A stretch of 48,824 nucleotides of DNA from Candidatus Sumerlaeota bacterium (lineage in GTDB: Bacteria > Sumerlaeota > Sumerlaeia > JADFCW01): assembly GCA_017161705.1 (NCBI GenBank), contig JADFCW010000008.1:1-48824 (forward strand), written 5' to 3'. The notes beneath the pieces are model-generated. The model was not told where the DNA came from and did not search any database. It saw nothing but the letters and a program-made list of their open reading frames with translations. Position 1 is the stretch's first letter. Each line of letters begins with the position of its first letter. Shown piece after piece: positions 1-48,824 of the stretch. Made by a program: the position numbers and the translations under genes.

Positions 1-1161
1 GAGGATTGCGGGGTCGGGATGAGACGGCGGGACTTTCATGCGCATGCCGCACGAACATTGGGCGATGTGATAGCCGCTTTTGCGATACAGCACGTCCATT
101 GCCTCGCGCTTTCGAGCGGCGGGAGAGGGTTCAGCGTCGGTCGCACCTTCGCGCACAGGTATCTCGCTCGAATCGGCCAGCGCCGACGTACCGATCAATC
201 CGGACCTGCCGCTGACGGCGCGGTAGGCTTCCTCGTATTGTACAAAAGAAGCACTTTTCCCCATGGCCCGAAGAATCTTGATCCTCTCGGCCGTCGGCGG
301 ATGGGTCGAGAACAAACCGGAAACACCGCCCCGGGCAGCCAGAGGGTTGACAATAAACATCGGGGCGATCACACGGTTCACCGTGGGGCGTTCGCTCAAT
401 ACCGCTCTTTCGATCTTTTCCAGGGCGGAGGCCAATCCTTCGGGGTAACGCGTGAAACGCGCCGCCGACGCGTCGGCCAAATACTCGCGCTTGCGCGAGC
501 AGGCAAAATAGAGCAAGCGTGCAAAGATCGGCGCCAGAATTACCAACACCAGCGAGATCACTACCAGAAGGGCCTGCACCTGATCGCCGCCCCGGCTCCG
601 CCCGCCCCGAAACCGCCCATAGGCCATGCTCCGCCAGAACAGGTCGGCAATCAGCACAATGGCCGCCACCATCACGCCCGCTAACACGATGAACCGCGTG
701 TCCTGATTGCGGATGTGCCCAATTTCGTGGGCGACGACGCCCTGCAGCTCGTCGCGGTTCAGCCGTGCCAGAAGCCCCGTGGTCACCGCCACCGCTGAAC
801 GTTTCGGCGATCCGACCGCAAACGCATTGGGTACGTTGGACTCGATCAGGTAGACCTCGGGCATGGCGGGCAGGCCCGAGGCAATGGTCATCTCCTCGAC
901 GATGTTGAACAGTTTCGGCAGGTCGCGCTTTTCGATCCGGCGCGCGCCCGCTGTTGCCAGCATGATATTATCGCCGCCGGCATAGGCGACCAGGGTCAGA
1001 ATCAGCCATACGGCTCCGGCCAGTGCCGCGCCGGCCAACGCCCCTTCGGGCGCACCCGTGGCGGCCGCGCCGAGACTGGATCCCAGCGCCAGCAGAAGAA
1101 CGGCCATCAAGACCAGAAGGATCGCCGACTTGCGTTGGTTGGAACGGATTTGCTCCCACAC
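1..1161 (-). CDS. htpX: M48 family (HtpX-like) membrane metalloprotease with Cys-containing C-terminal extension; truncated at window start
   Basis: Hand translation of the minus strand from GTG at 1161 gives VWEQIRSNQRKSAILLVLMAVLLLALG...GLPAMPEVYLIESNVPNAFAVGSPKRSAVAVTTGLLARLNRDELQGVVAHEIGHIRNQDTRF, containing the HExxH motif. The frame stays open to base 1, so it is not in the ORF track. Confidence 0.9.
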   Translation of the reverse strand, partial: MWEQIRSNQRKSAILLVLMAVLLLALGSSLGAAATGAPEGALAGAALAGAVWLILTLVAYAGGDNIMLATAGARRIEKRDLPKLFNIVEEMTIASGLPAMPEVYLIESNVPNAFAVGSPKRSAVAVTTGLLARLNRDELQGVVAHEIGHIRNQDTRFIVLAGVMVAAIVLIADLFWRSMAYGRFRGGRSRGGDQVQALLVVISLVLVILAPIFARLLYFACSRKREYLADASAARFTRYPEGLASALEKIERAVLSERPTVNRVIAPMFIVNPLAARGGVSGLFSTHPPTAERIKILRAMGKSASFVQYEEAYRAVSGRSGLIGTSALADSSEIPVREGATDAEPSPAARKREAMDVLYRKSGYHIAQCSCGMRMKVPPSHPDPAIL

Positions 1162-1165
1162 GGTT

Positions 1166-1582
1166 TTACCCGCTTCCCGGCCGCCCTCGTTCGCTTTGCA
1201 GCAGACGGCCCAACAAACGCTTTACGGCTTCGGTTTCCGGTGCTCCGCCCGCCGATTCGATCAGCCGTCCCAGTTCGCCCTCATCGAGCCAGAGACCGTG
1301 GCCGTGCGAGCAACGGTCCACGACCACCGGCAGCGATCCTTTCGCGTCCACTTCATCCATTCGCGCGCCGCAGACCGGACATCGCCGCTTCGGGCCGCTC
1401 AAAGGCCGACCCTGCTGCTGGAGAGTCTGGCGGATCGGTCCGGACGGCACGCCGCTCATTTCCAGCAGAAGCTCGAGTTCGCCCCGATCGAGCCAGATTC
1501 CCTTGCACCGCAAACAGTGGTCCACCTCGATGCGGTCCATCTCCAGCACAATCATTTCAATCAGGCAAACGGGACACAACAT
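1166..1582 (-). CDS. zf-TFIIB-type zinc-ribbon protein
   Basis: Two CxxC...CxxC ribbons: MLCPVCLIEMIVLEMDRIEVDHCLRCKGIWLDRGELELLLE and RRCPVCGARMDEVDAKGSLPVVVDRCSHGHGLWLDEGELGRLI. Stop lies a few nt before the htpX start. Confidence 0.8.
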   Translation of the reverse strand: MLCPVCLIEMIVLEMDRIEVDHCLRCKGIWLDRGELELLLEMSGVPSGPIRQTLQQQGRPLSGPKRRCPVCGARMDEVDAKGSLPVVVDRCSHGHGLWLDEGELGRLIESAGGAPETEAVKRLLGRLLQSERGRPGSG

Positions 1583-1660
1583 CCCAGTGATCCTTCGCGG
1601 CTGAAATCCGTTCGCGCCTGCGTAGTGTTTTTGTCGCACTCCGGCGGTCGGGCAAGGCCG

Positions 1661-2575
1661 TTACGAAATAATCTCCGTTCCGATCCCTGTATCTGTGAAC
1701 AGTTCGAGCAGGAGCGCATGGGGGATGCGCCCGTCGAGAATATGGGTTTTTTCGACGCCGCCGGCAAGAGCTTCGAGACAGGCGCGAACCTTCGGGATCA
1801 TGCCGCCGCTGATGATGCCATCGCGGATCAATGCCTCGCAATCGGCGGCGCGAATCGTGGGGATCATGGTTGCAGGGTCGGCGGGATTTTTGCAGATCCC
1901 GCGCACGTCCGTCAATAGAATCAGGCGCGCAGCTTTGAGGGCGGCGGCAATTTCGGCAGCCACCGTGTCGGCATTGATGTTGAGCGTCTGGCCGTCGGCA
2001 TCCACGCCGATCGGTGAAATAACGGGAATAAACTCGTGCTTGTCGAGCACATCGAGGATTTCGGGATTGACGCGTTCGACTTCGCCGACGTAACCGATGT
2101 CGCCGACCTTGCCGTCGGGACCCGTCGGCCGGAACCGTTTGGCCAGAACCAGTCCAGCATCCTTGCCGCTGAGCCCCACGGCCCGACCCCCAGCCAGGTT
2201 GATTCCATTGACAATTTCGCCGTTGATCTTCCCGTCGAGCACCATCTGCGTGACGGAAAGAGTCTCCTCGTCGGTAACCCTCTGGCCCTCGAAGAATTTC
2301 GGCTGAATACCCAGCTTTTTCATGAGCTTGGTAATTTCCGGCCCTCCGCCGTGAACAATCACCACCCGAATGCCGACCGATTCCATCAGCACCACGTCGT
2401 GGATGACTCCCGCCTTCAACTCCTCCTTCACCATGGCGTGGCCGCCGTATTTGATGACGACGGTCTTGTTGTCGAATTGCTGGATGTACGGCAAGGCCTC
2501 GGCTAAAACGCGGGCGCGCTCGATGGCCGGTGCCAGAACCGGATCCTCGAGCTGTTGTTCTTTTGCCGAACCCAT
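1661..2575 (-). CDS. argB: Acetylglutamate kinase
   Basis: Amino-acid kinase motifs: NKTVVIKYGGHAMV, IVHGGGPEITKLMKKLGI, NINADTVAAEIAAALKAARLILLTDVRGI, GGMIPKVRACLEAL. Confidence 0.95.
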   Translation of the reverse strand: MGSAKEQQLEDPVLAPAIERARVLAEALPYIQQFDNKTVVIKYGGHAMVKEELKAGVIHDVVLMESVGIRVVIVHGGGPEITKLMKKLGIQPKFFEGQRVTDEETLSVTQMVLDGKINGEIVNGINLAGGRAVGLSGKDAGLVLAKRFRPTGPDGKVGDIGYVGEVERVNPEILDVLDKHEFIPVISPIGVDADGQTLNINADTVAAEIAAALKAARLILLTDVRGICKNPADPATMIPTIRAADCEALIRDGIISGGMIPKVRACLEALAGGVEKTHILDGRIPHALLLELFTDTGIGTEIIS

Positions 2576-2666
2576 GGGGTGTTTTCTCCTCCCGAAACAG
2601 AATCATGGAGCCGACGCGCGGCTCGCGCCATGGAAGCAGTTCATTGGCTGCCCGCCTGCGCCGCCC

Positions 2667-3371
2667 TCACCGTTTGTTTTCGATTTTCAAATTGTCGAAC
2701 CGAACCCAGTTACCCACCGTGCTGAAACCAAAATAGCGGTGTTCGGCATCCTTGATGGGCGTTTCGTCCGAAGCGCTGATCAACAGGTCCTCGTTGATAT
2801 AAACTCGAATCGAGCCCCGGTAGCGTTTGATTTTCACTGCATAGGGACGCTCTTTGTGCAATGTGATAGATTCGCGGCCGAGGCGCTCGCGGCTGGCCTC
2901 ATCCCCGTCGCGCGTGATCTTATACAGCGTAATCCGCTTGTTGTCCGACCCGCCGACGATCAACTCGTAGCCCGACAGCGTCTTTCCGTTGCCGAAAATG
3001 TAGCAATTGAGCTCGCCCGGATGATCGAGGCATTCGCCCTCGAACTCCATCACCAGATCGTCGGGAATCGGATGCCTCAGCCAAAGAATGGTCCGGGTCT
3101 GCGAGGTTTGGCGCGCATCGCCCTCGAGCCAGCCGTCGCGAACCGCCCACTGGCCGGTGTCATTCCATTGCCAGTCCATCATTTCGGCGTTGGAGTTGAA
3201 CTGCGCTCGGAAGATAGCGAGCGTGCCGTCCTTGCTCTGTTTGCTGCCGCAGGCCCCCCCGACGAGAGCCATAGCCCCAAGCAGCCATATAAAAATGAAA
3301 GCACCCCTTCCCCGCGTACCCCGCTGGCTTTTTCGGATGCTGCTCTGACGACAGGTGGTTTGAGCTTTCAT
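2667..3371 (-). CDS. Secreted lipoprotein with ConA-like/DUF1080-like domain
   Basis: Hydrophobic N-terminus with a lipobox-like VGGAC, then a beta-rich sequence with a DUF1080/LamG-like pattern (YELIVGGSDNKRITLYKI...HRYFGFSTVGNWVRFDNLKIENKR). Confidence 0.55.
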   Translation of the reverse strand: MKAQTTCRQSSIRKSQRGTRGRGAFIFIWLLGAMALVGGACGSKQSKDGTLAIFRAQFNSNAEMMDWQWNDTGQWAVRDGWLEGDARQTSQTRTILWLRHPIPDDLVMEFEGECLDHPGELNCYIFGNGKTLSGYELIVGGSDNKRITLYKITRDGDEASRERLGRESITLHKERPYAVKIKRYRGSIRVYINEDLLISASDETPIKDAEHRYFGFSTVGNWVRFDNLKIENKR

Positions 3372-3390
3372 CTTCCTGCACGGTCAACCA

Positions 3391-4605
3391 TCAAGTCGTA
3401 TAATGGGCGTTAAAGCTGACATAGGCATCGGAAATGTCGCAAGTCCAAAAGATTGCAGCGCCCGAACCGCCCGTGCCCAGGTCCACCTCGACAGAGAATT
3501 CTGGCTTTTTCATCGCCGCGGCCAGCGCCCCACGGTCGGCCCCTGTCAGCGTTCCCCGATCCAGCACACGCATGCCGTCAAATCCCACGCTGCATTGCCG
3601 CGGATCTAATTCCACGCCCGCATTGCCCAAGGCCGCCGCAATCCGGCCCCAGTTGGGGTCCTCGCCCAGAAACGCCATTTTGACAAGGATGGAATTGGCC
3701 AGCGAGCGAGCGACTTGCCGCGCCTCGTCGTCCGACCGCGCGCCGGTGATCCGGAGCGTGACCAGCTTGGTCGCCCCTTCGCCGTCGCGCACCATCATGC
3801 GCGCCAGCTCAATGCATATATCGCGCACAGCGTTTTCGAAGACCGCTGCCTCGGCGCTCCCGCGCCGGATCGCGGCATTGCCCGCCGCGCCGTTGGCCAG
3901 CAGGATCACCGTGTCGTTGGTGCTCGTGTCGCCGTCCACCGAAATGCTGTTGAACGAATCGCGCACGGCGGGACGCAACACGGTCGGCAGACAGCCGGAC
4001 TCGACCGCCGCATCGGTGGCCAGAAAACAGAACATCGTCGCCATGTTGGGATGAATCATACCCGCGCCCTTGGCCATGCCGATCAAACGGACGTCCTTTC
4101 CGCCGACCTCGAATCGGCGTCCGGCCATCTTGCGGAACGCATCGGTCGTGCAGATCGCGTCGGCCGCCGACTCCCAGCCGGTCGGACTCAGCGCGGCCGC
4201 AACGCGCGGAATGCCTGCCTCGATCTTGTCCATGGGCAGCGGAACGCCGATAACGCCGGTCGAACAGACAAACACTTCCTCCGCTGGCGCGCCGATGGCC
4301 CGGCCCGCCGCCTCGCACATGGCCAGAGCATCGCGCTCGCCTTGCTCGCCCGTGCAGGCGTTGGCATTGCCGCTCGATGCAATAATAGCGCGCGCGCCGT
4401 TGCGGCCGTGACGGCGCGAAACCACCACCGGCGCGGCGGCAAAACGGTTCTGGGTGAACATCGCCGCCGCCTCACACCGCGTCTCCGAAACAATCATCGC
4501 CAGATCGGGCCGGCCCGATGCCTTGATCCCGCAGGTGACGCCCGCGGCGCGAAATCCCCGCGGATAGCATGCGCTTTCGACTGGCTGGGGACTATACATC
4601 GCCAT
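3391..4605 (-). CDS. argJ: Bifunctional glutamate N-acetyltransferase / amino-acid acetyltransferase (ArgJ)
   Basis: ArgJ signatures: GFRAAGVTCGIKASGRPDLAMI, GMAKGAGMIHPNMATMFCFLATDA (autoprocessing MAT/TM), SISVDGDTSTNDTVILLANG, VKMAFLGEDPNWGRIAAALGNAGV. Start at 4605 follows AAAGGA. Confidence 0.95.
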   Translation of the reverse strand: MAMYSPQPVESACYPRGFRAAGVTCGIKASGRPDLAMIVSETRCEAAAMFTQNRFAAAPVVVSRRHGRNGARAIIASSGNANACTGEQGERDALAMCEAAGRAIGAPAEEVFVCSTGVIGVPLPMDKIEAGIPRVAAALSPTGWESAADAICTTDAFRKMAGRRFEVGGKDVRLIGMAKGAGMIHPNMATMFCFLATDAAVESGCLPTVLRPAVRDSFNSISVDGDTSTNDTVILLANGAAGNAAIRRGSAEAAVFENAVRDICIELARMMVRDGEGATKLVTLRITGARSDDEARQVARSLANSILVKMAFLGEDPNWGRIAAALGNAGVELDPRQCSVGFDGMRVLDRGTLTGADRGALAAAMKKPEFSVEVDLGTGGSGAAIFWTCDISDAYVSFNAHYTT

Positions 4606-4980
4606 TGCGCAATCCTTTCCTCGTGCGCCGGACAGTTGCGGGAAAAATTTTGACCTACCATCGCGAGTATACCGCACCAGCGCAACGAGTCCGGCATCAT
4701 GCGCGCGCCCGCAAAACAATCAATATAAAACTCTGCCGCGGGGGGCGGTGCGTTCGCTGACAGGCCTGTTCCGCAAAGAGAGAATATGCGCAGGGTGCGG
4801 CCTCCGCACCCCGTTCCGCCCCCGCCGGATTTCTATCTTGATTTGGAAGCGAGGTCTTTGATAACCACCCGAGCAGCGGCGGCGGGAAATTATAGGGCCG
4901 CAGGAGGACCGAAGCCTCTAGGTAACCGCCGTTTGTTCCCGCAATCGAGCCGCCGCAAAAGTCATTCGGCGAGGTTTCGC

Positions 4981-6006
4981 ATGACCAAACGCACGGGCAT
5001 CGCCGTTGCAGGCAATTGGATTATTGACCACGTCAAAATTCTCGACACATGGCCGGCCGAGGGCACCCTGGCCAACATTCTCTCGGAAGGCCGCGGCACA
5101 GGGGGCGCGCCTTACAACGTCGCCGTGGACCTCCACACTCTCGACCCCTCGCTGCCCATCGAGTGCATTGGTCTGATCGGCCGCGACTCCGACGGTGAGT
5201 TTATCCTCGGCCACATGCGCGCCCTCGGCTGCGACACTCGCCAGTTGCGCCAGACCCGCGCCGCCCCAACTTCCTACACCGACGTGATGACCGTTCAAGG
5301 AACGGGTAACCGCACGTTTTTTCACAACCGCGGCACCAATGCGCTGTTTTCCATTCAACACATCAACTTCGACGCCGTGCGGTCGCGCATCTTTCATCTC
5401 GGCTATCTTCTTCTGCTCGATCAATTGGACAAGAGCGATCCGGAGTTTCGCACGGTGGCGGCCCGGTTGCTCTGCGAGCTTCGCAAGCGCGGCATCAAAA
5501 CCTCCGTGGATGTCGTCAGCGAGGACAGCCGCCGCTTCGAGCGTATCGTCAATCCCGCCCTGCCCCACATGGACTATCTCATTCTCAACGAAATCGAGGC
5601 CTGCCGCACCACCGGCCACGTGCCGCGAAAGGGAAAGCACCTCGACATGGCGGCCATCAAGGCCAGCGCGCGCGAACTGCTCCGGCGCGGCGTCCATGAA
5701 CTGGTCTGCATTCACATGCCCGAGGGCGGCTATGTGCTCGATGCCAAAGGACGCGAGATTTTCCAGCCCTCGCTTGAACTGCCGCGCAGCTTTATCAAAG
5801 GAAGCGCGGGGGCCGGCGACGCCTTTTGCGCCGGCATGCTCTACGGCATTTACAACCGCTGGCCGATTCGCAAATGTCTTCTTCTGGCCGTCTGTTGCGG
5901 CGCCGCCTGCATGAGCGATCCCACGTGCACGGCGGGCATGCGGCCGCTGAAGGAAACGCTGGCCCTGGCCGGCGAATTTGCCTTTCAGGAACCGTTGGAG
6001 GTGTGA
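4981..6006 (+). CDS. PfkB family carbohydrate kinase
   Basis: PfkB motifs: N-terminal GxGGAPYNVAVDLHTL and C-terminal FIKGSAGAGDAFCAGMLYGIYN. Located just upstream of uxaC. Confidence 0.85.
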   Translation: MTKRTGIAVAGNWIIDHVKILDTWPAEGTLANILSEGRGTGGAPYNVAVDLHTLDPSLPIECIGLIGRDSDGEFILGHMRALGCDTRQLRQTRAAPTSYTDVMTVQGTGNRTFFHNRGTNALFSIQHINFDAVRSRIFHLGYLLLLDQLDKSDPEFRTVAARLLCELRKRGIKTSVDVVSEDSRRFERIVNPALPHMDYLILNEIEACRTTGHVPRKGKHLDMAAIKASARELLRRGVHELVCIHMPEGGYVLDAKGREIFQPSLELPRSFIKGSAGAGDAFCAGMLYGIYNRWPIRKCLLLAVCCGAACMSDPTCTAGMRPLKETLALAGEFAFQEPLEV

Positions 6007-6356
6007 GAAGAAACCCTGCTCCTGCGTGAAACAGCGCCCGACCCTCCGCCTCCCGCGGCAAGTGCGTGCCGCTCGTTTCCAACACCCATCCCCAAAGGGA
6101 TGCCCTGCAAATTCAACTCTGGGGATAGGCCTGCCCCGCGCGCAGTTCAAATCAAAACAGGCTTTCTACCCTTTTGAGCACGCCAACCTCCCCCCACCAA
6201 AGCAATCAATTTCCGCTTGCCCTCCTGGTGTCAACATGACAAACCATCGGCGGATTCATGGAACCGAACCGTGCGCCAAAACCGTTCACCGGCAAGAGGT
6301 CCGGCCGCTTGTCCAAAATCCAAAACCGAAAATCCAAAAGCCACAGGAGCCGAAAC

Positions 6357-7799
6357 ATGGCCAAACGTCCGTTTATCCACGAAGATTTCCTTCTCGAAAC
6401 CGAGCCCGCACGGCGGCTGTATCATGAGTTCGCTGCCGACATGCCCATCATTGACTATCACTGCCACCTCTCGCCCGAACTCATCGCCCGCGACCACCGC
6501 TTTGCCAATCTCGCCGAAATCTGGCTCCAGGGCGATCACTACAAATGGCGGGCCATGCGCGCCAACGGCGTCGCGGAACGCTTCATCACCGGCGATGCCA
6601 GCGACTGGGAGAAATTCGAGAAATGGGCCGAGACCGTCCCCGCGCTGCTTCGCAATCCGCTCTATCATTGGACGCACCTCGAGCTGAAGCGGCCGTTCGG
6701 AATCAACGACCGGCTGCTGGGGCCGAAGACTGCGCGCGCAATCTGGGACGAGTGCAACGCCAAGCTGAAAAAACCGGCTTTCTCTTGCCGCGGCATCCTC
6801 AAGCAGATGAATGTCGCCGTCGTTTGCACGACCGACGATCCGGCCGACTCTCTCGAGCATCATCGCGCGCTGGCCGCGGACAAAAAGTTCCCCGTCAAAG
6901 TGCTGCCCACCTGGCGCCCCGATAGGGGCATGGCCGTGGAAAACCCCGCCGCCTTCAACGCATGGCTCAGCCGCCTCGAAGCCGCCGCCGACCTCGAGAT
7001 CAGGAGTTTCAACACCTACATGGAGGCCCTGCGAAAGCGCCACGACTTCTTTCATGAGACCGGCTGCCGTGTCTCGGACCACGGGATCGAGACCGTCTAT
7101 GCCGAGGAAACGCTCCTTAGCAAAGCGGCCCAGATCTTTTCCAAAATTCGCGCCGGCAAGATGCTCGACTCCAGCGAGATCGCATCTTTCAAGTCTGCCA
7201 TGCTCTATGAGTTTGCCGTCATGGACGCCGAGAAAAACTGGACGCAGCAATTCCACATCGGCGCTCTGCGCAATAACAACACCCGTATGTTTGAGGCCCT
7301 CGGACCCGACGCGGGGTTTGATTCGATTGCCGACGGCGAACTGGCCCGTCCCCTTTCGCGCTTCCTCGACCGACTCGAACGCGCGGGCCGCCTCACGCGT
7401 ACCATTCTCTACAACCTCAACCCCCGCGACAACGCGTTGATTGCCACCATGATCGGCAATTTTCAGGATGGCCAAACCCCCGGCAAAATCCAGTTCGGCA
7501 GCGCCTGGTGGTTCCTCGATCAACTCGACGGCATGACCCAGCAGATCGAAACACTTTCACAGATGGGCCTTCTCAGCCGTTTTGTCGGGATGCTGACCGA
7601 CAGCCGGTCGTTCCTCAGCTACACGCGCCACGAATACTTCCGGCGATTGCTGTGCAACATTCTCGGCAACGACATTGTGCGCGGCCTGATCCCCAACGAC
7701 ATGGCCATGGTCGGGGCCATGGTGCGCGACATCTGCACTTACAATGCCGTGCGCTATTTCGGCTTCGATGTGCCGGGGATCAAGCTGCCCAAGGGATAA
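6357..7799 (+). CDS. uxaC: Glucuronate (uronate) isomerase
   Basis: UxaC signatures: FIHEDFLLETEPARRLYHEFAADMPIIDYHCHLSPELIA, DSRSFLSYTRHEYFRRLLCNILG. ATG preceded by AGGAG. Confidence 0.93.
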   Translation: MAKRPFIHEDFLLETEPARRLYHEFAADMPIIDYHCHLSPELIARDHRFANLAEIWLQGDHYKWRAMRANGVAERFITGDASDWEKFEKWAETVPALLRNPLYHWTHLELKRPFGINDRLLGPKTARAIWDECNAKLKKPAFSCRGILKQMNVAVVCTTDDPADSLEHHRALAADKKFPVKVLPTWRPDRGMAVENPAAFNAWLSRLEAAADLEIRSFNTYMEALRKRHDFFHETGCRVSDHGIETVYAEETLLSKAAQIFSKIRAGKMLDSSEIASFKSAMLYEFAVMDAEKNWTQQFHIGALRNNNTRMFEALGPDAGFDSIADGELARPLSRFLDRLERAGRLTRTILYNLNPRDNALIATMIGNFQDGQTPGKIQFGSAWWFLDQLDGMTQQIETLSQMGLLSRFVGMLTDSRSFLSYTRHEYFRRLLCNILGNDIVRGLIPNDMAMVGAMVRDICTYNAVRYFGFDVPGIKLPKG

Positions 7800-7810
7800 C
7801 GCAGAAAAAC

Positions 7811-8935
7811 TTATCCGCGACTTATCCAAGTCTCGTTTCTGGAAAAGCGCCAGCAGCGGGGAAAAAGCGCTTCTAGAATGTCGGCGGCCTGCGGTGGGAT
7901 TTCCACTTGATGGAGATAGGCCAGCGTGCGCGCCGAGCGGTAGCCGAGGATCATCTGCGCCACGGCGCCCGCACGCAACGGCACCGGCGCGAGGCCGGCG
8001 GCGATTCCCGCACGGACATGCCAGCCGGCGAGGGTTGCCTCCAGCGTGGCTTGTCCGGCATCGGTGTCAAACGCAACCGCGCCGGGTTTGATGTCTGCCC
8101 GTTGGGCAGGCCCTCCCGATACTTCCAGAACCGCTTGAAGGGCCGCGGCCAGATCGGTCAGACGCACCATGTCGCAGCGAACGTTGCGCGACCGTCCATT
8201 TTCCTCTTCGTCTGCGTCCTCCTGCGGTTCGCTAGGGGAAACGCGCACGCGCGCGCCGGCGGCCATCGCCATGACCATCAGCGGCGTGTGGCGCGTGGCA
8301 TAGATGGGATAATTCAGGCCGGGGCCGGGCGCGGGCGGATACTCGAACAGAATGCGCGACTTGCCTCGGCTTCGCGCTATCCACGCCGCCTCGCGCAACG
8401 CCGCAACGGCTTCCCCTTCGTCGAGATCGCGTTCGCGCGCCACGACCAGCAGGTCTTCCTGGATGTCCGGCGACTCGTCGAACACTAGCATTCCCTCGGG
8501 ATTGTCCGGCCGCCCGCCTCCGAAGGTCTGTTCAATTTCTTCGGGTCGAAGAACAAACGCGCTGTTATGCGTGAAGGTCTCGAAACCCAGCTCTCGACCC
8601 AGCGCATAGGGCAGGCGCGCTGCCAGCCACGGCACGCCTGCCGCGCGCAAATCGCCGCAGCACGCAGCGAGAAGTTCCCGAAAGGCGTTTGCATCGCCAA
8701 ACTCCGGATGCATACGGCCGGCAATCAGAAACGCGTAGCGAACGCTGCCGCGCGGGAAGTCCATCCGGCGGTCCGGGGCTATTGCGGCGAAGGCAACGGG
8801 AAGGTCCCCGACGCACAGTACGCGGATCCACTCGGAAGGGACGGAATCCCATGGAGCGGAAATCGGCGCGTCCCGCAAAAAGCGCTCGACCGCCGCCGCT
8901 CCTTCCGCCGTTTCCGCAGTCAAAATATTTGCCAT
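7811..8935 (-). CDS. Eis-like GNAT acetyltransferase (possible C-terminal SCP2-like domain)
   Basis: Fold-level resemblance only: N-terminal GNAT-like region (VRYAFLIAGRMHPEFGDANAFRELLAACCGDLRAAGVPWLAARLPYALGRELGFETF) and a C-terminal region with an Eis-like layout. Confidence 0.4.
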   Translation of the reverse strand: MANILTAETAEGAAAVERFLRDAPISAPWDSVPSEWIRVLCVGDLPVAFAAIAPDRRMDFPRGSVRYAFLIAGRMHPEFGDANAFRELLAACCGDLRAAGVPWLAARLPYALGRELGFETFTHNSAFVLRPEEIEQTFGGGRPDNPEGMLVFDESPDIQEDLLVVARERDLDEGEAVAALREAAWIARSRGKSRILFEYPPAPGPGLNYPIYATRHTPLMVMAMAAGARVRVSPSEPQEDADEEENGRSRNVRCDMVRLTDLAAALQAVLEVSGGPAQRADIKPGAVAFDTDAGQATLEATLAGWHVRAGIAAGLAPVPLRAGAVAQMILGYRSARTLAYLHQVEIPPQAADILEALFPRCWRFSRNETWISRG

Positions 8936-8998
8936 GTTGTTTGTACTCGACAAAGGAACTGCCTGAGGCCTCCGGCCACCCCGCGGCATTCTCCCGCG

Positions 8999-10741
8999 CT
9001 ACTTTTCCGTTTGGAGTAGTCGCGGCAGGCGCGGTTCGACAATACGAACCGCCAGGTTCTCCACCCCATCGTCGTCGCGTTCGGGCGAACCCAGCAGGTC
9101 GTTGCCGAGATACGTGGCCTGCGTTCGCAGCGGGTCGTCCTTTGGCTCGAAGAGGAACATAATGGGCGTCGAAGCCGCCTGCGCTTTGGGCCGGAACCGG
9201 ATCCTTGCCACATAGCCGCGTTCGGCCAACACGCGCCGCCCAAGGCAAGATACCGCATACACGATTCGACCGGCGGTATTCGAGACGCTGTTCTCCAGAT
9301 GAATGTCGAACGGAAACTGGTCGTGGAAATCGCCGTCAAAAATGTTGACGCCGGTGGTAATCCAATTGTTTGCGTCGTCGTCCACCACTTCGAGAACGTT
9401 GGGATCGAAGGCGATCTTCAGCGCCAACTTGCTGACGTCGAGCAGGCGCGGATTTTCGAACCACACACCCACGTAGAAATCCTCGTTCACGGGAATCTCC
9501 TCGCGGTTGGTGGTCAGGCGGAGCCGGATGCCGCCGCGCGAAGGGCTTTTGCCGGGGCCGGCAAACAATTCGTCGCCGATAGGCGGTCCGTCCGCCAGCG
9601 CCGCCGGCGAATACACCTGCAACGACATGCCCAGTGCGCCCGTATTGCCCGTGCCGCCAAGAATATTGACCCCTTCGGTGTTCGATAACGCCGTGCGCTT
9701 CATTTGCCATACGCCAAACGTGATGTCGGAGGCATGGACGGGGGCGAGCGACTTCCAGCGGATGGAGAAGAAATCCGCCGACTGCGCCGCGGTCGGTTTG
9801 GCCAGCCGCGCGCGATACGTCAAGATGCCCGCTTCGGTAAAGACGACCGACTCCGACTGGCCTTCGATCAATGGAGCAATATCCTCCTCGTCGAGTCGGA
9901 GCGGTTCGAGCACCCTCGGGTCGTACTGCAAAATAATCTCGATGGTTTGAAATTCCTTTTTCCCCGGATTGGCAAGCGACAGGCGTGTTTCCAGCTCGTC
10001 GCCCACGGGCACGCTGGCCTGGAATGGAGTCAGATAGACAAGGGCCACATCGGGCGGCGGGCGATAGGAAAATGCCGCCGACACGGCCGGAGCGGCCGGT
10101 GCGGCAGCACGCGGTGGAGGGGGCGGAGCACCCTGAACGACGGTTGCGGGCCCTTTGTCGCGGGTCGAAGCCGGTCCTTTGCCCGGCGGAGTCGGCACAC
10201 CGCCCGCGGGTGTCGGCGATGGCTGGGTGCGCGAAGTCCGGCCCGATGTGCGACCCGCTATGCCCGGTGCGGGGCCTGTATCGGCGCCCGTCGAAGGCGA
10301 GCCGTATCGCCCCGTGCGCGGATTGCGGGTGCGAGTGCCGATGTTCCCTGTGCCGAGTCCGCCAGGGCCGAATGTCCCGGGATAATTGGGATAGCCGGTT
10401 CCGTAGCCCGAACCGTAGCCGGTGGAGTATCCGTAAGGATTGGTCGTTACCCCATATTGGGTAGGATCTTGATAGGAATACCCCGAACCATATTGTCCAT
10501 ACTGTCCATAAGACCCTGCTGGATTGTAGCCGGAATAGGGCGTAACCGCCGGCCGGCTGTATTGTGCATGCAATGGCAGGGCCGCCAGGTTCATGCAAAG
10601 CAGGACCGCCGACCGCAACGGAGAAAGAGCGCGGCGGGCCTGCTGCGGCACGGGGCGGCTGGAATGCGCTGCCAAGCATTCCGTCTTGTTTGAATCTGAA
10701 TTCCGCCGTTGCGTAATCACAATTGCCGACGGTCCTTTCAC
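8999..10741 (-). CDS. Secreted protein: Tyr/Gly-rich and Pro-rich low-complexity region followed by two cohesin-like domains
   Basis: Signal-like N-terminus (LCMNLAALPLHAQ), then SYGQYGQYGSGYSYQDPTQYGVTTNPYGYSTGYGSGYGTGYPNYPG, then two modules with cohesin-like text (FQTIEIILQYDPRVLEPL; KLALKIAFDPNVLEVVDDDANNW). Confidence 0.6.
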   Translation of the reverse strand: MKGPSAIVITQRRNSDSNKTECLAAHSSRPVPQQARRALSPLRSAVLLCMNLAALPLHAQYSRPAVTPYSGYNPAGSYGQYGQYGSGYSYQDPTQYGVTTNPYGYSTGYGSGYGTGYPNYPGTFGPGGLGTGNIGTRTRNPRTGRYGSPSTGADTGPAPGIAGRTSGRTSRTQPSPTPAGGVPTPPGKGPASTRDKGPATVVQGAPPPPPRAAAPAAPAVSAAFSYRPPPDVALVYLTPFQASVPVGDELETRLSLANPGKKEFQTIEIILQYDPRVLEPLRLDEEDIAPLIEGQSESVVFTEAGILTYRARLAKPTAAQSADFFSIRWKSLAPVHASDITFGVWQMKRTALSNTEGVNILGGTGNTGALGMSLQVYSPAALADGPPIGDELFAGPGKSPSRGGIRLRLTTNREEIPVNEDFYVGVWFENPRLLDVSKLALKIAFDPNVLEVVDDDANNWITTGVNIFDGDFHDQFPFDIHLENSVSNTAGRIVYAVSCLGRRVLAERGYVARIRFRPKAQAASTPIMFLFEPKDDPLRTQATYLGNDLLGSPERDDDGVENLAVRIVEPRLPRLLQTEK

Positions 10742-10910
10742 AATTCCTTTTCAAGGATAGAATGGCTCGGCGCGGGGGCGATTGCAACTGCTTTTGCTGC
10801 CGATACGGAACCTGAGCCTCCAAGAGGCAGGGCGAAACCCCACCCTCGGATGGAGGCATGCCTTCCGCGGCGCTAGCCCCCTCGCAACTTCTGCATTCTT
10901 TATGCCAGCA

Positions 10911-12653
10911 TTATACCCATGCCAAGACGCCGGCGACCAGAAACGGCAGGTCGAGCAAAAATGCCCAAAGCAGATGCGAGCGCATTCTCTGCCGATAGGT
11001 GACCCAGTACACGGCAGCCATTACCAGCACAGGGGTCAGCGGCAGCCACGCGTCGCGGAATTGCCCGGTCGAAAGCCCCAGGACCGCGGCCATGATAGCC
11101 AGACCGGCCAGAATAAAGCTCAGCAAATAATGCGTCGGTTTGCGCCCTACAAGGATCGGCAGCGTCTCGCGTCCCAGCAATAAATCCCCTTCGATCTCGC
11201 GATAGTCCACTGTCAGCGAGCGAACCATGGCCAGCCCAAACACGAATCCGGCTGTCAATATCAACGGCGTCATATTGCGCCCCCCCAGCCACGCGATGCC
11301 GTACGTATGCACCCACGGGATAATGACAATCATCATCGCCCATGCCAGAGCCACGCACAAGTCTTTCGAGCCGGGAATGTTATGAAGATGACGATAGCGC
11401 ATACGTCGCGCCCAGGATTCCGGAATGCGCCCGAAACTATAGATCGCCCCCGCGAATGTGGTCAGCGCAACCAGGGCAAACACCCAGACGCCCATCCAGG
11501 CGCTGAGCACAATGGCAGCCAAAAGCGACAATAGCGCCCCGCACAGCGCCGTACGCCGATGCGCGGCAAACTGCCGCGTCGGGCCCGACACCAGCGACAG
11601 ATCGCGCGGCAGCGTCGCCCACAAATGCAACAAGTGCATCGAACCCAGATAGAAAAACGGCAGCCCCGAATAAGCCAAACGATACTCCAGACGCATCAAG
11701 TGGCTGGCGACCAGCGCCAAAGCCCCCGCCCCAAGCGCCAGAAACACCTGGCCGATGACCAGAAGCCGCAACAGAGCCGATGCCGCCCGCCACACCAGCG
11801 GCCGTCGCCGCCGTTGCAGCCATTCCAGCCGATCCACCACCTGCTCGATGATCCAATGGGGCGTCGAAGCCCCCGCCGTGACGCCGATTTCCTTATATCG
11901 CTCCAGCGCATCCAGAGGCAACTCTTCCGCCGTTTCGACATGCCACGTCGGCACGCCGCGCTCGCGCGACAGCTCGACCAGCCGCGTCGTATTGGCGCTG
12001 CCCCGCCCGCCTACAACTACCACCGCATCCACCTGTCCCGTCAGTTCAAACAGCTCCAACTGACGATTGTTGGTGTCGCTGCAGCGGGTGTTGAACACCT
12101 GCACGTTCTTACAGCGTCGGCGAATCGCCTCGACGCAGCGCTCGAAGCGGTCGCCCCCCTGTGTCGTCTGCGCCACCACGCAGACCTTTTCCAGGCCATC
12201 GGGCAGTGTTTCGACCTCTTCCGGTTTTTCAATCACCAGACCCCGCCCATGAGAATAGCCCAGTAGACCCTCGACCTCGGCGTGGCCGCGGTCGCCGACA
12301 ATAATGACATGGAACCCTTCGGCGGCCTGGCGCTCGACAATGCGCTGGGTGCGCGCCACATGCGGACAGGTGGCGTCAATGACCTCGAATCCGCCCGCGG
12401 CCAGATTCTCTTTGACGTCGGGCGCAACGCCGTGGGCGCGGATCAGAATCGGTCCGCCGCTGCGGCATTCCGGCTCCTTCGGCATTTGCTCAATGCCCTT
12501 GGTGCGGAGCAAATCCAGCGCCTGCCGGTTGTGAATGAGAGGGCCGAACGTCAGGATGCGCTGCGAGCGCTCGTGCGCCACACGAAGCGCCAGATTGACG
12601 GCACGCCGCACACCCCAGCAGAACCCAGCGGTTTTGGCCAGTCGAATACCCAT
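10911..12653 (-). CDS. ispH: Fusion of 4-hydroxy-3-methylbut-2-enyl diphosphate reductase (IspH/LytB) and a UbiA-like prenyltransferase domain
   Basis: N-terminal IspH with three cysteine motifs (AGFCWGVRRAV, DATCPHVARTQ, NTRCSDTNNRQ) and GASTPHWIIEQV; C-terminal multi-TM region with UbiA motif 2 (TVDYREIEGDLLLGRETLPILVGR). One uninterrupted 580-aa ORF. Confidence 0.88.
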   Translation of the reverse strand: MGIRLAKTAGFCWGVRRAVNLALRVAHERSQRILTFGPLIHNRQALDLLRTKGIEQMPKEPECRSGGPILIRAHGVAPDVKENLAAGGFEVIDATCPHVARTQRIVERQAAEGFHVIIVGDRGHAEVEGLLGYSHGRGLVIEKPEEVETLPDGLEKVCVVAQTTQGGDRFERCVEAIRRRCKNVQVFNTRCSDTNNRQLELFELTGQVDAVVVVGGRGSANTTRLVELSRERGVPTWHVETAEELPLDALERYKEIGVTAGASTPHWIIEQVVDRLEWLQRRRRPLVWRAASALLRLLVIGQVFLALGAGALALVASHLMRLEYRLAYSGLPFFYLGSMHLLHLWATLPRDLSLVSGPTRQFAAHRRTALCGALLSLLAAIVLSAWMGVWVFALVALTTFAGAIYSFGRIPESWARRMRYRHLHNIPGSKDLCVALAWAMMIVIIPWVHTYGIAWLGGRNMTPLILTAGFVFGLAMVRSLTVDYREIEGDLLLGRETLPILVGRKPTHYLLSFILAGLAIMAAVLGLSTGQFRDAWLPLTPVLVMAAVYWVTYRQRMRSHLLWAFLLDLPFLVAGVLAWV

Positions 12654-12758
12654 ACAAAACCTTAAAAACCCCCGGTTCTATACCGCTGTGCCATTCTGTA
12701 GTCTGTCATTTCCGCACGCAGTGCTATTCCCGTTTCGCGTTTTGCCTTTTTCGCTCGA

Positions 12759-14033
12759 TCACCTCGGCATGGGCGAGGGCGGAATAGGAGGCGGCGGAAC
12801 GGGATTGGCCACATAGGCCAGTTCCTTTGGGCCGTATTTTTCTTCCATCTTCATGACCTGATCCCATGTCACACGCTGGCCCGTGTAGGCCGATGTGCGC
12901 CCCATAATGGCCATGAGCGTGCTGCGCGCAATGTTTTCGGCTTCGTTGAGATAGGGCGCTTCGCCGCGCACGGCCGCAATCAGATCGGTGTGCTCCTGAA
13001 TGTAGGGCTTGCTGCCGTCGGCCTCGGACTTCCACGTCTTGCCGCCGCTGCGAATCGTGCCGCTGGGGTCGCAGGTGCCTTTTGTGCCGACGACCCATTC
13101 GCCGATTTTGTTCCAGCAGTTGTCAATCTGACGGCACATGCTGTGGACATAGACTTCGTTGGGAAAGACGTACTCTACGGCGAAATTGTCGTAGCAGTCG
13201 CCGAAAGGACGACGCAGCTGACTGCCCATGCCGCGCGCCTCGACGGGGTTAGTTCCTAACACCCACAGGATCACATCTAGATTGTGGCAGTGCTGTTCCA
13301 CGATATGGTCGCCGCACGTCCACCGCCAGCGATACCAGGTGCGAATCTGGTATTCGACGTCGCTCATTTCCGGCGGTTTGGGCGGATAGACGCGGGCGCT
13401 GCCGCCGCCGCACCACCAGATGTTGGCGGCGACGATGTCGCCGATCGCCCCGTCGTGAATTCTCTTGATCGTCTCGATATAAGTGGCCTGGTGGCGGCGC
13501 TGCGAACCGACGGCGATGTTGAGTTTCCTGGCGCGCGCCTTCTCGCCCGTGGCGATAACCTGGCGGCAACCGGGTGCGTCCACGGCCGCGGCTTTCTCCA
13601 TAAACACGTGCTTGCCGGCCTCGATAGCCTCATCGAGATGAATAGGATGGAAGTAAATCGGGCTGCAAATCAGGATAATATCGCAATCGGTCTTCATCAT
13701 CTGCTTGTAGCCGTCCAGACCGGTGAAGCAATGGTCGGGGGCGACAGCGAACCCGTCGGCCACTTGTTTGTTGTTCTGGAGAGCGCTGCGCAGTTCCTCG
13801 ATGGGCTCCTCGCGCAGATCGCATAGGGCGGTGAGTTTGACATTGTCGGCCGCCTTGAGCACATCCACGGCGGCCCCGGAACCGCGCCGCCCGCAGCCGA
13901 TCAGGCCAACCTTGATGGGATCGGCGTTGCCGGCGTGCGCAGCGTGGAGAATGTTAAAGCCAGCCAGCGCGGAAGACGCCACCGTAGTTTCGAGAAAGCC
14001 GCGCCGGGACAAACCACGGGATTGCGTTTTCAT
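12759..14033 (-). CDS. Gfo/Idh/MocA family oxidoreductase with Tat signal
   Basis: MKTQSRGLSRRGFLETTVASSALAGF (twin Arg), Rossmann IKVGLIGCGRRGSGAAVDVL, EKAAAVDAPGCRQV. Confidence 0.88.
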   Translation of the reverse strand: MKTQSRGLSRRGFLETTVASSALAGFNILHAAHAGNADPIKVGLIGCGRRGSGAAVDVLKAADNVKLTALCDLREEPIEELRSALQNNKQVADGFAVAPDHCFTGLDGYKQMMKTDCDIILICSPIYFHPIHLDEAIEAGKHVFMEKAAAVDAPGCRQVIATGEKARARKLNIAVGSQRRHQATYIETIKRIHDGAIGDIVAANIWWCGGGSARVYPPKPPEMSDVEYQIRTWYRWRWTCGDHIVEQHCHNLDVILWVLGTNPVEARGMGSQLRRPFGDCYDNFAVEYVFPNEVYVHSMCRQIDNCWNKIGEWVVGTKGTCDPSGTIRSGGKTWKSEADGSKPYIQEHTDLIAAVRGEAPYLNEAENIARSTLMAIMGRTSAYTGQRVTWDQVMKMEEKYGPKELAYVANPVPPPPIPPSPMPR

Positions 14034-14296
14034 CCTCGTGTCCTCCATTGGGGGTTGAAATCCCCACCAGTCATGATTGAGATTTCTTCTGTGCATCGCA
14101 TCCGGAAGCAGCAAAGATGTAGACTCCGGCAATGGTCAAGGGGAATTCCAAGAATCCAACGCGGCCTTCTGCCATAACCAAAAAGATCTTCGCAAGACGG
14201 CTAGACCTCACGATGAAAGATCCTAAGGCGGCCGTAACAGCCAGGGCTATAGTTTGGCGTGCGATGGACCGATACGGCAAAGCGGAATGCTTTTGC

Positions 14297-14326
14297 TTTG
14301 GACTGCGGCAGCCATGCTGCCGCTTT
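14297..14326 (+). repeat. Palindromic intergenic repeat, copy 1
   Basis: tttggactgcggcagccatgctgccgcttt; stem GCGGCAGC/GCTGCCGC, loop CAT. Identical over 30 nt to 39851-39880. Confidence 0.85.
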
Positions 14327-14497
14327 TGCTCGACAAGTTTCGACGCACCTAACATGGCCTATAGTTGCAAGCGAACATGGAATGCTCCATAAAGATGCAT
14401 GCACTTTGGCATGATCTTTGAACGAAAGGATCAAGGGACTTCAGCCAATCCTTTTGGCGACGGAAATCCGGCGTTGCCGGTGTCGAGGAGATGCGAA

Positions 14498-15511
14498 ATG
14501 AAAAGACGCAGCGTATCATGGGTCGTGGGGATTGCACTGCTCGCGTGTCTGATGATTGTGGTGATCCTTTTCTCTTCCTTTCTCCGGCCTCAAGGCATTT
14601 CACTTGCCTCAATTGGCAGGGGGGCGGTCGCAATAGTTCGCATTGAAGGCACAATTATGGATCCGACCAATCCGATCCGCCTGATTCGACTGTATGCCAA
14701 GAGCCCCGCTGTCCGCGCCATTCTGGTTCGCATTGAGTCGCCCGGCGGCGCGGTCGGCGCCTCGCAGGAAATTCACCGCGAAATCCTGCGGGCACGGCGC
14801 GACAGCGGCAAGAGAGTTGTGGCCTCGATGGGCAACGTGGCGGCGTCCGGCGGCTACTACGTCGCTTGCGCGGCCGAGGAAATCTTTGCCAATGCCGGCA
14901 CGGTCACCGGCAGCATCGGCGTCGTACTCGAAACATACGACCTTCAGGGCATCAGCAAGAAAATCGGCATAGGCGTCAATACGATCAAGAGCGGCCAGAT
15001 GAAGGACGTCGGTTCGCCCTTCCGCGAAATGACGCCCGAGGAGCGTCAAGTTCTTCAAACCACCATTGACGACACGTACGACCAGTTTCTCGAAGCCGTG
15101 ATCGAGGGAAGGCAGGCGGCGCTGGCCCGCGCATGGCGGAATCACACTGACAAGCCAACCACAGCAAGCCGCGCGACCGACCGCCTGACGACGCCGGGCA
15201 TACCGGCCGCCGATGCCCGCCAAACATCGCCCACGCGCGAGACCCTCAAGGATTTTCTGCGCTCGTTTGCCGACGGCCGCGTCCTCAGCGGGCGTCAGGC
15301 CCTCGAACTCGGCCTGGTTGACCGCCTCGGCGGACTCCAGGACGCCACCGACCGCGCCGCCGAACTTGGCGCCATTCGCGGCAAACCGACCATCCTGCAG
15401 GAACGGCGCAAACCCTCGCTCTGGGAGCTGATCCGTGGACGAAACGATCCCGTTTCACGCTTGATCTCTCCCAACGGCTTCGCTCTCCAATACCGCCTGG
15501 TCTTTGATTAG
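14498..15511 (+). CDS. sppA: Signal peptide peptidase SppA (S49 family)
   Basis: Membrane anchor at N-terminus; S49 motifs AILVRIESPGGAVGASQEIHREI, VVASMGNVAASGGYYVACAAEEIFANAGTVTGSIGVV; DGRVLSGRQALELGLVDRLGG. ATG at 14498 follows GAGGAG. Confidence 0.92.
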   Translation: MKRRSVSWVVGIALLACLMIVVILFSSFLRPQGISLASIGRGAVAIVRIEGTIMDPTNPIRLIRLYAKSPAVRAILVRIESPGGAVGASQEIHREILRARRDSGKRVVASMGNVAASGGYYVACAAEEIFANAGTVTGSIGVVLETYDLQGISKKIGIGVNTIKSGQMKDVGSPFREMTPEERQVLQTTIDDTYDQFLEAVIEGRQAALARAWRNHTDKPTTASRATDRLTTPGIPAADARQTSPTRETLKDFLRSFADGRVLSGRQALELGLVDRLGGLQDATDRAAELGAIRGKPTILQERRKPSLWELIRGRNDPVSRLISPNGFALQYRLVFD

Positions 15512-15668
15512 CCGGGTCGGAAAAATAGAATCGTGGCCGGTACCTCGGACAGCCGATCCATACCACAACCGGCGAACAAAGGCTTCGCTTTTTTTCGTAA
15601 AAAGGTTCTTGACAGAAGCCAACCGAATCCGCAGGCATAGCGCTCGTTTTTTTGAAAGGACGCAAAGG

Positions 15669-15764
15669 GTGAACGTAAGTTTTTCGCGAGCAAAGGAGAA
15701 ACCGAGCGGCATAAAGAAGCGCCGTCCGATCATCGGGCGGCGGCGACTTTGCTCTGTTTTTTGA
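15669..15764 (+). CDS. Putative Lys/Arg-rich leader peptide (31 aa, GTG start)
   Basis: AAAGGA at 15655-15660, 8 nt before GTG; translates to (M)NVSFSRAKEKPSGIKKRRPIIGRRRLCSVF*. 4 Lys and 6 Arg codons; the stop is 32 nt before a terminator hairpin. Confidence 0.5.
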   Translation: MNVSFSRAKEKPSGIKKRRPIIGRRRLCSVF

Positions 15765-15806
15765 TTGCAGAAAGACCCGGAACTGCAAAGCATTCACCCG
15801 CCGCCC
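15720..15806 (+). promoter_or_regulatory. Candidate attenuator region: hairpin 1:2 and alternative pairing 2:3
   Basis: 1:2 = 15720-15728 cgccgtccg with 15734-15742 cgggcggcg (one G-U); 2:3 = 15735-15743 gggcggcgg with 15798-15806 ccgccgccc (9 bp perfect). The two are mutually exclusive. Confidence 0.55.
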
Positions 15807-15830
15807 TTCATGACGGCGGGTTTTATTTTT
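15797..15830 (+). terminator. Intrinsic terminator-like hairpin just upstream of the homocitrate synthase gene
   Basis: cccgccg (15797-15803) / cggcggg (15814-15820), followed by ttttattttt. Confidence 0.7.
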
Positions 15831-15858
15831 GCCCAACGACATTTGGGGGAGCACGGCC

Positions 15859-17058
15859 ATGACGATCGGCGCTTTCAGCATTGTAGATTCTACCCTGCGC
15901 GAGGGCGAACAGTTCGCTTATGCGCGCTTTACCACCAAGGACAAGCAGGACATTGCCCGGGCGCTGGATGCCTTCGGCGTCGAGTATATCGAACTGAGTT
16001 CGCCCGCCTCTTCGCCGATCAGCATGCAGGACACGAAACTTCTGCTGGACCTCGGGCTGCGGGCCAAAATCGTTCCCCATCTGCGCTGCGACCGAAAAGA
16101 CATTTCCCTGGCGCTCGATAGCGGCGTGCGCGTGATTCACATGATGTTCGGCACCTCGGCGCAGCTGCAAATGTTCAGCCATGGCAAAACGATTGACTAT
16201 ATCGCAGCGCGCGCCGCCGAAATGACCCGGTTTTGCAAGGACGAAGGCTGCGAGGTCCGATTCAGCGGCGAGGATGCCTTCCGCAGCCGCACGGAAGACC
16301 TCGACCGCGTCTTCGATGCCGTCGTCGAGGCCGGCGTGGACCGCATCGGCCTGCCCGACACGGTCGGCCGTGCAACCCCCTTCGAAGTCCACGATGTCGT
16401 GTCGCGGTTTCGAAAACGGTATCCCGGCATCCAGATCGAGTTTCACTGCCACAACGACACCGGCTGTGCGATTGCCAACGCCTGGGCGGCCCTCGAAGCG
16501 GGCGCCACGCATATTGACACAACGGTCCTCGGCATCGGCGAACGAAACGGCATCACGCCCCTGGGCGGCCTGATCGCCCGGCTCTATGCCGTAGACCGCA
16601 GCCTGGTGGCCAAGTACGACCTGAAACAGCTGAAGCCGCTGGATGAATTGGTGGCGGCCAAGGTCGGCATTTCAATCCCGTTCAACAATCCGCTGACCAG
16701 TCCGACGGCCTTCTTTCACCGGGCCGGCATCCATACCAATGCGATCCTGCGAGCCCCCGAAAGCTACGAAATCTTCAACCTTGACGATTTTGGCTTGACC
16801 CGCACGCTCGATCGCGCGCATCGGTTGATCGGTAAGAATGTGATCAAATCCCGCGCGGCAGAACTGGGATTGACGCTGAGCGAGGATATCCTCTACGAGG
16901 TTACGTGGGAGATCAAGACCATGAGCGACCAGGAGCGCCTGACGCCCGAATTTGTGGACGCGCTGCTGCGCGAGGCCGCCGCCGGTCGTTTCCGCTCCTC
17001 CATGCATTTTACGCAGGAGGGCTCTACCATACCGAATTCCCTTCACAAGGAGAAATGA
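15859..17058 (+). CDS. Homocitrate synthase (AAA pathway)
   Basis: DRE-TIM metallolyase: FSIVDSTLREGEQFAYARF, IEFHCHNDTGCAIANAWAALEAGATHIDTTVLGIGERNGITPLGGLIARLY. Followed directly by lysWXYZ. Confidence 0.88.
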   Translation: MTIGAFSIVDSTLREGEQFAYARFTTKDKQDIARALDAFGVEYIELSSPASSPISMQDTKLLLDLGLRAKIVPHLRCDRKDISLALDSGVRVIHMMFGTSAQLQMFSHGKTIDYIAARAAEMTRFCKDEGCEVRFSGEDAFRSRTEDLDRVFDAVVEAGVDRIGLPDTVGRATPFEVHDVVSRFRKRYPGIQIEFHCHNDTGCAIANAWAALEAGATHIDTTVLGIGERNGITPLGGLIARLYAVDRSLVAKYDLKQLKPLDELVAAKVGISIPFNNPLTSPTAFFHRAGIHTNAILRAPESYEIFNLDDFGLTRTLDRAHRLIGKNVIKSRAAELGLTLSEDILYEVTWEIKTMSDQERLTPEFVDALLREAAAGRFRSSMHFTQEGSTIPNSLHKEK

Positions 17059-17228
17059 CCATGCCGAACTTTATCTGCCCCGTCTGCGAAGCCGACTTGG
17101 AGTTCGACGGCGTCGAGGAAGGCGAAATCGTCGTCTGCGACGAGTGCAGCGCCGAACTCGAAATCATCAGCCTCGAACCGCCTCAACTGGCCGAGGCCCC
17201 CGAAGAAGAAGAGGACTGGGGGGAGTAG
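17055..17228 (+). CDS. lysW: Amino-group carrier protein LysW
   Basis: Small acidic zinc-ribbon protein (MT)MPNFICPVCEADLEFDGVEEGEIVVCDECSAELEIISLEPPQLAEAPEEEEDWGE ending in EDWGE. ATG overlaps the upstream TGA (ATGA). Confidence 0.95.
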   Translation: MTMPNFICPVCEADLEFDGVEEGEIVVCDECSAELEIISLEPPQLAEAPEEEEDWGE

Positions 17229-17406
17229 AATCGCCAGCGGACGGCATGGCTGACACCGACAGTGAAAGAAGCCCCAACGCGGCGTGCGGCGGCGCTGCGC
17301 GGTTTTCCGCGTATGTCGGGCCGCGGCAGGAATTCCTTGTTGGACGTCCGCATGCCGCGACATGTAGTAGTTTCCAAAATCCCAAACGAATCGAGGCCAC
17401 CCTCTC

Positions 17407-18258
17407 ATGAAAATCGGCATTCTCCTTTCGCAAGTGCGCAAGGAAGAAAAACTGCTTTTCGAGGAGTTCGATCGCCGCGGCATCCCCTATGACCGCATTG
17501 ACGACCGCGAGGTTATCTTCGATCTCCATCGCAAGGACTTTTCCCACTACGACGTCGTCGTCGAGCGCTGCATCAACCACTCGCGCGCGCTGCACGCCCT
17601 CCTGATTCTCAACATGCAGGGCGTCAAGACGGTCAACACGTACGAAGTCGCCGCCGTCTGCGGCGACAAGCTCAATACCACCGTTCACCTCATCAAGGCC
17701 GGTGTTCCCTGCCCGCCCAACTTCGTGGCTTTCACCGAAGAATCGGCCCTGAAGGCCATCGAAAAGATGGGCTATCCGGTAGTGCTCAAACCGGCCGTTG
17801 GATCGTGGGGACGGCTCCTGTCGAAGGTCAACGACCGCGAGGCCGCGGAAGCGATTCTCGAGCACAAGACGGTACTCGGTTCGTATCACCACTCGATTTT
17901 CTACATCCAGAAATATGTCGAGAAACGCGGACGCGACATTCGGTCGTTTGTCGTGGGCGATAAGACAATCTGCGCCATTTATCGTACCTCGCCTCACTGG
18001 ATCACCAACACCGCCCGCGGCGGCGTGGCCGCCAACTGCCCCGTGACCGACGCGCTGAACGACATCAGCGTGCGCGCGGCGCGCGCGGTCGGCGGCGGCG
18101 TGGTCGCCATTGACATCTTCGAAACCGACGCGGGCCTCATGGTCAACGAGGTCAACTACACCATGGAGTTCCGCAACAGCATTCTTCCGACCGGCGTCAA
18201 CATCCCCGAAAAGATCGTGGACTACGTGCTGGAAGTGGCAGAGGGAAGAAAGAGTTGA
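17407..18258 (+). CDS. lysX: LysW-alpha-aminoadipate ligase LysX (ATP-grasp)
   Basis: [79 protein letters not shown]...[13 protein letters not shown]; closely resembles Thermus LysX as remembered. Confidence 0.95.
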
Positions 18259-18335
18259 ACAACCTCCTGTGCCATTTCATCGGAAAAATTACACGTCCAA
18301 TTCTCCCAGATTGATTCGTATGGAAAGGAATCGGA

Positions 18336-19382
18336 ATGAGCGAAAAACTGAAAGTGTCCATCGTTGGCGCCTCCGGATACGCCGGCGGCGAGTTGCTTCG
18401 CATCCTGATGTTCCATCCCCGCGTCGAGCTCAAACAAGCCTCGTCGGAGAGCCATCCGGGGCGGCCGATCCACAGCGTCCATGCCAATTTGCGCGGCCTC
18501 CTGCCGATGAAATACTGCAAGTACGACGAGCTCGAAAATGCCGACATCATTTTTGCCGCCGTCCCTCACCACGTCAGCATGAAAATCATGCCGCAGCTAC
18601 GCACGAAGGCCAAGAAGATCATTGACCTCAGTGCCGACTTCCGCCTGCGCGACCCCAAACTGTACGAACTGTGGTATGGCGTGCCCCACGAGGCCCCCGA
18701 CCTGCTAAAGGAATTTGTCTATGGCGTGGTCGAGGTCAACCGGCCCAACATCATCGGCGCCGATCTCGTGGCCGGCGCCGGCTGCAACGCCACCGCCACG
18801 ATTCTCGGCGTCTATCCGCTGGTCAAAGCAGGTGTCCCGATCAAACACATTCTCGCCGATATCAAGGCCGGCTCGTCCGAAGGCGGCAAAAAGCCGTCCG
18901 AGGCCTCGCACCACCCCGAACGTGCCGGCTGTGTCCGTTCCTTCATGCCCACCGGTCATCGTCACACCGCCGAAGTGCTCCAACTGCTCGGCAGCACCGA
19001 CCCGCACCTGGTGGAAATGTCCGTCACGGCGATTGACATGGTGCGGGGAATTCTGGCGACCATCCACGTCACGACCGAAACCCGGCTGACCGAGAAAGAC
19101 CTCTGGAAGCTGTTCCGCGACGCTTACAAGGACAGTCCGTTTGTCCGCATCGTCAAGGACAAGCAGGGAATTTTCCGCTATCCGGAACCGAAGATTCTCG
19201 CTGGCTCGAACTACTGCGACGTCGGGTTCGAGGTGGACGAACGTACGGGTCGTGTTGTGATCATTTCAGCCATAGATAACTTGATGAAGGGCGCGTCGGG
19301 CAACTGCGTGCAGGCAATGAACCTCATGTGCGGCTGGCCGGAAACCGCGGGACTGGAGTTTCCGGGCCTCCATCCGGTGTAA
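18336..19382 (+). CDS. lysY: LysW-gamma-L-alpha-aminoadipyl-6-phosphate reductase (LysY/ArgC family)
   Basis: ArgC-type: KVSIVGASGYAGGELLRILMFHPRVEL, VAGAGCNATATILGVYPLV, DNLMKGASGNCVQAMNLMCGW; position between lysX and lysZ. Confidence 0.93.
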   Translation: MSEKLKVSIVGASGYAGGELLRILMFHPRVELKQASSESHPGRPIHSVHANLRGLLPMKYCKYDELENADIIFAAVPHHVSMKIMPQLRTKAKKIIDLSADFRLRDPKLYELWYGVPHEAPDLLKEFVYGVVEVNRPNIIGADLVAGAGCNATATILGVYPLVKAGVPIKHILADIKAGSSEGGKKPSEASHHPERAGCVRSFMPTGHRHTAEVLQLLGSTDPHLVEMSVTAIDMVRGILATIHVTTETRLTEKDLWKLFRDAYKDSPFVRIVKDKQGIFRYPEPKILAGSNYCDVGFEVDERTGRVVIISAIDNLMKGASGNCVQAMNLMCGWPETAGLEFPGLHPV

Positions 19383-19395
19383 AGAGAAAGCGAGG

Positions 19396-20208
19396 ATGCC
19401 GCTGATGATTGTCATTAAGATCGGCGGGAGCGAGGGGACGGATTTCGCGGCGATCTGCGCCGATGTCGCTGCGCGCATTGCCGCCGGCGAGAAGTTCGTC
19501 CTCGTCCATGGCGGATCGAACGAAACCAACCAGCTAAGCGAAGCACTCGGCCACCCGCCGCGGTTCGTTACCTCGGTCTCCGGACAGGTCAGCCGCTATA
19601 CCGACCGCAAGACGCTCGAAATGTTTATCATGGCCGTCGCCGGAAAAGTGAACACCCTCCTGGTCGAAGCCTTGCAGCGGAACGGCGTGAACGCAATCGG
19701 CCTTACGGGACTGGACGGCCGGCTGCTCGAGGCCAAACGCAAGGACACCATCAAGGTTGTCGAAGACGGCAAGACAAAAATTCTCCGCGACGACTACACA
19801 GGTAAAATCGAAAAGGTCAACGTGGCGCTGCTCCAGAGCCTTCTGATGCAGGGCTACACCCCCGTCGTGGCGCCGCTGGCCATCTCAACCACCCATGACG
19901 CGGTCAACGTGGACGGCGACCGCGCCGCCGCGATGATCGCCGGCGCTTTGGCTGCCGATATGCTGATTGTTTTCTCGAACGTGCCCGGCCTTCTGCGCGA
20001 CGTCAACGATCCGGCGTCGCTGATCGGCGAAATTCCGCGCGAACGCCTTGAAGAGTTCGCGCAGTTCGCCAAAGGTCGGATGAAAAAGAAAATCATGGGA
20101 ACCGGCGAGGCCCTGGCCGGCGGCGTCAAAGAAATCCGCCTCGCCGACGGCCGTGTCGCTCATCCTCTCCAGAACGCCCTCGAAGGCCGTTGCACGGTGA
20201 TTCACTGA
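19396..20208 (+). CDS. lysZ: LysW-aminoadipate kinase (LysZ)
   Basis: Amino-acid kinase: MIVIKIGGSEG, KFVLVHGGSNETNQLSEALG, NVDGDRAAAMIAGALAADMLIVFSNVPGLL; cluster context. Confidence 0.93.
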   Translation: MPLMIVIKIGGSEGTDFAAICADVAARIAAGEKFVLVHGGSNETNQLSEALGHPPRFVTSVSGQVSRYTDRKTLEMFIMAVAGKVNTLLVEALQRNGVNAIGLTGLDGRLLEAKRKDTIKVVEDGKTKILRDDYTGKIEKVNVALLQSLLMQGYTPVVAPLAISTTHDAVNVDGDRAAAMIAGALAADMLIVFSNVPGLLRDVNDPASLIGEIPRERLEEFAQFAKGRMKKKIMGTGEALAGGVKEIRLADGRVAHPLQNALEGRCTVIH

Positions 20209-20212
20209 GGTC

Positions 20213-20264
20213 CAACAAGTCGGGCAGATCGGACAAGTCGGACAAGTCAGAGAACTCGGACAAA
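20213..20264 (-). repeat. 9-bp-periodic GTCC repeat, array a (inverted relative to the others)
   Basis: GGAC (or one-off) at 20222, 20231, 20240, 20249, 20258: cgggcagat/cggacaagt/cggacaagt/cagagaact/cggacaaaa. Confidence 0.8.
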
Positions 20265-20282
20265 AAACAGGATATCCATCAC

Positions 20283-21134
20283 GTGGCCCCAAAGCCCAAA
20301 ATCCTCCTGACCAACGACGACGGCGCGGACGCCCCTGGCCTCTGGGCGCTCTTCAACGAGATCGCTGCAATTGCCGAGCCTGTCATCGTCGCGCCGGCAT
20401 CCGAGCGCAGCGCTTCCGGCCACGCGATCACGGTGCGACGCCCCATGGCCCTGAGCGAAATTTACCGCCGCGGCCGCCGCGTCGGCTTCCGGCTCGACGG
20501 CACGCCTGCCGACTGCGTCAAACTCGCCGTCACCTACTTGTATCGCAAGCAACTGGCCATGGTCATCTCCGGAATCAACTGGGGCGCCAACGTCGGCAAC
20601 AACGTCATCTACTCCGGCACCGTAGCCGCCGCCATCGAGGCCGCCATGTTCGGTCTGCCTGCCATGGCCGTTTCGCTGCGCGACGAAGCGGCCCCGCCCG
20701 TTCACTTCGAGACCGCCGCACGCGTTGCCCGCCGCCTTGCCCTGGATCTGCTGGCTTGTCCTCTTCCCTGCGGCACTACCCTCAACGTCAATGTGCCCAA
20801 TCTGCCTTTGCGCAAAGTTGCCGGCATTCGCGTCGCCCGACAGGGAACGGAAATCTACACCGATCACTTTGTGGCCGCGCAGGACGCCGACGGCAAGGTC
20901 CATGTCTCCAACCTCGGCGACCAGCGCTTGCCCACCGCCTCGCGCGAGCATCCCTATGACGACCATGCGCTGGCCGACCGCCGGATCTCCCTCACCCCTC
21001 TCCATTACGATCTGACCAATCACGCCGCGATCGAAACCCTTCAGGAAAGATTCGCCCGGTTCAACTGGGCTGCCGATACGGTCGGCAAGACGAACCGCAA
21101 GCGCTCGGCCCTGCGCAAACCCGCCCGCTCGTAA
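20283..21134 (+). CDS. surE: 5'/3'-nucleotidase SurE
   Basis: PKILLTNDDGADAPGLWALF, PASERSASGHAITV, GTPADCVKLAV, VISGINWGANVGNNVIYSGTVAAAIEA. GTG at 20283 proposed so that the repeat stays outside the protein; the ORF track start is 20190. Confidence 0.93.
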   Translation: MAPKPKILLTNDDGADAPGLWALFNEIAAIAEPVIVAPASERSASGHAITVRRPMALSEIYRRGRRVGFRLDGTPADCVKLAVTYLYRKQLAMVISGINWGANVGNNVIYSGTVAAAIEAAMFGLPAMAVSLRDEAAPPVHFETAARVARRLALDLLACPLPCGTTLNVNVPNLPLRKVAGIRVARQGTEIYTDHFVAAQDADGKVHVSNLGDQRLPTASREHPYDDHALADRRISLTPLHYDLTNHAAIETLQERFARFNWAADTVGKTNRKRSALRKPARS

Positions 21135-21267
21135 ATTCTGTCCGCTCCGAACATCTCATCCCCGCTGTCGCCAAAACCACCTTCCCGCTTGACACCCACC
21201 CCAATCGGCCCAACCATCAGTTGGTTTTGCGCGCGAGTTCATTTCCTGGGGTCTGAATGAGAAACCC

Positions 21268-21768
21268 ATGCCGCCCAAGATTAAAATCGCCATCTATCCG
21301 GGAACGTTCGATCCAATTACCAACGGCCACGCCGATCTGATCCAGCGCAGCTCGCACATGTTCGACCGCGTGATCGTGGCTGTGACGGAAAATCCGGCCA
21401 AAAAGGTCACGTTCCCTATCGAGGAGCGCTTGGCGATGATCCGGGAAACCATCGCCGAGTGGCCGACAGTGTCGGTCGAGGCATTCGACGGTCTGACAGT
21501 GGAGTTTGCGCGAAGCGTCGGCGCGCGCTACATTGTGCGGGGCTTGCGCGCCGTCGGCGATTTCGACTACGAGCTGCAGATGGGCATGATGAACCGGCAG
21601 CTGGCGCCCGAAGTCGAGACCGTCTTTCTGGTTCCGGCTGCCGAATACATCTTTGTCAGTTCCACTCTGGTCAAAGACGTCATTCGGCTGGGCGGCAGCG
21701 TGTCGAACTTCGTGCCGCCGCCGGTCGAAAAACGCCTGCTCGAACGCCTCGCACCGCCGGAGAAGTGA
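21268..21768 (+). CDS. coaD: Pantetheine-phosphate adenylyltransferase
   Basis: IAIYPGTFDPITNGHADLIQRSSHMFDRVIVAV ... ARYIVRGLRAVGDFDYELQMGMMNRQLAPEVETVFL ... FVSSTLVKDVIRLGGSV. Confidence 0.97.
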   Translation: MPPKIKIAIYPGTFDPITNGHADLIQRSSHMFDRVIVAVTENPAKKVTFPIEERLAMIRETIAEWPTVSVEAFDGLTVEFARSVGARYIVRGLRAVGDFDYELQMGMMNRQLAPEVETVFLVPAAEYIFVSSTLVKDVIRLGGSVSNFVPPPVEKRLLERLAPPEK

Positions 21769-21865
21769 GGCCCCCAAACGTCCGCCGACGGCTCACTCCA
21801 GAAGGGAGAAACCCGCCGGCCATACTGCGCTCGAAAGCATGGCGCCAGGGCAAAGGAGCACGACT

Positions 21866-22297
21866 ATGGATGAGGACATCCACTACAAAGAACTCGCGCT
21901 GCTCAACCGCGCCTACATGGCCGAGGTCTGGCGCAAACTCAACGACAACGAGGATATGACTGTTGAGGAAGACCTCCTGGCCGAGCAGATGCAGGCCCAC
22001 CCGGAATACGCCAGTTTCTGGGAAGACGAGGAGATGCTCGAGCATCAGTTCGACCCCGAACGCGAGGAGAATCCCTTTCTTCACATCTCGCTCCACGTGA
22101 TGCTCGAACGCCAGATCACGTCCAATAATCCGTCCTATGTGCGGGCGGCCGTCGAGCGCCTCGAAGCGCGCGGCGAAGACCCCCACGAAGTGCGCCATGC
22201 TCTTCTCCGCATTCTCGTAGGAGAGATCTGGCAGGTTCTGTCGGGCAAGGGCCCCTTCAACGAAAAACGTTACCGCAGGGAGATCGAGAAACTCTGA
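21866..22297 (+). CDS. DUF1841-like protein
   Basis: [54 protein letters not shown]...[22 protein letters not shown] matches the DUF1841 pattern; overlaps pta start (TGATG). Confidence 0.7.
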
Positions 22298-23337
22298 TGG
22301 CCATGCATCTTGTTCTCAGCCGGCTTTACGACCGCGTACGCGGAACGGGAAAAACCGTTGTTTTGCCTGAGGGCACGGATGTGCGCGTCCAGCGGGCAGC
22401 CGTCCGCGCCGTCGAACTTCAGGTCTGCCGTCCCGTGTTGCTCGGCGAACCGTCGGCCGTGCGCGAAGCCGCTGCCCGCGAGCAGATCAATCTCGGCGCC
22501 ATTGACATCGTGGACCCCAAAACCGCGCCCGAATTCCCGGCCTACTGCCAGCGCTTCATCGAGTTGCGCGCCGCTCGCGGCAAAACCGTCCGCCCCAAAT
22601 CCGCCGAAACCATGATGAGCGATCCGCTGTTTTATGCCGCCATGATGGTGCGGGAGGGAGCGGCCGACGCGGCGGTCGGCGGCGCCGTCAACACCACCGC
22701 CAACGTTGTCCGCGCCGCGCTCTATATTATCGGTCTGCGCGAAGGCGTCAACACCATCACCAGTCTGTTTCTCATGCTGTTTGCCGACCGCTCGATCGGC
22801 CACGAGGGGGCACTGGTTTACGCCGACGGCGGTGTCGTGCCCGATCCGACCGCCGAGCAACTGGCCGAAATCACCCTGCTTGCCGCTGCCGAGACACGCC
22901 TGCTCCTCAACCTCGAACCCCGCGTGGCCCTGCTGTCGTTCTCGACGCGCGGCAGCGCCTCGCATCCCGCTATTGACAAGGTCAGGCAGGCCACAGCGCT
23001 GGTGCGCCAGCGCGATCCCCGGCTGTGCGTGGACGGCGAATTGCAGGTGGACGCCGCGCTCGTGCCGCACGTGGCCGCTCGCAAATGCCCCGACAGCGTG
23101 CTCGGCGGCCGGGCGAATGTCCTGATCTTCCCCGACCTGAACGCCGGCAATATCGTCTATAAAGCGACAGAGCGCCTCGCACGCGCCGAAGCCTACGGCC
23201 CCATCCTGCTGGGCCTGAACCACCCGATGAACGATCTGTCGCGCGGTTGCAAATGGGAGGACATCCTCGCCAGTATAATCATCGCTATTGTTCAAGGGCA
23301 AGCCAGGTGCCCAGCTGGCTTTTCCCCCAGCGAATAG
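22297..23337 (+). CDS. pta: Phosphate acetyltransferase
   Basis: [89 protein letters not shown]. Confidence 0.93.
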
Positions 23338-23389
23338 GTCTGACTTGTCCAACCTGTCCGGCCTGTCCGACCCGACCGACTCGTTCGGA
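23338..23389 (+). repeat. 9-bp-periodic GTCC repeat, array b
   Basis: GTCC or one-off tetramers at 23338, 23347, 23356, 23365, 23374, 23383: gacttgtcc/aacctgtcc/ggcctgtcc/gacccgacc/gactcgttc. Confidence 0.85.
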
Positions 23390-23405
23390 TTTCACGGAGG
23401 CTCCA

Positions 23406-24611
23406 ATGAAAACTCCATCATTCCAAAGCAAGTTTCACCGCCGCGCGTTTTTGGCGGGAGCCGCGGCAACGACCTTTACGATTGTCAAGCCCTCGCTCGT
23501 CTGCGGCAGTGCGGCGAATTCGGCCATCGCGCTCGGCATGATCGGCTGCGGCGGGCGAGGCAACTGGATCGCCAAACTGTTTCCGGCCAACGCCGACTAT
23601 CGCTGGGTCGCCTGCGCCGACTATTTTCAGGATCGCGTGGATGCCTTCGGCAGTAAGAACGCCGTCCCCGCCGACCGCCGCTATACGACCCTTTCGTGCC
23701 ACAAGAAACTGCTCGAAAGCCCGGTGGACGCCGTGGTCATCGAGTCGCCGCCGTATTTTCACCCCGAACATGCCGCGGCCGCGGTCGAAGCCGGCAAGCA
23801 TGTCTTCCTCGCCAAACCGATTGCCATTGACGTCCCCGGCTGTCTGAGTATCGCCGAGTCGGGCAGGAAGGCCGCGTCGAAGAATCTGGTCTTCCTCGTG
23901 GATTTTCAAACCCGCGCCAACGAGCTCTATCGCGAAGCCGCGCGCCGGGTCCACGCCGGCGACATCGGCCGCATTGTCTGCGCCGAATCGCACTATCCGT
24001 GGGCCGGCGGCACGGGGGGCATAAATGGCAAAACCCCCGAAGAGCGGATGCGCTACTGGCACAACACGCTCGAATTCTGCGGCGATGTCATCGTCGAACA
24101 GGACATTCACGCACTCGACGTCGCCACATGGTTCCTCCACGCCGATCCCGTGGCCGCCGTCGGGCGCGGCGGACGGACGCTGCGCAAGGTCGGCAATACC
24201 TGGGATCACTTCTCGATCACCTACACCTTCCCCAACGACGTGATCCTGACTCACAGCTCGATCAAGATGATCCCCGGCTGTAAGGACGAAATTCGCTGCC
24301 GGGTGTTTGGCAGCGACGGCATGGTCGGAAGCGACTACTATACCGAGGTATGGATTCGCGGCAGGAAGCCCTACGAGGGCGGTTCAGTCGGAAACCTTTA
24401 CACCACTGGCGCGGAAAACAACATTGTCGAGTTTCACCGCTGCATCACAACGCGCGACTACACCAATCCGACCGTCGCACCGTCGGTCAGATCGAACCTG
24501 ACCGCTGTGCTGGGCCGCATGGCCGCCTATTCCGGCAAACCAGTGACGTGGGACGAGATGCTGAAAACCGGTGAAAAGCTCGAGCCGGATTTGACAGGAT
24601 TGAAGACATAA
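23406..24611 (+). CDS. Gfo/Idh/MocA family oxidoreductase with Tat-like signal
   Basis: MKTPSFQSKFHRRAFLAGAAATTFTIVKPSLV; Rossmann IALGMIGCGGRGNWIAKLF; LAKPIAIDVPGC. Confidence 0.88.
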   Translation: MKTPSFQSKFHRRAFLAGAAATTFTIVKPSLVCGSAANSAIALGMIGCGGRGNWIAKLFPANADYRWVACADYFQDRVDAFGSKNAVPADRRYTTLSCHKKLLESPVDAVVIESPPYFHPEHAAAAVEAGKHVFLAKPIAIDVPGCLSIAESGRKAASKNLVFLVDFQTRANELYREAARRVHAGDIGRIVCAESHYPWAGGTGGINGKTPEERMRYWHNTLEFCGDVIVEQDIHALDVATWFLHADPVAAVGRGGRTLRKVGNTWDHFSITYTFPNDVILTHSSIKMIPGCKDEIRCRVFGSDGMVGSDYYTEVWIRGRKPYEGGSVGNLYTTGAENNIVEFHRCITTRDYTNPTVAPSVRSNLTAVLGRMAAYSGKPVTWDEMLKTGEKLEPDLTGLKT

Positions 24612-24618
24612 AGAAATC

Positions 24619-24672
24619 TGCCCCCTCCGCCTTGTCCGCTCCGTCCGATCTGTCCGGCTCGCCCGACGCGGC
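24619..24672 (+). repeat. 9-bp-periodic GTCC repeat, array c (between convergent genes)
   Basis: GTCC or one-off tetramers at 24625, 24634, 24643, 24652, 24661. Confidence 0.8.
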
Positions 24673-24687
24673 GCGGGGTCCGTCTCG

Positions 24688-25476
24688 TCATTTCTTCTTC
24701 GCCCGCCCCATGATGAAATCCACTTCATCCTGCTTGCGAACGGAGAAATCGGTCCGGGCAAACTTCTCGCTCTGCGGAAGTGCTACAAAGACATTGGGCG
24801 AGAGATCGGCCTCCGCCCGAATGCTCCTGGCGCGAAACGCAACCAGATGCCCCCCGCCGCTTCGGTCCGACGCCAGGAAGTGCAAATGCCAACCCGGCAC
24901 GCCCAGACTGTCGAAATACGCCGGCAGACGAAAACCAACCAGCACGCCCTCGACATCCTGGAATTCGAATTCGATCTGGCGCCGGATCACTTCGATCAAG
25001 CGCGGATACGGCTCCGCCTGCCGCGGGACACTGCGCGCCTTGACATACGGAAATTTCCCCTCGATCCGAAACGCATAAGGTAGATTCGGATTCGAACAAA
25101 TTTGATCGAGGCGGGCCTTCAGCTGGTCGTAGTCCATCTCTTCCGTGAACGAGGCCGTCACATCGGCCTCGAATGGCGTAACGAGCGCGTAGGGTGTGCG
25201 GACCGAATCGGGCACGCGCTCCACCGTGCCGTCGCTCTTGGCATGATAGCAAACCCCATCGAGCACGATCAACTCGCCGTCGAGACCATCCACCGTTCCC
25301 AGGCCGATGTCGCCGTGGCGGCGCAGTTCGCCGCACGTCACCTCCCCGTCAAAAAGGCCTTCGATCAGCGAGTGAATCGTTGCAGCACAGTAAATCGTGT
25401 CACGCTGGAGATTGTGCCGGGCGCAACCCGCCAGTCCCCACGCGATCACACCCAGCCAAACCATGCATCGGTTCAT
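24688..25476 (-). CDS. budA: Alpha-acetolactate decarboxylase with lipoprotein signal
   Basis: MNRCMVWLGVIAWGLAGCARH (lipobox LAGC), then TIHSLIEGLFDGEVTCGELRRHGDIGLGTVDGLDGELIVLDGVCYHAKSDG...TPYALVTPFEAD...GWHLHFLASDRSGGGHLVAF typical of BudA/AlsD. Confidence 0.88.
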   Translation of the reverse strand: MNRCMVWLGVIAWGLAGCARHNLQRDTIYCAATIHSLIEGLFDGEVTCGELRRHGDIGLGTVDGLDGELIVLDGVCYHAKSDGTVERVPDSVRTPYALVTPFEADVTASFTEEMDYDQLKARLDQICSNPNLPYAFRIEGKFPYVKARSVPRQAEPYPRLIEVIRRQIEFEFQDVEGVLVGFRLPAYFDSLGVPGWHLHFLASDRSGGGHLVAFRARSIRAEADLSPNVFVALPQSEKFARTDFSVRKQDEVDFIMGRAKKK

Positions 25477-25626
25477 CGCATTCCTCCTCCTGCGTGTATT
25501 CTTCGTTTACGGCGCGCAAGCCATGTTCCCGTCACGTTCTTGCAGGAAGGTTGTCTTGGCCGCAGCCGGTTTTGGCTTCTCCAAAAGCCATCTAACGATG
25601 TCAAGAGACAGTCGCTTTGCGGATGC

Positions 25627-25644
25627 GCGCAGCCATGCTGCTGC
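25627..25644 (+). repeat. Palindromic intergenic repeat, diverged copy
   Basis: gcgcagccatgctgctgc followed by ttt; shares GCAGCCATGCTGC core with the copies at 14305 and 39859. Confidence 0.5.
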
Positions 25645-25866
25645 TTTGGATTTGTGGGTTTTGCAGTTCAAGTCTGACCCTCCATCCAAAATTCTATTGC
25701 ACCGTCCTACCCGCCCTCGTAGCCTTTGGCCCTCGATGTGGAGGATATAAGAAAAACATTTGGCACAGCATAAAACCGGATCTCCGGAGGGTGAGGTCTT
25801 TTCCGTGACCCCGACCCCTCCCGAACCCGATTCCAGACGACGCTTTATCGGGAAAGGAGAATCGCA

Positions 25867-27045
25867 ATGGCAACCTCCCGGCGGCAAACCGCCGCAATCC
25901 TGATCGCAACGCTTGCAGCGAGTCTTTACAGTCCGTCCTGGGCGCAAAAAAGCAAGGCGGCCACATCTCAATTCAACGGCTTGGGCATGAACATGGGCAC
26001 CCTATCGCTCTTGTCCAACGCCCAGACCCGCTCGATCAGCCCCGAGAACTTTACGGGCGAAAAAGGCAAAGGCGGCATGGCCCTCACGGGCACCAATCAA
26101 GCCGCCGCGCGCGACCTCGGTCAGGGCTGGAAAATCTCGCCCTCTGTGGACATCAAGCCCGGCGAAACCTTCACCCTCGCCGACATCAAAGGCTCGGGCG
26201 CCATTCAGCAGATCTGGATGACCCCCACGGGCGACTGGCGCAAGAGCATCCTCCGCTTCTATTGGGACGACCAGAAGCAGCCGTCGGTCGAATGCCCCGT
26301 CGGCGATTTCTTCTGCATGGGCTGGGGCAAATACGCCCAACTGTCCTCGCTCGCCGTCTGCGTCAATCCCGGCAGCGCGTTCAATTGCTACTGGGAAATG
26401 CCCTTCCGCAAACGCGGCCTGATTACCATGACCAACATCGCCGACACGCAGATGCGCCTCTATTATCAAATCAACTATACGCTGACCGACGTGCCGGAAA
26501 ACGCCGCCTACTTCCATGCCCAGTTCCGCCGCGTCAATCCGCTCCCCTACAAGCAGGTCTATACCATTCTCGACGGCGTAAAGGGCCGCGGCCACTATGT
26601 AGGTACCTATCTCGCCTGGGGCGTTCACAACAACGGCTGGTGGGGCGAGGGCGAGATCAAGTTCTATATGGACGGCGACAAGGAGTTCCCCACCATCTGC
26701 GGCACCGGCACCGAGGACTATATCTGCGGCTCCTACAACTTCGAGAATCGCGATACTAAACAGTATCAGGAGTTCACAACACCCTATTCAGGGTTGCATC
26801 AGGTGATCCGCGGCGACGGCCTCTATCAAGTCTGTCAGCGCTTCGGCATGTATCGCTGGCATATCCCCGATCCCATCCGGTTCGAGAAAGACCTGCGCGT
26901 GACCATTCAAGCGCTCGGCTGGCGCAAAGACCGCCGCTATCTGCCGCTGCAGGACGACATCGCGTCGGTGGCCTTCTGGTATCAGACGCTCCCGACCGCG
27001 CCGTTCCCCCCGCTGCCGGACAAGGACGCCCTGGAAGTGAACTAA
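25867..27045 (+). CDS. Secreted DUF2961 protein (GH172-like candidate)
   Basis: Signal peptide (AATLAASLYSPSWAQ), then ADIKGSGAIQQIWMTPTGDWRKSILRFYWDDQKQPSVECPVGDFFCMGWG...GTGTEDYICGSYNF...YSGLHQVI...RWHIPDPIRFEKDLRVTIQALGW. Confidence 0.88.
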   Translation: MATSRRQTAAILIATLAASLYSPSWAQKSKAATSQFNGLGMNMGTLSLLSNAQTRSISPENFTGEKGKGGMALTGTNQAAARDLGQGWKISPSVDIKPGETFTLADIKGSGAIQQIWMTPTGDWRKSILRFYWDDQKQPSVECPVGDFFCMGWGKYAQLSSLAVCVNPGSAFNCYWEMPFRKRGLITMTNIADTQMRLYYQINYTLTDVPENAAYFHAQFRRVNPLPYKQVYTILDGVKGRGHYVGTYLAWGVHNNGWWGEGEIKFYMDGDKEFPTICGTGTEDYICGSYNFENRDTKQYQEFTTPYSGLHQVIRGDGLYQVCQRFGMYRWHIPDPIRFEKDLRVTIQALGWRKDRRYLPLQDDIASVAFWYQTLPTAPFPPLPDKDALEVN

Positions 27046-27134
27046 CACCGTTTCCGGCCGGACCGAATGAAGCCGGAGCCAAAAGGGTGGAAGTCGGGAA
27101 AAGATGAGTAGCCCGCGACGCGCTATGGCGAAGG

Positions 27135-27190
27135 AATATTGTCCATGCTGTCCACAATGTCCCCTCCGTCCATGCCGTCCCCATTCTCCC
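27135..27190 (+). repeat. 9-bp-periodic GTCC repeat, array d (most regular)
   Basis: GTCC exactly at 27141, 27150, 27159, 27168, 27177 and CTCC at 27186. Confidence 0.9.
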
Positions 27191-27204
27191 CAAAGGAGCC
27201 TCCG

Positions 27205-28911
27205 ATGAAAATCCATCGCCCCATTGCCCTCGCTGCAATGTGCCTGTTGCCGGCGTTCGCTTTCGTCGCCTGCAAGAGCGAACCGGCCTTGCGGCCCATG
27301 AGCGAACGGCCTGCGCGGCCTCTGCCCGCTCTCTTCCACGCCTTTCCCGCCGACACCGTCCTCGCTTTCGCACTGACCGATCTCGACGCCTTTCGCACGG
27401 GCTTCAAACAGACGGCCCTCAACGAAGCATGGGAGGGGCCCAACATGCAGGCGTGGCGGCAGGACAGCTGGCCGAAATTCAAAAACATGATCCTCGAACG
27501 GATCGGCACCACCAGCGAGGAAGTGGACGGCCTGTTTCACGGCGACATACTGCTGTTGATGATCAAGGGCGGGGAGCCGGGTGACGCTCCCCACGGCGTG
27601 GTGTTGGTCCGGCCCACAACCAACAAAGCCCAGATCGAGGCGTTCGCGCAAAAACTCGCGGCGCGGCCCGGAGCCGGAAAGCTCGTCATGCGGTGGGCCA
27701 ATGATGTATTTGTCATATCCGACGCCGAGCCGCTGGTCGCCGAAGTCGAAGCCAACCTCAAAGCCGGCCATTCGCCCATCGAGAAAACTCCTGGCTTCGG
27801 GGTGCTGGCCCGCAGTTTTGACTCGAAGGCCTTTGCCCATCTTTGGGTGAATGGACAATCCGGCGGAACGGCCGGTGCAGCCGCCGGAAATCCCGACGAT
27901 ATTGCCGGCGCCTACTTCTCCGCGGCCCTCCTGAAAAAGGGTTTTGCCACCCACGGGGTGGTTCAATTCCCCGGAAAACGTCCCGAAGCGTTGGACATTC
28001 TCGGCGACAGCGCGCCGTCGAAAGCCATTCGCCTCGTGCCGCCGGACATTCAGGCCTTCGTCAGCCTGCGCCATGCCGGCGCCGCCAAAATCCTCGAAGT
28101 TGCTAAATCCAACGGCCAGGTGACCGACGCCGAATGGAAACAAGGCATCGCCGAGGCCAACAGCGCTCTGGGCGTCAACGTCGAGACCGATCTGCCCAGA
28201 ATGCTCGGCAGCGAGATCGCCGTTAGCTACGCGCCCACGGCGGCCATGCCGCAAATCGCCGTCTATATCGAGTGCCTCGACGGGCCCGCCCTGCTCAAAG
28301 TGATAGACAATCTGTTTGCGACATCGCCTCTGCAGGTCGCCCAGGCCGAACAGAATGGGCTAAAATACAAGCAGATTACCATTCCGCTTGGGTTTATCCC
28401 GCTGCAAATCGCCTGGGCGCAGGTCGGCAATTTCATTGTCTTCGCCACACCCGCCGCCGGGCTCTCGACGGCCGCCGCAACCGTCAAGTCCGGCAAGTCG
28501 CTGGCCGACGATGCCAACTATAAACAGGCCATTGCCGAGACCGGTCCAGCCGGCTGGTATGAAAGCTACGTGCGCCCCGCCCAGGGCACCGGCGGCGCGG
28601 GCCCGCTGGCCGTTATGCTGCCGCTGTGGCTCCAGCAATTCAACCAACAAACCGGTCTGAACCTTGCGCTCTCGGACATCACCAATTTCCAGCTGGTCTC
28701 CAGCGACAAAACGCCGGCCGTCAGCCGCTGCCGCCTCAGTCCCGACGGCATCGAAACGCAGGGCTACTTCACCTGCGGGTTGACGCTCGATCCGGCGATC
28801 ATTCTTGCGGCGGCCAGCCTGATGCGGGCAAGGGTCGCGCCCGTCGAGCCAGTCGCCGGCACACCGCCGGCCGCCCCGGCAGTTCGATCCCGCAGCTCGA
28901 CCAAGCGATAG
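27205..28911 (+). CDS. Secreted lipoprotein, DUF3352-like
   Basis: MKIHRPIALAAMCLLPAFAFVACKSEPALRP (lipobox FVAC); long alpha/beta body of DUF3352 style (FHAFPADTVLAFALTDLDAFRTGFKQTAL). AAAGGAG precedes ATG. Confidence 0.6.
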   Translation: MKIHRPIALAAMCLLPAFAFVACKSEPALRPMSERPARPLPALFHAFPADTVLAFALTDLDAFRTGFKQTALNEAWEGPNMQAWRQDSWPKFKNMILERIGTTSEEVDGLFHGDILLLMIKGGEPGDAPHGVVLVRPTTNKAQIEAFAQKLAARPGAGKLVMRWANDVFVISDAEPLVAEVEANLKAGHSPIEKTPGFGVLARSFDSKAFAHLWVNGQSGGTAGAAAGNPDDIAGAYFSAALLKKGFATHGVVQFPGKRPEALDILGDSAPSKAIRLVPPDIQAFVSLRHAGAAKILEVAKSNGQVTDAEWKQGIAEANSALGVNVETDLPRMLGSEIAVSYAPTAAMPQIAVYIECLDGPALLKVIDNLFATSPLQVAQAEQNGLKYKQITIPLGFIPLQIAWAQVGNFIVFATPAAGLSTAAATVKSGKSLADDANYKQAIAETGPAGWYESYVRPAQGTGGAGPLAVMLPLWLQQFNQQTGLNLALSDITNFQLVSSDKTPAVSRCRLSPDGIETQGYFTCGLTLDPAIILAAASLMRARVAPVEPVAGTPPAAPAVRSRSSTKR

Positions 28912-28994
28912 CGCTTGCGCTTGACAAATCGAACAGGCCTCTTGCAGATACCATCCGCCATGACAGTTTATTATTTCACGGAAGGACTTGCCTT

Positions 28995-29975
28995 ATGGGT
29001 TTCAATGTCTATGTCACGCGCCAAATTCCCGAACCCGGTCTGGAACTGCTCCGCCGCGAATGCAGTGTAGTCGAAGTCAATCCCGAAGACCGTGTCATCA
29101 CGCGCGCAGAACTTCTGGAAAAAGTCCGCGGACGCGACGGTCTCCTGCCCATGCTCACCGAGCGCATTGACGCCGAGGTCATGGACGCCGCCCCGACGCT
29201 TCGCGTCGTCGCCAACTACGCCGTCGGCTACAACAACATTGACCTCGCTGCCGCCACCGCCCGCGGCATCGTCGTCACCAACACCCCGGGCGTTTTGACC
29301 GACGCCACGGCCGATTTGGCCTGGGCGTTGCTCTTTGCTGTTGCCCGCCGCGTCGTCGAGTCCGACCGCTTCACGCGCGAGGGCAAGTTTGCCGGCTGGG
29401 CGCCCATGCTTTTCCTCGGAGCCGACATTACCGGCCGCACGCTCGGCATCGTTGGCGCCGGCCGAATCGGCACCGCCATGGCCGAGCGCGCACGCGGCTT
29501 TCAAATGAAAATCCTTTACACGGATGCGGTCGGATCCGATCGGATGGAACGGGAACTCGGCGCCCAACGCGTCTCGCTCGACGAACTGCTCGCCGAAAGC
29601 GACTTCGTCTCCGTCCATGTTCCCCTGACCGAGGGAACGCAGCACTTGTTTGGCATAGAGCAGTTTCGGAAAATGAAACGCACGGCCATTTTCATCAATA
29701 CCGCGCGCGGCCCCGTTCACGACGAAACCGCTCTGGTCGAAGCCCTGAAGTCAGGTCTGATTGCCGGCGCCGGACTGGACGTCTATGAACATGAACCCGC
29801 GCTGGCACCGGGACTTGCCGAACTGCCCAACGTCGTCGTGCTCCCGCATATCGGCAGCGCCACAATCGGCACACGCACGCGCATGGCGCTGATGGCCGCC
29901 GAGAACCTCGTGGCGGTTCTCAAAGGCCAGCGCGCACCCAACTGCGTGAATCCAGAAGTGTATAACCGGAAATAA
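28995..29975 (+). CDS. D-2-hydroxyacid dehydrogenase (glyoxylate/hydroxypyruvate reductase type)
   Basis: VVANYAVGYNNIDLAAATARGIVVTNTPGVLTDATADLAWALLFAVARRV, GRTLGIVGAGRIGTAMAERARGF, MKRTAIFINTARGPVHDETALVEALKSGLIAGAGLDVYEHEP. Confidence 0.93.
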   Translation: MGFNVYVTRQIPEPGLELLRRECSVVEVNPEDRVITRAELLEKVRGRDGLLPMLTERIDAEVMDAAPTLRVVANYAVGYNNIDLAAATARGIVVTNTPGVLTDATADLAWALLFAVARRVVESDRFTREGKFAGWAPMLFLGADITGRTLGIVGAGRIGTAMAERARGFQMKILYTDAVGSDRMERELGAQRVSLDELLAESDFVSVHVPLTEGTQHLFGIEQFRKMKRTAIFINTARGPVHDETALVEALKSGLIAGAGLDVYEHEPALAPGLAELPNVVVLPHIGSATIGTRTRMALMAAENLVAVLKGQRAPNCVNPEVYNRK

Positions 29976-30087
29976 TGCGCTGCGTCGCGGGCAAAACTCG
30001 ACACCGCGGTCACTCACCGCCTAAAGATGCAATGCAGCCTCGCCTTTCTCCCTTCGGAGCCCGCGTTCTCTCGACACGCTTCCAGAC

Positions 30088-30669
30088 CTACAAGCGGGTA
30101 AAAGGACGCCCGACGCCCGTGAAGACCTGCTTTTCCTGCAGGCGGCCGTCTAGAAAAATATACTTCTCGCCCACGTCCCAATATGTCCAACTCTCGCGTT
30201 TCATTCCCTGCACGGGACTCAACACATCGCGCTCCTGCGGATCGCCCCGCTCGCACAGCACGCGGAACTGATCGGACATCGGCACCTCGACAAACTTGGT
30301 GGGCGACTCGAACCGAATCTCGATTCCCGCCTTCTCATACAGCCACGACAGGGGCAGCTTGCTGACCTGCCGGTTGCGATACACCGGCCCGGCCTCGCGG
30401 CTGGTGGCGATCTCGCCGCGGGGATTATACCAGATGCGGAAAAAGTCCGGCTTGCCGTATTTCTCATAGGCCGCAAGTTCAGCCGCCGACAGCTCGCGCA
30501 GATTCGGCCAGTTCTCCGACGGCCGCACCAGATTGACCGAAAACTTGGTGTCCATGGAAACCGACAGGTCCTTTTGGCAGGTCGCCGAGGCACCGCATAA
30601 CAACAGGGCCATACCGCAAGCCCACATCCTCCCCTGCGCAGCCTTTCTCCGTCTGTTTTTCTCGATCAT
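30088..30669 (-). CDS. Putative exported protein of unknown function
   Basis: Signal-like N-terminus (MIEKNRRRKAAQGRMWACGMALLLCGASATC) and GGAGGG-type SD upstream of the ATG at 30669; no family recognised. Confidence 0.5.
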   Translation of the reverse strand: MIEKNRRRKAAQGRMWACGMALLLCGASATCQKDLSVSMDTKFSVNLVRPSENWPNLRELSAAELAAYEKYGKPDFFRIWYNPRGEIATSREAGPVYRNRQVSKLPLSWLYEKAGIEIRFESPTKFVEVPMSDQFRVLCERGDPQERDVLSPVQGMKRESWTYWDVGEKYIFLDGRLQEKQVFTGVGRPFTRL

Positions 30670-31065
30670 TCTCCACCCTCCAACCGAATCTGACCTTATG
30701 ATTTTGCCCGCGCCCTGCAAAATGCAACGGAAAAACCGCACGGGGCGGATCTCCGAGCTCTTTCAACAAGAGCCTCAAAAAATCCCATGATCCCTTCGCG
30801 GCGGAGCGATTTTGCGTGAAACTTCCATTGAAGGACCAGAAATCACGCCGGGACTGCCGGTCGGCTTTCATGCGTTTGGGCTTGCGCGTCGCAATCGCGT
30901 ATGGTGCCGTTGCGGTCGTAACGCTTCCTTCCAGAGGAACGAAGCGCGGAATATAACGCCCGGAGGGTGCCGACTACGGCGTGGGATCGTGAATCGTACA
31001 CCACCGCGCCGAGACGATAAACCGAATCCAGGGCCGCAGATCATTCAAACAAGGAGCCGCCGACA

Positions 31066-32432
31066 ATGACCGACAGAGCCACGAAGTCGAAAAGCATTTC
31101 CCATCGCTCACAACGCACAGCCCGACGGGAGTTTATCAAATCCGCCGCCGCCGCTGCCGGAGGGCTGATTCTTCTGCGCAGCGGAACGCGCCTGGGCGCC
31201 GGGGCGCCCCGAGCAATACGCTCAACATTGCCCTGATCGGCACCGGCGGACGCGCCCGCGCGCATTTCCGCGTGGCCTCCGAAGAGAACGTTGTGGCGCT
31301 GTGCGACGTGAACGAACAGGCCCTTGCCGCCGCCGCCCAGAAGTTCCCCAACGCGAAACACTATGTGGACTGGCGAAAGTGTCTCGACCAGAAAGACCTT
31401 GACGCTGTCATTTGCAGCACGACGGATTTCACGCACGCCTTCGTGGCCAACTGGGCGCTGAACCGCAACTTCCACGTCTATTGCGAAAAGCCCCTGGGCA
31501 TCACGGTCGAGGAAGCGCGTGTGGTTCGCGCCAACTATCTCAAGCGAAAGGACAAAGTGGCTACGCAGGTAGGCACGCAGCGGCACGCGAATCCGAACTT
31601 CAACCGCGTGCGCGAAATCATCCTCGACGGCGGCGTCGGTACGCTGCAACACGTCCACGCCTGGGGCAACCGGCAGATTCGGCGCAAAGAATACCTTCCC
31701 GGCGAAGGCGAGGTGCCGCCGTATCTTCACTACGATTTGTGGCTCGGACCCGCTCCTTATCACCCTTACAATAAAGGATATTTCGGCGGCTGTCTGGCGT
31801 GGAACATGTATTGGGATTTCGGCGCCGGCCAGATCGGCGACATGGGCAGCCACACCATTGACCTCGCCTGGAATGCAATGGACGCGGAATTGCCGACCTC
31901 AGCCGAGGCGCACGGCGAGCCGTTCAATCCCGACGTGACGCCGGTGGACCTGACCGCAACATTCGAGTTTCCGGCGAACAAGTGGCGGCCGCCCATTCGC
32001 TATACGTGGTATCAGGGCGCTCACAAACCCAACCGGCTCGAAGGCGAGATCAACGTCGAGAAGATCGGCCACGGCGCGCTGTTTGTCGGCGACAAGGGTT
32101 TTCTGGTCGCCGACTTTACCAAGAACGAGCTTCTTCCTCGCAACCAGGAGGCGGGATTGGCCCACTACAAACCGCGGCCCAAGGAAGAACAGATCCCCGA
32201 CATGGGCAATTTCCAGGAACAGTGGATCAATGCTTGCAAGGGCGACCTGAAGACGTCGTGCGATTTTAAATACAGCGGCGATGCCATCGAAACGATGCTG
32301 CTGGGCCTCGTCGCCTATCGCGCCGAAAAGAAAATCCTCTACGACGGCAAAAATGGCCGCGTGACCAACGCCAACGAGGCCAACAAGTTTCTGCGGCGCG
32401 ACTACCGCGACGGCTGGACGCTCGACGGATAG
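31066..32432 (+). pseudogene. Gfo/Idh/MocA family oxidoreductase with Tat signal, apparent single-base frameshift near 31201-31210
   Basis: ATG at 31066 encodes MTDRATKSKSISHRSQRTARREFIKSAAAAAGGLILLRSGTRLGAGAP then terminates; the next frame reads PSNTLNIALIGTGGRARAHFRVASEENVVALCDVNEQ into ORF 31272-32432. Confidence 0.8.
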
Positions 32433-32459
32433 TCGCCGGTGTCAAAAAGATAGTGTCGC

Positions 32460-33818
32460 TTACGCTTTCGCGCCCGCTTTTCGCGCCCCCGGCTTCTTTT
32501 CGCGGGCGCCTAAACCGGGAATCTGATAAACGCCGGGAACAGGAATTTCCGGCGCCGGAAGCTTGGCCTCGAAACTCAGCGGCTTGGGCACCAGATCGAG
32601 TTCCGAGTTCAGCAACGCATCCCACGTCAGGCGCTTGCCGGAATAAGCCGACTCGCGTCCGAGAATCGCCGTGAACGAGCTTTCGGCCACTTGCATCGCC
32701 TCATTGTAATAACGGCCTTTGCCCGTGATGCTGATGATCAGGTCCACGTGCTCCTGCACGTTGCCCGACTCGCCCTCGTCCTTGAGCGGCTGGCCGAGGT
32801 TGTCGCGGCAGTCGGTCTCCCGCTTGGTTCCGACGACGATCTCCGACACGTTGCCGTCGCAATTCTGCCAATGGCGCGTGAGAGCGGTCATGTGGACAAT
32901 ACGCCCGCCAATCTCATATTCGTAGTCCACCGACACGTTGTCCCAGATGTTGCCCATATATTCCTGGTCTTTGGTTTTCCAGGCTCTTCCACCTGAAGCG
33001 AACGCAGCAACGGGGTGCCCGCCCAGCGCCCAGTTCATGGCGTCAATGCTGTGGATGGCCTGCTCGACGATTTGATCGCCGCTCAGCCAGATGTAGGAAT
33101 ACCACGCGCGAATCTGCCATTCGAGGTCGCTCCACTTCGGGTCGCGCACCTTGGCTTTGAAGACCGGGCCGCGGCAATCGTAGCAGCGCGCGGCCAAAAT
33201 ATCGCCGATCTGCCCATCGTGGATTTTTTTGATGGTCTCGATGAACGCAACGGTATGGCGCCGCTGCGTGCCGGCGACCACGGACAGCCGCATTTCCTCG
33301 GACTTTTTGGCGGCGGCCATAAACCGCCGGATGCCGACCGCATCAGTCCCGACAGGCTTTTCGCAGAAGATGTTCTTCCCGGCATTGACCGCCGCCTCGA
33401 AATGCATCGGGCGGAAGCCGGGCGGCGTGGCCAGGATGATATAATTGGCCTCGCTCTTGAGCAACTTCTCATAGCAGTCCAGTCCCGTAAAGCACATCTC
33501 TTCGGTGAGTTTGATCCGGTCGCGTATTTCCGGTCCCCCCGATTCCATGAAACGCTTCCGGGCGGCATCCACCGGGTCTTTGAACACGTCGGCGATCGCC
33601 ACCAGCTGCATGGGGACGTTGGCGATTTCAGCGGCGCGAAGCGCATCACGCACAGCGCCCGTGCCACGGCCTCCGCACCCGATCAGGCCGATCTTGAGAG
33701 GTGCAGCTTCGGCCACATAGCCGGGTCGGGGCGCACCGACCGCAGCGGCAGCCGCTGCCGAGACCGTCGCGCTCGTTTTCAGAAAATCACGCCGATTGAC
33801 TCGTTGGCTCTTTTCCAT
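32460..33818 (-). CDS. Gfo/Idh/MocA family oxidoreductase with Tat signal
   Basis: MEKSQRVNRRDFLKTSATVSAAAAAAVGAPRPG, KIGLIGCGGRGTGAVRDAL, CEKPVGTDAVGIRRF; SD AGGAGGAAGG before ATG 33818. Confidence 0.9.
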   Translation of the reverse strand: MEKSQRVNRRDFLKTSATVSAAAAAAVGAPRPGYVAEAAPLKIGLIGCGGRGTGAVRDALRAAEIANVPMQLVAIADVFKDPVDAARKRFMESGGPEIRDRIKLTEEMCFTGLDCYEKLLKSEANYIILATPPGFRPMHFEAAVNAGKNIFCEKPVGTDAVGIRRFMAAAKKSEEMRLSVVAGTQRRHTVAFIETIKKIHDGQIGDILAARCYDCRGPVFKAKVRDPKWSDLEWQIRAWYSYIWLSGDQIVEQAIHSIDAMNWALGGHPVAAFASGGRAWKTKDQEYMGNIWDNVSVDYEYEIGGRIVHMTALTRHWQNCDGNVSEIVVGTKRETDCRDNLGQPLKDEGESGNVQEHVDLIISITGKGRYYNEAMQVAESSFTAILGRESAYSGKRLTWDALLNSELDLVPKPLSFEAKLPAPEIPVPGVYQIPGLGAREKKPGARKAGAKA

Positions 33819-33950
33819 GGTTCCTTCCTCCTCCAAAAGTGGTTTGAGGATAGGTCGGTTCCTCATGATCAGAAAGGGTCATGGTCTGACTCCGATGAAC
33901 CGTACCAACCATAACGGCCGGATTTCACAAGTCAAGAGGAAGGCAGCGGG

Positions 33951-35468
33951 CTAAAAACGCAGACTCACCAGAAGCTCGCCAATCCGGTCCTGAATGGCGC
34001 AGACCTCGGCCGTTCGGTTTGCGCAGTCGTTGGCCAAAATGGAGAACGCCACCGTGTGTCCCGAAGCGGTCTGCGCGTAGCCCGACAGGCAGCAGGCGAT
34101 GGACAAAGAACCGGTCTTGGCCTGTATTTTCCCCAGAGCACGCTGGCCCATTCGCCGCGAAAGCGTGCCGTCGCGGCCTGCAACGGCCAGCGAGTCGCGG
34201 AAAACCTGGCCTTCCTTGTGACGGGCCATGTGGGTCAGCAAAGCCACGACGGCCCGCGGGGTAACCAAATTTAGGCGGGACAAGCCGCTGCCATCCTCGA
34301 AGTTCGCCGCCGAGGGCAGAATGCCGATTTCGGCCAGAAACTCTTCCTCGAACGACTGGGCTTCCTTATACGAAGTGCGCTGCCGCAGCACAAAAGCCGT
34401 GGCTTGAAACAACTGCTCCGCGCAGTAGTTGTCGCTCTGTTTATTGGTTATGGCTATGATTTCTTTGAGCGGCGGCGACTGATAGCGGCCAACCAAAAGA
34501 GACAACGGGGGCGTGCTTGCCAAATCGCCATTGCGAACAGAAACAGTTCCGCCGACCGTAATTCCCTTTTTTGCCAGACAGTCCCGAAATACCTCGCCGG
34601 CCACTCGCGCCGCCTGCTCGAGCGGGACGCGGTGGACCTGTTCCGGTGCGCCCAGAGCGAGCCGCCCGCGTAGAATCAGATGATCGGGACCGTTTGTCCC
34701 CCGTTCGACGGCGATCGTATCCGGCGTGCCGCGCGGCCCCGTCATCGTCCGGTTTTCCACGGTCACTACAGAATTGGCCGGAAGCAGCGACACAATGGCC
34801 GGGCGGCCGGCCTGGGCCGCGGGCCGAACGCTGACCGAAATGCGGTTGCCGGCGATGCCAACGGCGCTGGCCCGCGGGGCATATTCGGCCGTTTCGTAAT
34901 CCTTGATCCACCCCTCCGCGGGCAGTCCGCCCGACACAAAACCGCTTTCGTCGAGGACGAGGTTGCCCTGAATGGCCCGCACGCCCAGGGTCGCCAGTCC
35001 GTCGGCCCATTCCTGAAGGGTCGCGGTCATGGAGCCGCGATGGAAACGCGGATTTAGAAAGGTCGGGTCGCCTGTCCCGCGCAGAATCAGATCGCCGGCC
35101 ACGGTACCGTCGTCGCCGATAGGAGCGGACAGATACAGCGAGGTAGTGAAGCGGAAATCGGCGCCGAGGCGATCCAGCGCCAATGCGGTAACGAACAGTT
35201 TGCGGTTCGAGGCGGGAATGAACAAATCGTCGGCGTGATAGGCACAGAGCACCTCGCCCGTATCGGTTCGCGCCGCACACACGCCCCAGCGGATGGAATT
35301 CGTCCCCTTGCGCTCCAGCAAGGATCGAATTTGTTCGGCCAGTTGCGGCGGAGAGATGGTTGTGAAGGTAGTTTGTTTTCGGGAGGCCGGCCCAAGCAGG
35401 AGAAGCGCTGCGACCAGCCCGAACGCCATGGACCATGACGTCGTTCGGCAACTCCGCCAACCCTTCAT
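33951..35468 (-). CDS. dacB: D-alanyl-D-alanine carboxypeptidase/endopeptidase (PBP4/DacB, S13)
   Basis: S13 motifs IPASNRKLFVTALALDRLG (SxxK), ITNKQSDNYCAEQLF (SxN), IQAKTGSLS (KTG). Confidence 0.9.
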   Translation of the reverse strand: MKGWRSCRTTSWSMAFGLVAALLLLGPASRKQTTFTTISPPQLAEQIRSLLERKGTNSIRWGVCAARTDTGEVLCAYHADDLFIPASNRKLFVTALALDRLGADFRFTTSLYLSAPIGDDGTVAGDLILRGTGDPTFLNPRFHRGSMTATLQEWADGLATLGVRAIQGNLVLDESGFVSGGLPAEGWIKDYETAEYAPRASAVGIAGNRISVSVRPAAQAGRPAIVSLLPANSVVTVENRTMTGPRGTPDTIAVERGTNGPDHLILRGRLALGAPEQVHRVPLEQAARVAGEVFRDCLAKKGITVGGTVSVRNGDLASTPPLSLLVGRYQSPPLKEIIAITNKQSDNYCAEQLFQATAFVLRQRTSYKEAQSFEEEFLAEIGILPSAANFEDGSGLSRLNLVTPRAVVALLTHMARHKEGQVFRDSLAVAGRDGTLSRRMGQRALGKIQAKTGSLSIACCLSGYAQTASGHTVAFSILANDCANRTAEVCAIQDRIGELLVSLRF

Positions 35469-35571
35469 TGTGCCTCCGGCGAAAGAAAGTGAAAAAAACC
35501 TTGCTTTGTTTCGGCTGATTGTCTTTTATTAGGGCGGCTATTTTGGATTTTGGCAAAGGTGCCCGCGCCGC

Positions 35572-36162
35572 ATGTTGAAAATCGCAAGCTATAGCTTGCA
35601 GGGACAAAACGTTAGGGTCAAGCTAAAGTGCTCCTGCGGGGCAGGAAAGGTCTTTGCGGTCAGCGACGAAAACAAGACGGTCTATTATTGCACGCGATGC
35701 CGCAGCCGAAAGACCCTAGACCAGCTCAAACGCGAGGCCTCGTCCTACTGGCGCAAGCGCAACTGGATTATTGCCTGCGAACCGGATCAGCGGGCCCATT
35801 CCCGAATCCACGTTCAATACCCAGCCCAGATGAAGGTTCGAGCTTCGCCTGCGGATTTGGCGCGCTTTGTGTTTCACGGACAGTGCCGGGTGCTCAGTGC
35901 TTCCGGCGCGCTGATTGTCGTAGATGATTTTCAGGAATCCTGTTTTCAGGAAGTCACGACCACCCATCGTCATGCCGAGATTGCTCTGGAGCGCAGACCC
36001 GAATTCCTTCCCCCAATTCTCGTGGGCAAGATTGTTGCTGTGCGCTATCGGCCCGACACACTTCCGCAATGCAACATCGGTGTGGCATTTGTAGGCCTTT
36101 CGGCCGACATCCAAGGCCGCATCCGCGAGTATATCGAAAAACAACGGGCGACTTCCACGTAG
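35572..36162 (+). CDS. PilZ-like domain protein with N-terminal zinc-ribbon-like segment
   Basis: LKCSCGAGKVFAVSDENKTVYYCTRCRS (CxC...CxxC) followed by RAHSRIHVQYPAQMKV (RxxxR) and LSASGALIVV. Confidence 0.5.
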   Translation: MLKIASYSLQGQNVRVKLKCSCGAGKVFAVSDENKTVYYCTRCRSRKTLDQLKREASSYWRKRNWIIACEPDQRAHSRIHVQYPAQMKVRASPADLARFVFHGQCRVLSASGALIVVDDFQESCFQEVTTTHRHAEIALERRPEFLPPILVGKIVAVRYRPDTLPQCNIGVAFVGLSADIQGRIREYIEKQRATST

Positions 36163-36333
36163 GACAACGCAATTCCGCAACACGCGACAGACTTAGGCTT
36201 TATCCGACGAAACCGTTGCGGCCGATTGCCCGCGAGCGCCGTTTCCGTCAGGAAGGTCTCTCGCGAGGGGTTTATATTTCTCTGGACTATCGGGCAAAAA
36301 TAAGCAGGAATATCAACCGCGGAGGAGAAGGCG

Positions 36334-37257
36334 ATGACACGTTTCGCAAACTGGATGGCGGCTGTAACCCTGTTGGCAGGCCTTGCCTGCCGGCAAGGCG
36401 ACATCCCTGCCCCGCGCGCCGCTGCCGAATCTGCCCCTGCCGTTTCGGCCAGCCTTCCGCCGGAATCCGCTGCCTCGTCGGCAACGGTGCAGGCCGACGC
36501 GCCCACCACAGCGCTCAATCTCCGGATTCCAGAAGCGTCGCGAAAGGCATTGGCCGATCCCGCATTTCGCGCCGTTCGGTACGAGATGGTCGAGCGCACG
36601 ATCGGCCCGAAAACTCCTTATGACGGCCGGCCGCCGGTGCGCGACCTCCGAGTGCTGGAAGCCATGCGCTGGGTGCCGCGCCACGAGTTCGTGCCGGCCG
36701 CCTACCGGCGTTTCAGCTACGCCGACGAACCGTTGGAAATCGGCTATGGCCAAACCATTTCACAGCCCTATATTGTGGCCCTGATGACCGAACTCCTGAA
36801 ACCGAAACCCGACGACCGCGTATTGGAAATCGGCACCGGTTCCGGCTATCAGGCAGCGGTTCTTGCCTTGCTGGTCAAAGAGGTCTACACCATCGAAATA
36901 GTCGAGCCATTGGCCAAACGGGCGGAAAAGGACTTGCGGCGGCTCGGCTATGACAATGTCTTTGTGCGTGCAGGCGACGGCTATCGCGGCTGGCCTGAAA
37001 AAGCGCCCTTCGACAGCATCATCGTGACCGCCGCGCCGGAACGAATTCCCCGCCCGCTCGAAGAACAACTCAAGGTCGGCGGACGGATGGTCATGCCGAT
37101 CGGCCCCCAGTTTCATCAGGAACTGGTCGTCTTGACCAAGACCGCGCCGGACGACCAGCGGCCCCGGAAAGCCGGCAATGGTTTGATCCGCGAAGTCGTG
37201 ATCCCGGTTCGTTTTGTTCCGATGACCGGCGAGATCCAGAAAGTGGGCAAAGAGTGA
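36334..37257 (+). CDS. pcm: Protein-L-isoaspartate O-methyltransferase with lipoprotein-type signal
   Basis: N-terminus MTRFANWMAAVTLLAGLACRQG (lipobox LAGLAC); PIMT core IGYGQTISQPYIVALMTELL, VLEIGTGSGYQAAVLA, PFDSIIVTAAPERIP. Confidence 0.88.
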   Translation: MTRFANWMAAVTLLAGLACRQGDIPAPRAAAESAPAVSASLPPESAASSATVQADAPTTALNLRIPEASRKALADPAFRAVRYEMVERTIGPKTPYDGRPPVRDLRVLEAMRWVPRHEFVPAAYRRFSYADEPLEIGYGQTISQPYIVALMTELLKPKPDDRVLEIGTGSGYQAAVLALLVKEVYTIEIVEPLAKRAEKDLRRLGYDNVFVRAGDGYRGWPEKAPFDSIIVTAAPERIPRPLEEQLKVGGRMVMPIGPQFHQELVVLTKTAPDDQRPRKAGNGLIREVVIPVRFVPMTGEIQKVGKE

Positions 37258-37955
37258 ACTTTCTCCGGCGCCAGCGATCGAACCTGTCTCCGGATGTCGC
37301 CGCAATGGACCGCGAGCGGGAATTCGAACGGCAGCGGCGCGAAATGGTGGACTGTCAGATTGCGCGGCGCGGGGTCCGTTCGGCGGCGGTGCTCGACGCG
37401 CTGCGCGCGGTGCCGCGCCATTGCTTTGTCCCCGATTCGATGCGCACCGAAGCCTACGCCGATACGCCCCTTCCGATCGGCTACGAGCAAACCATTTCGC
37501 AACCCTATATTGTCGGCCTGATGTCGGAGCTGCTGGGAGTCGGCGCGGGCGACAAGGTTCTGGAAATCGGGACCGGCTCCGGCTATCAGGCGGCGATTCT
37601 TGCCGAAATGGGCTGCGAAGTGTTCACCATCGAGATTATTCCAGAACTGGCGCGCCGGGCACGCGACACGCTGGCCCGGCTGGGCTATCGCAATGTGCAC
37701 GTGTCCGAAGGCGACGGCTACGGCGGTCTTCCCGACCAGGCGCCATTCGACGGCATTCTTCTCACGGCCGCGCCAGATCATATTCCCAGCGCGCTGACCG
37801 AGCAACTGAAAGTCGGAAAACGCCTTGTGCTGCCGTTGGGCAAATCCGAACAGGATTTGTATGTAATCGAAAAACGGAGCGACGGACTGGACCAGCGGCT
37901 TGTGATCCCCGTCCGTTTCGTGCCCATGACCGGTCGGGCGGAATTTCCCCCTTGA
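37254..37955 (+). CDS. pcm: Protein-L-isoaspartate O-methyltransferase, second copy without signal peptide
   Basis: GTG at 37254 overlaps the upstream TGA; alternative start ATG 37305. RREMVDCQIARRGV, IGYEQTISQPYIVGLMSELL, VLEIGTGSGYQAAILAEMG. Confidence 0.92.
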   Translation: MNFLRRQRSNLSPDVAAMDREREFERQRREMVDCQIARRGVRSAAVLDALRAVPRHCFVPDSMRTEAYADTPLPIGYEQTISQPYIVGLMSELLGVGAGDKVLEIGTGSGYQAAILAEMGCEVFTIEIIPELARRARDTLARLGYRNVHVSEGDGYGGLPDQAPFDGILLTAAPDHIPSALTEQLKVGKRLVLPLGKSEQDLYVIEKRSDGLDQRLVIPVRFVPMTGRAEFPP

Positions 37956-38066
37956 TTCCCCGCCCTCCGATCCGGTAGGTGTTTCTGCTCAGTGATTCTG
38001 TGAGCAGGACTGCTGTGACGGTGAGACCGATCGTTTTTACCCAATCCCGTTCCCACAGGTTCTCGA

Positions 38067-39728
38067 ATGAAGCTGCAGTATCTGGTTAATGTCGAGAAGA
38101 AGGAAATTCTCGTTGCGGTTCTCGAAGATGGAAACCTTGTCCAGCTGCTGATCGAACCGACGGACGAGCGCGCAATCCTCGGCAATATTTACAAGGCCGT
38201 CGTCTGCGATATCAAACCGGGCATTCATGCGGTGTTTGTGGATATTGGCCTGGAACGCAACGCCTTCCTTCATTTTGACGACATCCAAAAAGAAACGGTC
38301 GAGTTCTCCCGGGGCGAGGGACGCCGCAGAGAAAGCCCCGCTGCAGAGAAAGGAACCAAGCCGCGCGGGCAAGACGGCAGCCGCCGCCACTTCGATCCGG
38401 CTACGGCCCTCAAGCCCGGCGAACCGCTTCTGGTTCAAGTGACCAAAGAGGGGATCGGCCAGAAGGGCCCCCGCGTCTCGACCCACATCTCCCTGCCCGG
38501 ACGCTATCTTGTCCTGCTGCCGTTTGCCGGCCAGGAAGGCGGCGTATCGCGAAAGATCGAGGATGCGCGCGAGCGGCGCCGGCTGCGGAAAATCCTCCGC
38601 GAAATCCTCGCTCCCGACAAGGCCTACATTGTCCGCACCGCCGGTCTGGAACGCACCGCCGACGAAATCAAGAGCGATGTGGGATATCTCGACCGCGCGT
38701 GGCAGTCTATCCGGCAGAAGTATCGCACCGCCAAGGCCCCCTCGCTGATCTACAATGATCACGACATCCTCTACCGGGTGGTGCGCGACGTGGTCAGTTC
38801 GACCGCCGATGAAATCTGGGTGGACGCCCGCCGCGAGTATCGGCAAGTGCGCCGCTGGGTTCAGCAAATGATTCCCTCTCTGACCGATCATGTTCTGCTT
38901 CATTCGGATCCGCTGCGAAACATTTTTGATCAATTCGAGGTGGAGAAACAGATTCAAAAAGCGCTGCGGCGAAAAGTCTGGCTCAAAAGCGGCGGCTATT
39001 TGATTTTCGACGAAATGGAAGCTATGACCGCCATAGACGTGAACACGGGCAAATACACGGGCGGGCACGACCAGGAGAAAACTGTCTATCGTACCAATCT
39101 GGAGGCGGCGCGAACCGTGGCCCAGCAATTGCGCCTGCGTGACATCGGCGGCCTCATCGTCATTGATTTTATTGATATGGAGAACAAGCAGTATCAGAAA
39201 AACCTGATCAACGAATTCAAACGCCTGGTCCGCCAGGACAAGGCCAAAACCACCGTGCTGAACATCAGCGAGTTCGGCCTGGTCGAAATGACCCGCAAAC
39301 GGGTGCGCCATAGCTTGAAGGGCTATTTCTTTACCGACTGCCCGGTCTGCGGAGGATCGGGCGAAATCCTTACCCGCGAGCAGGTCTGGCGCAATATCCG
39401 GCGCGATCTGGTCAGCCGCCTGACCGCCACGCCGCGGCCGTCATTCGAAATTACCATGCATCCGGACGAAAAAGCCTATATCGAGGCCGAGCATGCCGAT
39501 GTGCTCAATCGCTGGCGGTCGCGCTATCGAATCCAAATCCTTCTGCACAGCAGCGAGACGTTTTTGCCGGAACAGTATCAAATCCGCGAAATTCCGCGTG
39601 TCTCCGAGCGCCGGCGCCGCCCGCGGCCAAGCGAACCGGCCACGCCGCCCGCGCCGTCAATGCCGCTGGCAGAGCCGCAGACCGAGATGGCAGAAATCGC
39701 CGCGGCGGAGGCCGAGCCGGTCGAATAG
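38067..39728 (+). CDS. rng: Ribonuclease E/G family protein
   Basis: RNase E/G text: GNIYKAVVCDIKPGIHAVFVDIGLERNAFLHFDDI, SGGYLIFDEMEAMTAIDVNTGKYTGG, IDFIDMENK, FTDCPVCGGSGEILT. Confidence 0.93.
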   Translation: MKLQYLVNVEKKEILVAVLEDGNLVQLLIEPTDERAILGNIYKAVVCDIKPGIHAVFVDIGLERNAFLHFDDIQKETVEFSRGEGRRRESPAAEKGTKPRGQDGSRRHFDPATALKPGEPLLVQVTKEGIGQKGPRVSTHISLPGRYLVLLPFAGQEGGVSRKIEDARERRRLRKILREILAPDKAYIVRTAGLERTADEIKSDVGYLDRAWQSIRQKYRTAKAPSLIYNDHDILYRVVRDVVSSTADEIWVDARREYRQVRRWVQQMIPSLTDHVLLHSDPLRNIFDQFEVEKQIQKALRRKVWLKSGGYLIFDEMEAMTAIDVNTGKYTGGHDQEKTVYRTNLEAARTVAQQLRLRDIGGLIVIDFIDMENKQYQKNLINEFKRLVRQDKAKTTVLNISEFGLVEMTRKRVRHSLKGYFFTDCPVCGGSGEILTREQVWRNIRRDLVSRLTATPRPSFEITMHPDEKAYIEAEHADVLNRWRSRYRIQILLHSSETFLPEQYQIREIPRVSERRRRPRPSEPATPPAPSMPLAEPQTEMAEIAAAEAEPVE

Positions 39729-39850
39729 ACACGCAAATGCAGATACCTCCGCGCTGTTGCACAAGATTGGACAGGCTCTTCCAGGATTTTCAGGATGATG
39801 ATTTTTTGCCGGCCGCCCGAAAGCGCATCCGCGCAAAAGCAGGGATTTTT

Positions 39851-39880
39851 TTTGGACTGCGGCAGCCATGCTGCCGCTTT
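39851..39880 (+). repeat. Palindromic intergenic repeat, copy 2
   Basis: tttggactgcggcagccatgctgccgcttt, identical to 14297-14326. Confidence 0.85.
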
Positions 39881-40132
39881 GCTTTAATCAAAGACAGTTC
39901 AGCCAAACGGTATTTCGGTTTCAACGCCGTGGAAGACGTTCCTCCGTAGGCGTCTCTTTATCGGATGACGACACCTCGGAATGTTGCATGGGTCAGTAGT
40001 TGCGCCTTTCTGACTTGCAAGCAAAGCGAGCCGCGTTCTATTCGTTCCGCTATCGAATGACGCTATCCGCTATTCTCTCGATGTACGAGGAAAATTTCTT
40101 TTGACGAGCGGGTTGCAAGGAGGCGGCCGTCC

Positions 40133-43100
40133 ATGCCCGCCAAGCCCTTTGTCCACCTCCACTTACATAGCCAATACAGCCTGTGCGACAGCACGGTCCG
40201 CATGGATGCGTTGTGCAAGGCGTTGAAAGAAACCGGCATGACGGCCGCCGCGCTGACCGACCACGGCAATCTTTTCGGAGCCCTCGAATTCTATCAGACT
40301 CTCAAAGCCGAAGGCCTCAAACCCATTCTCGGCTGCGAGCTGTACGTCGCTCCGACCCGCCGCGACGACCGCGGGCCTCAGCAAGCCCACAACTACACCC
40401 ATTTGGTCGTCCTCGCGCGCGACCTCGAGGGCTACCGGAATCTTACCGCCCTCAGCAGCATCGGCTATCTCGAAGGCTTCTACTACAAACCGCGCGTGGA
40501 CAAGGAGACACTGGCCCAATACAGCCGCGGCCTGCTGGCCCTGTCCGCCTGCACCAAGGGTGTGGTTGCCGTCCCTCTTTTGGAAGGGCAGGAAGCCGCC
40601 GCCGAGCAGGCCCTGGACGACTATCGCCAGATTTTCGGGCCTGACGGCTTCTACCTCGAACTGATGGAACACGGCCTGCCCGAGCAGAAAAAACTCAATC
40701 CGGCGCTGATCCGCCTCGCCCAAAAGCACAACGTTCCCCTCGTGGCCACAAACGACGTCCACTATCTGCGCGCCGGGGATCACGTCGCCCACGATGTGCT
40801 TCTTTGCATCGGCACGAGCAGCGCGGTCAGCGACCGCAACCGCCTGCGCTATGAAAGCGACCAGTTCTATCTGAAGTCGCCCGAGGAGATGGATGCGCTG
40901 TTCAGTTCTGTCCCGGACGCGCTCAAAAATACTCTCGCCATTGCAGAGCAATGCAATCTGACCCTGCCGCTCCATCAACGGCTGATTCCGCGCTTCGATC
41001 CCCCGCCGGGCGAAACGGTGTCCAGCTACCTGCGCAAACTGGTCTATGCCGGCCTGGAAAAGCGCTGCGCCCCTGTCACCGAGGAGAAGCGCCAGCGTGT
41101 GGACATGGAATTGGACGTCATCGGCCGGATGGGCTTCGAGTCGTATTTCCTCATCGTGTGGGATTTTATTCATTTTGCCAAAGAGAAGGGAATTCCCGTC
41201 GGACCGGGGCGCGGTTCGGTCGGCGGCAGCCTCGTCAGCTATTGCCTCGAAATCACCGACATAGACCCGCTGGCCTACAATCTGATGTTCGAGCGGTTTC
41301 TGAACATCGGCCGCATCACGATGCCTGACATTGACATAGACTTCTGCTACGAGCGGCGCGGCGAGGTGATTGATTACGTTCGCCGCAAGTACGGCGAGCG
41401 CAACGTCGCGCAAATCATCACCTTCGGCACCATGAAAGCCAAGAACGCCATCCGCGATGTCGGCCGCGCCCTCAACATTGACCTGCGCACCGTGGATGAA
41501 ATCGCCAAACTCATCCCCGCCGAACTGGACATCACGATTGCTTCCGCACTGGAAAAAGAACCGCGCCTGCGCGAGCGCTACGAAGGCAACGAAGCCATCC
41601 GCCAGCTGATTGACACCGCCCGCAGTCTCGAAGGCCTCGCGCGCCATGCCTCGACCCATGCCGCCGGCGTCGTCATCGCCGACCGCCCGCTGATCGAATA
41701 CGTCCCGCTCTACCGCACCGAAAACGAAATTGTCACACAGTATTCGATGGAAGACGTGGAGACCATCGGCCTGCTCAAAATGGATTTTCTCGGCCTTAAA
41801 AACCTGACCGTGATCGAAAACACCGTCCGGGCCGTCGAGCGCAATCACGGCATCCGGATTGACTGGGATAAAATTGACCGCAACGACCCCGAAACGTTCC
41901 GCCTGTTTCAGGAAGGCGACACGTTTGGCGTGTTCCAGTTTGAAAGTTCGGGCATGCAGGGCTACTTGCGGAAACTCAGTCCCGAACGGTTCGAGGACAT
42001 GATCGCCATGAACGCGCTCTACCGGCCCGGCCCCCTCAAGGCCGGCATGGTGGACGAATACATCAACCGCCGTCACGGACTGACGGAAGTCAAATACCTT
42101 CATCCCAGTCTCGAACCCATCCTGCGCGAGACCTACGGCGTCATCGTGTATCAGGAGCAGGTGGCGCAGATCGCCGCCGCGCTGGCCGGCTACACGCTGT
42201 CGGAAGCCGACCTGCTGCGGCGCGCCATGGGCAAAAAGAAAAAGGAGGTCATGAAGGAGCAACGGGAAGTATTTGTTCAGAAGGCGACTGCCCGCGGCGT
42301 CCCCCGCCAGACCGCCGAGCAGGTCTTTGACTTAATGGACCATTTCGGCGGCTATGGATTCAACAAGTCGCACAGCGCCGCGTACGCCCTCATCGCCTTC
42401 CGCACCGCCTATCTCAAGGCCCATTATCCGGTCGAATACATGGCCGCCTTGATGACGAATGACATGGGCAATACCGACCGGATGCCCCTGTATTTCGCCC
42501 AGTGCAAGGCGATGGGCATTCAAATCTTGCCGCCGGATGTGAATGAATCCGACCTGCATTTCACGGTGGTCGGGCGCAACATCCGGTTCGGCCTCGGCGC
42601 CGTCAAGAATGTGGGCCATGGAGCAGTGGAGAAGATACGGGCCGCGCGGCGCAAAGCCGGCCCGTTCCGGTCGCTTCAGGATTTTTGTGAACGCGTGGAT
42701 CTGCATACGCTCAACTCCCGCATGATCGCCTGCCTGATCAAAGCGGGCGCGTGCGACAGCCTCGGAGGGCATCGCGCGCAATTGCTGGCCGCGCTCGACG
42801 GCCTGATCGAGGCGGCTGCGGCCGCGCAGCGCGAGCGCGAGGCCGGCCAGATTTCGCTTTTCGATCGTGAGGATGGCGACGTCCAGCAACCGCCGGTGCT
42901 GTCCGCCGTTCGGTTGCCCGACGTCCCGCCGTGGTCGCTCCGCGAGACGCTGCAAAATGAAAAGGAGCAGGTAGGCTTCTACATCAGCGGCCATCCCCTC
43001 GATGAATACATCGTGGATTACTACTCCTTCGCCACGTCCTCCATCCGGCGGTTCCGCGAGCAAACCAACGGCGCGGGCGGCGAGGCTCTGCTCCTGGGCG

Positions 43101-43588
43101 AAATCCACAAGATCACCCGCAAGATTGACCGCAACGGCAATCTCATGGCCTTCTTCGAACTGGAGGATTTTACCGGCACCGTCGAGTGCATCGCCTTCAG
43201 CCGCATCCATGCCGCCTACGCGCACTTGATTCAGGACGATTCGATTGTCTATGTGCGGGGCGTGCCCAACTCGCGCACCGGCGAAACCGTTAAGTGCCAG
43301 GTCCAGGAGATCGTCAGCGCCGAAGAGTATCGGCGGGCGCATGCACGCGTTCTGGAGATTGTGCTGCGCGAGGCCCGCTGCCCCCGCGAGGAACTCAGCG
43401 ACGTGTATACCGTGCTGGCCCGCAACAAAGGTCCGTTGCCCGTGCGCCTGATTGTGCCCTTTGATGCCCACGGCCACCAGCTGGCGTTGGAGGCGGGCGA
43501 TCACCTGCGCGTGGCGCCGGAACCCCAGCTTCTGACAGATCTGCGCCGTCTTCCCGCGATAAAGAGATTGACGTTTCGGGAGAGATAG
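40133..43588 (+). CDS. dnaE: DNA polymerase III alpha subunit
   Basis: PHP domain FVHLHLHSQYSLCDSTVRMDALCKALKETGMTAAALTDHGNLFGALEFYQ; polymerase motifs VGPGRGSVGGSLVSYCLEITDIDPLAYNLMFERFLNIGRITMPDIDIDFCYERRGEVIDYV; FNKSHSAAYALIAFRTAYLKAHYPVEYMAALM. Confidence 0.98.
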   Translation: MPAKPFVHLHLHSQYSLCDSTVRMDALCKALKETGMTAAALTDHGNLFGALEFYQTLKAEGLKPILGCELYVAPTRRDDRGPQQAHNYTHLVVLARDLEGYRNLTALSSIGYLEGFYYKPRVDKETLAQYSRGLLALSACTKGVVAVPLLEGQEAAAEQALDDYRQIFGPDGFYLELMEHGLPEQKKLNPALIRLAQKHNVPLVATNDVHYLRAGDHVAHDVLLCIGTSSAVSDRNRLRYESDQFYLKSPEEMDALFSSVPDALKNTLAIAEQCNLTLPLHQRLIPRFDPPPGETVSSYLRKLVYAGLEKRCAPVTEEKRQRVDMELDVIGRMGFESYFLIVWDFIHFAKEKGIPVGPGRGSVGGSLVSYCLEITDIDPLAYNLMFERFLNIGRITMPDIDIDFCYERRGEVIDYVRRKYGERNVAQIITFGTMKAKNAIRDVGRALNIDLRTVDEIAKLIPAELDITIASALEKEPRLRERYEGNEAIRQLIDTARSLEGLARHASTHAAGVVIADRPLIEYVPLYRTENEIVTQYSMEDVETIGLLKMDFLGLKNLTVIENTVRAVERNHGIRIDWDKIDRNDPETFRLFQEGDTFGVFQFESSGMQGYLRKLSPERFEDMIAMNALYRPGPLKAGMVDEYINRRHGLTEVKYLHPSLEPILRETYGVIVYQEQVAQIAAALAGYTLSEADLLRRAMGKKKKEVMKEQREVFVQKATARGVPRQTAEQVFDLMDHFGGYGFNKSHSAAYALIAFRTAYLKAHYPVEYMAALMTNDMGNTDRMPLYFAQCKAMGIQILPPDVNESDLHFTVVGRNIRFGLGAVKNVGHGAVEKIRAARRKAGPFRSLQDFCERVDLHTLNSRMIACLIKAGACDSLGGHRAQLLAALDGLIEAAAAAQREREAGQISLFDREDGDVQQPPVLSAVRLPDVPPWSLRETLQNEKEQVGFYISGHPLDEYIVDYYSFATSSIRRFREQTNGAGGEALLLGEIHKITRKIDRNGNLMAFFELEDFTGTVECIAFSRIHAAYAHLIQDDSIVYVRGVPNSRTGETVKCQVQEIVSAEEYRRAHARVLEIVLREARCPREELSDVYTVLARNKGPLPVRLIVPFDAHGHQLALEAGDHLRVAPEPQLLTDLRRLPAIKRLTFRER

Positions 43589-43670
43589 AATAGCACTCCG
43601 TGAAGTGAGTTGGACTGGGCCATAAATCTTTCGCAAAATTTGTCGCATTTTCAGCCGAGGATTCTTTCTT

Positions 43671-44705
43671 ATGGCAATGACTACCTTTGAATTTGAGAAG
43701 CCCATCGTGGATTTGGAAGCGCGCCTTGCCGAGCTGCGCCAGCGCGAGGCCGCCGGCGAGGACGTGGCCAGCGAACTCCATGTGGCGGAAATTGAACTGC
43801 AAAAAACCCGCGAAACCATCTATCGCAACTTAACACCTCACCAGCGCGTTTTGATTGCCCGTCACTTCGACCGGCCGCACTCGCTCGACTATATCCGCGC
43901 CCTGTTCGAGCAATTCACCGAGCTGCACGGCGACCGCCAGTTCCGCGACGATCCCTCGGTGGTTTGCGGCTTCGGGTTCTTTCAAGGCCGCCCCATGGCC
44001 GTCATCGGTCAGCAAAAGGGCAAGGACGTCAAAGAAAATGTCGCGCGCAACTTCGGCATGATGCATCCGGAAGGCTACCGCAAAGCGCTGCGCGTGATGA
44101 AACTGGCGGACAAATTCCGCCGCCCCATCGCCATTTTCGTGGACACCCCCGGCGCATATCCGGGCATCGGCGCCGAAGAGCGCGGCCAGGCCGAGGCCAT
44201 CGCTCGCAACATCATGGAAATGTTCACGCTCAGCGTGCCGATTGTCGTCATCATCATCGGCGAAGGGGCCAGCGGTGGCGCCCTGGGCATCGGGGTCGGC
44301 GACCGCGTGTTGATGCTGGAAAACGCATGGTACAGCGTGATTTCGCCCGAAGGGTGCGCTTCCATTTTATGGCGCGATGCCAAAATGGCTCCCGTCGCCG
44401 CCGCTAATCTGAAATTGACAGCCCCTGATCTGCTGCAACTGGGCATCATAGACGACATCATTGCCGAGCCGCTGGGCGGCGCTCACCGCGATCCGCTCGT
44501 GGCCATTGAAAACGTGCGCGTCGCTCTCGAGCAAGCACTCGGCGAACTGATCCCTCTGGCTCCGGATATGTTGCGCCGTCTGCGCCATGAAAAATATCGC
44601 GCCATGGGCAAATTCATCGAGGAGGTTTCTGAAACGGCCGAGGAGGCCGCCGGCGACGCAACGCCGGCCCAGACTTTCCGGCCCCCCCGCAGCCGAAAGC
44701 TCTAG
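43671..44705 (+). CDS. accA: Acetyl-CoA carboxylase carboxyltransferase subunit alpha
   Basis: FEKPIVDLEARLAELR, LHGDRQFRDDPSVVCGFGFFQGRPMAVIGQQKG, DTPGAYPGIGAEERGQAEAIARNIMEM, ENAWYSVISPEGCASILW. Confidence 0.97.
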   Translation: MAMTTFEFEKPIVDLEARLAELRQREAAGEDVASELHVAEIELQKTRETIYRNLTPHQRVLIARHFDRPHSLDYIRALFEQFTELHGDRQFRDDPSVVCGFGFFQGRPMAVIGQQKGKDVKENVARNFGMMHPEGYRKALRVMKLADKFRRPIAIFVDTPGAYPGIGAEERGQAEAIARNIMEMFTLSVPIVVIIIGEGASGGALGIGVGDRVLMLENAWYSVISPEGCASILWRDAKMAPVAAANLKLTAPDLLQLGIIDDIIAEPLGGAHRDPLVAIENVRVALEQALGELIPLAPDMLRRLRHEKYRAMGKFIEEVSETAEEAAGDATPAQTFRPPRSRKL

Positions 44706-44798
44706 CCGCATGACAAATGCACCCGCGGTCTCAGGTCCACCGGTCGGCGGCGTTCAACCATTCGTGTACCGCATCTCCCGATACAGGAGGACAAAAGT

Positions 44799-45350
44799 AT
44801 GGGGTACCTTATCGCTCTCGCCATCATCGCGTTGATCATCTTTTTTATTATCGCCATTTACAACGGCCTGGTCCAATTGCGGCAGGAGGTCAAAAATGCC
44901 TGGGCGCAGATTGACGTCCAGCTCAAGCGCCGCTATGACCTCATTCCCAACCTCGTCGAAACCTGCAAGGGCTACATCAAGCACGAGCGGGAGACACTGG
45001 AAGCCGTGACCCGCGCGCGCCAGCAGGCCATTGACGCCAAGGGCATCGCTGAAAAAGCCGGCGCCGAAAACATGCTCACCCAGACGCTCCGGTCGCTCTT
45101 TGCCGTGGCCGAAGCCTACCCAGATCTCAAGGCCAATCAGAACCTGCTGGCCTTGCAGGAGGAACTGGCCTCGACCGAAAACAAGATTGGTTTTGCCCGT
45201 CAATTCTACAACGATTCGGTCATGCGATACAACACGCGAATCCAGACGGTGCCGGCCAATATCATCGCCAGCATGTTTCACTTTACTCCGGAAGAATTCT
45301 TCGAGCTCGCCGAAGCCGCCCAGCGCGAGGCGCCAAAGGTGCAGTTTTAG
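44799..45350 (+). CDS. lemA: LemA family protein
   Basis: N-terminal TM helix, then [39 protein letters not shown]...[39 protein letters not shown]. Confidence 0.95.
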
Positions 45351-45493
45351 CGGTCCTGCTGTGGACTTAGCGAGAAAGAATCCGCTGGCGAAATGCTTCT
45401 CTCATGGCAAAAAGACATGAAACCTGCCGTAGGCAATGATGCGAACGTGTCGGCCCCCGGATTATCCTATGGCTTTTTTCATTGCCTTTGCTC

Positions 45494-46336
45494 ATGCGGC
45501 ACTTTCCTGAGGAATATCCGTTGAATCCGACCTGCCCGCATCCCGAAACGACGGAAACGCCCGCGACTTCAATTCCTTCAATTCCGGCGACCGACCTTTG
45601 CGTGTTGTTGCGCACCCCAATCCAACCCCTTCTTCCTGTCTGGCTCCACGAAGGCCGCTCGATCACCCAGCCCAACGTCTGCGGCTATGAAATCGAAGGC
45701 CGGCGTTTCGTGGTCAAGGACTTCCGGCCCCGCCCCTGGCTGATCCGCCGGCTATGGGGACGCTGGATTCTCCGGCGCGAGTGGGCCCGGCTCGAAGCGC
45801 TTCAAGGCATCGCCGGCATCCCGCGATTGCTCGGCTGGGTAGACGACGACGCGTTTGCCATGGAGTGGGTCCATGGCGAGCGCCTGCCGCACCGGAAGCA
45901 GAACTGGCTCGAGCCTGTTTTTTTCGACCGTCTCCTGGCGCTGGTCGAGGCCATGCACGCGCGCGGCATCAGCCACGGCGACCTCCGCCGGAAGAACATC
46001 CTCGTCACGCGCGACCAGCAGCCCTATCTGATTGACTTTGCCACAGCCTTTCAGGCCGGCCCGACGCCGCGAAGCCGACGCTGGTTTGCCCAACTCTGCG
46101 AGGTGGATCGCCTCACCGTTCTCAAACTGAAGGGGTATTACTGCCCCGACGCTCTGGACAGCGATGAACAGCAGCGCCTTGACGACCAACCTCTGGCGTT
46201 GCGATTTGGCCGCTTTCTGCGCAAGCGGATCTATCGTCCTGTCAAACCCCGTCGCTGGCGGCAGCGCTGGGCGCGCTGGCGGCGCGCGTTGTTCGGCCCG
46301 CCATGCAAAAAGCAAGATGATGAATGGAGGGAATAA
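45494..46336 (+). CDS. RIO/lipopolysaccharide-type small kinase
   Basis: Kinase motifs FVVKDFRPRPWLIRRLWGRWILRREWARLEAL, ISHGDLRRKNILVTRDQQPYLIDFATAF (HGDxxxxN and DFA). Confidence 0.75.
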   Translation: MRHFPEEYPLNPTCPHPETTETPATSIPSIPATDLCVLLRTPIQPLLPVWLHEGRSITQPNVCGYEIEGRRFVVKDFRPRPWLIRRLWGRWILRREWARLEALQGIAGIPRLLGWVDDDAFAMEWVHGERLPHRKQNWLEPVFFDRLLALVEAMHARGISHGDLRRKNILVTRDQQPYLIDFATAFQAGPTPRSRRWFAQLCEVDRLTVLKLKGYYCPDALDSDEQQRLDDQPLALRFGRFLRKRIYRPVKPRRWRQRWARWRRALFGPPCKKQDDEWRE

Positions 46337-46638
46337 ACCGAAAGGAAGCGGAGCCGAACGCAAAACCATTATGCCGGAAGGCGGACCGGCGTTGGGCGCA
46401 GGATGTTTACAAGGGCGGCGCTCCCAGCAAAAGCCGAGCCGTTTGGCGCCAAACCGTCAAGCCGCCAGCGGGATTTCTGCGGTGCCGGGGGCGTTGATCC
46501 CTGTCTTCCTGATCCTTATGGATGGCTTGCCGGGGCCAAAAAGGAAACGCGATTTTAACAAAATTGGCCTTGACAGGCAGAGGCAGATCGGAATACACAT
46601 AAAACCGGTTTTGCTGGGAAGTCGGCGAAAAAAAACAG

Positions 46639-46668
46639 TTGACAAAAAAACACCAAGCGCCTCATAAA
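46639..46668 (+). promoter_or_regulatory. Candidate sigma70-type promoter
   Basis: TTGACA (46639-46644), 18-nt spacer, CATAAA (46663-46668), ahead of an isolated secreted-protein gene with a long 5' leader. Confidence 0.5.
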
Positions 46669-46791
46669 CTACCCGATGCTTTTGGGGAGTGCCGCGAAAT
46701 CCTGCAAATCACGGATCGCCTCATAAAAGCCGGTTTCACTTTCTCACCTTACACGGGCAAAGGAGGAGCAAGCCACCCCTAAGGAGCCATT

Positions 46792-46842
46792 ATGAGAAGC
46801 GGGCCTTCAGCGGCTGTCTGCGCAGAAGGCGCCCAGTCCTAA
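46792..46842 (+). CDS. Putative upstream short ORF (16 aa)
   Basis: AAGGAG 5 nt before ATG; MRSGPSAAVCAEGAQS*; ends 18 nt before the main ATG. Confidence 0.35.
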   Translation: MRSGPSAAVCAEGAQS

Positions 46843-46860
46843 AGGAAAGGAGGGTAGTAT

Positions 46861-48561
46861 ATGCGAAAGGGGTTGGTCGTAACCCTGGGAGTAGTGGCTC
46901 TGTGTATAATGGCTTCGCCTGGCTTCTCCCTTGCACCGGTCATCGCTTGCATCCCGGACATTATCATCAGCGATGCGGAGCAGAACACCCAGACGCTTGA
47001 CCGGAACTTTTTTGTGTTCTCTCAAGCGATCAATCTGGATGAAATGGTCCGCGACGATGATGCGACAACGAAAGCCGCATTGCGGTGGTCGTTTGTTGAA
47101 ACGAATCCGGGCAACAGCATCCTGATCAACGGGATTGCGCCGCTGGCCAGCCCGACCCCGGACACCATCAAGGATCCGGGAGCGAGCAACCTGCGCGCGG
47201 TCAGCAACTGGGCCTCGTTCCGCAACCGGCTTTGGAGCCCGGTCGCGGGAACGTTGCCTTTCCCCAATCCGGGTGCTTCGAGCATGACCTCCACCCTGCA
47301 GTTGTATGTGTCGGATGGAACCAGCTATACTGGACAAGCGATTCTTGTCCGGACGGTGAATACGGCGGCTGGCGCAACGAATCCTCAACTGGATGCGGTT
47401 GTTCCGCAGTCCCAGAAATCCTATCCGTTTACCTCCGGATCGGAAGGCTGGAACTGGTTTGACGTTTCACCGACGTTCCCCGCTCCGACTCGTGCAGCCA
47501 CGGGCGGCGTGCTGAGCATGACCAAGAGCGCCGCGACCACGGCGCCGATTCTCTTCGGTGCGTGGGAATCACCGCAGAATCCGAGCATTGCTCTGAAGAT
47601 GCGTTGGGGCTGCATCCTGCGTGCGCGCTACCGTATGACCAGCTCGGTTAACGGGCATGGTTGTCCGGGCATCCGTATGCAGGCCATCTGGACGCACGTC
47701 ACTCAATCGGGCAGCACGTGGATTCCTGACTTCCTCAATCAGGATTTCAACGACCGCGTTGAGGTAATCACGAACACCTACAACGTTGCCGGTGCCATTC
47801 CGTTCATTGAGGGTCGCGAACCCGGCACGTCGGGCAAGACCTACACCATCCTGTATTATCCGCAACAGACGGATAAACTGATGGCGCCGACGGCCGTAGT
47901 GTATATCACCTGCGGCATGCTGGATACCGACACGTTCAATGAAGACCTTGGCACGCTGAACGTGGACCAGGTGGATGTGGACGGCATTGCGCGTCCGGAT
48001 GTGGGCCGCGGCACGCTCGTGACGGCGAACGGCTTCACCACCACGAACTTCACCAACTGGGTCCGTGACGTGAAGAAACTCGATCCGTCGGGCACGACGA
48101 CCGGCTTGGTGGCCACCAAGAGCGCCACCAACATGGTCATTACGGTGCCGGAGGGCAACAAGCTGCTGGAAGCTTCGTTCTCCAGCCCGATGCCGGGCAC
48201 TCCGTTGAAAGCCGGCTACTACTACAGGGTGCTCTGGACGGTCAATTCCACCTATACGCCGGGCGGCAACTTCCTGCCGGCCGTCCGTACCAGCGTGATC
48301 GGTACCACATTCCAGTGGTATGCTCACAAGGAACTGGAGGGCGGCGGAAGCTACAGCTCGATCGGAACCGCAAATACACCGTTTGAACAGTGGGTTTGCG
48401 CTCCGTCGGCTGCTCCGCCTTCAACGACGGCGACCGAGCCAATGCAATTGCGTTGGGAGGCCTACGTCCTGGGCATTCCGAACGTGGTGTTCAATAAGAA
48501 CATCAGCGGCACGGTGCGGTGTCTGGGTGTGCTGACCGAAGAGTTCCCGCCAATGCCGTAA
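46861..48561 (+). CDS. Large secreted protein of unknown family
   Basis: Signal peptide MRKGLVVTLGVVALCIMASPGFSLA; 566 aa, no family recognised; strong SD (AAAGGAGGG) and flanking terminator. Confidence 0.7.
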   Translation: MRKGLVVTLGVVALCIMASPGFSLAPVIACIPDIIISDAEQNTQTLDRNFFVFSQAINLDEMVRDDDATTKAALRWSFVETNPGNSILINGIAPLASPTPDTIKDPGASNLRAVSNWASFRNRLWSPVAGTLPFPNPGASSMTSTLQLYVSDGTSYTGQAILVRTVNTAAGATNPQLDAVVPQSQKSYPFTSGSEGWNWFDVSPTFPAPTRAATGGVLSMTKSAATTAPILFGAWESPQNPSIALKMRWGCILRARYRMTSSVNGHGCPGIRMQAIWTHVTQSGSTWIPDFLNQDFNDRVEVITNTYNVAGAIPFIEGREPGTSGKTYTILYYPQQTDKLMAPTAVVYITCGMLDTDTFNEDLGTLNVDQVDVDGIARPDVGRGTLVTANGFTTTNFTNWVRDVKKLDPSGTTTGLVATKSATNMVITVPEGNKLLEASFSSPMPGTPLKAGYYYRVLWTVNSTYTPGGNFLPAVRTSVIGTTFQWYAHKELEGGGSYSSIGTANTPFEQWVCAPSAAPPSTTATEPMQLRWEAYVLGIPNVVFNKNISGTVRCLGVLTEEFPPMP

Positions 48562-48583
48562 GGTAGCCTGGTGGGTAATTCTT

Positions 48584-48628
48584 GCAGGCAAGGGATCGCA
48601 AGATTCCTTGCCTGCTTTCTTTTTTTAC
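48584..48628 (+). terminator. Rho-independent terminator
   Basis: Perfect 10-bp stem gcaggcaagg (48584-48593) / ccttgcctgc (48606-48615), then tttcttttttt. Confidence 0.92.
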
Positions 48629-48758
48629 GTTCGGAACGCTGGAAGGCGAGTCCTTCGAAGGTCTGCTTCTCGCACTGCCTTTCTATACGCGAAAAACCTA
48701 AGAAACCCCGACATCCGACGCACGCCGATGGCTGCGCAGTTCTTCTTTCGAACTGTCC

Positions 48759-48824
48759 CTATTTCACCGCGCCATTGCGATAGATATCGCCATCGCTGAC
48801 CACCCCGTTGGTCGGATCATAGTG
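48759..48824 (-). CDS. C-terminus of a prepilin/pseudopilin-type (DUF1559-like) protein; truncated at window end
   Basis: Minus-strand translation HYDPTNGVVSDGDIYRNGAVK*; the YDPTNGxxSxGDI(Y/W)R ending is typical of prepilin-type proteins in PVC/BRC1-like genomes. Confidence 0.6.
   Translation of the reverse strand, partial: HYDPTNGVVSDGDIYRNGAVK

Follow-up and report, generated by a model that had tools for sequence, protein, structure and literature searches.

The lysine operon hcs-lysWXYZ of a Candidatus Sumerlaeota bacterium is very probably controlled by a ribosome-mediated transcription attenuator, which would make its expression depend on charged tRNA-Lys. The candidate element lies in a stretch of 48,824 nucleotides in contig C358 of the genome (hereafter the window), where a TTGACA box, a GTG-initiated leader ORF, a hairpin of segments 1 and 2 (1:2) and an intrinsic terminator of segments 3 and 4 (3:4) follow one another between sppA and the homocitrate synthase gene hcs (Table 1). 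An earlier sequence-only reading had proposed the leader ORF with its AAAGGA Shine-Dalgarno sequence and Lys-Lys codons, the three pairing segments and the terminator, and all of them are present where it had placed them. A well-formed attenuator adds support to the reading of hcs-lysWXYZ as a lysine operon, and suggests that leader-peptide attenuation operates in a phylum without regulatory genetics.

Table 1. Features of the region from sppA to lysZ in the window.
Feature	Position	Strand	Remarks
sppA	end at 15511		upstream neighbour of the leader region
terminator-like site after sppA	15571-15589		
TTGACA, probable -35	15609-15614	+	sequence; conserved spacing to leader start codon
AAAGGA, leader Shine-Dalgarno	15655-15660	+	eight bases before GTG; also present in G001, but not evident in G010
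leader peptide ORF, GTG start	15669-15764	+	VNVSFSRAKEKPSGIKKRRPIIGRRRLCSVF*; 31 codons, 4 Lys
Lys-Glu-Lys codons (AAG GAG AAA), secondary control codons	15693-15701	+	modelled P(terminator) 0.08-0.35 with ribosome here
Lys-Lys codons (AAG AAG), main control codons	15714-15719	+	modelled P(terminator) 0.00-0.01, P(antiterminator) ~1.0
segment 1	15720-15728	+	CGCCGTCCG, encoding Arg-Arg-Pro; pairs with 15734-15742, hairpin -19.1 kcal/mol
segment 2	15734-15743	+	CGGGCGGCGG, encoding Gly-Arg-Arg; partner of segment 1 or segment 3; inverted repeat I2
segment 3	15796-15806	+	ACCCGCCGCCC; antiterminator 3' arm and terminator 5' arm; inverted repeats I2, I4
segment 4 and U-tract of intrinsic terminator	15814-15830	+	kept in G001 and G010
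hcs, homocitrate synthase	15859-17058	+	ATG start; first gene of putatively regulated operon; then lysW, lysX
lysW, carrier protein	17055-17228	+	MTMPNFICPVCEADLEFDG...EEEEDWGE; ATGA overlap with hcs stop; identity inferred from sequence, position and G006 ORF
lysX	17407-18258	+	TIGR02144, 351 bits, over cut-off
lysY (argC-like)	18336-19382	+	TIGR01850, 392 bits
lysZ, [LysW]-aminoadipate kinase	19396-20208	+	NF010659, 397 bits, over cut-off

The hcs product scores 397 bits against TIGR02146, slightly under the cut-off of 413.6, and is 50-52% identical to its homologues in Thermaceae. Despite the sub-cut-off score, its identity as judged from sequence is backed by the clear LysW-cluster setting, and a lysW-like ORF (MTAECPVCEAEVTLPK...EEEEDWGE) also follows hcs in another member of the phylum (G006). 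A close hcs occurs in four of the 40 genomes of our phylum sample and a strong lysX match in three; the Sumerlaeota relatives compared here are metagenome-assembled genomes. A match to lysA (diaminopimelate decarboxylase) above the cut-off is found in both genomes with a full lys operon, that of the window (G000:C142:5875-7056) and that of a same-genus relative, G001 (G001:C253:7376-8572), with scores below those of most relatives; neither G010 nor G006 has a lysA match.

The pairings that the sequence-only reading had arranged in a 1:2 / 2:3 / 3:4 layout are confirmed. Over 9 bp, GGGCGGCGG (15735-15743) in segment 2 is perfectly complementary to CCGCCGCCC (15798-15806) in segment 3, and this antiterminator overlaps the 5' arm of the terminator and hence excludes it. 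The terminator (15796-15803 paired with 15814-15821, then TTTATTTTT) folds at -15.3 kcal/mol. The central part of the predicted leader peptide reads …AKEKPSGIKKRRPIIGRRR…, and besides the Lys-Lys pair the leader has Lys codons at 15693 and 15699. The GTG is the probable start because of its Shine-Dalgarno sequence and a conserved spacing to TTGACA, which is 60 nt in the window, 61 nt in G001 and 60 nt in G010; the frame is open further upstream, to a TTG at 15504, so an alternative in-frame start is possible. The proposal that TTGACA could be a -35 box with a weak -10 agrees with this spacing and with a weak candidate -10 around 15633-15639. The region also contains an imperfect direct repeat, GCTCGTTTTTTTGA / GCTCTGTTTTTTGA, in the leader 5' UTR (15642-15655) and at the end of the leader ORF (15751-15764), both T-runs of which are kept in G001, and a perfect 8-bp inverted repeat, GAGCAAAG / CTTTGCTC (15688-15695 and 15747-15754), which encloses the 1:2 hairpin and is partly broken in G001.

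Placement of the control codons relative to these helices is the second line of evidence. A ribosome was modelled on each leader codon in turn and the RNA beyond it was folded, with the ribosome edge set at 9 to 15 nt. For a ribosome at Ile-Lys-Lys-Arg, the modelled probability of the terminator was about 0; it was intermediate at the following Arg and rose to 0.9-1.0 for all positions between Pro and the stop codon. The switch point was stable within one or two codons across these edges. A second zone of low termination covers Lys-Glu-Lys, so that every Lys codon lies in an antitermination zone. The termination zone takes in the Arg run at the C-terminus and the stop codon; without a ribosome, 1:2 and the terminator form. 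The model thus bears out the earlier proposal that a stall at Lys-Lys favours the antiterminator. Equilibrium folding was rejected as the sole test since it does not discriminate in G001 and G010: at full length, the G010 RNA always prefers the terminator, and that of G001 prefers the antiterminator at most ribosome positions. Folding of nascent RNA ending inside the terminator was therefore added beside it, and places the switch point between the Lys codons and the Arg run at the C-terminus in all four leaders (window, G001, G010 and Thermus-type). The predicted discrimination in G001 and G010 rests on this kinetic folding.

In the mechanism that we propose, transcription would start about 24 nt before the leader GTG, near 15645. 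When Lys-tRNA is plentiful, the translating ribosome would clear the Lys codons and reach segment 2 or the stop codon; with segment 2 either covered or refolded with segment 1, segments 3 and 4 would form the terminator ahead of hcs. Under a shortage of Lys-tRNA, the ribosome would stall at Lys-Lys and cover segment 1, leaving segment 2 free to pair with the emerging segment 3, whereupon no terminator would form and RNA polymerase would read into hcs. If the leader were not translated at all, 1:2 would form and transcription would be expected to terminate.

Conservation in relatives, on which the sequence-only reading had staked most, is the third line of evidence: leader, helices and promoter spacing recur in G001 and, in a largely different sequence, in G010. 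The hcs of G001 is 95% identical to that of the window in protein and 90% in DNA. Across 15692-15743, which holds the Lys codons and segments 1 and 2, none of the 52 positions is changed in G001, while 26% of the fourfold-degenerate sites in hcs differ, the longest identical run in hcs is 47, and the spacer from sppA to the promoter is largely unalignable (51 differences in 89 columns). The terminator hairpin differs at two of 25 positions, and the antiterminator pairing is 9 bp as in the window. The G001 leader is read in the same frame (VNVNFLTAKEKPSGIKKRRPIIGRR*); its first eight codons vary without indels and its ORF stops at a TGA directly after segment 2, which indicates that only the central part of the leader is constrained.

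G010 belongs to another family, and its hcs is 71% identical to that of the window. There, a Lys-rich ATG ORF (MHFTPKRKPKKDKRASTATARRRREAH), whose peptide differs from that of the window, stands the same distance behind TTGACA, with a strong terminator after it. A 12-bp pairing joins the start of its Arg run (GCGAGGCGGCGG) to CCGCTGCCTTGC, which comprises the terminator arm and loop, and six of 1000 shuffles gave a pairing as good. Segment 1 and the 1:2 protector hairpin are not evident in G010, although the placement of the control codons fits there too. Relative to the window, the G010 terminator carries a C-G to U-A double change compatible with both helices, the matching antiterminator pair changing from G-C to G-U; this one double change, in 3:4, is the candidate compensatory change seen so far, from two independent Sumerlaeota lineages that carry the putative attenuator. 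No Lys leader was found before hcs in G006 (hcs 61% identical), and by eye there is no such attenuator before the distant hcs homologues of G140, G145, G284, G259 and G414. Nor was a Lys leader with terminator found before lysK, lysY and lysZ of G010 or before isopropylmalate/homoisocitrate dehydrogenase homologues, and because the element was not found before these other lysine-pathway candidates, it probably acts on the operon that starts with the first committed step.

Could the same arrangement arise by coincidence, with an ordinary terminator serving an upstream transcript, a short ORF in front of it by chance and the hcs promoter after the terminator? Intergenic terminators are common, and ORFs of similar length with Lys-Lys arise in 2-5% of shuffles. 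A 9-base complement to the terminator arm was reached in seven of 1000 dinucleotide shuffles of the leader and in 31 of 1598 122-mers drawn at random from the window; none of the window's three remaining terminator-like sites has an upstream complement of more than 5 bases. The energy of the 2:3 duplex was equalled or beaten in three of 1000 shuffles, and a short ORF with Lys-Lys and at least four Lys was seen in 22 of 1000 shuffles and six of 1070 random window stretches. Over its full 221 nt, the region has only a moderate folding advantage over shuffles (z -2.28), and the single shuffle tests each come out at about 0.3-5% for a region that was picked for its striking look. What makes coincidence very unlikely is the setting: the end of sppA lies about 280 nt upstream and is followed by a terminator-like site of its own, the gap from the U-tract to hcs is only about 28 nt, and leader sequence, pairing and promoter spacing are all conserved.

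If the element is an attenuator, the next question is which amino acid it senses, and lysine as the only signal is less certain than the attenuator itself. Lysine and arginine synthesis share LysW-type chemistry, and a stall for either at the KKRR codons (15714-15725) might raise hcs expression. The Arg codons that adjoin Lys-Lys (15720-15725) do fall within the antitermination zone or on its border, with a modelled probability of termination of 0.01 at CGC and 0.34 at CGT for the standard ribosome edge, and the G010 leader also mixes Arg codons among its Lys codons. To this extent, the earlier proposal of stalling at Lys or Arg codons stands; it does not extend to the CGG CGG CGA run, which is essentially segment 2 itself and where a stall is predicted to give termination. 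We regard dual sensing as unlikely, however, because the conserved C-terminal Arg run is in the termination zone in all leaders, Arg codons are expected to arise as a side effect when a G+C-rich segment is translated in frame, and the genome of the window has separate argB and argC copies elsewhere, so that the hcs operon is not needed for arginine. With the Lys codons in the antitermination zone and the Arg run outside it, these gene copies make a Lys-specific signal more likely. Lysine is therefore the likely signal in our model, and the Arg run likely serves mainly to encode segment 2.

Two further explanations would dispense with the sensing of tRNA-Lys by a translating ribosome, and we consider both highly improbable. 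One is a riboswitch for a metabolite or tRNA (a lysine riboswitch, a T-box or a new class) beside which the ORF would be incidental. It has precedents, in that leuA is under a T-box in the same genome (L068) and lysine genes elsewhere are often under the L-box riboswitch (PMC1262725). Against it, no Rfam family reaches its gathering threshold in the window, and neither a lysine riboswitch nor a T-box appears at E up to 5 in 15480-15870, where scattered weak sRNA/miRNA matches attributable to chance were the only hits. The same search does detect the leuA T-boxes. In addition, the window and G010 have no aptamer-like core in common; what they have in common is a Lys-rich frame with alternative pairs. 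The other explanation is nascent-peptide arrest, in which the basic peptide itself would stall the ribosome on free lysine or arginine rather than via uncharged tRNA. Basic nascent chains can slow translation, and the block AKEKPSGIKKRRPIIGRR is unchanged between the genome of the window and G001. That invariance is nevertheless explained by RNA pairing, and the G010 and Thermus-type peptides are very different, with only the Lys-then-Arg codons kept.

The comparison with known systems places the putative tRNA-Lys attenuator of Sumerlaeota closest to the classical three-helix form. Like the attenuators of trp, his, leu, thr and ilv in Proteobacteria and of trp, ilv and leuS in Actinobacteria (PMC1262725), it has a leader ORF with control codons, 1:2/2:3/3:4 helices and an intrinsic terminator; it differs from them in its amino acid, in its phylum and in governing a LysW-type aminoadipate pathway. 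Most of the leader-peptide attenuators on record come from Proteobacteria, Actinobacteria and some Firmicutes (PMC2965389). In better-known groups, it is the L-box riboswitch that controls lysine genes; for Actinobacteria, no lysine gene under RNA control was found (PMC1262725). A paper on the lysine genes of Deinococcus-Thermus does not mention their regulation (PMC3356886). We found no earlier report of lysine leader-peptide attenuation in Sumerlaeota. To our knowledge, lysine is rarely sensed by leader-peptide attenuators.

Attenuation by an hcs leader peptide has reportedly been published for the Thermus lysine cluster. All 26 Thermaceae genomes with a close hcs have an upstream 14-codon leader with Lys-Lys followed by Arg (pattern M.A..KKLGRRG.G; MLAREKKLGRRGVG and variants, with AAA AAA) and a terminator. 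The window has the same features: a short leader before hcs with Lys-Lys, then Arg-Arg, the Lys codons before the switch point and Arg and stop after it, and a terminator 5' arm able to pair with an element that starts inside the leader. However, the antiterminator in Thermus is a local hairpin from the last leader codons, with no separate segment 1 hairpin, whereas in the window the leader runs to 31 codons and a 1:2 protector hairpin is present, and the overall architecture of the window is nearer to the classical attenuators than to the Thermus form. We noticed no nucleotide similarity between Sumerlaeota and Thermus leaders, over lengths too short for a formal test of descent; a short peptide pattern is common to both. 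The Sumerlaeota hcs leader would be a further case of a known mechanism, in a second phylum beside that of Thermus. It may be, and we offer this tentatively, that such leaders had separate origins in Sumerlaeota and in Thermus, and perhaps two within Sumerlaeota, in each case with Lys codons and then an in-frame Arg run doubling as an antiterminator arm, so that the second half of the peptide would be dictated by RNA pairing while possibly also sensing Arg. Either way, these Lys-then-Arg leaders offer a testable case of convergence or of very old inheritance.

Several observations were made alongside. T-box leaders (RF00230), which like the hcs element end in a terminator/antiterminator and sense tRNA charging, stand before leuA-type genes in the genome of the window and other Sumerlaeota (L068, at G000:C193:4300-5200, and L070, L073, L074, L076 and L080). 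Leader peptides were looked for before Sumerlaeota leuA, and several of these genes have T-boxes instead. The hcs element differs from them in its predicted reliance on a translated ORF and has no T-box match, and one genome thus pairs a T-box at leuA with candidate leader-peptide control at hcs. About 1 kb upstream of hcs in G001 there is a match to the Acido-Lenti-1 RNA above its gathering threshold (L032:4926-4970, minus strand). Finally, at three loci from three genomes of two other families (L064, L065 and L067), a conserved ORF of 35-38 codons with the motif RPELF.(G)SC, for example MKQCRFMPMTVVYTPRRCRPELFGSCQVRQELLGHVVP, ends at or overlaps the start of hcs.
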